A stretch of DNA of 54,177 bases, taken from Candidatus Sumerlaeota bacterium (GTDB taxonomy: Bacteria; Sumerlaeota; Sumerlaeia; JAFGJS01). The notes under the pieces are model-generated. The model searched no databases and was not told the DNA's origin. It worked only from the letters and a program-made list of their open reading frames with translations. Numbering within the stretch: the first letter of the stretch is position 1; each line of letters begins with the position of its first letter. The position numbers and the translations under genes are program-made. The stretch covers positions 1-54,177 of the forward strand of contig JAFGJS010000111.1 of the NCBI GenBank assembly GCA_016928995.1, in the 5' to 3' direction. Below are positions 1 to 54,177 of this stretch, in pieces.

Positions 1-78
1 AAACGTTAAAAAACTGCGATTCCGGAGGCAAGAAAAACCACCTTAAAAAATCGATTTTTTGTCTAGACAGAGGGGACA
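1..78 (-). mobile_element. Possible end of an insertion sequence running off the window
   Basis: Read on the minus strand from position 78 outward, this stretch begins TGTCCCC, then has a TGTCTAGACA palindrome, a 16-base palindrome AAAAAATCGATTTTTT (45-60), and TAAGGTGG followed by TTTTTC. The right edge of the window shows the same order, TGTCCCC then TAAGGTGG then TTTTTC. No transposase codons are visible because the window ends. An IS end is an inference from this shared layout; the palindrome could alternatively serve as a weak transcription stop for the ankyrin gene. Confidence 0.3.
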
Positions 79-101
79 AGCTCACATTTCCTTAATATCC
101 G

Positions 102-1427
102 CTATTCCATCTGCAGCAGAATGCCGCCCAGGATATCCTCGAACATGCTCTTTTTCTTTTCGCTACGCTGCTCAGACTCAGCCTTCTTGCTCATTTCAGC
201 GCTCCAGGCTGCCAGCAGCTCGCCGCACTCCGCCGCCTGGTTGACCTGCGCGCATTCCAGCGGAGTCTCGGGAAACGAATCTTCCGCGACAGCGTCCCAT
301 TTCGCTCCGGCCAGCAGCAAAAGCTCCGCGCATTCCGCCTCGTTATAATACGCCGCCATGTGCAACGCCGTCCAGCCCTGGTCCGCCGGACTCAATTCAC
401 CCACGAGCAGTTTCCAGTTTCCCTCGGGCAGCGCCACCTCCACCTGCGTGCGCGACATGCCCCGCGCGGCCGGATCTACCCCTGCCTGCAGCAAAGCCTC
501 CAGCGCCGGAGCGTGGCCGTTGCGCGCAGCCACATGCAACGGAGTTTCGGCCTTGTTGGGCGCATAGACGTCCGCGCCGGCGCTGGCCAGCAGCTGAATC
601 AATTCCACCGAGCCGGAGGCCGCCGCATAATGCAAGGGCCGCAAGCCCAGCGGCGTGTCATGATTCACGTCCGTCCCAAAATCCAGCAACTCCTTCACGC
701 GCCCAAGGCCGCCGTTCAATAAAGCCAGCTCCAGCGCTGATTCGCCCAGCGGATTCCGCGCCTTGTCCCGCCTGCGAGGCGGATCTTTTTCGCAATACAA
801 CTCCGCCAGCGCAGGATCCAGCCAAAGTTCGTCGCGGCTGGCGCGTGCGCCGTGATCGAGCAGCAATTGCGTCATTTCCAGATGTCCGCAGCGCGCAGCC
901 AGGGCCACGGCCGACCAATCCTGCCGGGTGCGGGGATTGACTTTTGCCCCGGCCTGAAGCAGCAGTTCCGCCGCCTCCAGCCGGTTCTGTGAAGCCGCGA
1001 TGTGCAACGGCGTCAATCCCTCCGCATCCTTGACGTTCACCTTCGCCCCCGCATCCAGCAACGCCTTCACCACCAGCGGATTGCCGCCCAGGCACGCGAA
1101 ATGCAACGCCGTCCGACCGCGGAGAGAACGTTTGTTCACGGCCTTCCGGTCGATCGGCTCGACCGGAAAAACCGGCGTCGCGTCCACCGGCGCCATGCCC
1201 GCGGTCAACGCCTCAAGCAGCAAACCTTCCTGCCGGAAAGTTCGCAGTTGCGTATCAATCAGCCGCGCGGGGAGCTCGCGCAAAACCGCCGCCTCGCCGG
1301 AATACGCCTCGCTCATGAGCTCGATCTGATCCATCTGCGCCGCAAGATCGAACGTCACAACCCGTATGCATCCGGTCAGCGTCAGCGCTGGCAACAGCGC
1401 CAGAATCCAAATAAAACCCTTTCCCAT
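102..1427 (-). CDS. Ankyrin-repeat lipoprotein
   Basis: A 441-residue predicted lipoprotein made of ankyrin repeats. Residues 1-20 form a lipoprotein signal with a hydrophobic core and an L-T-G-C lipobox (residues 17-20), so Cys20 should be lipidated and the protein anchored in the envelope. Repeats of the type x-T-x-L-H-x-A-A begin near residues 106, 139, 172, 230, 263, 295 and 353, with a degenerate last unit near 388. The C-terminus is charged (Lys/Glu/Ser-rich). Ankyrin repeats are protein-binding scaffolds, so a partner is likely but cannot be named. The start has GGGAG about 7 bases upstream. It is divergent from the GH5 gene. The fold call is firm; the role is unknown. Confidence 0.88.
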   Translation of the reverse strand: MGKGFIWILALLPALTLTGCIRVVTFDLAAQMDQIELMSEAYSGEAAVLRELPARLIDTQLRTFRQEGLLLEALTAGMAPVDATPVFPVEPIDRKAVNKRSLRGRTALHFACLGGNPLVVKALLDAGAKVNVKDAEGLTPLHIAASQNRLEAAELLLQAGAKVNPRTRQDWSAVALAARCGHLEMTQLLLDHGARASRDELWLDPALAELYCEKDPPRRRDKARNPLGESALELALLNGGLGRVKELLDFGTDVNHDTPLGLRPLHYAAASGSVELIQLLASAGADVYAPNKAETPLHVAARNGHAPALEALLQAGVDPAARGMSRTQVEVALPEGNWKLLVGELSPADQGWTALHMAAYYNEAECAELLLLAGAKWDAVAEDSFPETPLECAQVNQAAECGELLAAWSAEMSKKAESEQRSEKKKSMFEDILGGILLQME

Positions 1428-1616
1428 CGGTCATCTCCCATTTTTTTACATGCCATATCACACACAGGAAGAATAAGCAGATCAGGTCTTCATGGTCAAT
1501 CAGCAAGAAGAACTCGATTCATTTTTCACTTGCGGATTGCTTTCGAAAACAAACCATAAGGAGCACATTCGTGGTCGAATAGTATAAACCGGTTGAAATT
1601 TCAAATGGGGATTGAA

Positions 1617-3179
1617 GTGCGAACCACCCTTTTCCAGATCGGTCTGCTGCTGGCAGCCATATCAACCTCCACCGCTCCGGCGCAGACGGAAGCGGGCGAT
1701 ACAAACGCCAGGGCTGCGCAGCCGCGGCACGAGTGGCTGCCGGCGTCCCATGAGAGCCTTCCACGCTGGCGCGGCTTCAACCTGCTGGAGAAATTCGACC
1801 TTGAATACAGCAACGGCCCCTTTGTCGAGGAGGACTTTCGCCTGATCTCGGCGTTCGGCTTCAACTTCGTCCGCCTGCCCATGGATTACCGCACCTGGAT
1901 CGTGGACGGCGATTGGAATCAATTCAACGAGGAGGCGCTGAAACAGATCGATCAGGCCGTCGAATGGGGCGGACAATACGGCATCCATGTCTGCCTGAAT
2001 TTCCATCGCGCCCCGGGATTCACCGTGGCCCACCCGCGTGAAGAGAAAAACCTGTGGACCGACGAGGAGGCGCAGCGCGTCTGCGCCATGCACTGGCAAA
2101 TGTTCGCCAAGCGCTATCGCGGCATCCCCAGCGAAAGGCTGAGCTTCAATCTGTTCAACGAACCCAGCGGCCGGATGAACGGCGAGCAATACGCCGCGGT
2201 CGCAGGCAAAATCATCGATGCCATCCGGGAGGTGGATCCGGATCGTTTGATCATCTGCGACGGCATGAACTGGGGCACGCAGCCCTGTGAAGAATTGAGG
2301 CCGCTCAAGGTCGCCCAGGCCACGCGAGGATATCTCCCTTCTCCCCTGACGCACTACTACGCCTTCTGGTCCCGGGGCTCGGACTTGTTTCCCGAGCCGC
2401 AATGGCCCGCGTACGTGGGCAACGGCTTTCTCTATGGCCCCCTTAAAAAGGAACACGCCACCACCATGACGATCCAATGCGATCTGAGGGAAGAGTCGAT
2501 ACTACGGATTCACGTCAACCAAGTCTCCATCAACGGCACACTTTCCGTGCTCGCCGGCGGCAAGGAAATCTGGCGCAAGGAATTTCTCTCCGGAGAGGGC
2601 GCCGGGGAATGGGAGCGGGATCAATACAACCACCGTTGGGACGTCCATCAGCCGATCTACGATCAGGATTGCCGGATGAGCTTGCCGGAAGGAACCAAGC
2701 GCGTGGAACTGCGCCTCGTTGACGGCGACTGGCTGTACCTGCGCGAAATCGCCATCCGCCCGGCCTTCGATCCCGCGCAAGCCGAACACGTCTTTTATCT
2801 CGACCGCAGCTGGGGCCAGCCGCAATGGGAATGCCGCTACGATCCCGAGGACGCCGAGGCGCCCTTCAAAACCATGCAGCGCTGGGACCGCGACTGGCTC
2901 AAAGCCAATCAACTTCAGCCCTGGATTCAGCTGCGCGACTCGGGCGTGGGCGTGATGGTGGGCGAGTTCGGCGCGTATCGCTTCACGCCGCACGACGTCA
3001 CGCTGCGCTGGATGGAGGACAACCTGCGCAACTGGCAGGAGGCCGGCGTGGGCTGGGCGCTCTGGAACTTCCGCGGCTACTTCGGCGTGCTCGACAGCGG
3101 CCGCGCCGATGTGAACTACATCGACTTCCAAGGCCATCAGCTCGACAGCGAAATGCTCGAACTGCTCCGCAAGTATTAA
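1617..3179 (+). CDS. Secreted glycoside hydrolase family 5 (cellulase-like) enzyme
   Basis: Predicted secreted beta-glycosidase of the GH5 clan. I chose the GTG at 1617 because it follows GGGG by 6 bases and opens a clean signal peptide (MRTTLFQIGLLLAAIS...); an ATG at 1605 is the alternative. The fold starts at WRGFNLLEKF. The general acid is Glu182 in FNLFNEP, and the nucleophile is Glu450 in VMVGEFGAY, the two glutamates expected of GH5. Between them, at about residues 280-385, lies an extra beta-rich segment not needed for the barrel, which looks like a carbohydrate-binding or jelly-roll insert. Likely substrate is a beta-linked glucan or mannan; specificity cannot be read from sequence. 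Confidence 0.85.
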   Translation: MRTTLFQIGLLLAAISTSTAPAQTEAGDTNARAAQPRHEWLPASHESLPRWRGFNLLEKFDLEYSNGPFVEEDFRLISAFGFNFVRLPMDYRTWIVDGDWNQFNEEALKQIDQAVEWGGQYGIHVCLNFHRAPGFTVAHPREEKNLWTDEEAQRVCAMHWQMFAKRYRGIPSERLSFNLFNEPSGRMNGEQYAAVAGKIIDAIREVDPDRLIICDGMNWGTQPCEELRPLKVAQATRGYLPSPLTHYYAFWSRGSDLFPEPQWPAYVGNGFLYGPLKKEHATTMTIQCDLREESILRIHVNQVSINGTLSVLAGGKEIWRKEFLSGEGAGEWERDQYNHRWDVHQPIYDQDCRMSLPEGTKRVELRLVDGDWLYLREIAIRPAFDPAQAEHVFYLDRSWGQPQWECRYDPEDAEAPFKTMQRWDRDWLKANQLQPWIQLRDSGVGVMVGEFGAYRFTPHDVTLRWMEDNLRNWQEAGVGWALWNFRGYFGVLDSGRADVNYIDFQGHQLDSEMLELLRKY

Positions 3180-3308
3180 TCCCCCTTTCTTGTCATCATC
3201 GAAAAAAATTTTGCAACGCGACGGGCCATCCGGCGTTGTATTGTATAGATAGAATTAAACGCCATTGCAGCTGATGTTATCAAGACTCCGTCGGAAGGAA
3301 GGCCGAAC

Positions 3309-5582
3309 ATGAAGCGACTCGAGCGATTGAAGACATGGGAGTTCTGGAAAGCGATGTTCTTGCGCGCCCTGGAACTGCTGATCCTTCTCGCCGCGATGCT
3401 GGTTTTGAATCAGCTTGCCGACGACGATTTCCAAACGATCAGCAGGATCGAGCATATCGGATTCCTTCCAGCCGGCCATTTTCATATCTTTGAATTAACT
3501 CCGCTGATGTCCGTGCTCATACCGATTCCGCTCCTGCTCCTGCTGCTGGCGCGCTCGCGCGCCATCGCCACAGGGGCGGCCGTGACTCTGATTCTGTTGG
3601 CGCTGACGCATGAAGCGTTCGAGCCGTTCGCCAAAATTGCCGCCAATCCAGTCATGATTGTGATGATCGCAGTTATGCTGCTGTTGTTTTATTTTTTCCG
3701 GCAAAAACCGTATATTTTCATTAGCTTATCCGTGATCATTCTTCTCATCGCGATTCTTTCTCAACTCCCGAAAATCCTATATGCATTATCGTATATCGAC
3801 GGCATTAATCCACTCGGAACAATGCTCACGCCCTCGAATGGCATGATTTTATTGCTGGCGCTGATCAGCTATTGCTTCAAATCACGCGTACGTTTCGTCG
3901 CCTTCACCGTCATATTCTTGCTGGTTGTCTTTATCTGGGCATACATGCGATGGTCGTATCCAGTCGTTCACGAAATCCGCAGTTCCTATGCGAAATCGCC
4001 GTTGTTGAATCCGGTTGATCCTGGTCTGATGATCCCCTTCCATTTCATCGTTTATCGCGCATTGGCGATCTGGGTTGTAATCTTCATCAGCGGTTTGATC
4101 GCTTGTCGGCGTCAATTTGGATGGATGCGCTTCATTTTTGCTTGCACGGTCGCTGCCGCCATTTTGCAGCCGCTGGTGAACGGCCTTGACGCTTGGCTGG
4201 TCGTCCGGAATATCGCCGCCCAAACGTTCCTCTGTGTGCTGATTCTGCGCTTGCCCCTGCTGCGTCAATCGGTGGAACAGATGGCTGGATTTCCGCTTCA
4301 GTCCATGCCCGACGATGCTCCACCAGCCTGGGAACCACGCCGGACAACGGAAAACCTGATTCTGCTTGCGACCGCATTGCTGCTGTTGGGAATCATCGGT
4401 TTGGGCGCGGTCTCGGCATATTACGAACGGCGCACGATCCGCTTCATTTCAGGCTATTTGCCGCCGCGCCCGATGCCGTCGGCGCTGCATAACGCCTTTG
4501 ACGACCTTGGCGCCCGCTTTGTTAAACGGCCCAATCTCATTCCGGGCTTCGTTATATCGATTAAATATTATCAGCCGCTGATTCGGACACCTAATGATCG
4601 TCCCGTGAAAAGCGAGATCAAGGATTTGCCCGTCACCATCCCGGCTGCCTTTTTATTTCAAGGCGCTTCGAATTTGTCGAAAGAAGCGCTCGATGAGGCG
4701 TTGGAATATGTTGATATTCCCGGCACGCTGGAGGCGATCTCCTCCGCGCCCTTGGAGCCATACGTCGGCGCTTTTATACGTGCCAGCCGCGCCGACTACT
4801 GTTTCTTTCACACGGGTGAGATGTATCTGATTCCTAATTTCATTGCGCTGCGTGAAATTTCGTGGCTGATCGCGATGCGCGCCAATATCTACTGCCACCA
4901 GGGCGATTCACATGCGGCGGAAGAGGACATTGAAGCGCTCTATCGCATGGGTTGGCTGCTGACCGACGACGCGGGAACTTTGGTCACGTATATGATCGGC
5001 GTCGCCCTTAAGGGAATCTCCCTGAGTGCGGCTGGCTCTTGGTATCTTCATTTTAAGGACGATCCTGCCGCGCTCGATGTCATGGCGCAACGGCTGGAGC
5101 GGCTGGCGCCATTGGCTCGTTTGCCATGGGACAGCGCCGGCCGCTTGAAGGAAAATGAGACCGGGATTGGTCCTGTCGTGCCGTTTTTCGAGCTCAATGC
5201 GCCGAGTTTAGTCCGTGCGATCACGACATATTATGCCAAATGGGTTCAATTCGATTTCCTGCAACTGGCCGTGGCATTAGAGCGTTACCGGCTGGAGCAT
5301 GGCACGTATCCCGAAACGCTCGATCCGCTGGCGCCGAATTATATTAAGCGCATCCCACTTGATCCGTTCGAAGGCAAGTGGTATATTTATTCGCAAGATA
5401 GCGATTCTTTTTCGCTCTACTGTCCGGCGCTGGATAATATTGAGTGGATGCGCGATTCCAGCCGCTGGGCGCCAGGCAGCAGTGATGATGATATACGCGA
5501 AATGATTGAGCGGGCAAAAAATCCCAAAACCAAGGATGAATCCGGTCCTGTGATGTATCTCGACCGGAAAGGGCGCCGCTAG
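3309..5582 (+). CDS. Polytopic membrane protein with pseudopilin-like C-terminal motif
   Basis: A 757-residue protein of unknown function. The first half (to about residue 370) is a series of roughly ten hydrophobic segments. The second half is mostly soluble. Near residues 655-690 it has ALERYRLEHGTYPETLDPL followed by IPLDPF, a pattern familiar from GspG-type pseudopilin C-terminal domains and frequent at the ends of large proteins in PVC-type genomes. The start ATG has GGAAGG about 8 bases upstream. It is followed after 9 bases by an ECF sigma factor, suggesting co-transcription. Base composition is somewhat less G+C-rich than its neighbours. Function is not assigned. Confidence 0.8.
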   Translation: MKRLERLKTWEFWKAMFLRALELLILLAAMLVLNQLADDDFQTISRIEHIGFLPAGHFHIFELTPLMSVLIPIPLLLLLLARSRAIATGAAVTLILLALTHEAFEPFAKIAANPVMIVMIAVMLLLFYFFRQKPYIFISLSVIILLIAILSQLPKILYALSYIDGINPLGTMLTPSNGMILLLALISYCFKSRVRFVAFTVIFLLVVFIWAYMRWSYPVVHEIRSSYAKSPLLNPVDPGLMIPFHFIVYRALAIWVVIFISGLIACRRQFGWMRFIFACTVAAAILQPLVNGLDAWLVVRNIAAQTFLCVLILRLPLLRQSVEQMAGFPLQSMPDDAPPAWEPRRTTENLILLATALLLLGIIGLGAVSAYYERRTIRFISGYLPPRPMPSALHNAFDDLGARFVKRPNLIPGFVISIKYYQPLIRTPNDRPVKSEIKDLPVTIPAAFLFQGASNLSKEALDEALEYVDIPGTLEAISSAPLEPYVGAFIRASRADYCFFHTGEMYLIPNFIALREISWLIAMRANIYCHQGDSHAAEEDIEALYRMGWLLTDDAGTLVTYMIGVALKGISLSAAGSWYLHFKDDPAALDVMAQRLERLAPLARLPWDSAGRLKENETGIGPVVPFFELNAPSLVRAITTYYAKWVQFDFLQLAVALERYRLEHGTYPETLDPLAPNYIKRIPLDPFEGKWYIYSQDSDSFSLYCPALDNIEWMRDSSRWAPGSSDDDIREMIERAKNPKTKDESGPVMYLDRKGRR

Positions 5583-5591
5583 GAATAAGCT

Positions 5592-6281
5592 ATGACGCAT
5601 GCCATCGCACAACCGCCGATTGCGTTTTCGCTCGCTGGATTCCCGTGGGCGCGGCCAATCGCGGTCAACATGCGCGATCCCGCTCCATCCTTGCGCGGCG
5701 CCACAGCGGCAGAATCCGCGGAAGAAACGCAATGCGGCGCCGCGCGGCATGACGGCGATGATCTATTCATCGAAGCCTTTGAGAGCCACTACGAGGCGAT
5801 CCTGAATTTCCTCTATCGCCGAACCGGCGACGTGACGACGTCCGAAGACCTGACGTCCGAGACGTTTCTCAAAGCGCTCGAGCAGCACCGGCGCAACGGA
5901 CTGCCGGAGCACATCCGGCCCTGGCTGTATCGCGTGGCGATCAACGCCGATTGCTCGCGGCGGCGGCGATGGGGGCGATTCCTGGCGCGAACTCCATTGC
6001 TGGCTCACGGAAATGCAACGGCATCGAATGACGCCTTCGAAGCGTTGGCCATTGAACAAGACGCGGCTCGCGCACGAAGCGCGTTGAATCAGCTGCCGGA
6101 ACGTTACCGCCTGCCGTTGCAACTGCGCTATGACGAGGAGCTGACGACGGGCGAGATCGCGGCGATTATGCAACTGGAAGAAACGACGGTTCGCTCGCGC
6201 ATCTTTCGCGGATTGCGCAAACTCAAGCAGGCCTTGCGCAATGATGATCGCGCCGCAAGCGGAAGGCAGGACGCACAATGA
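5592..6281 (+). CDS. ECF-type RNA polymerase sigma factor
   Basis: A 229-residue sigma-70 family protein with only regions 2 and 4, hence the extracytoplasmic-function type. Region 2 runs from about residue 57 (FIEAFESHYEAILNFLYRR) through EDLTSETFLKAL to WLYRVAINADCSRRRR. Region 4 starts at LNQLPERYRLPLQLRY and carries the helix-turn-helix TTGEIAAIMQLEETTVRSR. The first 50 residues are low complexity, so an internal start (ATG at 5670) is possible. AGGA lies about 8 bases before the chosen ATG. The stop overlaps the start of the next gene (ATGA), so the two are translationally coupled; the partner may control it. Confidence 0.88.
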   Translation: MTHAIAQPPIAFSLAGFPWARPIAVNMRDPAPSLRGATAAESAEETQCGAARHDGDDLFIEAFESHYEAILNFLYRRTGDVTTSEDLTSETFLKALEQHRRNGLPEHIRPWLYRVAINADCSRRRRWGRFLARTPLLAHGNATASNDAFEALAIEQDAARARSALNQLPERYRLPLQLRYDEELTTGEIAAIMQLEETTVRSRIFRGLRKLKQALRNDDRAASGRQDAQ

Positions 6282-6712
6282 GCGTGAAAGCCCTGACATG
6301 CATGTTGCGGAAAGCGCGACCGTCGATCCCAACTCGGTCCAATCATCGCGCGCAATTAAAACAGCGCTTGCGGGAAGGCCTGAGCGCCGGAAGCGGCCCT
6401 GCAAACCAGGCAGAAGCGTGGACCTTCGTCCAATACGCCCAAGCCTTCAGCCTGGTTCTGATCCTGTTGCTTGCGCTCACGCAAGGACAGCCGGATCAGA
6501 CCAGCGTCGCAGCGCCGCAATCGCAACCCTATGCCAGTTTGCAGGAGCTCCTGCCCTCCGGCGCATTCCCGCCGCCAGAGGCGTCGTCCGCCTGGCGCTC
6601 CGCTTTTCTATCCGTGCCGCTCGGTCAAATCCTTGCACCGGTTCAAGCGCCTCGCGGCGAATCCATCGCGTCGCTTCTGCAGGAGCGCGCCGACTTCACC
6701 GCGCTCAATTAA
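6278..6712 (+). CDS. Small membrane protein coupled to the ECF sigma gene
   Basis: A 144-residue protein with no family I recognise. Its ATG overlaps the sigma stop codon by four bases (ATGA). It has a basic N-terminal part (residues 1-40), one short hydrophobic segment (about residues 55-67, FSLVLILLLAL), and a Pro/Ala/Gln-rich C-terminal part that would lie outside the membrane. This topology and position are typical of anti-sigma partners of ECF factors, but no zinc-binding anti-sigma motif (HxxxCxxC) is present, so the role is an inference. It converges with phoU with only 6 bases between the stops. Confidence 0.6.
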   Translation: MSVKALTCMLRKARPSIPTRSNHRAQLKQRLREGLSAGSGPANQAEAWTFVQYAQAFSLVLILLLALTQGQPDQTSVAAPQSQPYASLQELLPSGAFPPPEASSAWRSAFLSVPLGQILAPVQAPRGESIASLLQERADFTALN

Positions 6713-6718
6713 AATAGA

Positions 6719-7393
6719 TCAATCCTCGTCCCGCATGTCTCCGGCGCCGTGGCGGATGATCTCGCCTTCGACCATGTAAACAATGTCCTGCGCGATGTTC
6801 GACGCCAGGTCGCCGATGCGCTCCAGATGCCGCGAAACGTACAGCAAGTGCAAGGCCCGCTTGATGGAATCAGGATCGCTGCGCATCAGTTTTTGCAACC
6901 GGCTGAACGCCTCGCGCGTCGCATCATCGACTTGATCGTCCATCGTCAAAACTTTTCGGGCGAGGTCCGCATCCCCAGCCGCGAGCGCGTCCAGGCTCAG
7001 GCGCAGCATGGCGCGGACCTGATCCGCCATCTGGGGAAAATCCAGCGCAACCTGCAGCGCGTCGCGTTTGGAGAGATAGATCGCCCGCTTGGCGATGTTG
7101 ACGGCCTTGTCGGCGATCCGCTCAAGGTCGTTGTTCACCTTGATCACGGTGATGATGAATCGGAGATCGGTCGCCACGGGTTGATGCAGCGCCAGCACCT
7201 TAAGGCATTCTTCCTCGATGTGAACTTCCTTGCGGTCGATCCGCTCATCCTCCGCAATCACCTCCTCGGCCAATTCGACCCTGCGTTCGAGCAAAGCAAG
7301 AATCGCCTTGTTCGTGGCCTGCTCCGCCATCGAAGCAATATCCATGATTTCCTTTTTCAGGCGCTCCAGGTCTTTCTGTAAATGATGGGACAT
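6719..7393 (-). CDS. phoU: Phosphate transport regulator PhoU
   Basis: A 224-residue all-helical protein, the usual PhoU length. It contains two copies of the PhoU three-helix repeat; the first has VIAEDERIDRKEVHIEEECL and LRFIITVIKVNNDLERIADKA, and the second repeats the pattern with VLTMDDQVDD and LLYVSRHLERIGDLASNIA. These E/D-rich patches bind metal in known PhoU structures. PhoU links the Pst transporter to the PhoR kinase and keeps the regulon off when phosphate is plentiful. It is the last gene of the pst operon, 12 bases after pstB. Confidence 0.96.
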   Translation of the reverse strand: MSHHLQKDLERLKKEIMDIASMAEQATNKAILALLERRVELAEEVIAEDERIDRKEVHIEEECLKVLALHQPVATDLRFIITVIKVNNDLERIADKAVNIAKRAIYLSKRDALQVALDFPQMADQVRAMLRLSLDALAAGDADLARKVLTMDDQVDDATREAFSRLQKLMRSDPDSIKRALHLLYVSRHLERIGDLASNIAQDIVYMVEGEIIRHGAGDMRDED

Positions 7394-7405
7394 GAACGTC
7401 GCTCC

Positions 7406-8287
7406 TTAGCCGAATCGGCCGGTGATGTAATCTTCCGTCCGCTTCTCCGCCGGATTCGTGAAGAGCTGGCCGGTTTCGCCGTATTCAATCAAATGGCCTT
7501 CGTAAAGAAAAGCGGTATAATCGGACACCCGCGCCGCCTGCTGCATGTTATGCGTCACGATGATGATCGTGTAGTCGCCCCGCAGTTCGCCGATCAAGTC
7601 CTCGATGTGCGCCGTGGCCTTCGGATCCAGCGCCGAGGTCGGCTCGTCCATCAGCAGGATATCCGGCTCCACGGCCAGGGCGCGCGCGATGCACAAGCGC
7701 TGCTGTTGTCCGCCGGACAGCCCCAGCGCATTGCTGTTCAGGCGATCCTTGACTTCATCCCACAGCGCCGCCTGCTGAAGGCTGCGCTCCACAACCCCGG
7801 CGAGATCGGAGCGATTTGTGATCCCATGCAAACGCGGACCATAGGCGATGTTGTCGAAAATCGACTTGGGAAACGGATTGGGCTTCTGAAAAACCATCCC
7901 TGCCTTTTTGCGCAGCACGGTCACGTCGATGCGCTTGCTGTATATATCGACGCCGTCGAAGCGCAGCTCGCCGCTCGTGCCGCAGCCGGGAATCAGATCG
8001 TTCATCCGGTTGATCGCGCGCAGGAAGGTGCTCTTGCCGCAGCCGCTGGGGCCGATGATCGCGGTGACGTATCCGGCCCAGATGTCGAGGGTGATCTTCT
8101 TCACGGCTTCATTATCGCCGTAATAGATCGAAAAATCCCGGGACCGGACGTGCGTATGCTTTTGCGCTTTATCGGCTTCGTTGGCCTGCGCAGTCCGCAA
8201 CGGCGATGCATTCGCTGTCTCCGCCTCCACGGCGGAGTTCGCATCGGCGGCATCGGGCAATCCAATTTTGATTGTTGATTTCATCAC
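7406..8287 (-). CDS. pstB: Phosphate ABC transporter ATP-binding protein PstB
   Basis: Cytoplasmic ATPase that drives PstCA. Walker [10 protein letters not shown] is at residues 79-87, the Q-loop near 134 ([11 protein letters not shown] is typical of PstB), the ABC signature [15 protein letters not shown] begins at 190, and Walker B ILLMDEP is at 210-216, followed by SALDP. At 293 residues it is longer than most PstB proteins because of about 48 polar residues before the first strand ([12 protein letters not shown]); a later start is possible but I see no better start codon. It lies 5 bases after pstA. Confidence 0.96.
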
Positions 8288-8292
8288 GCCTG

Positions 8293-9837
8293 CTATCCCT
8301 TCAATTTTTTGGACACCCGCGCACGCATCACGATCGCGGTGAGATTGAGCAGCAGCACAACGCCGATGAGCACGGCGGTCATGCCGAACTGCACGTGCCG
8401 GATTTCATCGACCGCTTCATGCTCCGTGCAAAGGTTGTAGATGTTCCACGACAACGCCGCCGTGGGATCGCTCCAGGCCGCCATCGGATTGAGGCTGAGC
8501 ACGGCCGCCACGCTGGCGGCGGCGGTGAAAATGATCGGCGCCGTCTCGCCCGCGGCGCGGCCCATGCTGATCACCGTGCCGGTGAGGATGCCCGGCAGCG
8601 CGGCCGGCAGGATCACCGTGACAATCGTGTGCCAGCGTCCGGCGCCCAGGCTCAACGCGGCCTCGCGATACGTCTGCGGCACGGCGCGAATCGCCTCTTC
8701 CGCGGAGCGGATGATCGTGGGCAGAATCAGCAGCGCCAGCGTCAAAGAGCCGGCCAGGACGCCTTTGGGAATGTGACAGAAGTTCAGAAAGAAAGCCAAG
8801 CCGAACATGCCGAAAACGATACTCGGCACTCCGGCCAGCGTGCTTACGCAGGTCCGCAGGAACGACACGATTTTTCCCGGCTTCGTATACTCGGTGAAGT
8901 AGATCGCTGCGATAATGCCGATGGGCACGGCGAACAAAATGGCGCCGAGCGTCAGGTAAATCGTGCCGACCAACTCCGGCCAGATGCCGCCGAAGAGATG
9001 AATGTCCAGCGGCTTGTCCGTCAGGAAGCCCCAGTAAAACGTCAAACGCGGACGCAGCAGATCCTCGGCATGGGCTTCCACGTAGCCGAACAACGGCTCG
9101 ATTTCCGTGCCGCGAAATTGATCCACACGAGGAACATACACCTTCTTCCCCATGCCCTCGCCGCCGTAGTCCCAATCTTCGACGTACAGCAATTGATGCA
9201 ACTTCACCTGCGCGCGATCCCAGCGCGTCTGCCCATACTGCTTGCGAGGCAGCACGGGGCGCGGCCCGCCCGGCGCCGGACCCAGCAGCTCATGCAGCGC
9301 CTCGTTCAATTCAACCAGGGCTTCGGTGCGCGATTCAATCTGCTTGACGCCATTCTCCAGAGTTTGAATCTCGGATTGGATGCTTGCCGCATCGTCATGC
9401 TCCTTCAAACGTCCGGCGAGTTTCCCAATCTCCTCAACATTCTCCAGAAACGGCTCATCAGCGCTGATGCGCTTGAGACGGCGTTTCACGAGCCGTCCGA
9501 TGGAGTCGTCGCGCTCAGCCAGCGTATTCAGCGGCGCAAGCAATGCATCCAGCTGCAGCTGCTGCCGGGCTTCAAAACTCCGGATCATGTCGTACACCGG
9601 CTGCCTTGCCTGGCGCACGGCGTCCATTTCCGCTTCGAACTTGCGCTCATCGCCGCGCTGGAACCGCTCCAGCAACAGGCGCCGGTGCTCGATCGTGCCC
9701 CGGAAGACAAACGCGCCCGAGCCGCGCGTGAAGATCGGAACGAGGATCACCAGCAACGTGACGACCATCAGCAGAATGGAGATGATACCCAAACTGGAAA
9801 ACGACCGGTCCAGCAATTTGCGGGTGGAGAGCCTCAT
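8293..9837 (-). CDS. pstA: Phosphate ABC transporter permease PstA with long insertion
   Basis: Inner-membrane permease of the Pst system. The C-terminal 245 residues are a standard PstA core, with [15 protein letters not shown] opening the second membrane helix and the coupling loop [20 protein letters not shown] followed by [14 protein letters not shown]1 is at about residues 17-38. Between TM1 and the core lie about 230 residues, largely charged and helical (for example [20 protein letters not shown]), which would sit in the periplasm. The usual PstA is near 290 residues, so this 514-residue form is clearly enlarged. The start is one base after the pstC stop, so translation is probably coupled. 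Confidence 0.93.
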
Positions 9838-9838
9838 G

Positions 9839-11011
9839 TCAGTCCTCCCCCGCCAGTTTCTTGCGTTGCCGCGACACGATCCACTCCGAAGCCAGATTGC
9901 TGAAAAAACAGAACAACAACAGCATCAGCCCCATGGCGAACAGAACGTGATAACGGGCCGACCCGGTGACGTGGTCGGCCTCGCCCATGTCGCCGGCGAT
10001 CGTCGCCGTCAGCGTGCGCACCGGTTCGAGGTAGTTGAACCACGGCTGGGGAATCTGCGCCGCGTTGCCGGACGCCATCCACACGACCATCGTCTCGCCC
10101 AGCGCGCGCATGATGCCCAGCAGCACAGCGGCGAAAATCCCGCCGCTGGCCGCGGGCATGATCGTCTTGATCATCGTCTCCGCGCGAGTCGCGCCGAGGG
10201 CGTAACTCCCCTCCCGCAGTTCACGGCCCACGGCCTGCAGGGCGTCCTCGGAAACGCTGACGATGGTCGGCAGCGCCATGATCCCCAGGATGATCGACAC
10301 GTTCAGCGCGTTTGTGCCGGTCGTGATTTCAAGTCCGCGCAGAGTCTTCCCGACGTATAACAGCAGCGCCAGCGCGCCGCCGGAAAATGCGAGCAAAGCG
10401 AATGCGCGCGCTGTGTTGCGCGATGAATCGCGCCCGATCTTCGACGTCAACAGATCGCTCAGCACGACGACCGTGAGAAACAGAAACGGCACGGCCAGCA
10501 CATACCAGGCGACGGCCAGAATGCGGCCGTCGTGTTGTTGCAGAATCGGCGCGAACACGACCAGCGCGAAAAAGCCATACGCCACGGATGGAATGGCCGC
10601 CAGAATTTCAATGACCGGCTTGACGGATTGACGCAGCGAAAACGGCAGCACGTCGCTCAGGCACATGGCTGCGGCGACGCCCAGCGGAACCGCGACGACA
10701 ATCGCGCCCAAGGTCACCAGTCCGCTGCCCAGCATGATCGCCAGCACGCCAAAAGCCGGCGGTTCGCCGGAGGGATACCAGCGGGTGCTCGTGAAGAACT
10801 CCGTAAAGCCCCGCAGCCGGAAAAAGGGAATCGCGTCTCGCGCGATGTAAAAAATAATGAAAAGAACCGATGCGGCGGCGACCGAAGTGACCAGGAAGAG
10901 AAACGCGCGACCCAGCCAGGACAAGATGTTTTGCACAAGATTCGCCCGCGAACTCAGAATCAAACGTTCTGAGGGCATGTACAGCAGATTCGTTTTATTC
11001 AGCGCCGCCAC
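9839..11011 (-). CDS. pstC: Phosphate ABC transporter permease PstC
   Basis: Partner permease of PstA. Hydrophobic segments include FLFLVTSVAAASVLFIIFYI, LGSGLVTLGAIVVAVPLGVA and YGFFALVVFAPIL. The binding-protein-dependent-transport loop is seen at EDALQAVGRELREGSYALGA, followed by MRALGETMVVWMASGN, which is characteristic of PstC. I prefer the GTG at 11011 because GGAGA precedes it by 6 bases; an ATG at 11026 in the same frame has no ribosome site. It is separated from pstS by about 150 bases containing two hairpins. Confidence 0.94.
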   Translation of the reverse strand: MAALNKTNLLYMPSERLILSSRANLVQNILSWLGRAFLFLVTSVAAASVLFIIFYIARDAIPFFRLRGFTEFFTSTRWYPSGEPPAFGVLAIMLGSGLVTLGAIVVAVPLGVAAAMCLSDVLPFSLRQSVKPVIEILAAIPSVAYGFFALVVFAPILQQHDGRILAVAWYVLAVPFLFLTVVVLSDLLTSKIGRDSSRNTARAFALLAFSGGALALLLYVGKTLRGLEITTGTNALNVSIILGIMALPTIVSVSEDALQAVGRELREGSYALGATRAETMIKTIMPAASGGIFAAVLLGIMRALGETMVVWMASGNAAQIPQPWFNYLEPVRTLTATIAGDMGEADHVTGSARYHVLFAMGLMLLLFCFFSNLASEWIVSRQRKKLAGED

Positions 11012-11024
11012 ATTTATTCTCCGC

Positions 11025-11164
11025 ATGTTGCGTATATTAGAAGCCTTGGACTACGCTTGCGCCGCCGAAGCGCGCGAAGGCGTGGCGGCCATGCCGCCGC
11101 CTTAGGGTGACGCGGTGGATGAAGGCGCAGGCATGGCCTGCGCACTCCAAAGAACCGCGCTCGG
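11025..11164 (-). promoter_or_regulatory. pstS-pstC spacer with two GC-rich hairpins
   Basis: Two perfect stem-loops lie between pstS and pstC: an 8-bp stem with a 3-base loop (GCGCAGGC/ATG/GCCTGCGC read on plus, 11125-11143) and a 6-bp stem GGCGGC/CAT/GCCGCC (11084-11098). Neither has a U-tract, so they are not plain terminators. Their position after pstS is where processing or attenuation lets a binding protein be made in excess over the permeases; that function is inferred. Confidence 0.45.
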
Positions 11165-12037
11165 TTAGTACTTCGTCACGGGCACAAAACCGATGTCCTC
11201 AATGATCTCCTGGCCCTTTTCGGTCAGATGCAGCGTGACGAACTGATACGTGTGGCTGCCCAGCTTCGGATACCCGTTCGTGAACATGAACAGCGGACGC
11301 GCAATGGCGTACTTGCCGCTCGTCACGGTCTCTGGAGTCGGATAAACGCCGTCGATCTCCAGCGCCTTCACGGTCTTGTCCACAAAACCCAGTCCCGCGT
11401 AGCCGATCGCCGCAGGCGTGCTCTGCACGCGCGCACGAACGGCGCCGTTGCTGCCGACGTATTCCGCCCCGTCAGTGATCTTTTCCTTGACCGACTCGCC
11501 ATTAACTTTATGCGTCATCACCAACTCATGGAAGGTTTCGTATGTGCCGCTGTTCGTGTCGCGGCTCACGATGACGATGGCCTGATCCGGTCCGCCGGCT
11601 TCGCTCCAATTGGCGATCTCGCCGGTGTAAATCTTGCGGACCTGCTCCAAACTCAGCTCCTTGACCGGATTGCTGGGATGCACCAGCACCGGCAGTCCGT
11701 CCATCGCGACGACATGCGCGACCGGCTTCACGCCCTTTTCCACCGCGGCGGCGAATTCCGAATCCTTCATGAAACGGGACATGTTCGCGATGTCGCAGGC
11801 GCTGTTGATCAGGCTCTTTGCGCCGTTTCCGCTGCCTGACTCATTCACGGTCACGTTCACGTCCGGATGATTGGACATGTAATACTCGGCGAACGCCTTG
11901 GCGATCGGCCCCACCGTCGTGGATCCATCCAGCACCAGTTTCTCGGCTTCATCCGCCGCCATCGCTACACCCGCTCCAAGCCATGCGACCAGCAAGGTCG
12001 CGGCAAGCGTCCGCATTAATTTCTGCGTCAGTGTCAT
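11165..12037 (-). CDS. pstS: Periplasmic phosphate-binding protein PstS
   Basis: Substrate-binding protein of the Pst ABC transporter. Residues 1-27 are a signal peptide ending AVAMA. The mature protein starts with the PstS hallmark LVLDGSTTVGPIAKAFAEYY, followed by ESGSGNGAKSL and SRDTNSGTYETF, which form the phosphate pocket through Ser, Thr, Arg and Asp side chains in the known family. Length 290 is normal. AAGGAG stands 7 bases before the ATG. It is the first gene of the pst transcript and has a candidate Pho-box upstream. Confidence 0.96.
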   Translation of the reverse strand: MTLTQKLMRTLAATLLVAWLGAGVAMAADEAEKLVLDGSTTVGPIAKAFAEYYMSNHPDVNVTVNESGSGNGAKSLINSACDIANMSRFMKDSEFAAAVEKGVKPVAHVVAMDGLPVLVHPSNPVKELSLEQVRKIYTGEIANWSEAGGPDQAIVIVSRDTNSGTYETFHELVMTHKVNGESVKEKITDGAEYVGSNGAVRARVQSTPAAIGYAGLGFVDKTVKALEIDGVYPTPETVTSGKYAIARPLFMFTNGYPKLGSHTYQFVTLHLTEKGQEIIEDIGFVPVTKY

Positions 12038-12099
12038 TGTGTTGCTCCTTTTTGTAACTTCTTGGATTTCTTAGTGATTTTCGTCCCAAATCTCTGCCG

Positions 12100-12134
12100 A
12101 TTATCATCCCAGCCTTTTGTAAAGAGAATATAAG
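12100..12134 (-). promoter_or_regulatory. Candidate Pho box and -10 element upstream of pstS
   Basis: Read on the minus strand, CTTATAT and CTTTACA lie 10 bases apart (12113-12134), one helical turn, and are followed 7 bases later by GATAAT (12100-12105) as a -10 element. PhoB-type regulators bind such 7-base direct repeats in place of a -35 box. The exact repeat consensus of this lineage is unknown, so this is a candidate only. Confidence 0.38.
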
Positions 12135-12253
12135 GATTCCATTAATTTCGCCTTAAACTTGAGGCCAAACCGGAGCAGCGGTGGCGCATATTCCGCCGCA
12201 AAAGCATGAATTGAAGAAAATGTGTAAATTATTGAAATAAATGGCGTTGTCGG

Positions 12254-14041
12254 CTATTTTGAGGTAGACGCCAGCGGAATAAACACGCGGAAAACGCTGC
12301 CCATTCCAGGATCGCTGTCCACGGTCACGTGACCCCCGTGCGAAAGGGCGATATGCTTGACAATGGAAAGCCCCAGACCCGTGCCGCCGAGCTCCCGCGA
12401 CCGGGCCTTGTCCACGCGATAAAACCGCTCAAAAATCCGGTTCCGGTCCTTCGGCTCGATCCCGATGCCGGTGTCCTGAACCTCGATCACGCCGTAATCA
12501 TCCCGGCGCTCCAGACGCGCCCAGACACGCCCGTTTTCCGGCGTGTACTTCAGGGCGTTATCGAGCAGATTGCTGACGACCTGGCAGAGCGCCTCCTCGT
12601 CCCCCATCGTCTCCAATGGGACGTCCGGCAGCTGCGTTTCCAGCGCGATGCCACGCTCCTCGCTGATCAACATGAAGTCCTTCACGGAAGCGATCACCAC
12701 GTCGCGCAGATCGAACGTCGCCTTGGCGGATTGATTGCCGTCCGATTCCAGGCGGGAAAGCGTCAAAAGATCCGTGACGATTGAGGAAAGGCGCAGCGAT
12801 TGATCTTTGATTTTTTCCAGAAAACGGTCGCGCTGCTCAGGCTCCAGTTCCTTGTCGTCGATCAGCGTTTCCACCAGACCGCGAATCGCGGTGATCGGCG
12901 TTTTCAACTCATGCGAGGCGTTCGCCACAAATTCACGCCGAACCGTCTCCAGCCGGTGCAATTCCGATACATCGTGTAAAACAGCCACAGCTCCCACCAC
13001 CTTCCCCTGGCCGTCATGCAACGGCGAGGCGTGCATTTCAATGAGTCGATCACTCGAGGAAGTTGCGATGCGCAAACTTCTTTGCGCATCGGTCTTGTCG
13101 CGCAGGGTGTCTCCGAGGATTTCCGAAACCTCGCGCATACGGGTGACCTGCCAGATTGGCTCGTTCAGACATTCCTTGGGCGTAGCGCCCAGCAACGCCG
13201 CGGCGGCCTGATTCAGATGCACAACGCGCTCGTCTTGATTGACCGCGACCACCCCTTCCGTCATACCGGACAAAATCGCGGACAGCTTGTTCCGGTCGGC
13301 GACGATGGTGTCCGTGCGCTCGCGGCAGCTCTCGGCCATGCGGTTGAAGGCCCGGGCCAGTTCGCCGATTTCATCCTTCCTTGACACCGGCAGCCTCTTG
13401 TCATAATCCCCGCAGGACATCGACTCGGCCACGGTCGTCATGGACGCCAGCGGCTGGACAAAGTGCCGGGTGACCAGCAATCCCAGCAGCAGCGCGAGGA
13501 GGGCGGACAAGCCAGCGCCCAAAACGACCGCGGACCGGATATGATTGAGCCGCTGGTCGATCGCCGAAAGCGGCAGGGCGGTCCTGATATAACCCAGCAG
13601 CCGGCCCTCATTCTGCACCGGCAGCGCAAGATACATCATGTTCATGCGAAGGGTGTTGCTGAAGCGGATCGCCGTGCCCAGTCCCTTCGCCTGCGCCTCG
13701 TGAAGCTCTGAGCGGTCGGCATGGTTGTCCATCTCAGCGGGATTCTCGTTCGAATCGGCGATGACCACGCCATCCGCACGGATGATGGTGAAGCGCGCAT
13801 CGATCTTCGCGCCCAGCGCGCGAATGCGGACCTGCCATGCTGCGTCATCGGCTTGCGCAAAACCTTGAATCGTAGCCTCTTCGAGCAAAATCGCCTGCGC
13901 CTTGAGCGACTGCCGGATCTCGGCGAGCACGTCGTTTCCCACGCGCTGACTGATCATGATTCCGACGATCGCGCAGGAAATCAAAATCAGCGCCGAATAT
14001 CCGGCGTATAGCTTCCAAAAAAAACCGGAGCGCAGCATCAA
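12254..14041 (-). CDS. phoR: Phosphate-regulon sensor histidine kinase PhoR
   Basis: A 595-residue membrane sensor kinase. TM1 is at about residues 8-31, a periplasmic domain follows, TM2 is near 170-192 (VVLGAGLSALLALLLGLLV), then a HAMP linker (MTTVAESMSCGDYDKRLPV), a PAS domain (IVADRNKLSAILSGMTEGVV onward), the dimerisation box with phospho-acceptor His377 in ASHELKTPITAIRG, and an HATPase domain with N-box NLLDNALKYTPENG, DTGIGI and GGTGLGLSIVKH. The PAS plus the gene context identify it as PhoR. Its ATG overlaps the phoB stop by four bases. Confidence 0.93.
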   Translation of the reverse strand: MMLRSGFFWKLYAGYSALILISCAIVGIMISQRVGNDVLAEIRQSLKAQAILLEEATIQGFAQADDAAWQVRIRALGAKIDARFTIIRADGVVIADSNENPAEMDNHADRSELHEAQAKGLGTAIRFSNTLRMNMMYLALPVQNEGRLLGYIRTALPLSAIDQRLNHIRSAVVLGAGLSALLALLLGLLVTRHFVQPLASMTTVAESMSCGDYDKRLPVSRKDEIGELARAFNRMAESCRERTDTIVADRNKLSAILSGMTEGVVAVNQDERVVHLNQAAAALLGATPKECLNEPIWQVTRMREVSEILGDTLRDKTDAQRSLRIATSSSDRLIEMHASPLHDGQGKVVGAVAVLHDVSELHRLETVRREFVANASHELKTPITAIRGLVETLIDDKELEPEQRDRFLEKIKDQSLRLSSIVTDLLTLSRLESDGNQSAKATFDLRDVVIASVKDFMLISEERGIALETQLPDVPLETMGDEEALCQVVSNLLDNALKYTPENGRVWARLERRDDYGVIEVQDTGIGIEPKDRNRIFERFYRVDKARSRELGGTGLGLSIVKHIALSHGGHVTVDSDPGMGSVFRVFIPLASTSK

Positions 14042-14742
14042 TCCTGCTCCTCCTCATCCTGAAAACGATACCCCACGCCGCGAATGGTCTCGATGATATC
14101 CCGATGCTCACCAAGTTTTTTCCGCACCGACCGGATGTGCACATCGATATTGCGATCCACGACAAACACATCCTCGCCGATGACCCGCCGCAGCAAATGG
14201 TCGCGCGTGAAAACACGCCCCGGATAGGACGCAAGAAAATGGATCAAACGCAATTCCGTCGCGGTGAAACTCAAGGACTCGTCGCCGATCCGCACCTCGT
14301 GGCGCCCGGGATCGATCACCAGCTTGCCCCGCACAAGGCGCTCCTGTTTGCTCTGCTCTTCCTTAAGCGGACCGCGCCTCAAAACCGCCTTGACCCTCGC
14401 GATCAGCTCCTTGGGGCTGAAGGGCTTGGTCACATAATCATCGGCGCCCAGACCCAGTCCGAGCACGATATCGCTCTCTTCGCCCTTGGCCGTGACCATG
14501 ATCACCGGTATGGCGCACGTCGCCGGCTCGGACTTGATCTTGCGGCAAACGTCCAATCCATCAAGCCCCGGCAGCATCAAATCCAACAGCACGATATCCG
14601 GCGACTTCTTTTGAACCAAACGCAGGCCCTTTTCGCCATCCGAAGATGAAAGAACCTTGTAACCCTCGCGATTCAGATTGTGTTCAATCACCTCGCGGAT
14701 GTCCGTCTCATCCTCGATGACAACGACCGTTTCACGCTTCAT
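14038..14742 (-). CDS. phoB: Phosphate-regulon response regulator PhoB
   Basis: An OmpR/PhoB-class regulator of 234 residues. The receiver domain has the acidic pair Glu11-Asp12, phospho-acceptor Asp54 (VLLDLMLPG), the conserved Thr (VMVTAKGEE) and Lys (VTKPFSPKEL). The C-terminal winged helix has LSFTATELRLIHFLASYPG and the recognition part NIDVHIRSVRKKLGE. It should activate pst genes and itself under phosphate limitation. GAGGTG lies 7 bases before the ATG. A CTTTATC/CTTTATA direct repeat lies upstream. Confidence 0.94.
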   Translation of the reverse strand: MKRETVVVIEDETDIREVIEHNLNREGYKVLSSSDGEKGLRLVQKKSPDIVLLDLMLPGLDGLDVCRKIKSEPATCAIPVIMVTAKGEESDIVLGLGLGADDYVTKPFSPKELIARVKAVLRRGPLKEEQSKQERLVRGKLVIDPGRHEVRIGDESLSFTATELRLIHFLASYPGRVFTRDHLLRRVIGEDVFVVDRNIDVHIRSVRKKLGEHRDIIETIRGVGYRFQDEEEQD

Positions 14743-14797
14743 TCAGAAACACCTCGCCCCTCTTCAACTGCTGATGCAATCGACAATACAGTCTCGA

Positions 14798-14815
14798 TAT
14801 AAAGAAGAGATAAAG
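14798..14815 (-). promoter_or_regulatory. Candidate Pho-type direct repeat upstream of phoB
   Basis: On the minus strand CTTTATC and CTTTATA are spaced 11 bases apart, about 55 bases before the phoB ATG. The arrangement resembles the one before pstS and would fit autoregulation. Only two units are visible and no clear -10 can be fixed. Confidence 0.28.
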
Positions 14816-14914
14816 AAAGCGTTAATTTTTTCAATAATTGTCTGCAATCAAAATGCAAAATATCTCTCAAGGACGAATGGAACGATTGCAGTTTTGGGCG
14901 GTGATGAGAAGAAA

Positions 14915-14990
14915 TGGCTCCGGCGGTAGGACTCGAACCTACAACCTGCGGATTAACAGTCCGTCGCGCTACCGATTGCGCCACGCCGGA
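14915..14990 (-). tRNA. tRNA-Asn (GTT)
   Basis: Minus-strand sequence folds as a complete cloverleaf: acceptor TCCGGCG/CGCCGGA, D-arm GCGC/GCGC, anticodon loop CTGTTAA with anticodon GTT, T-arm GTAGG/CCTAC with TTCGAGT loop, discriminator G and an encoded CCA (14915-14917). The first anticodon-stem pair (A27-C43) is a mismatch. Anticodon GTT reads AAC/AAU, hence asparagine. Confidence 0.96.
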
Positions 14991-15000
14991 GCATTAGAGG

Positions 15001-15051
15001 AAAAAAACGTTTTTTTGCAACAAACAGCATTTCCGCGCTTTTGTTGCAAAA
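15001..15051. repeat. Inverted repeat and palindrome in the tRNA-Asn leader
   Basis: A perfect 12-bp inverted repeat TTTTGCAACAAA / TTTGTTGCAAAA (15013-15024 and 15040-15051, 15-base loop) overlaps a 16-base palindrome AAAAAAACGTTTTTTT (15001-15016). Both lie between the promoter and the tRNA 5' end. They could be an operator, a leader hairpin or a processing signal. Confidence 0.6.
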
Positions 15052-15062
15052 GATGGAGCGCA

Positions 15063-15090
15063 AGCATAAATGAGCAGGTGCGATTGTCAA
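15063..15090 (-). promoter_or_regulatory. Sigma-70-type promoter for tRNA-Asn
   Basis: On the minus strand a perfect TTGACA (15085-15090) is followed after 16 bases by TATGCT (15063-15068), about 70 bases upstream of the mature tRNA. This is the clearest housekeeping promoter in the window. Confidence 0.65.
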
Positions 15091-15154
15091 GCGGTTTTTA
15101 CCCGACACAGCCTTCTTTTTTTCCACAATCAAGGTTGCGTAAAGGCCGGATTTC

Positions 15155-16012
15155 TCAGAGCTTGGCGCGATATTCCGCCGCCTGACTGAGAATCTCGCGC
15201 AGGGCGAACTCGTCATTCGCGCTTAAGGCTTCCCGGATTTTCTGAACGTGCTGGATCAATGTGTCCAGCGATTCCAGAATCGCCGGACGGTTTTCCGTGC
15301 AGATGTCGAGCCAGATGTCCGGCGAACCCTCGGCGATGCGGGTGGTGTCGCGCAATCCTGCGCCGCAGATCTTCGGCACGGCGCCGTCCAGATCGGCGGC
15401 GCGCGCAGCGGCGGTGATCGCGGCGGCCGCCAGATGCGGCATATGGCTCACCGCCGCCAGCAAGCGGTCATGATCCTCCGGCGAGCAAATCGTAATGCGC
15501 ATGCCCAGCGCTTCCCAGAAGTGACGCAATCGCTTGATGTCCTCAGCGTCGTTGATGTCCGTGGGAGTCAATACGCAGCAGGCGTTTTGAAACAACGCGG
15601 CGTATGCGTTATCCGCGCCGGTCTTTTCGCCGCCGGCGATGGGGTGGCTGCCGATGAAACGCGCGCCATCCTGCGGCAGACATCGCCGCGACGCGGCCAC
15701 GATGCTGGCCTTGGCGCTGCCGACATCCGTGATGATCGCACCGGGAGAAACAAGCGGAGCAAGATCATGAAAAGTCTGAATGATATGCCGGACCGGCGTG
15801 CAGAGAATGACCAGGTCCGCTTCGGGCACGGCCTCGCCGGGCTGCAAGGTCCAGGCATCCACGCAGCCCATCTCCCTGGCGCGCTCCAGACGCTGTTCAT
15901 TGCGCCCCAGCCCCACGACGCTCCGGGCCAGTCCGCGCTGACGCACGGCAAGCCCGATGGACGCTCCAAGCAAACCGACGCCATGAATCACAATGCGGTT
16001 AAAATGCGGCAT
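15155..16012 (-). CDS. tyrA: Prephenate dehydrogenase (TyrA family)
   Basis: NAD(P)-dependent oxidative decarboxylation of prephenate (or arogenate) in tyrosine synthesis. The N-terminal Rossmann motif GVGLLG is at residues 11-16 of the chosen start. Later motifs are LVILCTPV, IITDVGSAKASI, RFIGSHPIAGGEKTG (with the conserved His and Gly of the family) and the helical dimer domain with VSHMPHLAAAAI. I chose the ATG at 16012 since GGAG lies 9 bases upstream; the longer frame to 16078 has no ribosome site. Length 285 is typical. No chorismate mutase or ACT domain is fused. Confidence 0.93.
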   Translation of the reverse strand: MPHFNRIVIHGVGLLGASIGLAVRQRGLARSVVGLGRNEQRLERAREMGCVDAWTLQPGEAVPEADLVILCTPVRHIIQTFHDLAPLVSPGAIITDVGSAKASIVAASRRCLPQDGARFIGSHPIAGGEKTGADNAYAALFQNACCVLTPTDINDAEDIKRLRHFWEALGMRITICSPEDHDRLLAAVSHMPHLAAAAITAAARAADLDGAVPKICGAGLRDTTRIAEGSPDIWLDICTENRPAILESLDTLIQHVQKIREALSANDEFALREILSQAAEYRAKL

Positions 16013-16434
16013 GTTGAACGGCTCCATTGATCTCAGGGGATGTGACAATAAATTAAAACGCCGGAAATCATCGTGCAATCTTTATATTATCGAAGGCCAA
16101 AGAGAAACATCGGCTTTCAAAAGCACATTCGATGTCAATCGGGATCAACATCGGGATCGTAATCGTCATTGTTGTTGTTTTTCGATAGCGATTCCGATCC
16201 CGATCGCGATTTCGATATGGCAATCGTGACTTTAGAAAGTTCCTGCAAAGAGAAAAAGGCGTTGCATTGAATCGCGCCAAACGAAATGATGTTTCTTCCT
16301 GCTTGACTCAATCAACCGGCCGCAAGCGGCGATAGTTTTAGCGGGCGCCCCGTCGCGTTTTTTTGCTTGAATCGAAACAAAGCGGAGCCGAAGCTTGAAG
16401 CGGGATGATCAAAAATGGATTGGAACAGCGCCGG
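16013..16434. other. Intergenic region between tyrA and the YjbQ gene
   Basis: About 420 bases without a convincing gene between the divergent tyrA and YjbQ genes. It contains the six-base-periodic inverted repeat at 16129-16230 (separate entry). Promoters for both neighbours must lie here, but I cannot fix them. Confidence 0.5.
16129..16230. repeat. Six-base-periodic degenerate inverted repeat, copy 1
   Basis: The left arm (about 16130-16174) repeats units such as ATCGGG, ATCAAC, ATCGGG, ATCGTA, ATCGTC; the right arm (about 16182-16230) repeats GATAGC, GATTCC, GATCCC, GATCGC, GATTTC, GATATG. The arms are roughly complementary, so the whole can fold as a long imperfect hairpin around GTTGTTGTTTTT. 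Two related loci lie at 18860-18934 and 29545-29672. Confidence 0.75.
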
Positions 16435-16854
16435 ATGAAAATTTATGGCGAAGAACTGCATCTGAAAACCAATGGATTTTCAGATATTCATGACATCACG
16501 CAGGAAGTGGCGGAAATCGTAGAGCAAGCCGACGTGGCCGAGGGACTGGCGAACATTTCCGCCATCGGCTCGACCGCGTCGATTTCCACCATGGAGTTCG
16601 AACCAGCCCTGGCGCAGGACATCCGGGACAATCTGGAGGAACTGGCGCCCAAGGACAAGCCCACGCGGCACGGCGACACCTGGGGCGATGACAACGGCTT
16701 CGCGCACATCCGCTCGACGCTGATGGGACCGGGCATCACCGTCCCGATTCATCATGGCCGCCTCGTGCTGGGCACATGGCAGCAAATCGTGGCCATCGAC
16801 CACGACAATCGTCCGCGCGACCGGCGCGTGTTCGTGCAGGTCATCGGCCAATAA
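16435..16854 (+). CDS. YjbQ/UPF0047 family protein (secondary thiamine-phosphate synthase)
   Basis: A 139-residue cytosolic protein of the YjbQ (UPF0047) family, some members of which have weak thiamine-phosphate synthase activity. The family pattern is present: FSDIHDITQEV early, GLANISAIGSTASI in the middle, and HGDTWGDDNGFAHIRSTLMG then VPIHHGRLVLGTWQQIV near the end, where conserved His and Asp residues form the active site. The ATG at 16435 gives the normal family start; an ATG at 16405 would add ten residues. The true cellular role of the family is still unclear. A CPBP-type protease gene follows after 68 bases. Confidence 0.9.
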   Translation: MKIYGEELHLKTNGFSDIHDITQEVAEIVEQADVAEGLANISAIGSTASISTMEFEPALAQDIRDNLEELAPKDKPTRHGDTWGDDNGFAHIRSTLMGPGITVPIHHGRLVLGTWQQIVAIDHDNRPRDRRVFVQVIGQ

Positions 16855-16922
16855 AGCCGCCATCCGGCGCGGCGCCATTCACAAAATGCGCCGGCACAGT
16901 CCGCATCACACAGGCACGGATT

Positions 16923-17828
16923 ATGAAGCATCTGGCGAAAGCGCTCCTGATCACATTAGGCTATGTTGTCGTGTTTTACGGCATCCAGATCGCCATTGCC
17001 GCGCTGTTTGTCGCTGCGGTGGTCATCCATCATACCCTCCAAAACAGCGGCGCTCCCCTCATGTCAGAGGAAGACGTGAGCGAAATCATCAAACCGCATT
17101 TAGCGCTGAGTGTGCTCGTTTCCTCGACGATCACGATCCCTGTCATTCTCGGCATTCAAGCCTTGCGCAAAGTGCGCTTCGATCAAACCTGGCTGCCCAA
17201 TGGCGCGCCGCCGCTCATCTGCGGATTGATCGTGCTGCTGGCGTGCAGTTTTAACATCGCGCTGCAGATGACGCTGGACGTCACCGGCGCGGAGCGCTTC
17301 TTCACCAATCATCAGCAGGATTTCATTCAGCCCTTGCTGCAAGGCCGTTTCATCATTGTCCTGCTCGCCATCGGGATCATGGCGCCGGTGCTGGAGGAGA
17401 TCATCTTTCGCGGCTGCATCTTCACCGAACTACGCCGGACCGTCCCCCTGCCAGCGGCGCTGGTGCTCCAGGCCGTCGCCTTCGGCCTGATCCATCTCAA
17501 TCCGCTGCAAACAGCGTACGCCACGCTGCTGGGATTGCTGCTGGGCGTCGTCTACATGTGGTTCCGGTCCATCTGGGCGGCGATGCTGCTGCACATCTGC
17601 TTCAACAGTTTCTCGGTCATTTTCAACCGGCTGGCGGGCGAAGCGGAGTTTCCGCTTGAAATCAAACTCGGATTGATCGTAGGAGGATTCGCTCTCACTG
17701 CGGCGACATATCTGACATTGCGCCGCTCGCGGCTCCCCGGACATGGCGGCGTCTGGGAGCCGGCCATGCATTCGGCGGCGGCAGGCCGGCCAACGCCTCC
17801 TGCATCCCCTCCGCCAATCCAATCATGA
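16923..17828 (+). CDS. CPBP family intramembrane metalloprotease
   Basis: A 301-residue polytopic membrane protein of the CPBP (CaaX protease and bacteriocin-processing) family. The three active-site motifs are visible: EEIIFRG (EExxxR), FGLIHL (FxxxH) and HICFN (HxxxN). About eight hydrophobic helices surround them. The family cleaves substrates within membranes or processes lipidated proteins; the substrate here is unknown. The start at 16923 opens a membrane helix (MKHLAKALLITLGYVVVFY); the frame stays open upstream into the YjbQ gene, which is not credible. The C-terminus is Pro-rich. Confidence 0.9.
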   Translation: MKHLAKALLITLGYVVVFYGIQIAIAALFVAAVVIHHTLQNSGAPLMSEEDVSEIIKPHLALSVLVSSTITIPVILGIQALRKVRFDQTWLPNGAPPLICGLIVLLACSFNIALQMTLDVTGAERFFTNHQQDFIQPLLQGRFIIVLLAIGIMAPVLEEIIFRGCIFTELRRTVPLPAALVLQAVAFGLIHLNPLQTAYATLLGLLLGVVYMWFRSIWAAMLLHICFNSFSVIFNRLAGEAEFPLEIKLGLIVGGFALTAATYLTLRRSRLPGHGGVWEPAMHSAAAGRPTPPASPPPIQS

Positions 17829-17856
17829 AAATTAACATTCACGAAAGGACGCCATC

Positions 17857-18813
17857 ATGCATACACGTAAACTGGGAAACACCGAGCTGGAACTCACCGT
17901 CATCGGCTTCGGGGCCTGGGCCATCGGCGGAGGCTGGAAATACGGCTGGGGGCCGCAGGACGACGACGACTCGATCCGCGCGATCCAACGCGCCGTGGAG
18001 CTCGGCGTGAACTGGATCGACACCGCCGCGGTGTACGGACTCGGCCGCTCGGAGCAGGTTGTCGGCCGCGCGATCAAGGGCCTGCGCGACGACCTGATCA
18101 TCGCGACGAAATGCTCCCGCACTTGGGACGATGCGGGCGAGATCGGCTGCTGCCTCAAGGCGGAATCCGTCCTGCGCGAATGCGAGGACAGCCTCCGGCG
18201 GCTCGAAATCGACGTCATCGACCTCTACCAGATCCACTGGCCGCTGGACGATCCGCATCTCGAAGAGGGCTGGGAGGCGATCCAAAAGCTGATCGAACAA
18301 GGCAAAGTCCGTTACGCCGGCGTGTCGAATTGCAGCCCGAAGCAAATGGAGCGCCTGCGTCCGCTGGGGCCGGTCGCCTCGCTCCAGCCGCCGTACAGCC
18401 TGCTGGAACGCCGCGTCGAGCAGCAGCACCTGCCGTATTGCGCGGAGCACAACATCGGCGTCGTAGCCTACAGCCCGATGCGCTCCGGCCTGCTCACGGG
18501 AAAATGGACGGCAGAGCGCACCGACGCGCTGGCGCCGGACGACTGGCGGCGCAAGGCAAAGGACTTCAATCCGCCGATGCTGGAGAAAAACTTGGAATTC
18601 GTAGAGCGCCTGAAAGCCATCGCCGAGGACCGCGGCTGTTCCGTGGGGCAGCTGTCCATCGCGTGGGTTTTGCGCCGGCCGGAGGTCACCGCCGCCATCG
18701 TCGGCGCGCGCAACCCGCGCCAGATCGAGGAGACCGTTCCGGCGGAAAGCATTACGCTGACCGGCGACGAGCTCGCGCGCATCGATCAAGCGCTGCTCAT
18801 CTTCAAGGAATGA
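17857..18813 (+). CDS. Aldo/keto reductase
   Basis: A 318-residue NADPH-dependent oxidoreductase with the (beta/alpha)8 AKR fold. Signature stretches are GNTELELTVIGFGAWAIGGG at the start, GVNWIDTAAVYGLGRSEQVV (catalytic Asp and Tyr), LIIATKCS (catalytic Lys), DLYQIHWP (catalytic His), and AYSPMRSGLLTGK plus VGARNPRQIEE in the cofactor-binding part. Substrate is not predictable. AAAGGA lies 7 bases before the ATG, and the gap to the CPBP gene is 28 bases, suggesting an operon of YjbQ, CPBP and AKR genes. Confidence 0.94.
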   Translation: MHTRKLGNTELELTVIGFGAWAIGGGWKYGWGPQDDDDSIRAIQRAVELGVNWIDTAAVYGLGRSEQVVGRAIKGLRDDLIIATKCSRTWDDAGEIGCCLKAESVLRECEDSLRRLEIDVIDLYQIHWPLDDPHLEEGWEAIQKLIEQGKVRYAGVSNCSPKQMERLRPLGPVASLQPPYSLLERRVEQQHLPYCAEHNIGVVAYSPMRSGLLTGKWTAERTDALAPDDWRRKAKDFNPPMLEKNLEFVERLKAIAEDRGCSVGQLSIAWVLRRPEVTAAIVGARNPRQIEETVPAESITLTGDELARIDQALLIFKE

Positions 18814-18859
18814 GTACTTTGAGTTGCTCTTACTCTGTTAAAAACTTTGGGAAATCACA

Positions 18860-18934
18860 CTCGTTCTCGTCCTCGTTCTCGAAAATAAGCTTCAAAGGGA
18901 CGCGATCACGATCAAAACGAGTACGAACGCGAAC
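18860..18934. repeat. Six-base-periodic degenerate inverted repeat, copy 2
   Basis: The left arm (18860-18881) consists of CTCGTT, CTCGTC, CTCGTT, CTCG; the right arm (18901-18934) contains GATCAC, GATCAA, AACGAG, TACGAA, CGCGAA. The arms are partly complementary, with a six-base period. It sits in the 133-base gap between the aldo/keto reductase and the beta-helix gene. Confidence 0.7.
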
Positions 18935-18952
18935 CTGTCTAAAGGTGTGTTG

Positions 18953-20794
18953 ATGCGGAATTATCTGTTCATCGTTGCGATAGCATTCTGTTTGGCGAGG
19001 GGAAACATCGCATGTTCCTCCACGCTGATCGTCGGCGCGGGTGGCGATTACACCGCGATCCAGCCGGCCATCGATGCGGCCGTGGAGGGCGATGAGATTA
19101 TCGTAACATCGGGCACTTATTACGAAAATATCGAATTTGGCGGGAAGAATATCATTCTGCGCTCCACCGATCCCTTGGATGAAGACGTGGTGACGAGCAC
19201 AGTGATCGACGGACAGGGGTTGCTGCCAGTCGTTATTTTCAGCGGAGATGAGGGCACGACCAGCGTGGTGAGCGGTTTCACAATTCGTAACGGCCTGGGG
19301 ATTATGTACCTGTTCGATCTGGGCAGCGAGATTGTAGTCGAGTATTGGGGCGGAGGCATTTATGGCAACTCGACGCAGGCGCAAATTGATCATTGCCATA
19401 TCCGGGAGAATCAGGCCCACACAGGCATGTCAGTTTATTATGCCGGGAGTGTGTTGCACAATGTCATTGAAGATAATATCAACCTTCCCGATACTGGCTC
19501 GGTAAGCTTCGGATCGGCTTCGGATATCCGCGCCTGTGTGGGCGAGATCGCCTATAACAGGATTGAAAATGATCGTCAGGGAAAAGGCATTTCTAATTCA
19601 GCATACTACATCCACCATAATTATATCACGCGTTGTGAAGTCGGCATTGGAGGATTTGGCGTTGTGGAGCGCAACATTGTTATCGACAATGATTCTATCG
19701 GGATCAGTGGCATCGAAGATTATCAGGAGATTAGTGGAATTATTACTGGGAACATTATTTGGGATTGCACATATCGTGGTATATGGTCATCCGATGCCCC
19801 GATATATAACAATATCATCTGCTTTAATAATCTTAACGGAGATTCGTTTTATGGTGGCGGGATTGATGGTTGCGACGGACTTATTTCGCATAATCTAGTT
19901 GCGTTTAATTATGCATCGTTGTTGGGAGGAGGCATATTTGATTGCCAAGGCGAAATTACGAATAATATTTTATGGGGGAATATAGCGGATTTAAATGGTT
20001 CACAGATTACAGGCACTACTACTCCGACATATTGTCTGATCGAAGGAACGACTCTGGGCGACGACACGAATTCAACTGCGACGCCGTTATTCGCGGATGC
20101 TTGGGCGTTGGATTTCCGGCTGCTGCCGGGTTCACCGGGAATCGATCACGGAACCAGCGCAGGATTGACGCTGGATTTTCTCAGCAATGCGCGTCCGCAG
20201 GACGGCGATGGCTTAGGGGCAGGCTCCACAGGCGATGGTCTGGACTTTGACATTGGTCCGTATGAAGCGGCGACGGATTATCGGGTTGACGCAATTCGCA
20301 GCTATATCCTGGGCCAAACAACAACCACGGATTCTCTACTCGGTTCGCCCTGGCCTGCCGAATGGCCGGAAGAATGGATCGCGGAACTGCAAGCCATCGA
20401 ACTCCCCACGACTGCCGTGGCGATGCTGACTTCCTACACGCTGCAAACGGGCGGCGTAACGACGACTTCCACGCTGGACATAAACGCCGATGGACGACTC
20501 GACGCTGCCGACATCGTGCTGGCTGTCACAACACGCTCCTCATCTTCTTCCCCATCGTCTGAAAAGAAACCGTCTTCAGTCATTTCGCGCACCGCCTCCT
20601 CTGCTAACCAATCATATATCACGCGCTGGCATCCTCCCGCGCTCAAACCAATGCCTGAGCGCCGTCCCTTTCCCATCGAGCCCTACCGTGAACGCTACGG
20701 TAAATACGCCGAAGCGATCTGGAAACTCGAAAACACCAAACATCCCGGCAAAGGTCCAATCATCGTCGATCTGCGGGAATACGAAAATCAATAG
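18953..20794 (+). CDS. Secreted right-handed beta-helix protein with dockerin-like loop
   Basis: A 613-residue exported protein. An N-terminal signal (FIVAIAFCLARGNIACS) is followed by GAGGDYTAIQPAIDAAVEGDEI, the standard opening of pectate-lyase-like beta-helices, and then many N-x-I/D-x-N repeats (about residues 60-380). At about 505 it has DINADGRLDAADIV, a calcium-binding loop as in type I dockerin or EF-hand repeats, then a Ser-rich linker and an 80-residue basic tail. The ATG at 18953 follows AAAGGTG by 5-6 bases. The middle of the gene is much richer in A+T than its ends. It could bind or cut polysaccharide; no catalytic residues are evident. Confidence 0.82.
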   Translation: MRNYLFIVAIAFCLARGNIACSSTLIVGAGGDYTAIQPAIDAAVEGDEIIVTSGTYYENIEFGGKNIILRSTDPLDEDVVTSTVIDGQGLLPVVIFSGDEGTTSVVSGFTIRNGLGIMYLFDLGSEIVVEYWGGGIYGNSTQAQIDHCHIRENQAHTGMSVYYAGSVLHNVIEDNINLPDTGSVSFGSASDIRACVGEIAYNRIENDRQGKGISNSAYYIHHNYITRCEVGIGGFGVVERNIVIDNDSIGISGIEDYQEISGIITGNIIWDCTYRGIWSSDAPIYNNIICFNNLNGDSFYGGGIDGCDGLISHNLVAFNYASLLGGGIFDCQGEITNNILWGNIADLNGSQITGTTTPTYCLIEGTTLGDDTNSTATPLFADAWALDFRLLPGSPGIDHGTSAGLTLDFLSNARPQDGDGLGAGSTGDGLDFDIGPYEAATDYRVDAIRSYILGQTTTTDSLLGSPWPAEWPEEWIAELQAIELPTTAVAMLTSYTLQTGGVTTTSTLDINADGRLDAADIVLAVTTRSSSSSPSSEKKPSSVISRTASSANQSYITRWHPPALKPMPERRPFPIEPYRERYGKYAEAIWKLENTKHPGKGPIIVDLREYENQ

Positions 20795-20813
20795 ATTCCA
20801 TTTTATAACCTGG

Positions 20814-20943
20814 CAGTCCGTTGAAAAACGTATTGCCGGCTAGGATTGTGGCGCCGGCGTCCCGCCGGCCTCAATCAACACAATCCTCGATATTTCCTAA
20901 ATGCCAGCGGGACGCTGGCGCTACGGGTTTTCAACGGGCTGTG
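20814..20943. repeat. MITE-like inverted repeat with CCGTTGAAAA termini
   Basis: The outer ends are CAGTCCGTTGAAAA on the left and its near-complement (TTTTCAACGGGCTG) on the right. Inside are AGGATTGTG (20842-20850) with its perfect complement CACAATCCT (20881-20889), and 22-base arms of the form GTxGCGCCxGCGTCCCGCxGGC that differ at three positions. Such a nested layout resembles a small non-autonomous mobile element. The right arm overlaps the 3' end of the LAB_N gene and supplies its stop codon. Confidence 0.75.
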
Positions 20944-21784
20944 AGGCTTTGTTTTTTTCCGCTTTCCAGTAGATCAGGTAAAGGTTGTAACAATACACCG
21001 GCGCGCCCGTGAGCTGGCCCAACACGCCGATCGGATCGCTGCGCACGATGAAGTACAGCAGCAGCATGATGTTGCCCGCCAGCGCCATCCACCAGAAGGA
21101 GTTGGGAATCACGCTGCGCCGGGCGCGTTCGCTGGCGAGCCATTGCACGATGAAGCGTCCGGAAAACACCCCGGCGCCCAGGAAACCCAGCGTCAGAATA
21201 GGCCATGCCGGAACAACAAGCCCCAGCAAGGGCAGCACGAACGATTGCGGATCGGGCTGGTTCATCACCTCGCGCGGACCTTCGCGCCAGATCGCAAGCA
21301 TAAACAGCGCGCTGACCAGCGCAAACACGGCGCCGATGATCGCCGCGCCGCCGCGACGGATGCGCCGCGGCAAGACTTCGCGATGCAACAGGTAAATGTT
21401 GCGCAGGTAAATCCCCAGCATGACCGCCTGATGCAGCACGCCGACCGGATCGGAGCGCACATAAAAGTACGTCATCAGGACTGCCCCGGCGAGCGCGGAG
21501 AGATGCCAGAACTCCGGCGGCACAACGCTGCGGCCCGCGCGCTTGCTGGCCCAGGCCTGCACCAGCATCCGCGCGGTGAAGAGGATCTGGCCGGCCAATC
21601 CGAACAACAGCAGCGGCGTGGAGTCGATGATCCAGCCCAGACCCGGCATGCGGAAATGCGTCGGATCAGGCGTGGCCGACTGCGCGAACAACAGCCCGGC
21701 GGAACCGAGCAGGAATCCCAAAGCCAAGCCGGCGAGAATTTTCGTTTTGTGAATCACGGTCGATGCATGCCTGTGATTAGTCAT
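20921..21784 (-). CDS. Tandem lipid-A-synthase N-terminal-domain (LAB_N) membrane protein
   Basis: An integral membrane protein with two copies of the LAB_N domain, otherwise found as a small protein or at the N-terminus of LpxB. Each copy has the pattern G-x-x-x-x-F-x-x-R-x-x-x-Q-W/A-x-x-S, R-S-V-x-P, FW, and YxxVRSDPxGVLxQ: the first with ARMLVQAWASKRAGRSVVPP and YVRSDPVGVLHQ, the second with GRFIVQWLASERARRSVIP and IVRSDPIGVLGQ. Function is not established; an envelope lipid role is likely. The start is uncertain: the frame is open to 21982, and 21784 is the ATG before the first membrane helix. The last residues QPVENP and the stop are encoded by the inverted repeat at 20814-20943. Confidence 0.85.
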   Translation of the reverse strand: MTNHRHASTVIHKTKILAGLALGFLLGSAGLLFAQSATPDPTHFRMPGLGWIIDSTPLLLFGLAGQILFTARMLVQAWASKRAGRSVVPPEFWHLSALAGAVLMTYFYVRSDPVGVLHQAVMLGIYLRNIYLLHREVLPRRIRRGGAAIIGAVFALVSALFMLAIWREGPREVMNQPDPQSFVLPLLGLVVPAWPILTLGFLGAGVFSGRFIVQWLASERARRSVIPNSFWWMALAGNIMLLLYFIVRSDPIGVLGQLTGAPVYCYNLYLIYWKAEKNKASQPVENP

Positions 21785-22246
21785 CAAAACAGATGTTACG
21801 CCCCGCATTAATCCAGCCGCCGCCGTTAATCCAAGCATCGGCTGCTGACTTCTACCATTAACCAACCGCCGGTCACCGGCTGCCACCGGCGTGAAACGAA
21901 CAAAATCCGAGCCGGTTGCCATTTGCCGGCGATAGCCTGCGTGAAACTGGTTAGACCCCGAATTTATTCGGGGGCAATGCAACGCCTATTCCAGAATAGC
22001 CCGCTTTAGCGGGCGTCCAACACAACGCGGCAATCGTCGAATAATAAGCGTACAACATCCTGCGTAACATCCGATTATAATTGACGCAAAGGGGTTCTCA
22101 TGTTCGCGGGCAAATTGCAAGCGGATTTCCCATCGTCTTGATCGCTGGAACGACGCGGACGTTCCTCAAAAAAAAGCCGGCCGGGGGTAACCCGGCCGGA
22201 AAAGGAAGGATTCTATCTATGAAAGGCCTGGAAAGACGTAAAAGGC
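21785..22246. other. Intergenic region with two TTTA-loop hairpins and a terminator
   Basis: Between the LAB_N gene and the VIT/vWA gene. It holds two short perfect hairpins with the same TTTA loop, CCCCGAA/TTTA/TTCGGGG (21956-21973) and GCCCGC/TTTA/GCGGGC (21999-22014), and the strong terminator at 22168-22199. The frame of the LAB_N gene stays open to 21982, so part of this stretch may be its N-terminus. I see no other gene. Confidence 0.5.
22168..22199 (-). terminator. Rho-independent terminator of the VIT/vWA gene
   Basis: On the minus strand CCGGCCGGG, a 5-base loop and CCCGGCCGG form a perfect 9-bp stem (22177-22199), followed by eight T residues (22168-22175). It lies about 50 bases after the stop of the gene ending at 22247. 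Confidence 0.88.
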
Positions 22247-24568
22247 CTACATAGCGAGTTTTTTTCGCAGCGCGCTGGTGAGTTCGTCCTCGCCTTCGTC
22301 GCTGATGATCACGATGCGCCCGTTCAGTTCGAACGCGACGCGCTCCCCAAGCGCTAATGCCTCTTTCAATTCCGGACGAAGCTTCAGCAACTCGAAATAT
22401 GCGTCGCTCAAGGCATGAATCTTGATCTCTTCCGCCTTGTCGCCTTCACCCTTGCGGAGTTCAAGGACCTTTTCATCGATCCAGAATCCGCCGCTCAAAT
22501 GGAACGTGCGGCTCGATGCTGTTTTGACAATCAAACGCTCGGATTTGTTCCCTTTAATTTTTTCGCTCGCTTTAAGGTCGCTCAGGGCCATGCTATAATT
22601 CACCGCCGCCTCGCCGGATGCGTCGCGCTCCCTATATGCAAAACCTTCGCCCGCGCTGAGCGGCGCCTCCGCCTCCTGCCGCATGGACCAAGCATGATCC
22701 GCCGCGCCGTCAAAGCCGCCCATGGATTGCGTTGGGGCGTCCGCTCCCGCCGATCGTCCCAAGGCATGCCGTATCACGATCTCATCGCCAGACTGCCCTG
22801 GAGCATTCGGCCTTGCCTCTGCGATACGGCGATCCATGAAAACCGGCTCGCTATCCTCCGTCACGAGATAGCTCGTGTACGGCGTCACCACGCCGTATTT
22901 CTTCGCCAGGGCGATCACCTCCTCGCGCAGTTCATCGCTCTCGCCGTTGGCGCGGATGTTCTCCAGCAGATAGCCGATCTTCCGCGAGCCCCAGAGCGTC
23001 TCGACAAATTCATTTTCGTCTTCCTGCTGCTTGAAGGTCTCCTCGTAAACGAACTTGCGATCCTTGCTCCCGGTCTTTCCCGTGAGCGTGATCGCCGCCG
23101 AACCCGCATCGGAGTAACGGCCGAACACCGTGAGCTGATCGCCGGAAAATAAATCCGGCAGCGGCTTGGGATACAGCTCGCTCACGCCGCCTTTATTAAA
23201 TTGCAGCTCCAGCCCCGTGAGGACCGGCGCGCTGATTTTCTGGAACAGCCCGCCGATGCGCGCCTCCAGGTCGTCGTCATTCGTGATGAACGCGCTCGCC
23301 GCGCGCGTGGCGTTGGCGATCTCGTCGCACAACCGAGCGTTCACATCGTATCCCACGCCGCAAACGAACACGCGCAGGTTCGACGTGTTGCGCTCCTTCA
23401 ATCCCTTGAGTATTTGATCCGCGTTTGTTACACCGATTGTCGGCAAGCCGTCGGTGATGAACAGCACCATGTGCAACCGGCCCTTGTCCGCTTCATGCTT
23501 GATCGCCAGCGCCAGCGCCTCGTCGATGTTCGTGCCCCCCGACGGCCGCAGCTTATCGATCCAGTCGTCCGCGCGTTTGCGCCAATTGTCGGTCGGCTCC
23601 ACAAAGTCCTCGTGAAACGCCTCGGCCTCGGTGGAAAACGCCACGATGTTGAAACGATCCACGTCGCGCATCCCCGCCACGCATTGCTTCAGCGCCTCCT
23701 TCGCCTGCTTGATCTTCTCGCCGCGCATCGAACCCGACCGGTCGAGCACAAAGGTGAAATCGACAGGCTGCAACTCCTCGCCGGCCAGTTCCTCCGACGG
23801 CGAGATCAGCAGCATGAACGAGCCCGGCTGATCGTCATACGGCCGGTGCGTCAACAGGCTCACGCCCACGTCATCTTTGGATAGCGTATAGAAGCACTCG
23901 AAGTAACTGCGCTCCTCGCCGGAAGATTTTTCACTCACGGACGCCGTCCAATGCGTGTCGCTCTTGCGCTCCGTATCCAGCTCGTGCGTCGGCGAATACA
24001 CCGCGCGGATCGGCGTGCTTGAACGAATGTCGAGCGAAAGATCGAGATCCTTTGCTCCGTTCTTCGGCGCATCCAGCGGCCAGCGAAAGCCAACGATGCT
24101 GTTGTCGCGCTTGAGCAACTGCGAAATATGCAGCGTGATCTCCGCATGCCCCCGCGCCGGAACCGGATAGATGCTGGCCTTGAACAGCTCGTGGTCCATC
24201 ATCTCGATCAGCCCCGGATCGCGCATGCGCCGCACGATGTCGGTGTAAATTTGACGCGCCTTGTCCTTCTCCAGCACCTCGCCGGCCATCTTCTTGCCGT
24301 TCATCATCATCTCGAAATCCGTCACCTGCGCGCCCGGCGGCAATGGAAACATGAACTCGCACTCCAGATCGCGCGGATGCGGATTGTAGAACTTCAGATC
24401 AACCGCGATCTGCGCCGCCTGCTCCTTGATCTCCACCCGCATCTTGCTTTCGTCCAGCCGCAGCGGGCCAAATTCCGGCGCGCGCGGCAACAGAATAATC
24501 CGCGCCTGAACCGAAGCACCCATCAGCATCGCCGCCGCTATCAAAACTCCCGTCAAGATCCGTCGCAT
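22247..24568 (-). CDS. VIT and von Willebrand factor A domain protein
   Basis: A 773-residue exported protein of the inter-alpha-trypsin-inhibitor heavy-chain type. Residues 1-22 are a signal peptide. A VIT domain spans about residues 35-155 (FYNPHPRDLECEFMFPLPP, GKKMAGEVLEKDKARQIY). A vWA domain starts near 270 with a complete metal-binding MIDAS, D276-x-S278-x-S280 in VLDRSGSMRGEK, and continues with SGGTNIDEALALA and VLFITDGLPT. The last 200 residues are less conserved. Such proteins are thought to mediate protein binding at the cell surface. The start has GGAGGA close upstream; a clear terminator follows. Confidence 0.93.
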   Translation of the reverse strand: MRRILTGVLIAAAMLMGASVQARIILLPRAPEFGPLRLDESKMRVEIKEQAAQIAVDLKFYNPHPRDLECEFMFPLPPGAQVTDFEMMMNGKKMAGEVLEKDKARQIYTDIVRRMRDPGLIEMMDHELFKASIYPVPARGHAEITLHISQLLKRDNSIVGFRWPLDAPKNGAKDLDLSLDIRSSTPIRAVYSPTHELDTERKSDTHWTASVSEKSSGEERSYFECFYTLSKDDVGVSLLTHRPYDDQPGSFMLLISPSEELAGEELQPVDFTFVLDRSGSMRGEKIKQAKEALKQCVAGMRDVDRFNIVAFSTEAEAFHEDFVEPTDNWRKRADDWIDKLRPSGGTNIDEALALAIKHEADKGRLHMVLFITDGLPTIGVTNADQILKGLKERNTSNLRVFVCGVGYDVNARLCDEIANATRAASAFITNDDDLEARIGGLFQKISAPVLTGLELQFNKGGVSELYPKPLPDLFSGDQLTVFGRYSDAGSAAITLTGKTGSKDRKFVYEETFKQQEDENEFVETLWGSRKIGYLLENIRANGESDELREEVIALAKKYGVVTPYTSYLVTEDSEPVFMDRRIAEARPNAPGQSGDEIVIRHALGRSAGADAPTQSMGGFDGAADHAWSMRQEAEAPLSAGEGFAYRERDASGEAAVNYSMALSDLKASEKIKGNKSERLIVKTASSRTFHLSGGFWIDEKVLELRKGEGDKAEEIKIHALSDAYFELLKLRPELKEALALGERVAFELNGRIVIISDEGEDELTSALRKKLAM

Positions 24569-24730
24569 GATCGTCCTCCGATATCATTCAATCGCAGGCT
24601 CACCGGCCCGCATTCTTCCTGACTCAATCTACCATCGTTTATATATACGGAATCCACGAAAAAAGGTTAGTGGAAGAATTTGGCAAATGCATTCGGGAAA
24701 GAAGAAGTGAATATGACAATCCAGGGCGCT

Positions 24731-24828
24731 ATAAAAAAATTCACACAAAGGCACGAAGATCACAAAGAACCGATTTTTATGAAGCAAAATTAATGTTATG
24801 CTCTTTGTGTCTCTGTGCCTTTGTGTGA
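24731..24828. repeat. Dispersed inverted repeat ACACAAAGGCACGAAG, with U-tract
   Basis: The left arm 24741-24768 and right arm 24802-24828 are about 27 bases and complementary except for one indel and a few mismatches. On the minus strand the hairpin is followed by TTTTTTT (24732-24738), so it can act as a terminator for the leu genes. The left arm plus CACAAAGAACCGATTT recurs almost unchanged at 49429-49470. The rest of the leuD-VIT gap shows nothing else. Confidence 0.75.
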
Positions 24829-24855
24829 TCCTTTCAATTCTATGAGGTTCTCTGC

Positions 24856-25365
24856 TTAAACGGACTGCTGCTCCAGGCGGCTCTTGACGTAAGGCACAAG
24901 GCCGCCCGCTTCGAGGATTTGGAAAACTTCTTCCGGCAAGGGGGCGAATGCATACGTCGCGACGCCGTTGACTCCGATCCGGCCGTTGGCCAGATCCACA
25001 CTGACCGTGTCGCCCGGCTGGATCCGACCCACGAGCTCCGGACACGCCACGATGGGCAGACCGAGGTTGATCGCGTTACGGAAATAAATCCGCGAGAACG
25101 ATCCGGCCACGACGCACGCCACGCCGGCGGCCTTGAGGCACGTGGCCGCTTGCTCGCGCGAGGAGCCGCAGCCGAAATTCTTGCCCGCCACAACGATATC
25201 GCCCGGCTGCACGGCGCCAGCGAACGAAGGATCGGCGTCCTCCATCGCGTGCTGCGCCATCTCCACCGGATCATTGATCGTATAGGTGTACTTGCCGGGG
25301 AAGATCACATCCGTATTTACATCATCCCCAAACACCCAGGCCTTGCCGCTGAATTGCTGTTGCAT
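24856..25365 (-). CDS. leuD: 3-isopropylmalate dehydratase small subunit (LeuD)
   Basis: Swivelling-domain subunit that works with LeuC to isomerise 2- and 3-isopropylmalate in leucine synthesis. The pattern GKAWVFGDDVNTDVIFPGKY at the start, then GKNFGCGSSREQA (substrate-binding loop), and FSRIYFRNAINLGLPI are all conserved. Length 169 from the ATG at 25365 matches the short, archaeal-type LeuD. The frame runs on to 25431 but through repeat-like sequence, so I reject the longer start. Unusually, about 250 bases of nested hairpins separate it from leuC. Confidence 0.94.
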   Translation of the reverse strand: MQQQFSGKAWVFGDDVNTDVIFPGKYTYTINDPVEMAQHAMEDADPSFAGAVQPGDIVVAGKNFGCGSSREQAATCLKAAGVACVVAGSFSRIYFRNAINLGLPIVACPELVGRIQPGDTVSVDLANGRIGVNGVATYAFAPLPEEVFQILEAGGLVPYVKSRLEQQSV

Positions 25366-25383
25366 GAGTGAAGGCGAGAGGAA

Positions 25384-25592
25384 AACCTTTTTGAAAAAAG
25401 GTGAAAACAAACCGACAACCGCATTGCGCAACAGTCCGCCGGACTTTTTCGCTCTCTCGCGCTCTCCTTTCCAAAAACTTTATGACTTTTCGCTGAACAT
25501 GCGCCTGCGCCTTTGCGCAGGCGCATGTTCATAAAAGTTTTGGGGGATGGGGGGCGGGGGAAGGAGACCTTTTTCAAAAGGTCCCTTCCCCC
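25384..25592. repeat. Cluster of four hairpins in the leuC-leuD spacer
   Basis: Four inverted repeats sit between leuC and leuD. ACCTTTTT/AAAAAGGT lies at 25384-25401. A perfect 16-bp stem GAACATGCGCCTGCGC with a 4-base loop lies at 25495-25530. It is enclosed by a 13-14-bp outer pair, CCAAAAACTTTATG and CATAAAAGTTTTGG (25471-25484, 25530-25543). A fourth, about 17-bp stem built on GGGGGAAGG and GACCTTTT is at 25556-25592. The first and last hairpins share the CCTTTTxxAAAAGG core, so the cluster looks like one composite element. Confidence 0.78.
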
Positions 25593-25614
25593 GCATCTCT
25601 TCCCATTTTCCATC

Positions 25615-26871
25615 TTACAAAAACTCGCGCGGATCGGCGATCTCGCCGGTAATGGCGCCAGCGGCCGCGGCCGCCGGACTGCCCAGATAAATCTCCGCCT
25701 CGCGGCAACCCATACGCCCCTTGAAATTCCGGTTCGCCGTGCTCAGCACCCGCTCCTCCGGCGCCGGAGCGCCCAGGTGCGCGCCCATGCACGGCCCGCA
25801 GCCCGAATTCATGATCACGCCGCCCGCCTCGGCGATGGTCTCCAGATACCCCAGCCGCATCGCTTGCAAATAAATCTCCCGCGACGCCGGAATCACCAGC
25901 AACCGCGTCGAAGGGCAGACCTTGCGCCCCTTCAGCATTCGCGCCGCGATCTCCAGATCGCTCAGGCGGCCGTTCGTGCAGGTGCCGATGAAGACCTGAT
26001 CGAGTTTCAGCCCCGCCGCCTCGCTGAGCGGCTTCACATTGTCCACCCGATGCGGAAAGGCCAGCTGCGGCTCCAGCGCGGAACAATCGATGGACAAGAC
26101 CTGCTTGTACGTCGCGTCCGCATCGGAATAGTAACGCGCGTATTCTGTCACGCCGCGCTCCGCCAGCCACGCCTCGGTCTTCGCGTCCACGGTCATGTAG
26201 CCGTTCTTCGCGCCCATCTCGATCGCCATGTTGGTCAGCGTCATGCGGTCGCCGACCTCCATCGCGTCGATCGCCGGACCGCAGAACTCCACTGCGCAGT
26301 AATCCGCGCCGTCCGCGCCGACCTGGCCGATGATGTGCAGCGTCAGATCCTTGGCGAAAACGCCCGGCTGCAGGGCGCCGCTGATTTCGATGCGGATCGT
26401 CTCGGGCACGCGCAGCCAGAGCTCGCCCAGCGCCCAGATCGAAGCCGTTTCCGTGCGGCCGATGCCCGCGGCGAACGCGCCAAACGCGCCGTAGGTCGTG
26501 GTGTGGCTGTCGCTGGCCACGATCACGCTGCCCGGAACGACGTGGCCGCGCTCCGGCAGCACCTGATGGCAAATCCCCACGTTGATGTCGTAAAAATTCT
26601 TGATCCCCTGCGCCCGCACGAACTCGCGGATCTGCTTGTGATTCGCGGCGTACTTCTCAGTCGGCGCGGGCGCCGCGTGATCCAGCACGATCACGATCCG
26701 GTCCGGATACTTGACGCGCTCGATGCCGAACTTGGCGAACGCCAGCGAGATCGCCAACGAATTGTCGTGCGACATCACGACGTCCGGTTCGATCGTGACG
26801 ATCTCCCCCGCGCGGCAGGCGCTCTGGCCGGCCTTGGCCGCCAGCAGTTTTTCCGAAAAAGTCGCTCCCAT
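25615..26871 (-). CDS. leuC: 3-isopropylmalate dehydratase large subunit (LeuC)
   Basis: Aconitase-family 4Fe-4S enzyme of leucine synthesis, 418 residues, the size of the archaeal-type LeuC. The three cluster cysteines are Cys298 (IGTCTNGRLSDLE), Cys358 and Cys361 (NSGCGPCMGAHLG). Other family marks are MSHDNSLA, GICHQVLPERG and SDSHTTTYGAFGAFAAGIGRTE. GAGGAA lies 5-6 bases before the ATG. It follows the GH57 gene by 13 bases. Family members of this size can also be citramalate or homoaconitate dehydratases, so substrate is probable rather than proven. Confidence 0.94.
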   Translation of the reverse strand: MGATFSEKLLAAKAGQSACRAGEIVTIEPDVVMSHDNSLAISLAFAKFGIERVKYPDRIVIVLDHAAPAPTEKYAANHKQIREFVRAQGIKNFYDINVGICHQVLPERGHVVPGSVIVASDSHTTTYGAFGAFAAGIGRTETASIWALGELWLRVPETIRIEISGALQPGVFAKDLTLHIIGQVGADGADYCAVEFCGPAIDAMEVGDRMTLTNMAIEMGAKNGYMTVDAKTEAWLAERGVTEYARYYSDADATYKQVLSIDCSALEPQLAFPHRVDNVKPLSEAAGLKLDQVFIGTCTNGRLSDLEIAARMLKGRKVCPSTRLLVIPASREIYLQAMRLGYLETIAEAGGVIMNSGCGPCMGAHLGAPAPEERVLSTANRNFKGRMGCREAEIYLGSPAAAAAGAITGEIADPREFL

Positions 26872-26884
26872 GAATTTCCTCGTG

Positions 26885-29419
26885 TTAGTCTCCCGCCTTC
26901 GCCGGGCGGATCAGCAGGATTTCGCTGATGTTGAGGCTGGCGCCGAGTTCGGCGAGATCCTGGGCGCGCTGCCGCAGGACGCTGTCGCGCGAATCGACCC
27001 AAAGCCGCCACGCGGAACGGCGCTCCTCAAGCAGCATGAGCAGCCGGTCCTGCAACGGGATCAGATCGATTTTCACCTTGCGGCCCCGCGCCCATTGCAA
27101 CGTGGCAGCGATCTCCGGAATCGCGGAGTCGAATTCCCGCGCCTCCATGCGATCCATCGCCTGTTGCAGTTTCACGTTCAGTTGCTTGCGCATCAACGGC
27201 TCAGGCGCCTCCAGCCCCCAGTGCTCAATTTCCGCCAGAATGCGCTCCGCGTCATCGAAGCCTTGCGCCGGGCGCGTCTGGATCAACGCGTCCTCCAGGC
27301 GTTGCTCCAGCACCAGCCGCGCGGCCATCTTGAATTCCGGCGGCAACTCGCTGTTCGTCTGGCGCAGCTCCTCCATCAACGGATTATAGTTCTCGAAGTT
27401 TTGACGGCAAAACTCGAGCAAACCTTCCATCGATTTGCGCGCCACGCGCTCCATGAATTCGCGGAAGGCGTCGTGGAACAGCATCTTGGACGAGAAGAAA
27501 CTCGCGCCAAGCGGAATTTCGCGCAATGCGTCCGCGCTCTTCGCAGCGAAGGCGTCGCGCACCTTCACGCTGAATTCAGCGTAGCCCTCGCCCTCGCGTT
27601 CGGGCTGAACCAGGCATTTCATGTGTTCATCCGGACGCTGCAGCACGGCGAACGCGGCCTCGAGCTGATCAAAGGTGATCCGCGAAGTGATCGACAGCAG
27701 ACCGTGGCACAGCTGCAGCCCGTTGTTTTCGACGCGCTGGAATTCCTTCACAGCCACGTCATAACAATAGTAATCGTTCAGACCGGCGGAGCGAGGATCC
27801 GCCGGATCGGTCTGCGCCAGCCGCATGCCCACGTTCGCCGCAACTCGCCCAAGCTCCACCGTCTCCGGGCGAATATGATGATCGTAAATCTGGCAGCCGT
27901 CCCCTTCCTCGGACAGGTTGCTTTCGATGACATGCAGCGAACGATGAAACGCATCGACGAAATTGCCGCCGAGGGATTCGGCAAGCTGCAAGGCGCGCGC
28001 GGCGTACTTCAGGTTTTGCAGCGGCTCGAGACCAGTGACCTCATCGAAAAACCATCCGCAGCTTGTGAACATCAGCATGCGCTGCCGTTGCATTTCCAGC
28101 AGCCGCAACGCCATGTTGATTGCATCGCCGTCGTCTGCGCTTTCCCGAACCGGAAAATCCTGCAGGAACGCTTCGCGCGCGGGCGCATCCCGGTCGAGCA
28201 CGAGACGGATGTATCCTTCTCGCGCGGCCCAGGGATCGTTCCAAAGCGCGCCAGCCCGCTTTTCATAGAATGCGTCCAGCGTGTCGCGCAACGCATCCAG
28301 CGAGTCGCGCAGACCCTTGCGCCACTTTTGATTCCATTTCGCCGGAGAGCCGCCGCTGTTGCAGCCGCAATTTTCCTTCCAGCGCCCCACGCCATGCGAA
28401 CAGGACCAGGCCGAGGGTTCGAACAGCTGCACCTCCATCACCGGCGGCTGCAAATCGAGAAAAGCGCCGTAATTGAGCAATTCGACGGTCTTATCGTTGC
28501 GCAGCGTGTCGATGGCGCGCGCCAGAGCCATGTCGCCGAACTGCCAGTGATGACCGTAAGATTCGCCGTCCGTGGCGATATGCGACAGTTCATGCCCCGC
28601 CGGTTTCGCCGAAAATCCGGCGGATTTCAACCGTTCGGCGAAGCGCACGCCGTCGTAAAGCAAGTCCTCGAACGCCACCGCGCGCGAAAGCGGGCCGTCG
28701 TAAAAGAACAGCGTGATCGTCTTGCCGTTCGGCAGACGGAAAAGATAAGGCTGCTTCGTGTCGATCTTCCCGCCGGATGCATCGGTCCAACCTTCATCCT
28801 CTCCCAGCGGCTTGGCGCCCGTTTTGCCCAGCGTCACGCTGCGTTCCTTCAACGGGCGAACGCGGCGCGCTTGATACGGCGACAGAACGGTGAAGCGGAT
28901 GCCTTCGGCGGCCAGCGCGGCGAGCGATTCCGTGTCCGCGGCTGTCTCGGGCAGCCACATCCCCTCCGGCTTCCGTCCGTAATGATACTGAAAGTCGGCG
29001 ATGCCCCATCGCGTCTGCGTGGCCTTGTCGCGCGCGCTGGCCAGCGGCATGATCATGTGATTGTAGCATTGCGCGATCGCATTGCCATGACCGCCCAGAC
29101 GCTCGGAACTCGCCTGGTCCGCCTCGATGATCGCCTCATATGTCGGCCGGTCGTTTTCACGGATCCAGTTCAACAGCGTCGGGCCGATGTTGAAACTGAT
29201 ATGCTCGTAATTGTTTTGCAGCGACAGGATGCGCCCGTGCGAATCCAGAATGCGGCTGCGCGTATTGGGCGCGTAGCATTCGCGGTTCACGCGCTCGTTC
29301 CAATCATGGCTCGGCGCCGCGGACGGCTGTCGCTCCACGGCCTCCAGCCAGGGATTCTCACGCGGAGGCTGATAAAAATGTCCGTGGATGCAAACGCATC
29401 GCTTGAAGGTTGTGGCCAC
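26885..29419 (-). CDS. GH57-like glycoside hydrolase with DUF3536
   Basis: An 844-residue cytosolic protein. The N-terminal half is a glycoside hydrolase 57 / deacetylase-like barrel: HGHFYQPPREN at residues 12-22, then GRKPEGMWLPETA with the likely catalytic Glu158, and ATDGESYGHHWQFGD. The C-terminal half, from about residue 420, matches the DUF3536 domain that accompanies it in many phyla (SCGWFFDEVTGLEPLQNLKYA). The family is linked to alpha-glucan metabolism, but activity is not proven. The start is a GTG at 29419 with GAGG about 10 bases upstream. It is upstream of, and may be co-transcribed with, leuC. Confidence 0.9.
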   Translation of the reverse strand: MATTFKRCVCIHGHFYQPPRENPWLEAVERQPSAAPSHDWNERVNRECYAPNTRSRILDSHGRILSLQNNYEHISFNIGPTLLNWIRENDRPTYEAIIEADQASSERLGGHGNAIAQCYNHMIMPLASARDKATQTRWGIADFQYHYGRKPEGMWLPETAADTESLAALAAEGIRFTVLSPYQARRVRPLKERSVTLGKTGAKPLGEDEGWTDASGGKIDTKQPYLFRLPNGKTITLFFYDGPLSRAVAFEDLLYDGVRFAERLKSAGFSAKPAGHELSHIATDGESYGHHWQFGDMALARAIDTLRNDKTVELLNYGAFLDLQPPVMEVQLFEPSAWSCSHGVGRWKENCGCNSGGSPAKWNQKWRKGLRDSLDALRDTLDAFYEKRAGALWNDPWAAREGYIRLVLDRDAPAREAFLQDFPVRESADDGDAINMALRLLEMQRQRMLMFTSCGWFFDEVTGLEPLQNLKYAARALQLAESLGGNFVDAFHRSLHVIESNLSEEGDGCQIYDHHIRPETVELGRVAANVGMRLAQTDPADPRSAGLNDYYCYDVAVKEFQRVENNGLQLCHGLLSITSRITFDQLEAAFAVLQRPDEHMKCLVQPEREGEGYAEFSVKVRDAFAAKSADALREIPLGASFFSSKMLFHDAFREFMERVARKSMEGLLEFCRQNFENYNPLMEELRQTNSELPPEFKMAARLVLEQRLEDALIQTRPAQGFDDAERILAEIEHWGLEAPEPLMRKQLNVKLQQAMDRMEAREFDSAIPEIAATLQWARGRKVKIDLIPLQDRLLMLLEERRSAWRLWVDSRDSVLRQRAQDLAELGASLNISEILLIRPAKAGD

Positions 29420-29544
29420 GCTGGCGCCGCCTCACAGAGAATGGTTGATCAATCTGGCAATATCGGGCACTTTAATGGCGTGGTCTTTCAATTGCAAAAG
29501 GAAAAAAAACTTGTCAGCACGATTCTTCCAGCGGGAAAATCAGG

Positions 29545-29672
29545 TCATCATGATCTTAATCATCATCCTAATCTTAATCATCATCGCAATCCATTGATTG
29601 CATCGCACGAGGCAATGGAATAAAGAGTACGATTAGGATTAAGAATAAGATTAAGAGCAAGATCAGGATTGG
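29545..29672. repeat. Six-base-periodic degenerate inverted repeat, copy 3
   Basis: The left arm (about 29545-29589) has units CATCAT, GATCTT, AATCAT, CATCCT, AATCTT, AATCAT, CATCGC; the right arm (about 29626-29672) has TACGAT, TAGGAT, TAAGAA, TAAGAT, TAAGAG, CAAGAT, CAGGAT. The arms are roughly complementary and enclose an inner perfect stem TCCATTG/CAATGGA. It fills most of the 259-base divergent gap between the GH57 and GerMN genes and must overlap their promoters. Confidence 0.78.
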
Positions 29673-29678
29673 CCAGGC

Positions 29679-30284
29679 ATGGATGTAGGGCATCAATATC
29701 ACACGGGCTTTCCAATTATCCGCTACATCGCCAGCGCGGTGGTGGTCTCGCTGCTGCTGATCATCCTGGGGTTGTATGGCTGGCGGCGCAGTTCGGCATG
29801 GCTGCGCGAGCGCGCCGCGCCGGAACAAACCGTCCAGCCGGGTCTGGATCAAGGTTCCGCCGCGCCCGCGGAGCGGGAAATCTATCTCTATCTCACTGCT
29901 GACGGTCGTTCGTTGCGCTTGCAGGCGATGCGGCCGTCATTGCCGCACGGCGACTATGCCGCGGCGCGATATATCATGCGGCAGCTGATCGACGGACCAT
30001 CGGAGGGCTACCTGCTGTCTCCCTGGCCGCGCGGCGCGGAGCTCAACGCCATCTTCTTCAAGGATCGCATGATCGTGATCGACCTGCCTGCGGAATCGGC
30101 GCGGCGCTTTCAGGGCGCGACCGAGACGCAGCTGGCGCTTTTCGCAGCGGTGAACAGCCTGCTGAACAATCTGGAGCGCTACGACAGCGTGCGGCTGCTG
30201 ATCGACGGCCGGCCGGCCGCGGCGCTGGGCGGCGATATCGACATCACCCAGCCCCTCCGCGCCGATCCGGCGCTGGTGATGTGA
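29679..30284 (+). CDS. GerMN-domain membrane-anchored protein
   Basis: A 201-residue protein with one N-terminal membrane anchor (IASAVVVSLLLIILGLYGW, about residues 16-34) and an exported GerMN domain. The domain is recognised by the pattern EIYLYLTADGRSL, YIMRQLIDGPSEGYLLSPWP, FKDRMIVIDLP and LALFAAVNSLLNNLERYDSV. GerMN domains occur in spore germination proteins but also widely in non-sporulating bacteria, where they sit in the periplasm and may bind cell wall. No spore gene is present here. It converges with the 258-residue membrane protein. Confidence 0.85.
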   Translation: MDVGHQYHTGFPIIRYIASAVVVSLLLIILGLYGWRRSSAWLRERAAPEQTVQPGLDQGSAAPAEREIYLYLTADGRSLRLQAMRPSLPHGDYAAARYIMRQLIDGPSEGYLLSPWPRGAELNAIFFKDRMIVIDLPAESARRFQGATETQLALFAAVNSLLNNLERYDSVRLLIDGRPAAALGGDIDITQPLRADPALVM

Positions 30285-30308
30285 ATAACCATTTCAAAAC
30301 AACGATAT

Positions 30309-30382
30309 GTAGGGTGGGCCTTGGCCCACCATCTTGTCATTTTTGAAGTATCGTGAGAATGGTGGGCCAAGGCCCACCCTAC
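30309..30382. repeat. Perfect 24-bp inverted repeat between convergent genes
   Basis: The left arm 30309-30332 starts GTAGGGTGGGCCTTGGCC and the right arm 30359-30382 is its exact complement, with a 26-base loop. It lies between two convergent genes and could end transcription from both sides. The arms also contain the internal palindrome GTGGGCCTTGGCCCAC. Confidence 0.88.
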
Positions 30383-30388
30383 GGAAAT

Positions 30389-31165
30389 CTAGCGCAAAGC
30401 GGCTTTCAACTCGCGTTTTTTCCTCCGCAGGCGCAACGCAACACCCAGCAGCAAACCCACAGCCAGCGCAGGAAAAACAAAGGTGTGCCATTCCGTATCT
30501 TGAAAAAAACGGCTATGCGCCATGATGCGCTCCGGCGGGGCGACTTCGAGGGAATCTACAATCGTCTCAAAGACCGGCGACATACGGCTCCAGTCTTCCT
30601 CCGGCGCGCTGAAAATCAGGATGTAATGATATTTCTCGCCGGTGGTCAGATAACGCAACTGCCGCATCGATCCGCCGGAGGTCGGCAGCGCTACTTCATA
30701 GCGCATCGCGCCGCGATCCTTAAGCTGCAGAATCTTGAAGTTTTCGAGCTGCGCGCGCGGGTTGATCTCCTGCAGCATCATCTCCTGACGCTGCCGGAGC
30801 GCGGATGTGGCGCGCGGATTGTAATACAAATTAAGCCGCTTGGATCGCACCAGCAGCGTCAGCGACACTCGCGAACCGGGATAATCCGGCGGAGTAGCCA
30901 CATAACAGCGATCCTCCGCGGCGTCGGACGAATCGGCCAGCGAGGGAAACAGCGCCACGGCGTCGCGCCCCTCTAATGTGCGCCAATCCGCCGGAACCTC
31001 GAATCGCAGCTGGTCGCTGGGATTTTCAACCGTCTGCGAATCCGCGGCTTTAGCGCATAGCGCGGCCGCCGTCCAGCAGAGCAAAATCGCCAGCGGAATC
31101 CCAAAACCGCGATTGCCAATCTGTCGCGAAACATGTACCATCGTTTCATGTATCGACGGAATCAT
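30389..31165 (-). CDS. Membrane-anchored periplasmic protein of unknown function
   Basis: A 258-residue protein without a family I can name. A signal peptide or anchor lies at about residues 20-41 (FGIPLAILLCWTAAALCAKA). A soluble domain begins DQLRFEVPADWRTLEGRDAV, a start reminiscent of PsbP-like or other small periplasmic domains, and contains RVSLTLLVRSKR. The C-terminus has a second membrane helix (FVFPALAVGLLLGVALRL) and a basic tail. The start could be residue 1 or the Met at residue 9. It is divergent from the C26 gene with about 40 bases between start codons. Confidence 0.7.
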   Translation of the reverse strand: MIPSIHETMVHVSRQIGNRGFGIPLAILLCWTAAALCAKAADSQTVENPSDQLRFEVPADWRTLEGRDAVALFPSLADSSDAAEDRCYVATPPDYPGSRVSLTLLVRSKRLNLYYNPRATSALRQRQEMMLQEINPRAQLENFKILQLKDRGAMRYEVALPTSGGSMRQLRYLTTGEKYHYILIFSAPEEDWSRMSPVFETIVDSLEVAPPERIMAHSRFFQDTEWHTFVFPALAVGLLLGVALRLRRKKRELKAALR

Positions 31166-31205
31166 CCGGTTTCACGAGCGATATTATGCGGAAAAGGGAA
31201 CGCCA

Positions 31206-31901
31206 ATGCGGCCGCTAATCGGGATTGACATCGGGCATTACACCGCAGGACCGGACGCGGGCACGTACAAGCTCTCAACCGCTTACGTGGACGCCGTGGA
31301 GCGGGCGGGCGGAGCGCCATTGATCCTCGCGCCGTCGCCGCACACGGACATCGGCGCGTTGCTGGAGCGCGTGGACGGCGTGCTGCTCACCGGCGGAGAC
31401 GACTTTTGCGGCGAGAAGCCGCACCCGATGTCGGAGCCGCTCACTGACCGGCGGTTGAATTTCATCCTGCCGCTCTGCCGCGCGCTGGCGGAAAACCGCA
31501 TGCCGTTTCTGGCCATCTGCCTCGGCTGCCAGGCAGTAAACGTCGCGCTGGGCGGCGCGCTCTATTACGACCTGCCCGACGAACTCCCGGAGTCGCGCGT
31601 GGCGCATCGCCCGTCCCTGGCCGGCAAGGCTCATCGCCACGAGGCGCGCGCGCTGCCCGGCACAATTTTCTCCAGTCTGTGGAACGCGACGACGATAAGC
31701 ATCAACAGCACGCATCATCAGGCCTTGCGCGAATTGGCGCGCGGTTGCCGGGCTGGCGTGATCGCCCCGGACGGCGTGATCGAAGGCTTCGAACTCGATG
31801 ATCATCCCTTCGGCGTCGCGGTCCAATGGCACCCGGAGCTCATGACGGACGATCCGGCGCAACTGACGCTGTTTGAAAAATTGATCGAAGCGGCGCAATA
31901 A
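31206..31901 (+). CDS. Gamma-glutamyl-GABA hydrolase-like peptidase (C26)
   Basis: A class I glutamine-amidotransferase-like hydrolase of 231 residues. The catalytic Cys is in PFLAICLGCQAVNVALGG, and the His and Glu are in FGVAVQWHPELM. GVLLTGGDDFC and INSTHHQALRELA are also family marks. The PuuD-type enzymes split gamma-glutamyl amides such as gamma-glutamyl-GABA. The ATG at 31206 follows GGGA by 7 bases; the frame extends upstream but into the opposite gene. The next gene starts 2 bases after its stop. Confidence 0.93.
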   Translation: MRPLIGIDIGHYTAGPDAGTYKLSTAYVDAVERAGGAPLILAPSPHTDIGALLERVDGVLLTGGDDFCGEKPHPMSEPLTDRRLNFILPLCRALAENRMPFLAICLGCQAVNVALGGALYYDLPDELPESRVAHRPSLAGKAHRHEARALPGTIFSSLWNATTISINSTHHQALRELARGCRAGVIAPDGVIEGFELDDHPFGVAVQWHPELMTDDPAQLTLFEKLIEAAQ

Positions 31902-31903
31902 AA

Positions 31904-32173
31904 TTGGAATCATCGCAACGCGACAAACGGCAGATTTACGCCATCGGCGGCGACAAGCAGGAACCCACGCTGATCGCTTCGGCGAGCGGGCGCCTGGGCG
32001 AGCGCATCCTTGAACTCGCCCGCCTGCACGGCATTCCGGTGGCCAGCGATCCCGAACTCGCCGAGCGGCTCTCCCGCCTCGACATCCAGCGCGAACTCCC
32101 CGAAGAAACCTACCCCTTAATCGAAGTCATCCTCCGTTTCGCCGAACGCCTCGACGCAGGCATGGATCAGTAA
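31904..32173 (+). CDS. Solitary FlhB C-terminal-domain-like protein
   Basis: An 89-residue protein resembling the cytoplasmic C-terminal domain of FlhB/YscU export-switch proteins. It has ASASGRLGERILELARLHGIPV followed by DPELAERLSRLDIQRELPEETY and AEVILRF-like ending IEVILRFAERLDAG. The NPTH autocleavage motif of true FlhB is absent. Free-standing FlhB-C-like proteins are known in several phyla; their job is unclear. The start is a TTG at 31904, two bases after the C26 stop, which suggests coupling. Confidence 0.78.
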   Translation: MESSQRDKRQIYAIGGDKQEPTLIASASGRLGERILELARLHGIPVASDPELAERLSRLDIQRELPEETYPLIEVILRFAERLDAGMDQ

Positions 32174-32225
32174 GCCTCTCTTTTATGCTGATCCGCAAAA
32201 TTTTCGCCGTTTTCGAAAGGCATCG

Positions 32226-32314
32226 CAATCCGTACCGCGACTGTGAAGAAGCGGCCCCGATGGCGCTGTGGCTATGCATTACGGGCCGCTCCCTGACGGT
32301 CGCGGTACGGATTG
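32226..32314. repeat. 32-base inverted repeat CAATCCGTACCGCGAC
   Basis: The left arm 32226-32257 and right arm 32283-32314 are complementary over 32 bases, with mismatches only in the middle. The outer 15-16 bases (CAATCCGTACCGCGAC) pair perfectly. The loop is 25 bases. It fills the gap between the FlhB-like gene (plus) and the EF-G gene (minus), again between convergent genes. Confidence 0.85.
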
Positions 32315-32442
32315 AAAACTGCGATAATAATGAGGAGCGTTCCAACGGACACTTCACCGGATTGCGCAAAATAAACACAGGCGGCATGGCTGGATTGCCG
32401 TATGCCGCCCGGATGCAAAGCAAAAGATTTTAGGGGTTCATT

Positions 32443-32459
32443 AGCGGATCCGATCCGCT
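32443..32459. repeat. Short palindrome after the EF-G gene
   Basis: AGCGGAT/CCG/ATCCGCT forms a perfect 7-bp stem 11 bases after the EF-G stop. No U-tract follows directly on the minus strand, so it is at most a weak terminator. Confidence 0.4.
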
Positions 32460-32470
32460 GAAAGCCGCGC

Positions 32471-34549
32471 TTAATGTTCGGCTTCCTTGGCCTTTTCGTA
32501 TTCATCCACGATCTTGGCCTGAATTTCCGGCGTGACGCGCTCGTAGTGGCTGAATTCCATCTCGAACGTCGCGCGGCCCTGCGTCATGCTGCGCAGCTCC
32601 CGGCCGAAGTCGAACATTTCGGACATCGGCACCTGAGCCTTGACGATAGTGTTATGACCTTGCGATTCGCTGCCCAGCGGGCGCCCGCGTTTGGAGCTGA
32701 TGGAACCCATGATGTCGCCCATGTTGTCCTCGGGGCAAAGCACGGTGACGTCCACAATCGGCTCCATGATGATGGGGCCGGCGTTGTGCGCGATTTCGCG
32801 GAAGGCCATGCTGGAGGCGAGCTGGAAAGCCATGTCGCTGGAATCCACGGCATGGTATTTGCCGTCGAAACAGGCGACCTTGACATCGACGACCTGGTAT
32901 CCGGCGACGATGCCGCGCTCCATGGCGGAGACGACGCCCTTTTCCACGGAGGTGTTGTAGTTCGTGGGAATGTTGCCGCCCACGACCTTCCATTCAAAAA
33001 CAAAACCTTCGCCTTCCTTGGAGGGTTCGAGATTCAAGTGGACTTCGCCAAACTGGCCGCGCCCGCCGGATTGTTTTTTATGACGGTACATGCCGGAGGC
33101 GGGCTTCGTGATCGTCTCGCGATACGGCACGCGCGGAATGACCAAGTTGACCTTGACATTAGTCATGGCTTCGAGCCGCTCCAGCGCGACATGGAGATGC
33201 GTTTCACCCATGCCGCAGAGCACATTCTGCTTGGTTTCGGCGTTGCGGTCGAGTTTCAGACCGACGTCGGTTTCAAGGATGCGGCCGATGGCCATGCCGA
33301 CTTTGTCCTCGTCGGTTTTATTATGGGCCACGATGGCGCGCATGACGGTCGGCTTGGCAAGTTTGATCGCGGGATACTTAATCTTCGCGCTTTCTTCGGC
33401 GAAAGTGTCGTTGGTTGATGTCACGTCCAGTTTGACGATTGCGCAGATGTCGCCGGCGGAGAGCGCGGCGATGTTTTCGGATTTCTTGCCGCGGAAGGCG
33501 AGCAGATTGCCGATGCGCTCGTCCTTGTCTTTGTTGACGTTGTATACGCTGGAATCGCTCTTGACCGCGCCGGTGATGACTTTGATGTAGTTGACTTTGC
33601 CCAGGAACGGATCGGAGGTGGAGCGGAAGACGAATGCGGAATACGATCCGTCGGGCGAGCATTTTTGTTCGATGATCTCGCCGCCCTTAAGCGCCTCGAC
33701 GGGCCGAGCTTCCAGCGGATTGGGCGCGCAAAGCTCGAGATAACCAAGCAGCATTTCAACGCCGATGCATTGAGTGGCCGTGCCGCAGATGACCGGGATG
33801 AAGCGGCGTTCCTGCGCCACCTGACGCAATCCGGTGTAGATTTCCTCGTCGGAGAGCGGCTGATCGTCGAGGAATTTCTCCATGATCGCCTCGTTGCCCT
33901 CGGCGGCGGCTTCGATGAGCGCGGCGCGCGCGGCTTGCGCCTCATCAGCCATCTCGGCGGGGATGTCCTCGATGGCCGGTTTGGCGCCGGATTTGGCGTA
34001 GATGGCCTTCATGCGCAATAAATCGACCAGACCCTTGAAATTCTGATGCGCGCCGATGGGAAGGCACACGGGAATAGGCGTGAGTCCGGTGTGCTCCTCA
34101 ATTTGCGCTAGGCAGCTTTGAAAGTCGGCGTTTTCCTTGTCCATCTTGTTGATGAAAATCGAGACGGGCTTGCTGTATTCCTTGCTGAGTTCGAAGGCCA
34201 GCTCAGAGCCAACCTCGAAGCCCGCTGCGGCGTCGAGGACGATAAGCATCATGTCCGCGGCCCAGACGCACGGCTTGATGTCGCCGATGAAATCGCGCGA
34301 GCCGGGGCAGTCGAGGACATTGACTTTGATTTTCTTGTATTCGACGGGGAGGACGGCGGCGTAAAGCGAATGCTGGTGCTTTTGTTCTTCGGCCGTGTAG
34401 TCCGAGGTGAGCGAGCCGTCCTCGGTTTTGCCCATGCGATCAATGGCTTTGGTCTGCAAGAGCATCGCTTCCGCAAGAGTGGATTTGCCGCAGGACATAT
34501 GGCCGTTCAGGCTGATGTTGCGGATCTGAGTGGATTCGTAATCTTTCAA
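32471..34549 (-). CDS. Divergent elongation factor G-like GTPase
   Basis: A 692-residue five-domain translation GTPase. G1 is GHMSCGKST (16-24), G3 DCPGSRDF (80-87), G4 INKMDKENADF. Domain IV (VPYRETITKPASGMYRHKKQ) and the C-terminal EF-G domain (DVTVLCPEDNMGDIMGSISSKRGR) are intact. It is not a standard EF-G: the catalytic His after DxPG is Ser84, and the switch I motif RGITI is replaced by the region around QKHQHSLYA. This matches the EF-G2/FusA2-like paralogues rather than canonical FusA. The start is a TTG at 34549 with GAGGAAG 6-7 bases upstream. It follows secDF. Confidence 0.9.
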   Translation of the reverse strand: MKDYESTQIRNISLNGHMSCGKSTLAEAMLLQTKAIDRMGKTEDGSLTSDYTAEEQKHQHSLYAAVLPVEYKKIKVNVLDCPGSRDFIGDIKPCVWAADMMLIVLDAAAGFEVGSELAFELSKEYSKPVSIFINKMDKENADFQSCLAQIEEHTGLTPIPVCLPIGAHQNFKGLVDLLRMKAIYAKSGAKPAIEDIPAEMADEAQAARAALIEAAAEGNEAIMEKFLDDQPLSDEEIYTGLRQVAQERRFIPVICGTATQCIGVEMLLGYLELCAPNPLEARPVEALKGGEIIEQKCSPDGSYSAFVFRSTSDPFLGKVNYIKVITGAVKSDSSVYNVNKDKDERIGNLLAFRGKKSENIAALSAGDICAIVKLDVTSTNDTFAEESAKIKYPAIKLAKPTVMRAIVAHNKTDEDKVGMAIGRILETDVGLKLDRNAETKQNVLCGMGETHLHVALERLEAMTNVKVNLVIPRVPYRETITKPASGMYRHKKQSGGRGQFGEVHLNLEPSKEGEGFVFEWKVVGGNIPTNYNTSVEKGVVSAMERGIVAGYQVVDVKVACFDGKYHAVDSSDMAFQLASSMAFREIAHNAGPIIMEPIVDVTVLCPEDNMGDIMGSISSKRGRPLGSESQGHNTIVKAQVPMSEMFDFGRELRSMTQGRATFEMEFSHYERVTPEIQAKIVDEYEKAKEAEH

Positions 34550-34717
34550 TGTTCGCTTCCTCTCCGTTTGAAATAAACCTGACTGGCGCGAAATGCGGTC
34601 AGTTCTGCCGCGCTTCCGCTCGCGTCCGGCTCCCGAAGGGATGAGCGTCGAGCGGAAGCTTCTATGTGCCGATCAGACGCTGAATTGCGATCTCGCATTC
34701 CGCGTCCATTTTCCTGT

Positions 34718-37567
34718 TTATGATTCGATCGTTCGTGCGCGCCCGGCGGCCGTGGAGCCTTTGCTGGAAGTGCGCGCCTGGGACGCCGTGGCGTCCTCTT
34801 TGCGGCCATGGGATCCTCCGCCATGTCCGCCCTTGCCCTTTTGCCACATATAAAGAACCGGCGTGGCGACGAAGGACGAGGAGTACGTGCCGACCGCGAT
34901 GCCGATGCAGAGCGTAAGCGCGAAGCCGCGCAACGCCTCGCCGCCGTAGAAGCACAGGATCAGCGTGGTGATCAGCGTGGTGAGCGATGTGATCGTCGTG
35001 CGGTTCAAACTCCGCGAGATGCTGAGATTCAGAATGTCTTCGTATTTTGCGCCGAAGACAGTGCGCGTCATTTCACGGATGCGGTCGAAAATGATGATCG
35101 TGTCGTTGAGGGAGTAACCCATGACCACAAGCAACGCGGCGACGATCTCCAGCGAGATTTGCTCTTTGAACAGCGCAAGAAAGCCGATGGTGATGAACAG
35201 ATCGTGGAACAACGCGATGACGGCGGCCACGCCGAAGCGGAATTCGAACCGGAAGGCGACGTAAACGAGAATCAACGCCGCGGCGATGAGCACGTTCAGG
35301 ATCGCGATGCGGATGAACTCGCCGGCGACTTCGGAGCTGATCGCGCCGTGGCCGACGACTTCCGCGCCGTTGGGATAGGCTTTGGCGATCGCGGCGTCAA
35401 ACATGTCAGCGGTCAGTTTCAGGTCGTCCCCGCCGGCTTTGTTCTTCAGGGCTTTCATCCGGACGGAGAACGAAGCGCCCTCGCCGTTTTCTGATTTGAA
35501 CTTCGTCGGCTGAACGTCGATTGGAAAGCCGACGTCCTTGAGGTTTTTTCGAATGCCATTGGCCGTGACGGAAGGATCCGTGAATTCAATTTGCGCTTCG
35601 CTGCCGCCGGTGAACTCCACGCTCATGTCAATGCCATGATGCATGAAAATCGCAAAGAAGCCGATGCCAAGCAAGATCAAGGAGAAGGCGTAAGCCGCCT
35701 TGCGCAGCCCCAGGATATTGAAATGAACATTGTCAGGGAACATCGTCCATGTTCCGACGGAGATGCCCTTGTTTCCGCTGAAGATATCGAATAGCACACG
35801 CGTGACAAACAGACCGGTGTAAAGAGTGATCAGAATGCCGATCGTCATCGTGATGCCGAAGCCTCGCACCGAGCCGGTGCCGATCTGCAGCAGCACCAGC
35901 GCCGTGATCAACGTGGTCAGGTTCGCGTCGAAGATCGTCCAGAACGCGCGGCTGAAGCCGTTTTGCACCGCCAGACGCCATGATTTGGCGGTCTTCATTT
36001 CCTCGCGGATGCGCTCATAAATCAGGACGTTGGCGTCCACGGCCATGCCGATCGTCAGCAGGATGCCGGCGATGCCGGAGAGCGAAAGCGTCGCGTTGGA
36101 CCAGGCAAGGATGGCGAATATCGTCACGACGTTGATCAGCACGGCGATGTCGGCGATGATTCCCGCCAGACGGTAATAAAAGGTCATGAAGATCAGCACG
36201 ATGATCGCGCCGATCAACAGCGACGTGATGCCGCGTTTAATGGCCACGGCGCCGAGCTTCGGCTCGATCAGGCGCTCATAAATGACCTCCATCGGCGTGG
36301 GATTCGAACCGGCCTTGAGAATCAGCGCCAGATCCTGAGTCTCCTGCGGCGTGAAACTGCCGGTGATGATGGCATTGCCGCTGGGGATAGGCTCGTTGAC
36401 ATTGGGCGCGCTGTAGCAAATGCCGTCCAGCAAAATGCCCAGGGGCTTGCCCGTCAGGTCTTTCGTGGTTTCATAGAACTCCTGGGTGCCGCGGGCGTTG
36501 AATTCGATGGAGACGAAATATGGCGAACTGGCGTTAGATTGAAGCGCCTGACCGGGATTATATTCCGCGCGAGCATTGCGCAGGTTCATCCCGTCCATTT
36601 CAGGCTCCTCCTTCACGAGGAACCATGTCGCGGTTTTCTGGTCTTGATGCGTAGTGTAGCCCGGCACGAATTCCCAACCAGGATCGGGACGCTGGCCTTC
36701 GATGAAGGGAACGTTGAATTTCTTGGTGACGGGATCGTACTTGAAATCGATGACTTTCGGCGTCGTCTGTCCCGGTTTGAAAACCTCGATTTGATACTCC
36801 GGTTGAATCATCTCTCTCACTTTGTCTGAGATGGTCTGACCTGGCTTCAGGACGCTGTCCTGATGAACCTCCCGGAATTCGAGCACGGCAGGCTGGAAGA
36901 TCTTGTCTTCCAGGCTGACCTCTGCGGTGCCGGTGGAACTGGCGTCATGAATCGTCGTCGTTCCGGGGATTTGAATCTTGATCCGATCTTCGCCCTGCAC
37001 AACGACGGACGGATTGGTCAGACCGTATGTGTTCAAGCGTTTCTGGATCGAGTTCTGCGCGCTCTGCAATCCATCGCGGATGATGCGCCGTTGCGTTCCG
37101 GCGCTGACAGCGAGCAGCGCGGAACCGGTTTTCAACAGACCGTCGCGATCGTATTCGAGGTAATCAAAATTCTTCCGCAGAATGGCGTCGCACGCCGCGG
37201 CGTTGGCCAGGTCGCCCGCGCCGTCGCTGCCGGAAAGGGTGAGCTGGATTCCGAGTTTTTCCGGCACGGTCTGGACTTTGACGGTGATGTTCTCACGCCC
37301 AAGCTGGTCGCGGATCTGCCGCGCCCAATGCGCCACCTGCTGGTTGATGGCGTCGTTGCGCTTAATGGCGCCGACAACTTCAAGACCGCCGGCAAGGTCG
37401 AGGTGGAACGTGATGGCTTGATTGTTCTCCCGGAATTCCTTCAATTGTTCCGGCGAGGCGCCCCCCTCGACCAGCCCGAAGTAGCGCACAGTGCCCCAGA
37501 CGGTCCAGAGCGACAGAATCAGGATTAACGCCACAACCCCAACGCGATAGTATCCGGCTTGTTGCAT
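34718..37567 (-). CDS. secDF: Fused protein translocase subunits SecD-SecF
   Basis: A 949-residue single protein joining SecD and SecF, which use the proton gradient to pull exported proteins through SecYEG. The SecD part has TM1 at about residues 8-28, the DLAGGLEV motif at 57-64, a large periplasmic domain, and five helices after residue 470 (GMAVDANVLIYERIREE). The SecF part starts near 620 with HGIDMSVEFTGGSEAQIEF at about 645-660 and ends with its own helices (VMGYSLNDTIIIFDRIREM). The end is Ser/Thr/Lys-rich. It lies 84 bases after the HD gene. Confidence 0.96.
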   Translation of the reverse strand: MQQAGYYRVGVVALILILSLWTVWGTVRYFGLVEGGASPEQLKEFRENNQAITFHLDLAGGLEVVGAIKRNDAINQQVAHWARQIRDQLGRENITVKVQTVPEKLGIQLTLSGSDGAGDLANAAACDAILRKNFDYLEYDRDGLLKTGSALLAVSAGTQRRIIRDGLQSAQNSIQKRLNTYGLTNPSVVVQGEDRIKIQIPGTTTIHDASSTGTAEVSLEDKIFQPAVLEFREVHQDSVLKPGQTISDKVREMIQPEYQIEVFKPGQTTPKVIDFKYDPVTKKFNVPFIEGQRPDPGWEFVPGYTTHQDQKTATWFLVKEEPEMDGMNLRNARAEYNPGQALQSNASSPYFVSIEFNARGTQEFYETTKDLTGKPLGILLDGICYSAPNVNEPIPSGNAIITGSFTPQETQDLALILKAGSNPTPMEVIYERLIEPKLGAVAIKRGITSLLIGAIIVLIFMTFYYRLAGIIADIAVLINVVTIFAILAWSNATLSLSGIAGILLTIGMAVDANVLIYERIREEMKTAKSWRLAVQNGFSRAFWTIFDANLTTLITALVLLQIGTGSVRGFGITMTIGILITLYTGLFVTRVLFDIFSGNKGISVGTWTMFPDNVHFNILGLRKAAYAFSLILLGIGFFAIFMHHGIDMSVEFTGGSEAQIEFTDPSVTANGIRKNLKDVGFPIDVQPTKFKSENGEGASFSVRMKALKNKAGGDDLKLTADMFDAAIAKAYPNGAEVVGHGAISSEVAGEFIRIAILNVLIAAALILVYVAFRFEFRFGVAAVIALFHDLFITIGFLALFKEQISLEIVAALLVVMGYSLNDTIIIFDRIREMTRTVFGAKYEDILNLSISRSLNRTTITSLTTLITTLILCFYGGEALRGFALTLCIGIAVGTYSSSFVATPVLYMWQKGKGGHGGGSHGRKEDATASQARTSSKGSTAAGRARTIES

Positions 37568-37651
37568 TGATCAATGCCTTTCGTTGATATCAGTGCTGAG
37601 TTTTCCGCGCAAAAACGGCGCATATGGAAAGCGTCTTTTTTTTACATCACA

Positions 37652-38368
37652 TTACATTAACTGCACGCCGTTGATGTTGAGCGCAAAGTCGCAGTTGAGA
37701 TAGTTCGCGGCGCGGCGGCTCATGATCATACGGCTTAAAAAGATCTCAAAATATTCCGCAACAGTGGAAATCTCCGTGTCGATCTCCAGGTTGAGCACGA
37801 TCAGTTTCTTTTCAGGCTCAACGATGCAATCGGAACTCGTCGCGGCGTAGTTCACACGGTCGTGAATGTCGAACTTGATCATCGATGGATTGCGCACCCG
37901 GCTGCGCCGGACGTCGGATTTATCGGCGATGATCAGGGCCGCGGCCGGATTGCTGGCGGGCGCGCCATGCTCCTCGTCGTGGTTGCCGATGGCGCCCATG
38001 ATCGTCGCAATCTCTGCCGCGGGCATGCCCATCTCCCGCAGAATCGTGAAGGCCATGCAGGCGCTGGACTGTGGATGCCCGTCGCGGTGAACCACGTTGC
38101 CGATGTCGTGAAGGTATCCCGCGATGCGCGCCATGTTGACTTCCGACTCGCTGCATCCCAGTTTCTCCAGGATGTAGCCGGCGCGATTGCCCACCCGCCC
38201 GATGTGATCGTCGCCATGGCTGGTGTAGCCGACTTCTTCGAGGTAGCGGTCAGCCATGCCGATGAACGTCCGCACATCGGGATTGTTGATCACGTCCTCC
38301 GCCCGCACAATGCACGGCTGCGGTCCGCGCTCTTCCTCGGGATTATTATGTGCGCAGGCTGGGCTCAT
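37652..38368 (-). CDS. HD-domain phosphohydrolase coupled to yajC
   Basis: A 238-residue protein with an HD metal-binding fold: the His-Asp pair is in IAGYLHDIGNVVHRDGH, preceded by SHGDDHIGRVGN and followed by AIGNHDEEHG. The first about 35 residues are unlike the rest. C-terminal residues resemble a small regulatory or dimerisation part. The ATG overlaps the yajC stop (ATGA), which fixes the start; the frame upstream runs through yajC and is not coding. HD proteins hydrolyse nucleotides or phosphates; the substrate is unknown. Its place between yajC and secDF is unusual. Confidence 0.87.
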   Translation of the reverse strand: MSPACAHNNPEEERGPQPCIVRAEDVINNPDVRTFIGMADRYLEEVGYTSHGDDHIGRVGNRAGYILEKLGCSESEVNMARIAGYLHDIGNVVHRDGHPQSSACMAFTILREMGMPAAEIATIMGAIGNHDEEHGAPASNPAAALIIADKSDVRRSRVRNPSMIKFDIHDRVNYAATSSDCIVEPEKKLIVLNLEIDTEISTVAEYFEIFLSRMIMSRRAANYLNCDFALNINGVQLM

Positions 38369-38721
38369 GGCTCGCTTTTGTCCTGCACGCCTTTCTTGGT
38401 CTTTTTCACCGCGGAGTAGATCGACGCGCGGTTGATCGTCAGCGTGGTGTTCCGGTCGACCTTCACCTGCACCGCGTCCTTTTTCTCGTCGAAACCTTCG
38501 ACAGTGCCGAAAATCCCGCCGACGGTCTGCACCTCGTCGCCCTTTTTCAGCTCCTCGAGCATCGCCTTGCGGGTTTGCTCCTTTTTCTGCTGCGGGCGCT
38601 GAATCAGAAAGACGTACGCGAGAAAAATCAGCGCCATGGGCAACAGGAATTCCGTCAGCCCAGGGCCTTTGGCGCCTTCCGCGAGCGTATGAATCAGCGA
38701 TGCAGCGGTCAATATCGTCAC
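38365..38721 (-). CDS. yajC: Preprotein translocase subunit YajC
   Basis: A 118-residue inner-membrane protein of the SecDF-YajC complex. One membrane helix is at about residues 24-42 (FLLPMALIFLAYVFLIQRP), followed by QQKKEQ and the family pattern LKKGDEVQTVGGIFGTVEGF. It is the first gene of the yajC-HD-secDF run. A TTGACA box lies about 130 bases upstream. Confidence 0.95.
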   Translation of the reverse strand: MTILTAASLIHTLAEGAKGPGLTEFLLPMALIFLAYVFLIQRPQQKKEQTRKAMLEELKKGDEVQTVGGIFGTVEGFDEKKDAVQVKVDRNTTLTINRASIYSAVKKTKKGVQDKSEP

Positions 38722-39046
38722 GTGTAGCTTGCTCTCTCATGCCGCGCGGCGGCGCAGGATTATACCTCGCATTTTCAGCCAAATCCGGTCGAAAAATGCA
38801 AAAAAGGCCTCGACAAGAGTGCGAAACCTAACACCCGCCTCAAACCATGTCAAACACAAAAGACGCCTGAAAACCGTCGCTTTCGCTCGCAAAAAACGCT
38901 CCGGCAAAGCAGCGGAACCGGGATGCGTTTTGATTTGACGCCATCGCGCGAGAGAGGAATGATGCAGATTATGGATTGAGCGGTCAAAAACGGAGATTGG
39001 AAACCGAAACGGCCGTGAGATCGATCATATTGCGCGAGGCGGAACA
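38722..39046. other. Divergent promoter region of yajC and aroF
   Basis: About 325 bases without a gene between the divergent yajC and DAHP synthase genes. Apart from the candidate yajC promoter at 38825-38853 I see no repeat or RNA element. GAGGCGGAAC close before 39047 may be the ribosome site of the DAHP synthase gene. Confidence 0.5.
38825..38853 (-). promoter_or_regulatory. Candidate yajC operon promoter
   Basis: On the minus strand a perfect TTGACA (38848-38853) is followed after 17 bases by TAGGTT (38825-38830), a poor -10. The 5' untranslated region would be about 95-100 bases. Confidence 0.35.
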
Positions 39047-40078
39047 ATGATTATCGTAATGGAGCCAGGCAGCAAGGATGAGTATCGCCAGGCGGTGATC
39101 TCCGAAATCGAGGAATTGGGCTATCAGGCGCACGTGATCATCGGAGTCGAGCGCACCGTCGTGGCCTGCGTGGGACATGAGGACAAGACGCCGCTGCAGC
39201 ACATCGCCTCGATGCCCGGCGTGGAGCAGGTCATCCCGATCCTCAAACCGTTCAAACTGGCCTCGCGGGAAACCAAGGCCGAATCGAGCGTGATCGACGT
39301 GGGCGGCGTGCTGATCGGCGGCCAGGAGCTCACCGTGATGGCCGGACCCTGCTCGGTGGAGTCCGAAGAGCAAGTGCTGACCATCGCGCGGGCGGTGAAG
39401 GCCGCCGGCGCGAAGATCCTGCGCGGCGGCGCGTTCAAACCGCGCACCTCGCCCTACTCGTTCCAGGGCATGGGCGAAGACGGGCTGAAGATTCTGGCTA
39501 CGGCGCGCGACGAAACGGGGCTCAAGGTAGTGACGGAGGTCGTGTCGCTGCGCGAGCTGGATTTATGCCTGGAGTACGCGGACATGCTGCAAATCGGCGC
39601 GCGGAACTGCCAGAACTATCCGCTGCTCCGCGAAATCGGTATGTCGCAGCGGCCGGTGCTATTCAAACGCGGCATGTCCACGACGATCAAGGAGTACCTG
39701 CAAGCGGCGGAGTATATGCTTTCGGAAGGCAACTACAGCGTCGTGCTGTGCGAGCGCGGCATCCGCACCTTTGAAGACGCCACGCGCTTCACGCTGGACC
39801 TGAACGCCGTGCCGGTGATCAAAAGCCAGACGCACCTGCCGCTGATCGTGGATCCGAGCCACGGCACCGGCGTCTGGAGATACGTGACGCCGATGGCGAA
39901 GGCCGGAGTTGCATGCGGCGCCGATGGACTGATGATCGAAGTGCATCCCAAGCCCAAGGAAGCGGCGTCGGACGGACCGCAGGCGCTCAAGCCGGACACC
40001 TTCACCGAGCTGATGCGCGAAGTGCGCAAGGTGGCCGAATCCGTCGGCCGCACGCTCCCTGGAGCGCCGGAAGAATAA
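39047..40078 (+). CDS. aroF: 3-deoxy-7-phosphoheptulonate synthase (DAHP synthase)
   Basis: First enzyme of the shikimate pathway, joining phosphoenolpyruvate and erythrose 4-phosphate. It is the type I-beta form: residues 1-75 are a ferredoxin-like regulatory domain ([20 protein letters not shown]), and the barrel starts with [14 protein letters not shown], followed by [54 protein letters not shown] and [10 protein letters not shown], which hold metal and substrate. Length 343 is normal for this form. It works with tyrA, elsewhere in the window, in aromatic amino acid synthesis. Confidence 0.96.
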
Positions 40079-40248
40079 GCGCCCACGACGAACAAATACG
40101 CCTCCAAGGCTCATTTTGCATTAATCATACTGATCTACAAAAAGCACTATCAGCGAAGATTAACAAGAAGCTGGCGCAAGAAATCGAAATGCCTTGATAC
40201 TCGATGCTGTTTGGGAAAAAATCGAATTTTAAAGCTTTGTGGAAATGA

Positions 40249-42120
40249 GTGTCAACAATGCATGATTTGACCGATAATGTGCTCACCAAACTTTCGACTC
40301 TGATCGCTGAGCGTCGTTACGAGTCGTTGGAAACAGACACGCTTGAAATCAAGCCTGTGCCAAGTGACGGCGTATCTTGGCGTGAACGGTATAAAAGCGT
40401 GAATGCGTTTCTGAACTCGCGTGGCGGAATTATGTTGTTAGGCTTTAAGGAGGAAGGACAGGGCGCGGAAAAGCACTGGGTGTTCACCGGTTGGCGGGAA
40501 GAAGCAGAATCCAAGGTAAAAGACTTTCCGAAGCTATTCCATGACCGGAAAAAAGTAGCCCTCGACTTGCGAGAAGCCTTTCCACCGATGGAATTGCGGC
40601 CATTCATGGATGGGCAGGTGGCAGTAATCTATGTGGATGAGTTGCCTGCGGATCAGAAATTCGTGTTTTACAATAATACCGCCTGGAAACGCGTCTTGAC
40701 AGGTGATCATCGCATCACGGATGACGAGATCGAACGGCAGGAGGAGTATCGTCAGGAGCTCTGGAATGCCCGTGAATTACATCCTATTCCTAACGCTGCA
40801 CTCGACGATCTGGATTTGGATCCGCTCAATGATTACATTCAGCAACTCAATCGACCGGTCAAAGTTGAGACGATCAAAGCGGACATGGCGTCAGCGCGTG
40901 GTTTTCTTGAGCGCAAAGGTTTCCTCAAGGACGGCGTGGTGACAACACTGGGGATGCTGGTGTGTGGAAAGCATCCAGAGGATCGGATGGGCTTTCGCTG
41001 CCACGTGCATGGTTATGTGGACGTTCCACAGCAGGTAGCGCAAGACAAGCAGGATTTGATCGGGAACATCTTGCCTTTGCTGGAACACAGTTTGGCATAC
41101 ATTTTGAGAAATGTCCAAGTGGGCGTATCCATCGAGAACGGCGGCAAGGCTATGCCGCAATACCCGGAAGAAGTGCTGCGCGAAACGGTGAACAATGCGC
41201 TGGCGCATCGAGATTACTCTATCAACAAGCAGGCGATTATTTCAATCAAACCTGGATGTTCCATTTCCATTCGCAATCCTGGCGGCTTTCGTAAACATTT
41301 ACTGCTGGAGTATCCTGACGATCTGACGCCGTTGCGGCGGATTATTCCTGAAGCCAAGGCGCGAAATCCCAAACTGGCGGATGTGTTGCGTGTATACCGG
41401 AAATGGGAGGGCAAAGGCATTGGCATGGCCACGCTAGTGAATTTGTGTCTAGAGAATCGCATCGACTTGCCCACCTACCGGTTTTATAGTGAAGAAGTCT
41501 GTCTCTTCTTGAATCCCGGACCACTGCTGGGAGACCGAATGAAAACATACTTGGCAAGCTTCGATGCCTACATCGAGAAAAAACTGGGCGGTGCGCCAAC
41601 CAACGAGCAAAAACTTGTGCTAGTTTATCTGATAAAGAGTGAATGGGAAAACCGTAAACATCATTATACGATTCTTTTGACCCCGGATAATAACCATTTC
41701 GAACAGTTGCTGGCGCTGGAACGAACTGGCTTGATTTTCAAACATGAACGAAGCACCCCCCTTTATCCGGTCTATATGGCGGATCAAGTGCTGATGCGGG
41801 AAGACTATCGGCCGGAATTAGAATCGTTGTTCGGCGCAACGCTGGCAGCTCTGGATGAATTGCCTCGAAAATGTTTGAATGTGATATATCGTTATGGGCG
41901 CTATTCCAGCACACCGGCAGTCACCGCGAAAATGGCGGCTTTTACTGTATGGCATGAAGAAAAGGGTAACGTTCAGAACATCAAAGAGTTCGACGGTTTC
42001 TATCGAAAAGTAAGGTCTGCATTCAATAAATTAGAGAAAGCCGAGCTGATTGTGCGAACGGGACAGCATGCGCGTGGATTCTCGCTAAACGAAGAGTATC
42101 TGCAGAATCGCTTTTTATGA
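40249..42120 (+). CDS. AlbA_2 (Schlafen-type) DNA-binding and ATPase-domain protein
   Basis: A 623-residue cytosolic protein. Residues 15-150 form an AlbA_2/Schlafen-type domain (ETDTLEIKPV, VNAFLNSRGGIMLLGF). About residues 300-420 match the HATPase_c_4/AAA_4 region of RecG-like regulators (LRETVNNALAHRDYSI, ISIRNPGGF, GKGIGMATL). The C-terminal 180 residues look like winged-helix DNA-binding units. Such proteins act as transcription regulators or in defence-type roles. The gene is visibly poorer in G+C and uses different codons from its neighbours, suggesting transfer. The start is GTG 40249 (GGAA 4 bases upstream) or ATG 40258. Confidence 0.84.
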   Translation: MSTMHDLTDNVLTKLSTLIAERRYESLETDTLEIKPVPSDGVSWRERYKSVNAFLNSRGGIMLLGFKEEGQGAEKHWVFTGWREEAESKVKDFPKLFHDRKKVALDLREAFPPMELRPFMDGQVAVIYVDELPADQKFVFYNNTAWKRVLTGDHRITDDEIERQEEYRQELWNARELHPIPNAALDDLDLDPLNDYIQQLNRPVKVETIKADMASARGFLERKGFLKDGVVTTLGMLVCGKHPEDRMGFRCHVHGYVDVPQQVAQDKQDLIGNILPLLEHSLAYILRNVQVGVSIENGGKAMPQYPEEVLRETVNNALAHRDYSINKQAIISIKPGCSISIRNPGGFRKHLLLEYPDDLTPLRRIIPEAKARNPKLADVLRVYRKWEGKGIGMATLVNLCLENRIDLPTYRFYSEEVCLFLNPGPLLGDRMKTYLASFDAYIEKKLGGAPTNEQKLVLVYLIKSEWENRKHHYTILLTPDNNHFEQLLALERTGLIFKHERSTPLYPVYMADQVLMREDYRPELESLFGATLAALDELPRKCLNVIYRYGRYSSTPAVTAKMAAFTVWHEEKGNVQNIKEFDGFYRKVRSAFNKLEKAELIVRTGQHARGFSLNEEYLQNRFL

Positions 42121-42196
42121 CGACAATGACCGGCCAGACCACTGAATATGTTTTCGCAGCTCATGCCGAAGAAATCCTTCTTGGCACTTCGCGAGC

Positions 42197-43957
42197 ATGA
42201 GCGACTGCAACGGCCATTGCGCGGCGGCGAGGCGCGCGGACGGTGTAATAAGGAGCGGGACGCTGGCCGCGTTGCTGCTGATCGGCGCAACGTTGCGTTT
42301 GGCTTTGCTGGACGTGAATCCGGCGGGAGTCTTCCACGACGAGGCGGAAAAGGGCTATTCCGCATGGTCCCTGGCGCGTATCGGTCGGGTGATCGACTTC
42401 ACCGCGCCGATTGCGCATGAACCCGGCGGCGAGGCGTATCAAACGACGCGCTGGCCGCTGTTTATTAATGTATGGGGCTCGCACACCTCGGCGATCTATC
42501 AATACGCGGCGCTGCCGTTGATCGCGGCGTTCGGTCCGAACAACTGGACGTTGCGCCTGCCCGCCGCGCTGGCCGGAACGCTGACGCTGCTGTTTTGTTT
42601 TCTGTTGATCCGCGAGCTCTACGACGAAAAGACAGCTTTTATCGCGACAGTCTTGTTGGCTTTCAGTCCGTGGCACCTGGTTTTTTCGCGCTGGGCAGCG
42701 CAGGGGATTTTCGTGCCATTGTTCGTCTGTGCCGGACTCTGGCTGCTGGCGCGCGGAGCGAAGACAATGGCAAACAGCACAGCCGAGGGCGGCTGTGCCA
42801 CATCGACGATAGCGCAACGGCATCCCGCGCATTGGTTCGGCGCGGCGGTCTGTCTGGGCCTGGCCTTTTATAGTTACGCTGGAGCGCGGCCCTTCCTGCT
42901 GCTCTTCTTCTGCTGGGTGGCGTGGCTCTGGCGCAAGGAACTGCTCGCGGAAAAAAAATGGAGCGTTCCGGCCGTCGCGCTGCTGGCGCTGATGACGGGC
43001 TTCACGCTGTACTGCATGCTCTCCGGCGGCGGGGAGCGCATGGAGCGCTTCAATCGTCTGTCCGTGTTCAACCAGCCCGGCGGCGTCGGCCTTTTTCTGC
43101 GCAATTACCTCGCGCATTTCTCGCCGCTGTTTCTCTTCTTCACCGGCGACGCCCAGCCGCGCCACGGCCTGCCGCTGTGCGGCGTGATGCTGCATGTGGA
43201 GCTGCCGCTGTTTCTCATGGGGCTTTGGACGCTGGGCAAGCGCCGTTCGCGCGAAGACCTGCTGCTGCTGGGTTGGTTCCTCCTCTCCCCAATCAGCGCA
43301 GCCCTGACCAACGAAGGCAACCCGCACGCCCTGCGCATGCTGCACGCGATCCCCAGCACGATGGCGATCAGCGCAGTCGGACTTTCCGCTTTGCGCGAGC
43401 ATTGGCAGAAAAGTCGCCGGCAAGGCGCGATCCAATGGCTCTGGCGCGCAGCGCTGCTCAACGGTATTTTTGTCGCGTTGATCTTATTCTATCGTTACCC
43501 CCAATATAGCGTTTATGCATATGAGTCTGGCTTACGCGAAGCGATTGAACGCGCTGATGCATTGGGAACGCAATATGCGCCGGATGGCTATCGCATCATC
43601 GATCCTTTATACGGTGGCTATCCTCCTATTCCAGATTTATTTTATTTTTTAGGCCACGTTGAACCGGAAGACGCATTACAGGACGGCCCTCAAGCGAGCC
43701 GGTTTATGCTGAACCGCCAATACTTGCGTTCTGGAGAATTAGCCCGTCAGTTGAGTTTGGGAGATAGCGTAATCATAGTTGGAGGCGACGCTGTCGATCC
43801 TTCCTTGCAAGGCCTGTTCTCACAAACAGGCGACAAGGGACTGGTCGTAAATATTGAGATCATTTCACCTAGGAACATCTCGGCGATGAACCCGCCGTTT
43901 CTCCTGTTTACGCTGTCGCCGCCGGAAAATACCACATCGCCATCTGGCGAAAAATAA
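42197..43957 (+). CDS. GT39-family (dolichyl-phosphate-mannose transferase-like) membrane protein
   Basis: A 586-residue polytopic membrane protein of the GT-C/GT39 type, which transfers a sugar from a lipid carrier. The first loop has the family acidic motif FHDEAEKGYSAW; later come NNWTLRLPAALAGTLTLLF and about ten membrane helices. In the loop at about residues 190-213, the segment TMANSTAEGGCATSTIAQ is encoded by a palindromic repeat also found at 47578. The last 150 codons (from about 43490) switch to a more A+T-rich style. It starts the surface-glycan cluster. The sugar and acceptor are unknown. Confidence 0.85.
   Translation: MSDCNGHCAAARRADGVIRSGTLAALLLIGATLRLALLDVNPAGVFHDEAEKGYSAWSLARIGRVIDFTAPIAHEPGGEAYQTTRWPLFINVWGSHTSAIYQYAALPLIAAFGPNNWTLRLPAALAGTLTLLFCFLLIRELYDEKTAFIATVLLAFSPWHLVFSRWAAQGIFVPLFVCAGLWLLARGAKTMANSTAEGGCATSTIAQRHPAHWFGAAVCLGLAFYSYAGARPFLLLFFCWVAWLWRKELLAEKKWSVPAVALLALMTGFTLYCMLSGGGERMERFNRLSVFNQPGGVGLFLRNYLAHFSPLFLFFTGDAQPRHGLPLCGVMLHVELPLFLMGLWTLGKRRSREDLLLLGWFLLSPISAALTNEGNPHALRMLHAIPSTMAISAVGLSALREHWQKSRRQGAIQWLWRAALLNGIFVALILFYRYPQYSVYAYESGLREAIERADALGTQYAPDGYRIIDPLYGGYPPIPDLFYFLGHVEPEDALQDGPQASRFMLNRQYLRSGELARQLSLGDSVIIVGGDAVDPSLQGLFSQTGDKGLVVNIEIISPRNISAMNPPFLLFTLSPPENTTSPSGEK
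42779..42804. repeat. Palindromic element inside the GT39 gene
   Basis: CACAGCCG/AGGG/CGGCTGTG is an 8-bp stem with a 4-base loop, followed by CCACAT. The same 26 bases occur in reverse orientation near 47577-47603. Here it is in frame within the GT39 gene and codes T-A-E-G-G-C-A-T in a loop. Confidence 0.8.
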
Positions 43958-44016
43958 TCGTTGCGCGCGGGAATATCGCGCAGCTAAGTAGTTTTAATTT
44001 GAGTGGGGGGGGGAGC

Positions 44017-44577
44017 ATGATGGTCGATCCTCAGCTGGAAGCTGAAGAATTGTTGCCTGTGATCGACGGGCGGGGAAACGTGATCGGCGCGGAGAAACGC
44101 GGCGTGATCCATGCGCGCAAGCTGCTGCATATGGCCGTGCATATGATGGTGTTCAATCCGGCGGGAGAGGTGCTGCTGCAATTGCGCGTGGCGGAGAAAG
44201 ACACCTGGCCGCTGCACTGGGACACGTCGGTCGGCGGTCACGTGATGCTGCATGAGACGTTTGAGCAGACGCTCAAGCGCGAGATGATCGAGGAGATGGG
44301 GCTGGAACTGCCGTATCGCTTCGTCCAGGCGTTGTGTCCGGCGGACTGGACCGGCTGGGAGATGATCCGGCAATACGTGGGCTGGACGGATCAGACGCCG
44401 CAGCCGGATCCGCAGGAAGTGGCGGATTGGACCTTCATTCCGCTGCCCAAGCTGATGGAAGAAATCGAACGGAACGAACGGCCCGTGACGCCGTCGTTGC
44501 GCAATTTCGCGGAGCACTTGATGCTGCATCCGGAATGCCTCCCGGACGAGATTCGCAAAAATAAGGAGCAAGTTTGA
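44017..44577 (+). CDS. NUDIX hydrolase
   Basis: A 186-residue NUDIX pyrophosphohydrolase. The Nudix box fits the consensus exactly: G-HVMLH-E-TFEQTLK-RE-MI-EE-M-GL, with the metal-binding glutamates in REMIEE. The N-terminal part (LPVIDGRGNVIGAEKRGVIH) and LQLRVAEKDTWPLHWDTSVGG place it near the isopentenyl-diphosphate-isomerase-like YfcD group; the substrate is not certain. The start is ATG 44017 or 44020, right after a run of G residues with GGAG; the frame opens at a TTG at 43999. Its stop overlaps the start of the next gene. Confidence 0.92.
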   Translation: MMVDPQLEAEELLPVIDGRGNVIGAEKRGVIHARKLLHMAVHMMVFNPAGEVLLQLRVAEKDTWPLHWDTSVGGHVMLHETFEQTLKREMIEEMGLELPYRFVQALCPADWTGWEMIRQYVGWTDQTPQPDPQEVADWTFIPLPKLMEEIERNERPVTPSLRNFAEHLMLHPECLPDEIRKNKEQV

Positions 44578-47543
44578 AGAACCCGCGCAGCTTTCATCCA
44601 CTGGAACGCGCATGTCATGTGTTCGTGGCGCTGGCCGTGCTGGCGCCGCTGCTGGCGTATCCATTGGCGCTGCAGCCCGGTCCGTTCAACCGCGTGAAAG
44701 CGCTGTTTCTCAACGGCGGGAAGATGGAGCAGCTCTTCTTCGAGCACATCGGACCGTTGCTGTACGGCTTTCGTTATGTGCTGGAACTCAAGCAGACCGC
44801 CGCCGCGCTGCCCATGCTGCTGCTGGGAATCGTGTGGATCTGGTGGAAGGCCGCCGAAGCCGCGGCGCACGGCGGCAGGCTGCAATGCAAAGGATGGAAA
44901 CTGCACGTCCCGCTGGCGCTGTTGCTGGCCTGGTGCGCCACGTCGCTGATCTGGGCGCCGGGAACGGTCTTGACGCCACTGCAGCTTTCGCGCGAGGGCC
45001 TTTGGTCGCTCTCGATGATACTGCTCTTTGCGCTGTTTTTTATGATCGTCTACGACCTGCGCAAACCGCCGGAACTGGTGATGAAGTGGAGTTATTTATT
45101 TTTCGGAGCGATGCTGATCATCGGGGCGATTTCCTACATGCAGCACGCGGAGCCGCAGCTGATTTGGAAAGTGCTGCCGAAACTCGAGCATCGCAACCGA
45201 GTCGGATCGCTGACGGGCCACAACATCACGGTGGCGGCGTTCGCCCTGATGGCCTTGTTTCTGGCGCTGGCGCGGATTTTCGATCCCGATACCCGTTGGC
45301 CTTTGTGTACGGCGCTGGGCGCGTTTTCGCTGTTGATGATTGTGCTGATCATCATCGCCCAGAGCCGGGCCGTGTGGATTTTCACGTTGATCGGGCTGGC
45401 GGTTTTCCTGACGGGCGCCAAGCGCTTGAGCGGATTGAAACTGGGATCGAAATTTTGGAGCATACTCGGCTTCATCGCGGTCCTGTTCGCGCTGCTGCAA
45501 GTGAATCCCGAAAGCTCGTTGAACGTGCTGAATCACCGGGGAACGCGCTCGTTGATCAGCCGCCTGGGCGACTTCAAGCCCTCAGTGATCCTCCAGGGCA
45601 CCCGCTTCCGCATTCTGGTCTGCTCGGGGCCGCTGGCGGCGGGCAGCCCATTGCACGGATACGGCCTGGGCAGCTTCGCCACGGTCTATCCGGAAGCGCA
45701 AGGGCGTTATATGTCGAGGCATCCCGGCACGATACTGCAGCCGACACGGAACATCACGGAACACGCGCACAATGATTATCTGGAGCTGCTGATCGAAACC
45801 GGCGCGCCGGGATTGCTGCTGGCGCTTGCGGCGATTTTCTTCTATTGGCGCGCGGGCTGGCGCGGCTGCAAACGGCTGCGCCGGCGGCGGGATCAATTGA
45901 TCTATCTCGCCGTCGGCTGCATCGTGATGACAGCCTTGTTGCACGGATTGAATTTCTTCCCCATGCGCATCGCGCATCACGCCGCGCTGTTTTTGCTTTT
46001 CGGCGCGATCTGGGCCAGCGCGGGACGCGACGCGGAAGACGAAAACGACGCGCCTCCGGATGCGCCCATCGTGCAGCCGCCCGCCCTGACTTTACGTTGG
46101 CGCTATCTATTATTGTTAATTGGCGCGCTGGCTGGAGCGCTATGGCTGACGCTGATGATCCCGTGGTTCTCCAAGCCGTTTGTCCGTTCCTTTTGGCTGG
46201 CGCGAGCGGGAGTATATCAAGACAACAAGATGTACCTGAAAGCCAACCAGGCGCTGGAGCGGGCCTGGGCGGCGGATCCCGGCAATCGCGACACCTCATT
46301 TGAAATGGCCGTCGCGAGACACTATGAAGCGCAGCGCTATGCGCGCAAAGCCGTGAGCCTGAAAGAGGAAGGCGCCCCGGAGGCGAAGGAAGTCCAGCGC
46401 AAAGCGGAGCAATATTTCCAGGAGGCCTTGAACTACTCGGCCCTCTACACCGCGGCGCGGCCGAATCATCGGGCGTATTTTTTTCAAGGGACGGTCTTCG
46501 AGGCGTTGGCGAAGCTCTATGACGATGATCCCCGGCTGCGTCGCGCGGCAAAGGATTCGTATGAACATGCGGTGCGTCTGACCAAGGCGCATCCGCAGAC
46601 CCTGGAGCGGTTGATTAATCTCTACGCTGAGGAAGACAACGATCCCATGGTGCGGCAGTATCGTAAATACCTGTATGAATACTGTCCCGACGAATGGAAC
46701 AGCAATTATATCCTGCCCATCTACGACCTGGTGAATCGCGGAGAGTATGAACGGGCGATCTCCATCGCGCGTCAAGCGCTGTCGTATAACGAAAAGGATC
46801 AGTCGCTGTTGCGGTTGATCGCATTGACCTACATCGAAAGCGGCGACGTGACGGCGTCCCGATTGTTTTTGCGGGACGCGCTGAAAAACGGCTTAATGGA
46901 GCAGACGAATCACGACTATTGCATGATGATGGCCGACGCGGAGCAAAAACGATGGCAATCCGTGCTGCGGGATTGCGACCAGATTCTGGCGAATCCGGGG
47001 GCGTTCCGCAATCCCGGCGCAAACGGATTCGATCGCGACCAAAACGCGCGCGACCGGATAAACGTTCAAGTCTTCCGGTATCTATGCCTGAGAAAAATGG
47101 AGCGCATGGCGGAGGCCCGCGAGATGTTCGATCAATTCCTGCCGGAATGGCTCGACGTCGAAAAAAATTATTCCTCCGGCCCGAACGCCTATGTCTATTC
47201 ATACCGGCAGCTGATTCCGATTTACTTCTTTCAGTTTTTCGATGAGCCGGAAGCGGCGATGAAGGAATTTTACCGGCTCAAACTGGAAGACGGGATTGTG
47301 CCGGGCGGGCTTTTGTATATCATGGTCTTCCGCTATCAGCTGGGACGCGGCGAAATCGAACACGCGGAGCGGGAATTGGAAGCGCTGAAAACGCTGTATC
47401 CCGAATATGCCGTCATCTCGACGCTGGAAGCGGAACTGCGGAAAAAAACCGCGCCGCAAGATGATGCGACAAGCGCTACCGCTACCCAGGCTGACGACGA
47501 CGTTTCCAGCGGCGCCATCTCCGGCGCAGACGCCGGGGAATAG
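44574..47543 (+). CDS. O-antigen-ligase/polymerase-like membrane protein with TPR domain
   Basis: A 989-residue protein. Residues 1-540 are a polytopic membrane part with about twelve helices and a Wzy_C-type loop (GYGLGSFATVYPE, then EHAHNDYLELLIETGAPGLLLAL), as in O-antigen ligases and polymerases. Residues 560-960 are soluble and built of TPR-like helix pairs (AYLKANQALERAWAADPGNR-type units; here KMYLKANQALERAWAADPG). It should join or ligate surface polysaccharide. The start is TTG at 44574, overlapping the NUDIX stop (TTGA), with AAGGAG 5 bases before it, a firm case. Confidence 0.88.
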   Translation: MKNPRSFHPLERACHVFVALAVLAPLLAYPLALQPGPFNRVKALFLNGGKMEQLFFEHIGPLLYGFRYVLELKQTAAALPMLLLGIVWIWWKAAEAAAHGGRLQCKGWKLHVPLALLLAWCATSLIWAPGTVLTPLQLSREGLWSLSMILLFALFFMIVYDLRKPPELVMKWSYLFFGAMLIIGAISYMQHAEPQLIWKVLPKLEHRNRVGSLTGHNITVAAFALMALFLALARIFDPDTRWPLCTALGAFSLLMIVLIIIAQSRAVWIFTLIGLAVFLTGAKRLSGLKLGSKFWSILGFIAVLFALLQVNPESSLNVLNHRGTRSLISRLGDFKPSVILQGTRFRILVCSGPLAAGSPLHGYGLGSFATVYPEAQGRYMSRHPGTILQPTRNITEHAHNDYLELLIETGAPGLLLALAAIFFYWRAGWRGCKRLRRRRDQLIYLAVGCIVMTALLHGLNFFPMRIAHHAALFLLFGAIWASAGRDAEDENDAPPDAPIVQPPALTLRWRYLLLLIGALAGALWLTLMIPWFSKPFVRSFWLARAGVYQDNKMYLKANQALERAWAADPGNRDTSFEMAVARHYEAQRYARKAVSLKEEGAPEAKEVQRKAEQYFQEALNYSALYTAARPNHRAYFFQGTVFEALAKLYDDDPRLRRAAKDSYEHAVRLTKAHPQTLERLINLYAEEDNDPMVRQYRKYLYEYCPDEWNSNYILPIYDLVNRGEYERAISIARQALSYNEKDQSLLRLIALTYIESGDVTASRLFLRDALKNGLMEQTNHDYCMMMADAEQKRWQSVLRDCDQILANPGAFRNPGANGFDRDQNARDRINVQVFRYLCLRKMERMAEAREMFDQFLPEWLDVEKNYSSGPNAYVYSYRQLIPIYFFQFFDEPEAAMKEFYRLKLEDGIVPGGLLYIMVFRYQLGRGEIEHAERELEALKTLYPEYAVISTLEAELRKKTAPQDDATSATATQADDDVSSGAISGADAGE

Positions 47544-47576
47544 GCTGTTCTCGAAAGTTTTTGCCGCATCCTTCGA

Positions 47577-47603
47577 ATGTGGCACAGCCGCCCTCGGCTG
47601 TGT
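47577..47603. repeat. Second copy of the CACAGCCG palindrome, intergenic
   Basis: CACAGCCG/CCCT/CGGCTGTG with flanking ATGTGG, the reverse complement of the element at 42779-42804. Here it sits between the convergent O-antigen-ligase and lpxK genes, where it may act as a transcription stop. Confidence 0.8.
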
Positions 47604-47642
47604 TGTGAACCCATTTCATAGCGCGATGACAACCGAAAAGCA

Positions 47643-48737
47643 TCACGTCTGTGATGAGAATGCGTCGATGGCCTGATTGAGGAAGCGGCGAATTTCGTAC
47701 TTTTGTTCTTCCGGCCACTGGATGCGGGACTCCAGACTGAACCAGGGCGACGCGAACTCCAAACGCTCCTCCATTTTCACCCGGTCTTTCGCCGTGATCA
47801 GGATCATCCCGGCGCGATGCCGCCGCGCAAGAGCCTCGATACGCTCCACCGCCGCCGGATCCCAACGGGCGTGATCCGGAAGAGAAACCAATTCCGCCAC
47901 ATCCGCCCCCAGCTCAAGCAACGTGCGCCGGAAATACTCCGGCCGCGCAATGGCGCACGCCGCGACAATCTTCGCGCCATTCAGCGCGGCCAACTCCGGC
48001 GCGGATTGCTCCGGTTGAATGGAACGAAGCTCCACGGGCTGCGCGATCGCCTCCCATACTGGCGTTTCGCGTTTCAGCCCGGGCAATGCGCGCAGCTCTT
48101 CGCGGCGCTCGCTCAGCAGCCGCGCGTCGCTGCTTTGCGTCAGCAGCACGGCGTCCGCCCGCTGCAGCGCGGAGAGCGGCTCGCGATACGGCCCCAACGG
48201 CAGCAGCCGCGCGCGGCTGAGCGGCAGATTGGCGTCCACGCAGACAATGTTCGCATCGCGCCGCAATGCCCAATGCTGAAAGCCGTCATCAAGCAGCAGC
48301 GTGTCGCAGCCCAGCTGCTCCAGCGCCAGGCGCCCCGCCTCGGCGCGATTCGGATGCGCGACAACCGCGACACCCGGCGCCTCGCGCGCGATCAGCAGCG
48401 GCTCGTCGCCCGCTTGCTCCACGCCGCAGCAAATCTCATCGCCTGCCGCCACGACCGTTGGCGCAGCGCTGTTCGCCGCGCGTTTGTAACCCCGGCTGAG
48501 CACGGCGGGCTTGCGGCCTTGTTCCAGCAGCATTTGCGCCAATGCGATCGTCGCGGGCGTCTTGCCCGAGCCGCCCACGGTCAGATTGCCCACGCAGATC
48601 ACCGGCGCGTCGAGCCGCACGCCGCCCCCGCGATCATACGTCCGCCGCGACCAGCGATATCCCGCGTAATACAACGGAACCGCCGCCGCCCGCACAGGCC
48701 AAAGCAAACGCATCCATGTCGAGTCTAATTCCTGCAT
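47643..48737 (-). CDS. lpxK: Tetraacyldisaccharide 4'-kinase (LpxK)
   Basis: Inner-membrane-associated kinase that phosphorylates the 4' position of the lipid A disaccharide. The Walker A GNLTVGGSGKTP is at residues 50-61 of the chosen start, followed by RGYKR and GDEPLLIAREAPGVAVVAH, then LLLDDGFQHWALRRDANIV, all LpxK signatures. I chose ATG 48737 (364 residues); the 14 extra residues up to 48779 are encoded by a dispersed repeat and are unlikely to be translated. It shows that the organism makes lipid A. Confidence 0.94.
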   Translation of the reverse strand: MQELDSTWMRLLWPVRAAAVPLYYAGYRWSRRTYDRGGGVRLDAPVICVGNLTVGGSGKTPATIALAQMLLEQGRKPAVLSRGYKRAANSAAPTVVAAGDEICCGVEQAGDEPLLIAREAPGVAVVAHPNRAEAGRLALEQLGCDTLLLDDGFQHWALRRDANIVCVDANLPLSRARLLPLGPYREPLSALQRADAVLLTQSSDARLLSERREELRALPGLKRETPVWEAIAQPVELRSIQPEQSAPELAALNGAKIVAACAIARPEYFRRTLLELGADVAELVSLPDHARWDPAAVERIEALARRHRAGMILITAKDRVKMEERLEFASPWFSLESRIQWPEEQKYEIRRFLNQAIDAFSSQT

Positions 48738-48756
48738 CGCCGCCAGCTTCACCGTC

Positions 48757-48885
48757 AAGACACGAAGGCACAAAGTCATTTAACGAACGAGCATAATTAA
48801 TAAAACGCACCAAGATCAAATACAGCCCCGCCGTCCTCAGTTCCCAGACCCCAGACCCTTCACATTGTGCCTTCGTGGTTTTTGT
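48757..48885. repeat. Dispersed inverted repeat near lpxK and tadA
   Basis: ACACGAAGGCACAAAG on the left (about 48757-48773) and its near-complement ATTGTGCCTTCGTGG (about 48864-48879) on the right enclose about 90 bases. The arms are of the same family as those at 24741 and 49429. The right end overlaps the 3' end of tadA. Confidence 0.6.
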
Positions 48886-49366
48886 TTAACCTTTTCCTGG
48901 AAAAATAATCCGATAAGACCGCCGCGCATTCCCCGGCCAGCACGCCGCCGGCGAGCTCCACCGTGTGATTCCAGCCAATCGCCGGATCGAGCAGGCGCAG
49001 CTTGGTTTCGCAGGCGCCGAACTTCACGTTCGCCGCGCCATACACCACGCGCGGAACGCGCGCCAGCAGGATCGCCCCGGCGCACATCGGACAAGGCTCC
49101 AGCGTCACGTACAGCGTGCAATCCTCCAGCCGCCAGTCGCCCATCGCCGCGCAAGCCTCGCGGATCGCCAGGGTCTCCGCATGCGCCGTGGCGTCGCTCT
49201 GCTCGATGCGGCAGTTCCCGCTGCGGCCGATCACGCCGCGCTCCGCATGCACGATCAACGCGCCGATCGGCGGCTCATCCCGCTCGCCTGCCGCGCGCGC
49301 CAGCGCCAGCGCCTCGCGCATCCAAACCTCGTCGCTCTTGTTTTGCGCATCCCCGCTCATCGTCAC
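48860..49366 (-). CDS. tadA: tRNA-specific adenosine deaminase (TadA)
   Basis: Zinc-dependent deaminase that converts A34 of tRNA-Arg(ACG) to inosine. The zinc ligands and proton shuttle are in HAE (residues 62-64, with Glu64) and PCPMC (Cys92 and Cys95, in LEPCPMCAGAILLARVPRVV). The context GDWRLEDCTLYVTLEPC is typical of TadA rather than free-nucleoside deaminases. Length 168 is normal. The last few codons are encoded within a dispersed repeat. Confidence 0.92.
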   Translation of the reverse strand: MTMSGDAQNKSDEVWMREALALARAAGERDEPPIGALIVHAERGVIGRSGNCRIEQSDATAHAETLAIREACAAMGDWRLEDCTLYVTLEPCPMCAGAILLARVPRVVYGAANVKFGACETKLRLLDPAIGWNHTVELAGGVLAGECAAVLSDYFSRKRLNKNHEGTM

Positions 49367-49424
49367 TCCAACCGTAAAAACAACGCCGCATTATTGGGAT
49401 CGCCGCTTGCCTTCTATAGTAATT

Positions 49425-49590
49425 CTCACACAGGCACGAAGCGACACAAAGAACCGATTTCTTTGACAGGATGAACAAGATAAACAGGATTTCATGAACG
49501 ATGCTCACAGAAAAACATCCAGCTAATCCTGTTCATCCTGTCAAGATGCTCTCTGCGTCTCCGCGCCTCTGCGTTGAATTTTCAGAGGTT
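49425..49590. repeat. Composite of two nested inverted repeats
   Basis: The outer left part, TCACACAGGCACGAAG then CACAAAGAACCGATTT (49429-49470), matches 24741-24777 closely. An inner pair follows: TTGACAGGATGAACAAG (49464 on) with TAAACAGGATT, and the complementary AATCCTGTTCATCCTGTCAA at about 49524-49543. The right outer part has CTCTGCGTCTCCGCGCC. The whole gap between tadA and the Lon-domain gene is filled by these repeats and about 100 bases of plain A+T-rich sequence. Confidence 0.72.
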
Positions 49591-49665
49591 CCCTTAATAT
49601 GGCTGCATTGATGATTGAAAGAAGAAAACAAAGGGAAGTAAAGATAAAAGAAAAGATCCGCGCCG

Positions 49666-50322
49666 CTACAGCCGGTCGCGGTAATGCTTGTGCAGCTGTT
49701 GTTCGATGAAACGCTCGATCTGGATCTGCACCAGCCCGATGCGGCGCAGCACGTTCTGCTCTTCCAGAATGCACTGCTTGTCGTAGGACTCGGTGACGAA
49801 ATAATGCGCGAGCAAATCCGCCACTACTCCGGGGTGCGGATGTGAAGCGAGAATTTTTTGCTGGATCGGGCGCATCTGCGGCAGCAGTTCCAGCAGCCGC
49901 TCCATGGCGCGCGACAGGCATTGAAACTGCCGTTGAATCGCATGGCCGATCTCTTCCGGCGACGAAAGAAATCCATTCAGCCGGCTTACCTCCGCCATGC
50001 GATAAGGCGAATGCTGGTATTCGTTTTCAATCCGCACCCGCTCCAAACCGTTGAGCGTGATGTCATATTTTCCGCTGGGGAATTTCTTGTAATCGACCAC
50101 GCGCCCCAAACCGGCGACGCGATAAACGGCTGGCGATTCGTAATAGGCGTTTTCCCATCCCGGCTTGAGCAGAGAGACAACCATCAGGCCGTCGCCTTCG
50201 ATGCAATCGCGGGTCATTTCGCGGTAGCGCGGCTCAAAAACGTGCAGCCTGAGGATCGAATTCGGAAAGAACACGATGCCCGGCAGCGGGAAGATCGGCA
50301 CTTGCCAAGTTTGAATTTCCAT
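49666..50322 (-). CDS. Lon N-terminal-domain (substrate-binding) protein
   Basis: A 218-residue cytosolic protein consisting only of the Lon protease N-terminal (PUA-like) domain. It begins VPIFPLPGIVFFPNSILRL, then HVFEPRYREMTRDCI, and AGLGRVVDYKKFPSGKYDIT, all conserved in such stand-alone proteins. The ATPase and protease parts of Lon are absent. It may bind unfolded protein; the role is not known. No partner gene is adjacent. Confidence 0.9.
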   Translation of the reverse strand: MEIQTWQVPIFPLPGIVFFPNSILRLHVFEPRYREMTRDCIEGDGLMVVSLLKPGWENAYYESPAVYRVAGLGRVVDYKKFPSGKYDITLNGLERVRIENEYQHSPYRMAEVSRLNGFLSSPEEIGHAIQRQFQCLSRAMERLLELLPQMRPIQQKILASHPHPGVVADLLAHYFVTESYDKQCILEEQNVLRRIGLVQIQIERFIEQQLHKHYRDRL

Positions 50323-50423
50323 AGGCGGCCTGAATCAATTTTTCCGGGATAAACGCTTCAAAAAGATTTTATAGATTATCTACACCATCTGTTGGGAACG
50401 CAAGCATGAAAAAGGAAAACAGC

Positions 50424-50493
50424 GGACAAACCGTTTGTCCCGGATTCAACTTCCAAGCGCCCCCGAGGGGGGCGCTTGGAAGTTGAATCCGGG
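50424..50493. repeat. Two overlapping hairpins, one with a perfect 26-bp stem
   Basis: GGACAAA/CCG/TTTGTCC (50424-50440) overlaps a second hairpin whose arms 50439-50464 and 50468-50493 are exact complements over 26 bp with a 3-base loop (GAG). The arms contain GGATTCAACTTCCAAGCGCC. It is the longest perfect stem in the window. Confidence 0.88.
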
Positions 50494-50497
50494 AAAC

Positions 50498-50638
50498 TAT
50501 GAAGTGGTAATCTCTATAATAAACAAAAGTGGAAATGCCGATTTTATTACAGCCTTTGTAGCAGATACGCCTGCAACTACAACGCGACCATCGACACTAA
50601 CCATGATTCGAAAAGATCCAAAATGGAAGAAAAAATAA
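50498..50638 (+). pseudogene. Possible gene remnant after the 26-bp hairpin
   Basis: Downstream of the hairpin a plus-strand frame reads YEVVISIINKSGNADFITAF..., ending TMIRKDPKWKKK. It has normal-looking protein composition with no good start of its own; the frame upstream is only the hairpin. It may be the 3' end of a gene cut off by the repeat. I do not recognise a family. Confidence 0.22.
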
Positions 50639-51176
50639 GACCGCTGATTTGCCAGGCTGGCTCAGCGGTCAAAGCCTTTGTAGGTTCTATTGCCGCTTGT
50701 AAAGAACATAATAAGAGTATCAAAGCAGCCCAATAGTGGCAAGCCCCAAAACGGCGCCGTTCCCAAGGCAAACGCCCATCTGACGGGCGCATCTCAAGTT
50801 TGTTCTGATTTGACGCTTCGGTCTCTTGCTCTCAATTGGATCCCACTATCCAAATTCGGAATCAAACGACTGACGCTACGTCGAAAAGAAATTTTGGCTA
50901 TGTGAAAAGGCGGTTTGTCAGAGCAAGAGCAAGAAAAGACATGGGATAAAGTCTGGATGCATCAACATCCAATAGCGGGATGAGCGGGGCGAAGATTTTC
51001 GTTATCGCTTGACCTGTGTTTGCGCTCCGCAATACCATATTTTTACCTTCAACATTTACTTCCTGAGATATTGTTATATCCCAGCGGTTGAATGCCATTC
51101 GATCAACAGCCCATTTCAAGAACAGTGAACGAACTTTGCTTTGCAGCGAAACACGATGTGACATTCAAGGAGGTCC

Positions 51177-52640
51177 ATGATGGGATCGTCAAATAACGAG
51201 GCGGCGCACGCCGGGATGACTTGCGGTTTTTTTGAGTCTTCGTTCGGCGTCAGCGACGCATTATGCAAAAAACTGCTCGATCAAGCGCTTTCCAAGGGCG
51301 GGGATTTCGCCGATCTGTATTTTGAGCACTCCGTTTCCAATTGGCTGAACCTGGAGGACGGGAAGGTCGACCGGGCCTATGGCGGCATCGATCTGGGCGT
51401 GGGGATTCGCACAGTCGTGGGCGATCAAACCGGATACGCCTATACGCAGGAGCTGACCGAGGAGTCCATGCTGGCCGCGGCGGCGACGGCCGCGACAATC
51501 GCCAATGGCGCGGCGCGTCAATCGTCCAGCGCGTATGTTCCGCTCAAGACCAACGGTTTGTATCCGCTCGAAACGCTATACACCGATGTTCCCGTGTCAT
51601 CCAAGCTGCCCTTGATGAAACGCCTGAACGAACAGTGCTTTGCGCTTTCCGGCAAGATCCTGAAGGTCAGCGCGGGCATGCACGACTCTCTGCGAAGAAT
51701 CATGATTGTCACCAGCGACGGCGTCAAAGCGGAGGATTTGATCCCGCGCACTTACATCGGGATTTCCGTTGTGACGGAAAAGGACGGACGCCAGGAACGC
51801 GCAGGCTGGAGCGTGGGCGGCCGGCATGAACTTTCCTTTTACTCTCACGATTTGATCGACCGGATCGCAAAAGAAGTCGTCGATCGCGTCATGGTTTTGT
51901 TTGAGGCGCTGCCGGCGCCGGCGGGCGAGATGCCGATTATTCTCGGTCCCGGAGTCACCGGCGTTTTGTTGCACGAAGCGATCGGTCATGGCATGGAAGC
52001 CGACTTCAACCGCAAAAAAGAATCCACATATTCGGATATGGTTGGGAAGAAGGTGGCGGAGCCGTTTGTGAACATCGTCGATGAAGGCGTGACGCCCCGC
52101 CGGCTCGGTTCGATTAATTTCGACGATGAGGGCACGCCCGGCCAATCGACCATGCTGGTGGAAAACGGCGTCTTAACGGGCTACCTGCACGACCGGATTT
52201 CCGCGAAGCATTATCAGGTGAAGCCGACGGGCAACGGCCGGCGTCAGAGCTATCAGCATATTCCGATCCCCCGTATGCGCAACACGTACATGCTTGCCGG
52301 CGAGTGCGCCCCGGATGAAGTTATTCAGGCTGTTGAAAAAGGAATTTACATCAAGGATGTCTCCAACGGACAGGTCAAAATCGGCGAGGGCGATTTCGCC
52401 TTCTATGTTTCCCAGGGACGGATGATCGAGAACGGCAAGCTCACTTATCCCATCAAAGACGTCAACATCATGGGCAACGGACCCAAAATGCTGCGCAACA
52501 TCGTCATGGTCGCCAATGATTTGAAAATGAGCGATGACGGCGGCGGAGCTTGCGGGAAAAACGGACAATCAATGCCGGTGTCTTTCGGCCTGCCTACCTG
52601 CCTGGTGAAATCCATGACGGTCGGCGGAGTTCAACGCTAA
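51177..52640 (+). CDS. tldD: Metalloprotease TldD
   Basis: A 487-residue protein of the TldD/PmbA family. The zinc-binding motif HEAIGH begins near residue 266 and is followed by GMEADFNRK, the mark of the catalytic TldD subunit. The N-terminal part has KGGDFADLYFEHSVSNWLNLEDGKVDRAY. TldD with TldE cleaves unfolded peptides and processes modified peptides such as microcin B17. AAGGAGG is close before ATG 51177; ATG 51180 has better spacing. It forms a pair with the next gene. Confidence 0.95.
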   Translation: MMGSSNNEAAHAGMTCGFFESSFGVSDALCKKLLDQALSKGGDFADLYFEHSVSNWLNLEDGKVDRAYGGIDLGVGIRTVVGDQTGYAYTQELTEESMLAAAATAATIANGAARQSSSAYVPLKTNGLYPLETLYTDVPVSSKLPLMKRLNEQCFALSGKILKVSAGMHDSLRRIMIVTSDGVKAEDLIPRTYIGISVVTEKDGRQERAGWSVGGRHELSFYSHDLIDRIAKEVVDRVMVLFEALPAPAGEMPIILGPGVTGVLLHEAIGHGMEADFNRKKESTYSDMVGKKVAEPFVNIVDEGVTPRRLGSINFDDEGTPGQSTMLVENGVLTGYLHDRISAKHYQVKPTGNGRRQSYQHIPIPRMRNTYMLAGECAPDEVIQAVEKGIYIKDVSNGQVKIGEGDFAFYVSQGRMIENGKLTYPIKDVNIMGNGPKMLRNIVMVANDLKMSDDGGGACGKNGQSMPVSFGLPTCLVKSMTVGGVQR

Positions 52641-52651
52641 GAAAGGGAGCG

Positions 52652-53980
52652 ATGATGATGAACAACGAAGCGATGCAAATATGCGAATATATATTGAAGG
52701 CTGCGAAAAACGCGGGAGCGGACGATTGCAAGGTCATCTTCTCCAAACGCCGGTTTGTCGAGATGTCGCATCGCGATCACAAACTGGAAGAAGTCAAAGA
52801 GGCGACATCGCAAAACATCGGCATGGATGTTTTTGTCAATCAGCGTTTTTCTACTCAGACGACGGTGGACCTGCGCCAGGAATCCCTGGATATGTTCGTG
52901 CGCAATGCGATTGAGACGACGAAACTGTTAGAGGAGGATCCATATCGCTGTCTGCCCGATCCGCGGTATTACGAAGGCCGCCAGGACATTGAGCTGGAAA
53001 TGAGCGACAACGGCTATGAAACCGTGACTCCGGAGCTGCGCCTTACGATGACACGGGAGTTGGAGGATTCCTGCCGGGAAGCGGGCGGCGACAAAGTCGT
53101 TTCGATCACATCCGGCGTCTATGATGAATTCAGCGACGTCGTTATTCTGACCAGCAACGGCTTTCAGGGACATGAACAAAAAACGATGTTTCACTCCGGC
53201 GTCGGGATGACCGCGCAGGATGAAGGTGATCGCCGGCCGGCCGGTTGGGATTTTGCCGGCAGCCGTTCCATCAAGGGGTTGCCCGCCGCCAGGGACATCG
53301 GCAAACAAGCCGCGGCGCGAACCCTGGAGCTCCTGGGCGCCAAAAAGATTGCGACGGAAACATTGCCGGTCATCATTGATAATCGATGCGTGGGCAATGT
53401 CCTGGGCAATTACGTCTGGGCCATGAACGGCGCCGCGCTTCAGCAGAAATCCTCGTTCCTGGAACATAAAAAGGGCGAGAAAACCGGCAGCGGCGTTTTC
53501 ACCTTGATCGATGATCCCTTCATCGTCGGCGGCATGGGCAGCCGTTTGTTTGACGGCGAGGGCTTCGCCGCGCAAAAGCGCGTCATGGTCGATCAAGGCG
53601 TGCTGAAGGAATACTTCATCGACTGGTATCGCAGCCGCAAACTGGGCGTCGAGCCAACGGCCGGCGGTCCGGCGAATTTGATTCTGCCTCCGGGCGAGCG
53701 TTCCGTCGCGGAAATCATGAAAGACCTGGGACGCGGGATTTTGATCAATGGTTTCATCGGCGGAAACTCCAATCCCAACACCGGCGACTTCTCCATTGGC
53801 ATCACCGGCACCTTGTTCGAGAACGGCGAACCCGCGCAGGCTGTCGCCGAGATGAACATCGCCGGCAATCATCTTCAGTTCTGGCACAAGCTGACCGAAG
53901 CCGCCAATGATCCCTGGCCCTACAGCAGCTGGCGCCTTCCCAGCCTGGTTTTTTCCGACGTCGTCGTTTCAGGGATGTAA
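52652..53980 (+). CDS. pmbA: TldE/PmbA, partner of TldD
   Basis: A 442-residue TldD/PmbA-family protein without the HExxxH motif, so it is the non-catalytic partner TldE (PmbA). Early residues show AGADDCKVIFSKRRFVEMSHRD; later NRCVGNVLGN- type stretches (DNRCVGNVLGNYVWAMNG) and GGNSNPNTGDFSIGITG are typical. The start cluster ATGATGATG follows GGGAG by 2, 5 or 8 bases; 52652 is the first. It begins 11 bases after tldD, so the two are certainly one operon. No peptide precursor gene is seen nearby. Confidence 0.94.
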   Translation: MMMNNEAMQICEYILKAAKNAGADDCKVIFSKRRFVEMSHRDHKLEEVKEATSQNIGMDVFVNQRFSTQTTVDLRQESLDMFVRNAIETTKLLEEDPYRCLPDPRYYEGRQDIELEMSDNGYETVTPELRLTMTRELEDSCREAGGDKVVSITSGVYDEFSDVVILTSNGFQGHEQKTMFHSGVGMTAQDEGDRRPAGWDFAGSRSIKGLPAARDIGKQAAARTLELLGAKKIATETLPVIIDNRCVGNVLGNYVWAMNGAALQQKSSFLEHKKGEKTGSGVFTLIDDPFIVGGMGSRLFDGEGFAAQKRVMVDQGVLKEYFIDWYRSRKLGVEPTAGGPANLILPPGERSVAEIMKDLGRGILINGFIGGNSNPNTGDFSIGITGTLFENGEPAQAVAEMNIAGNHLQFWHKLTEAANDPWPYSSWRLPSLVFSDVVVSGM

Positions 53981-54099
53981 CAAAGGCTGTCCGCGCTGAG
54001 ACTCTGTCCAGGGTTCATTTGTAGTTCATTCGTACTAACACAAAGGGACCACAAATGAATCCCAGTGAAAGTCGTGATTTTCGAGCGATGGACTATAAT

Positions 54100-54177
54100 T
54101 GTCCCCAAAAACTGGACAGCCATTAAGGTGGATTTTTCTCCGGTTTTCGTTCGAAAATTCAGAGGAACGAAAAGGAG
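54100..54177 (+). mobile_element. Possible left end of an IS3-like insertion sequence
   Basis: TGTCCCCAAAAACTGGACA (54100-54118) is an imperfect palindrome of the kind found at IS3-family ends. It is followed by TAAGGTGG, TTTTTC and finally GAACGAAAAGGAG, which would be the ribosome site of a first transposase frame just beyond the window. No transposase codons are visible. The 110 bases before it hold only a short inverted pair, TTCATTTGT/ACAAATGAA, flanking the gap. Confidence 0.45.

Follow-up and report, generated by a model that had tools for sequence, protein, structure and literature searches.

For the periodic inverted repeat at 29547-29669 we propose a kinship with free-standing S23 elements: it would be a MITE-like relative that carries no gene, a reading to which we assign a probability of about two in three. 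The window, that is the whole stretch of DNA analysed, comprises positions 1 to 54,177 of contig JAFGJS010000111.1 of a Candidatus Sumerlaeota bacterium, whose genome is called G000 here (4.55 Mb, 161 contigs, 92% complete). The membership of the hairpin among the gene-less relatives of S23 elements is well supported, and such hairpins may have arisen from S23 elements by deletion. An earlier note, made from the sequence alone, described two arms of six-base units around an inner TCCATTG/CAATGGA stem at 29545-29672, and these parts lie where it placed them. Table 1 lists them with the two other elements of the window.

Table 1. Periodic hairpins of the window and the genes flanking the 29545 hairpin.
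Feature	Positions	Strand	Description
Left arm, 29545 hairpin	29547..29591	+	8 ATCNNN units: ATCATG ATCTTA ATCATC ATCCTA ATCTTA ATCATC ATCGCA ATC
Right arm, 29545 hairpin	29625..29669	-	7 inverted units (GAG/GAT NNN); ends 9 bp before the Germane-domain gene start
Central perfect stem and loop	29590..29619	.	TCCATTG (29590-29596) / CAATGGA (29613-29619)
Flanking gene, glycosyl hydrolase 57 / DUF3536 protein (GH57)	26885..29419	-	Context only
Flanking gene, Germane-domain protein	29679..30284	+	Context only
Second gene-less hexamer hairpin	16138..16216	.	ATCGNN vocabulary; arms 16138-16164 and 16184-16216
Third element	18860..18933	.	CTCGTT left arm 18860-18881; degraded right arm ~18904-18933

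The 6-bp period, the orientation and the ATCYTA and CTCGTT vocabularies of the window hairpins are common to two S23 elements of G000 outside the window. At C63:4299-4766 a broken S23 ORF is enclosed by ATCCTA arms, which have the vocabulary of the left arm at 29547-29591, and at C43:13716-14240 an intact S23 ORF is enclosed by CTCGTT arms, the vocabulary of the 18860 element. The window hairpins themselves contain neither an S23 ORF nor a remnant of one (PF05635/TIGR02436) and are thus not full S23 or IVS-type elements. When the arms and interiors of gene-less hairpins were searched by HMM, no S23 remnant was detected (best E 0.8), in loops whose shortness weakens the search. An rRNA intervening sequence is not what we see either, since the window hairpin is intergenic and the window has no rRNA. 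Of the marks of a MITE, dispersed similar copies with common outer ends were found in the CTCTTG families of G000, intergenic position in the arm pairs listed, and presence or absence between relatives in an ATCG hairpin of other genomes.

In RNA folding, 29530-29690 folds better than its shuffles (z = -3.4) and 16110-16240 more strongly still (z = -5.6), while 18820-18950, with its clean left arm of CTCGTT units and degenerate right arm, does no better than shuffles (z = +0.2). The low predicted folding energy at two of the three window loci is what a transcription terminator or a stable RNA hairpin serving the neighbouring genes would lead one to expect. This explanation has hardly any credibility in our judgment: the genes at the window hairpin are divergent, so that it is not an intrinsic terminator with a GC stem and T run at gene 3' ends, a convergent-gene setting occurs in 5 of 30 arm pairs of G000, the two arms of one hairpin show no special match to each other, and a tRNA is the sole Rfam match in the whole window. 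The window holds three of the four vocabularies of the genome. Two further inverted repeats were observed in the window: a perfect 27-bp repeat with a 3-base loop at 50438-50494, which has a gene for a Lon substrate-binding domain on one side and a TldD-type gene on the other and whose end motif has one further occurrence in the sample (L074), and an imperfect 32-bp repeat at 32226-32314, where two overlapping ORF calls end.

The gene-less relatives form a class in G000, as the earlier note had anticipated for the window hairpin, and the genome scan came out far above chance. About 1.5 of the 4.55 Mb was analysed, some parts of it picked for pattern hits. A scan for perfect or ungapped inverted repeats missed most loci, and lag-period scans were found suited instead. 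The pattern ATC(NNNATC)x4 has 75 matches in G000 and the reversed pattern has none. In a lag scan of 444 kb, drawn from contigs already bearing hits, period 6 was the strongest with 17 regions, against 0 in Markov sequence; period 7 had 6 regions. Arms with at least 7 MTC units number 24 in 1.5 Mb, compared with 0 in 7.5 Mb of Markov shuffles. The same 1.5 Mb yielded 30 convergent arm pairs of period 6, 6 of period 7, 3 of period 8 and 1 of period 9, with 0 in the shuffles. In close arm pairs the MTC units pointed inward in 36 cases and outward in 3. Every arm pair listed is intergenic by gene prediction. Four vocabularies were distinguished (ATCGNN, CTCGTN, CTCTTG, and ATCYTA), so that period and convergent arm orientation are what the class has in common and unit sequence is variable, just as the note had read it from three loci. 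Four copies of a CTCTTG hairpin have outer flanks of ~70 bp in common, with the inverted sequences TTCTCACCAC / GTGGTGAGAA at their ends, and the members of a longer family have a common interior. An element of ~220 bp, made up of a hexamer CTCTTG hairpin within conserved outer flanks with inverted ends CCCGCATTTCTCACCAC / GTGGTGAGAAGACCGGG, has four copies (L053:5243-5470, L083, L091, L071) and is a clean MITE-like family.

The note had further held that the repeat fills a divergent promoter region. This is correct at the 29545 locus, where the GH57/DUF3536 gene runs leftward and the Germane-domain gene rightward, and it fails as a general rule: the genes flanking 30 pairs are divergent in 11 cases, in the same direction in 14 and convergent in 5, close to the background of other long intergenic gaps (137 divergent, 326 same-direction, and 54 convergent). 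Since the orientations resemble this background, the hairpins are neither a promoter nor a terminator feature, and the promoter-feature idea was dropped. The same counts bear on the proposal that the arrays are binding sites of a host regulator, as put forward for the Geobacter heptanucleotide elements and the Beggiatoaceae TAACTGA repeats. Published readings of similar arrays (PMC2700814, PMC4679880) and the position of the window right arm directly before a start codon speak for such sites; with no promoter preference in the flanking genes, presence or absence between congeners and the tight linkage to S23 we hold them to be improbable. The suggestion that the paired arms reflect selection on shape or pairing was not sustained for gene-less hairpins: in G000 the similarity between a hairpin's own arms does not exceed that of arms swapped between loci that have one vocabulary in common (p = 0.27 and 0.14 by permutation), and arm covariation inside them was rejected on this result. 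What gene-less hairpins have in common is vocabulary and orientation, with no matched stem.

Such arrays also flank S23 genes. G000 contains 9 matches to PF05635 (S23, the 23S rRNA intervening-sequence protein); apart from the elements at C63 and C43, most of these genes have arrays with units of 7-9 bp on either side. Against our reading, ATCG arms were seen at none of the S23 genes of this genome, which is 92% complete. We then sampled 145 S23 loci from the window's class, other phyla and hairpin-bearing named genomes. Arrays of the same period stand on both sides of the gene at 90 of them (period 7 at 60, 6 at 20, 8 at 8, and 9 at 2), and, as a further point against the reading, ~38% of S23 loci have no clear arms at the thresholds applied. 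Same-period arrays on both sides occur at 86 of 138 S23 loci, compared with 4 of 564 positions 800-900 bp away within these loci (Fisher p = 6e-68), and arrays flank 32 of 49 S23 genes on both sides, compared with 0 of 140 small genes of G000. When S23 loci were picked solely by similarity between one flank and the reverse complement of the other, the best lag was 6-9 in 95 out of 102. The two arms of an S23 locus also mirror each other in unit order beyond their common vocabulary (0.73 vs. 0.51 at 12 ATCG loci, p < 2e-4). This mirroring is confined to S23-bearing loci, unlike the gene-less hairpins, as if the S23-bearing copies were younger or maintained. The S23 protein of the 6-bp clade matches PF05635, TIGR02436 and PDB 2gsc (five chains), and the solved relative is described as a homopentameric ring (PMC4990558). 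Median units per arm are 5.6, 4.9, and 4.6 at periods 6, 7, and 8, with a constant arm length of 34-37 bp; these numbers do not discriminate the idea of one unit per S23 subunit (pentamer, ~5 units).

Period and S23 clade go together: one clade has units of 6 bp, most have 7 and others 8-9. In a tree of 135 S23 domains, built from 119 alignment columns outside which the arms lie, a single branch (SH-aLRT 98) has on the same side of it all 19 of the proteins whose arms are of 6 bp period. The 6-bp trait needs 1 change on this tree against a shuffled mean of 17.6, a value as low being reached in 0 of 500 shuffles, and for the three period groups the number is 8 changes, compared with 27.9. The finer forks of the tree are unsure because the alignment is short. 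By record names, the 6-bp clade includes Desulfobacterales, Ca. Thiosymbion, Thiorhodococcus, Planctomycetota, Kiritimatiellota B12222, Desulfobacter latus and others, and it also spans records named Desulfobacterota, Chromatiaceae and Kiritimatiellota. Within this clade ATCG(GG/CT/AA) arms occupy one subclade and CTCGTN/ATCGTA arms lie mostly outside it, as judged by eye. The earlier note was right that decay of one repeat does not explain the vocabularies, which follow S23 protein subclades. What a specialist would find surprising is the general result that the ends are periodic and that their period tracks the clade of the S23 protein, and this clade-specific period is a testable handle on the binding target of S23 and on which sequences move.

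A purely local origin, in which replication slippage and template switching yield periodic palindromes with no mobile element, appears very improbable to us, even with the unit-order mirroring between arms at S23 loci, the degeneracy of the arrays and the variation of repeat number between Coxiella strains (PMC4990558) in its favour. Vocabularies recurring across phyla, a period tied to a protein clade and dispersed copies with common outer flanks all run against it. The note had considered slippage peculiar to this lineage; simple slippage leaves unexplained both the period following the protein clade and the coming and going of arms and gene together, and at least six phyla carry the hairpins. 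Slippage probably edits the number of units after an element has arrived.

A search for ATCGNNATCGNNATCG-N10-40-CGATNNCGATNNCGAT gave at least 120 stretches across other genomes; among the matches listed are Desulfobacterota, Chromatiaceae, Kiritimatiellota/Verrucomicrobia/Lentisphaerae, Planctomycetota, Thermoanaerobaculales, Chitinispirillaceae and others, with 1 or 2 that look like chance matches in coding DNA (for example L114). The unit vocabularies recur across phyla. The pattern has 0 matches in IMG/VR, which gives no sign of viral carriage there. PF05635 is present in 27 of 28 genomes picked for ATCG hairpins and in 20 of 40 genomes outside the window's class (p = 3e-5, kinship uncorrected). 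Genome G089, with many ATCG hairpins and no PF05635 match, is an exception, and one of the 28 genomes is a further one. It also counts against our reading that, for the majority of ATCG hairpins of other genomes, the 8 kb examined contained no S23.

Comparison of congeners indicates that arms and S23 gene form one unit, present or absent together between relatives. At one site G009 has an S23 element of 500 bp whose arms are of the AGGGATG type, where its congener G016 has a 29-bp unrelated spacer between flanks that are 85-88% identical. A gene-less ATCG hairpin of G089 is likewise missing at the orthologous site of its congener G101. The same spacer (L277:5100-5240, L396-L401) holds the 6-bp hairpin in G089, a hairpin of ~8-bp period in G100, no array in G101 and a single short array (7-ish) in G102; it is a hot spot of element turnover. 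Such single-site comparisons do not separate gain from loss, and in both sets of congeners the intergenic flanks are too diverged for fixing the ends of the elements or a target-site duplication. These data also bear on the main competitor of our reading, according to which periodic hairpins are independent targets, S23 elements insert into their loops, and gene-less hairpins are empty targets and not derivatives. The rRNA intervening sequences do replace small loops of pre-existing helices (PMC4990558), hexamer hairpins without S23 far outnumber those with it, and G089 carries hairpins without S23. Empty targets nonetheless seem unlikely to us, as at the G009/G016 site arms and gene are both absent, and the match of period and clade across phyla would need strict target specificity.

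Extragenic palindromes in many copies also bring to mind REP/BIME-type palindromes moved by a RAYT (Y1) transposase. RAYT genes are found in 6 of 6 hairpin-rich genomes tested, including G089, which has no S23, so that RAYT could act in trans. Inverted flanks were seen at 17 of 22 RAYT loci and periodic arrays at 0 of 22, and the REP-like palindrome that the window does contain, at 30309, stands apart from the hairpins and has no periodicity; we therefore see very little chance of this origin, and RAYT/REP as the source of the periodic arms was rejected on the 0/22 count. The palindrome at 30309-30382 is a perfect 24-bp inverted repeat, GTAGGGTGGGCCTTGGCCCACCAT, which recurs elsewhere in G000, also near one RAYT gene (L454), and looks like a REP element.

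Returning to the reading as relatives of S23 elements, we propose the following mechanism. A full element is ~0.5 kb long: two arrays of 30-40 bp, built of 6-9 bp units and inverse to each other, enclose an S23 ORF of ~120-160 codons. The S23 protein (a ring of four-helix bundles in a solved relative) may bind the tandem units, on DNA or on folded RNA, and its binding would tag the element so that an enzyme acting in trans moves or maintains it. Copies that lack the gene, that of the window included, would need S23 and further factors provided in trans and presumably spread because they have kept the arms. More broadly, S23 proteins may read arrays with a protein-specific period (a "period code"), the arrays may be the ends of widespread, undescribed foldback-like bacterial elements, with PF13366 carrying inverted arms of 8-10 bp units, and most members in such genomes may be gene-less passengers; we see the odds for this wider proposal as evenly balanced. 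On the side of PF13366, GxxExxY/PDDEXK_3 genes were observed with inverted arms on both sides; the units are 8-10 bp long, for example CACAGAGGA, CACGAAGG, and ACGCAAAG, and the arms were found at 13 of 19 loci at SW >= 36 (L409 = G000:C156:6423-6858 (L045), L402-L431). In PF13366 we thus have another protein family besides S23, whose arms are of a style of their own.

Bacterial genomes commonly encode S23 or "four helix bundle" proteins, and the link made here may explain many degenerate 6-9 bp intergenic arrays that are annotated as regulatory sites. Foldback transposons have long inverted ends of internal tandem repeats. In PMC3573991, Galileo is described with long inverted ends built from internal tandem repeats as well. 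Those are eukaryotic elements with unrelated proteins and hosts, and the units here are 6-9 bp. Bacterial REP/RAYT elements and MITEs resemble the present hairpins in being short, extragenic, many-copy, palindromic and non-coding, and REP/RAYT differ in that the gene linked here is S23 and not a transposase, RAYT genes having no periodic arms (0/22). The heptamer arrays of Geobacter (PMC2700814) and Beggiatoaceae (PMC4679880) were interpreted as regulator sites with no S23 link made; by their published description they resemble ours as tandem arrays of degenerate units between genes, some of those in Geobacter forming inverted pairs. These published heptanucleotide arrays (GGACCGG, MTYCTGA, and TAACTGA; Geobacter metallireducens, Beggiatoaceae) may be S23-type arms or gene-less relatives. 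Among open-access papers, to which our searches were confined, we came across none that connects S23 in general with periodic arms. A close known system is the rRNA intervening sequence with an S23p ORF (Coxiella, Leptospira; PF05635, TIGR02436), which has the same protein family and an ORF inside inverted arms. That of Coxiella has tandem heptamers (GACAGAT) in strain-variable number beside the S23 ORF, inverted ends and a 28-bp terminal stem, and both the function of the protein and the origin of the rRNA intervening sequence are described as unclear (PMC4990558). Unlike it, the elements described here are intergenic, their arms are long degenerate arrays of a clade-specific period, and many of their copies are gene-less.
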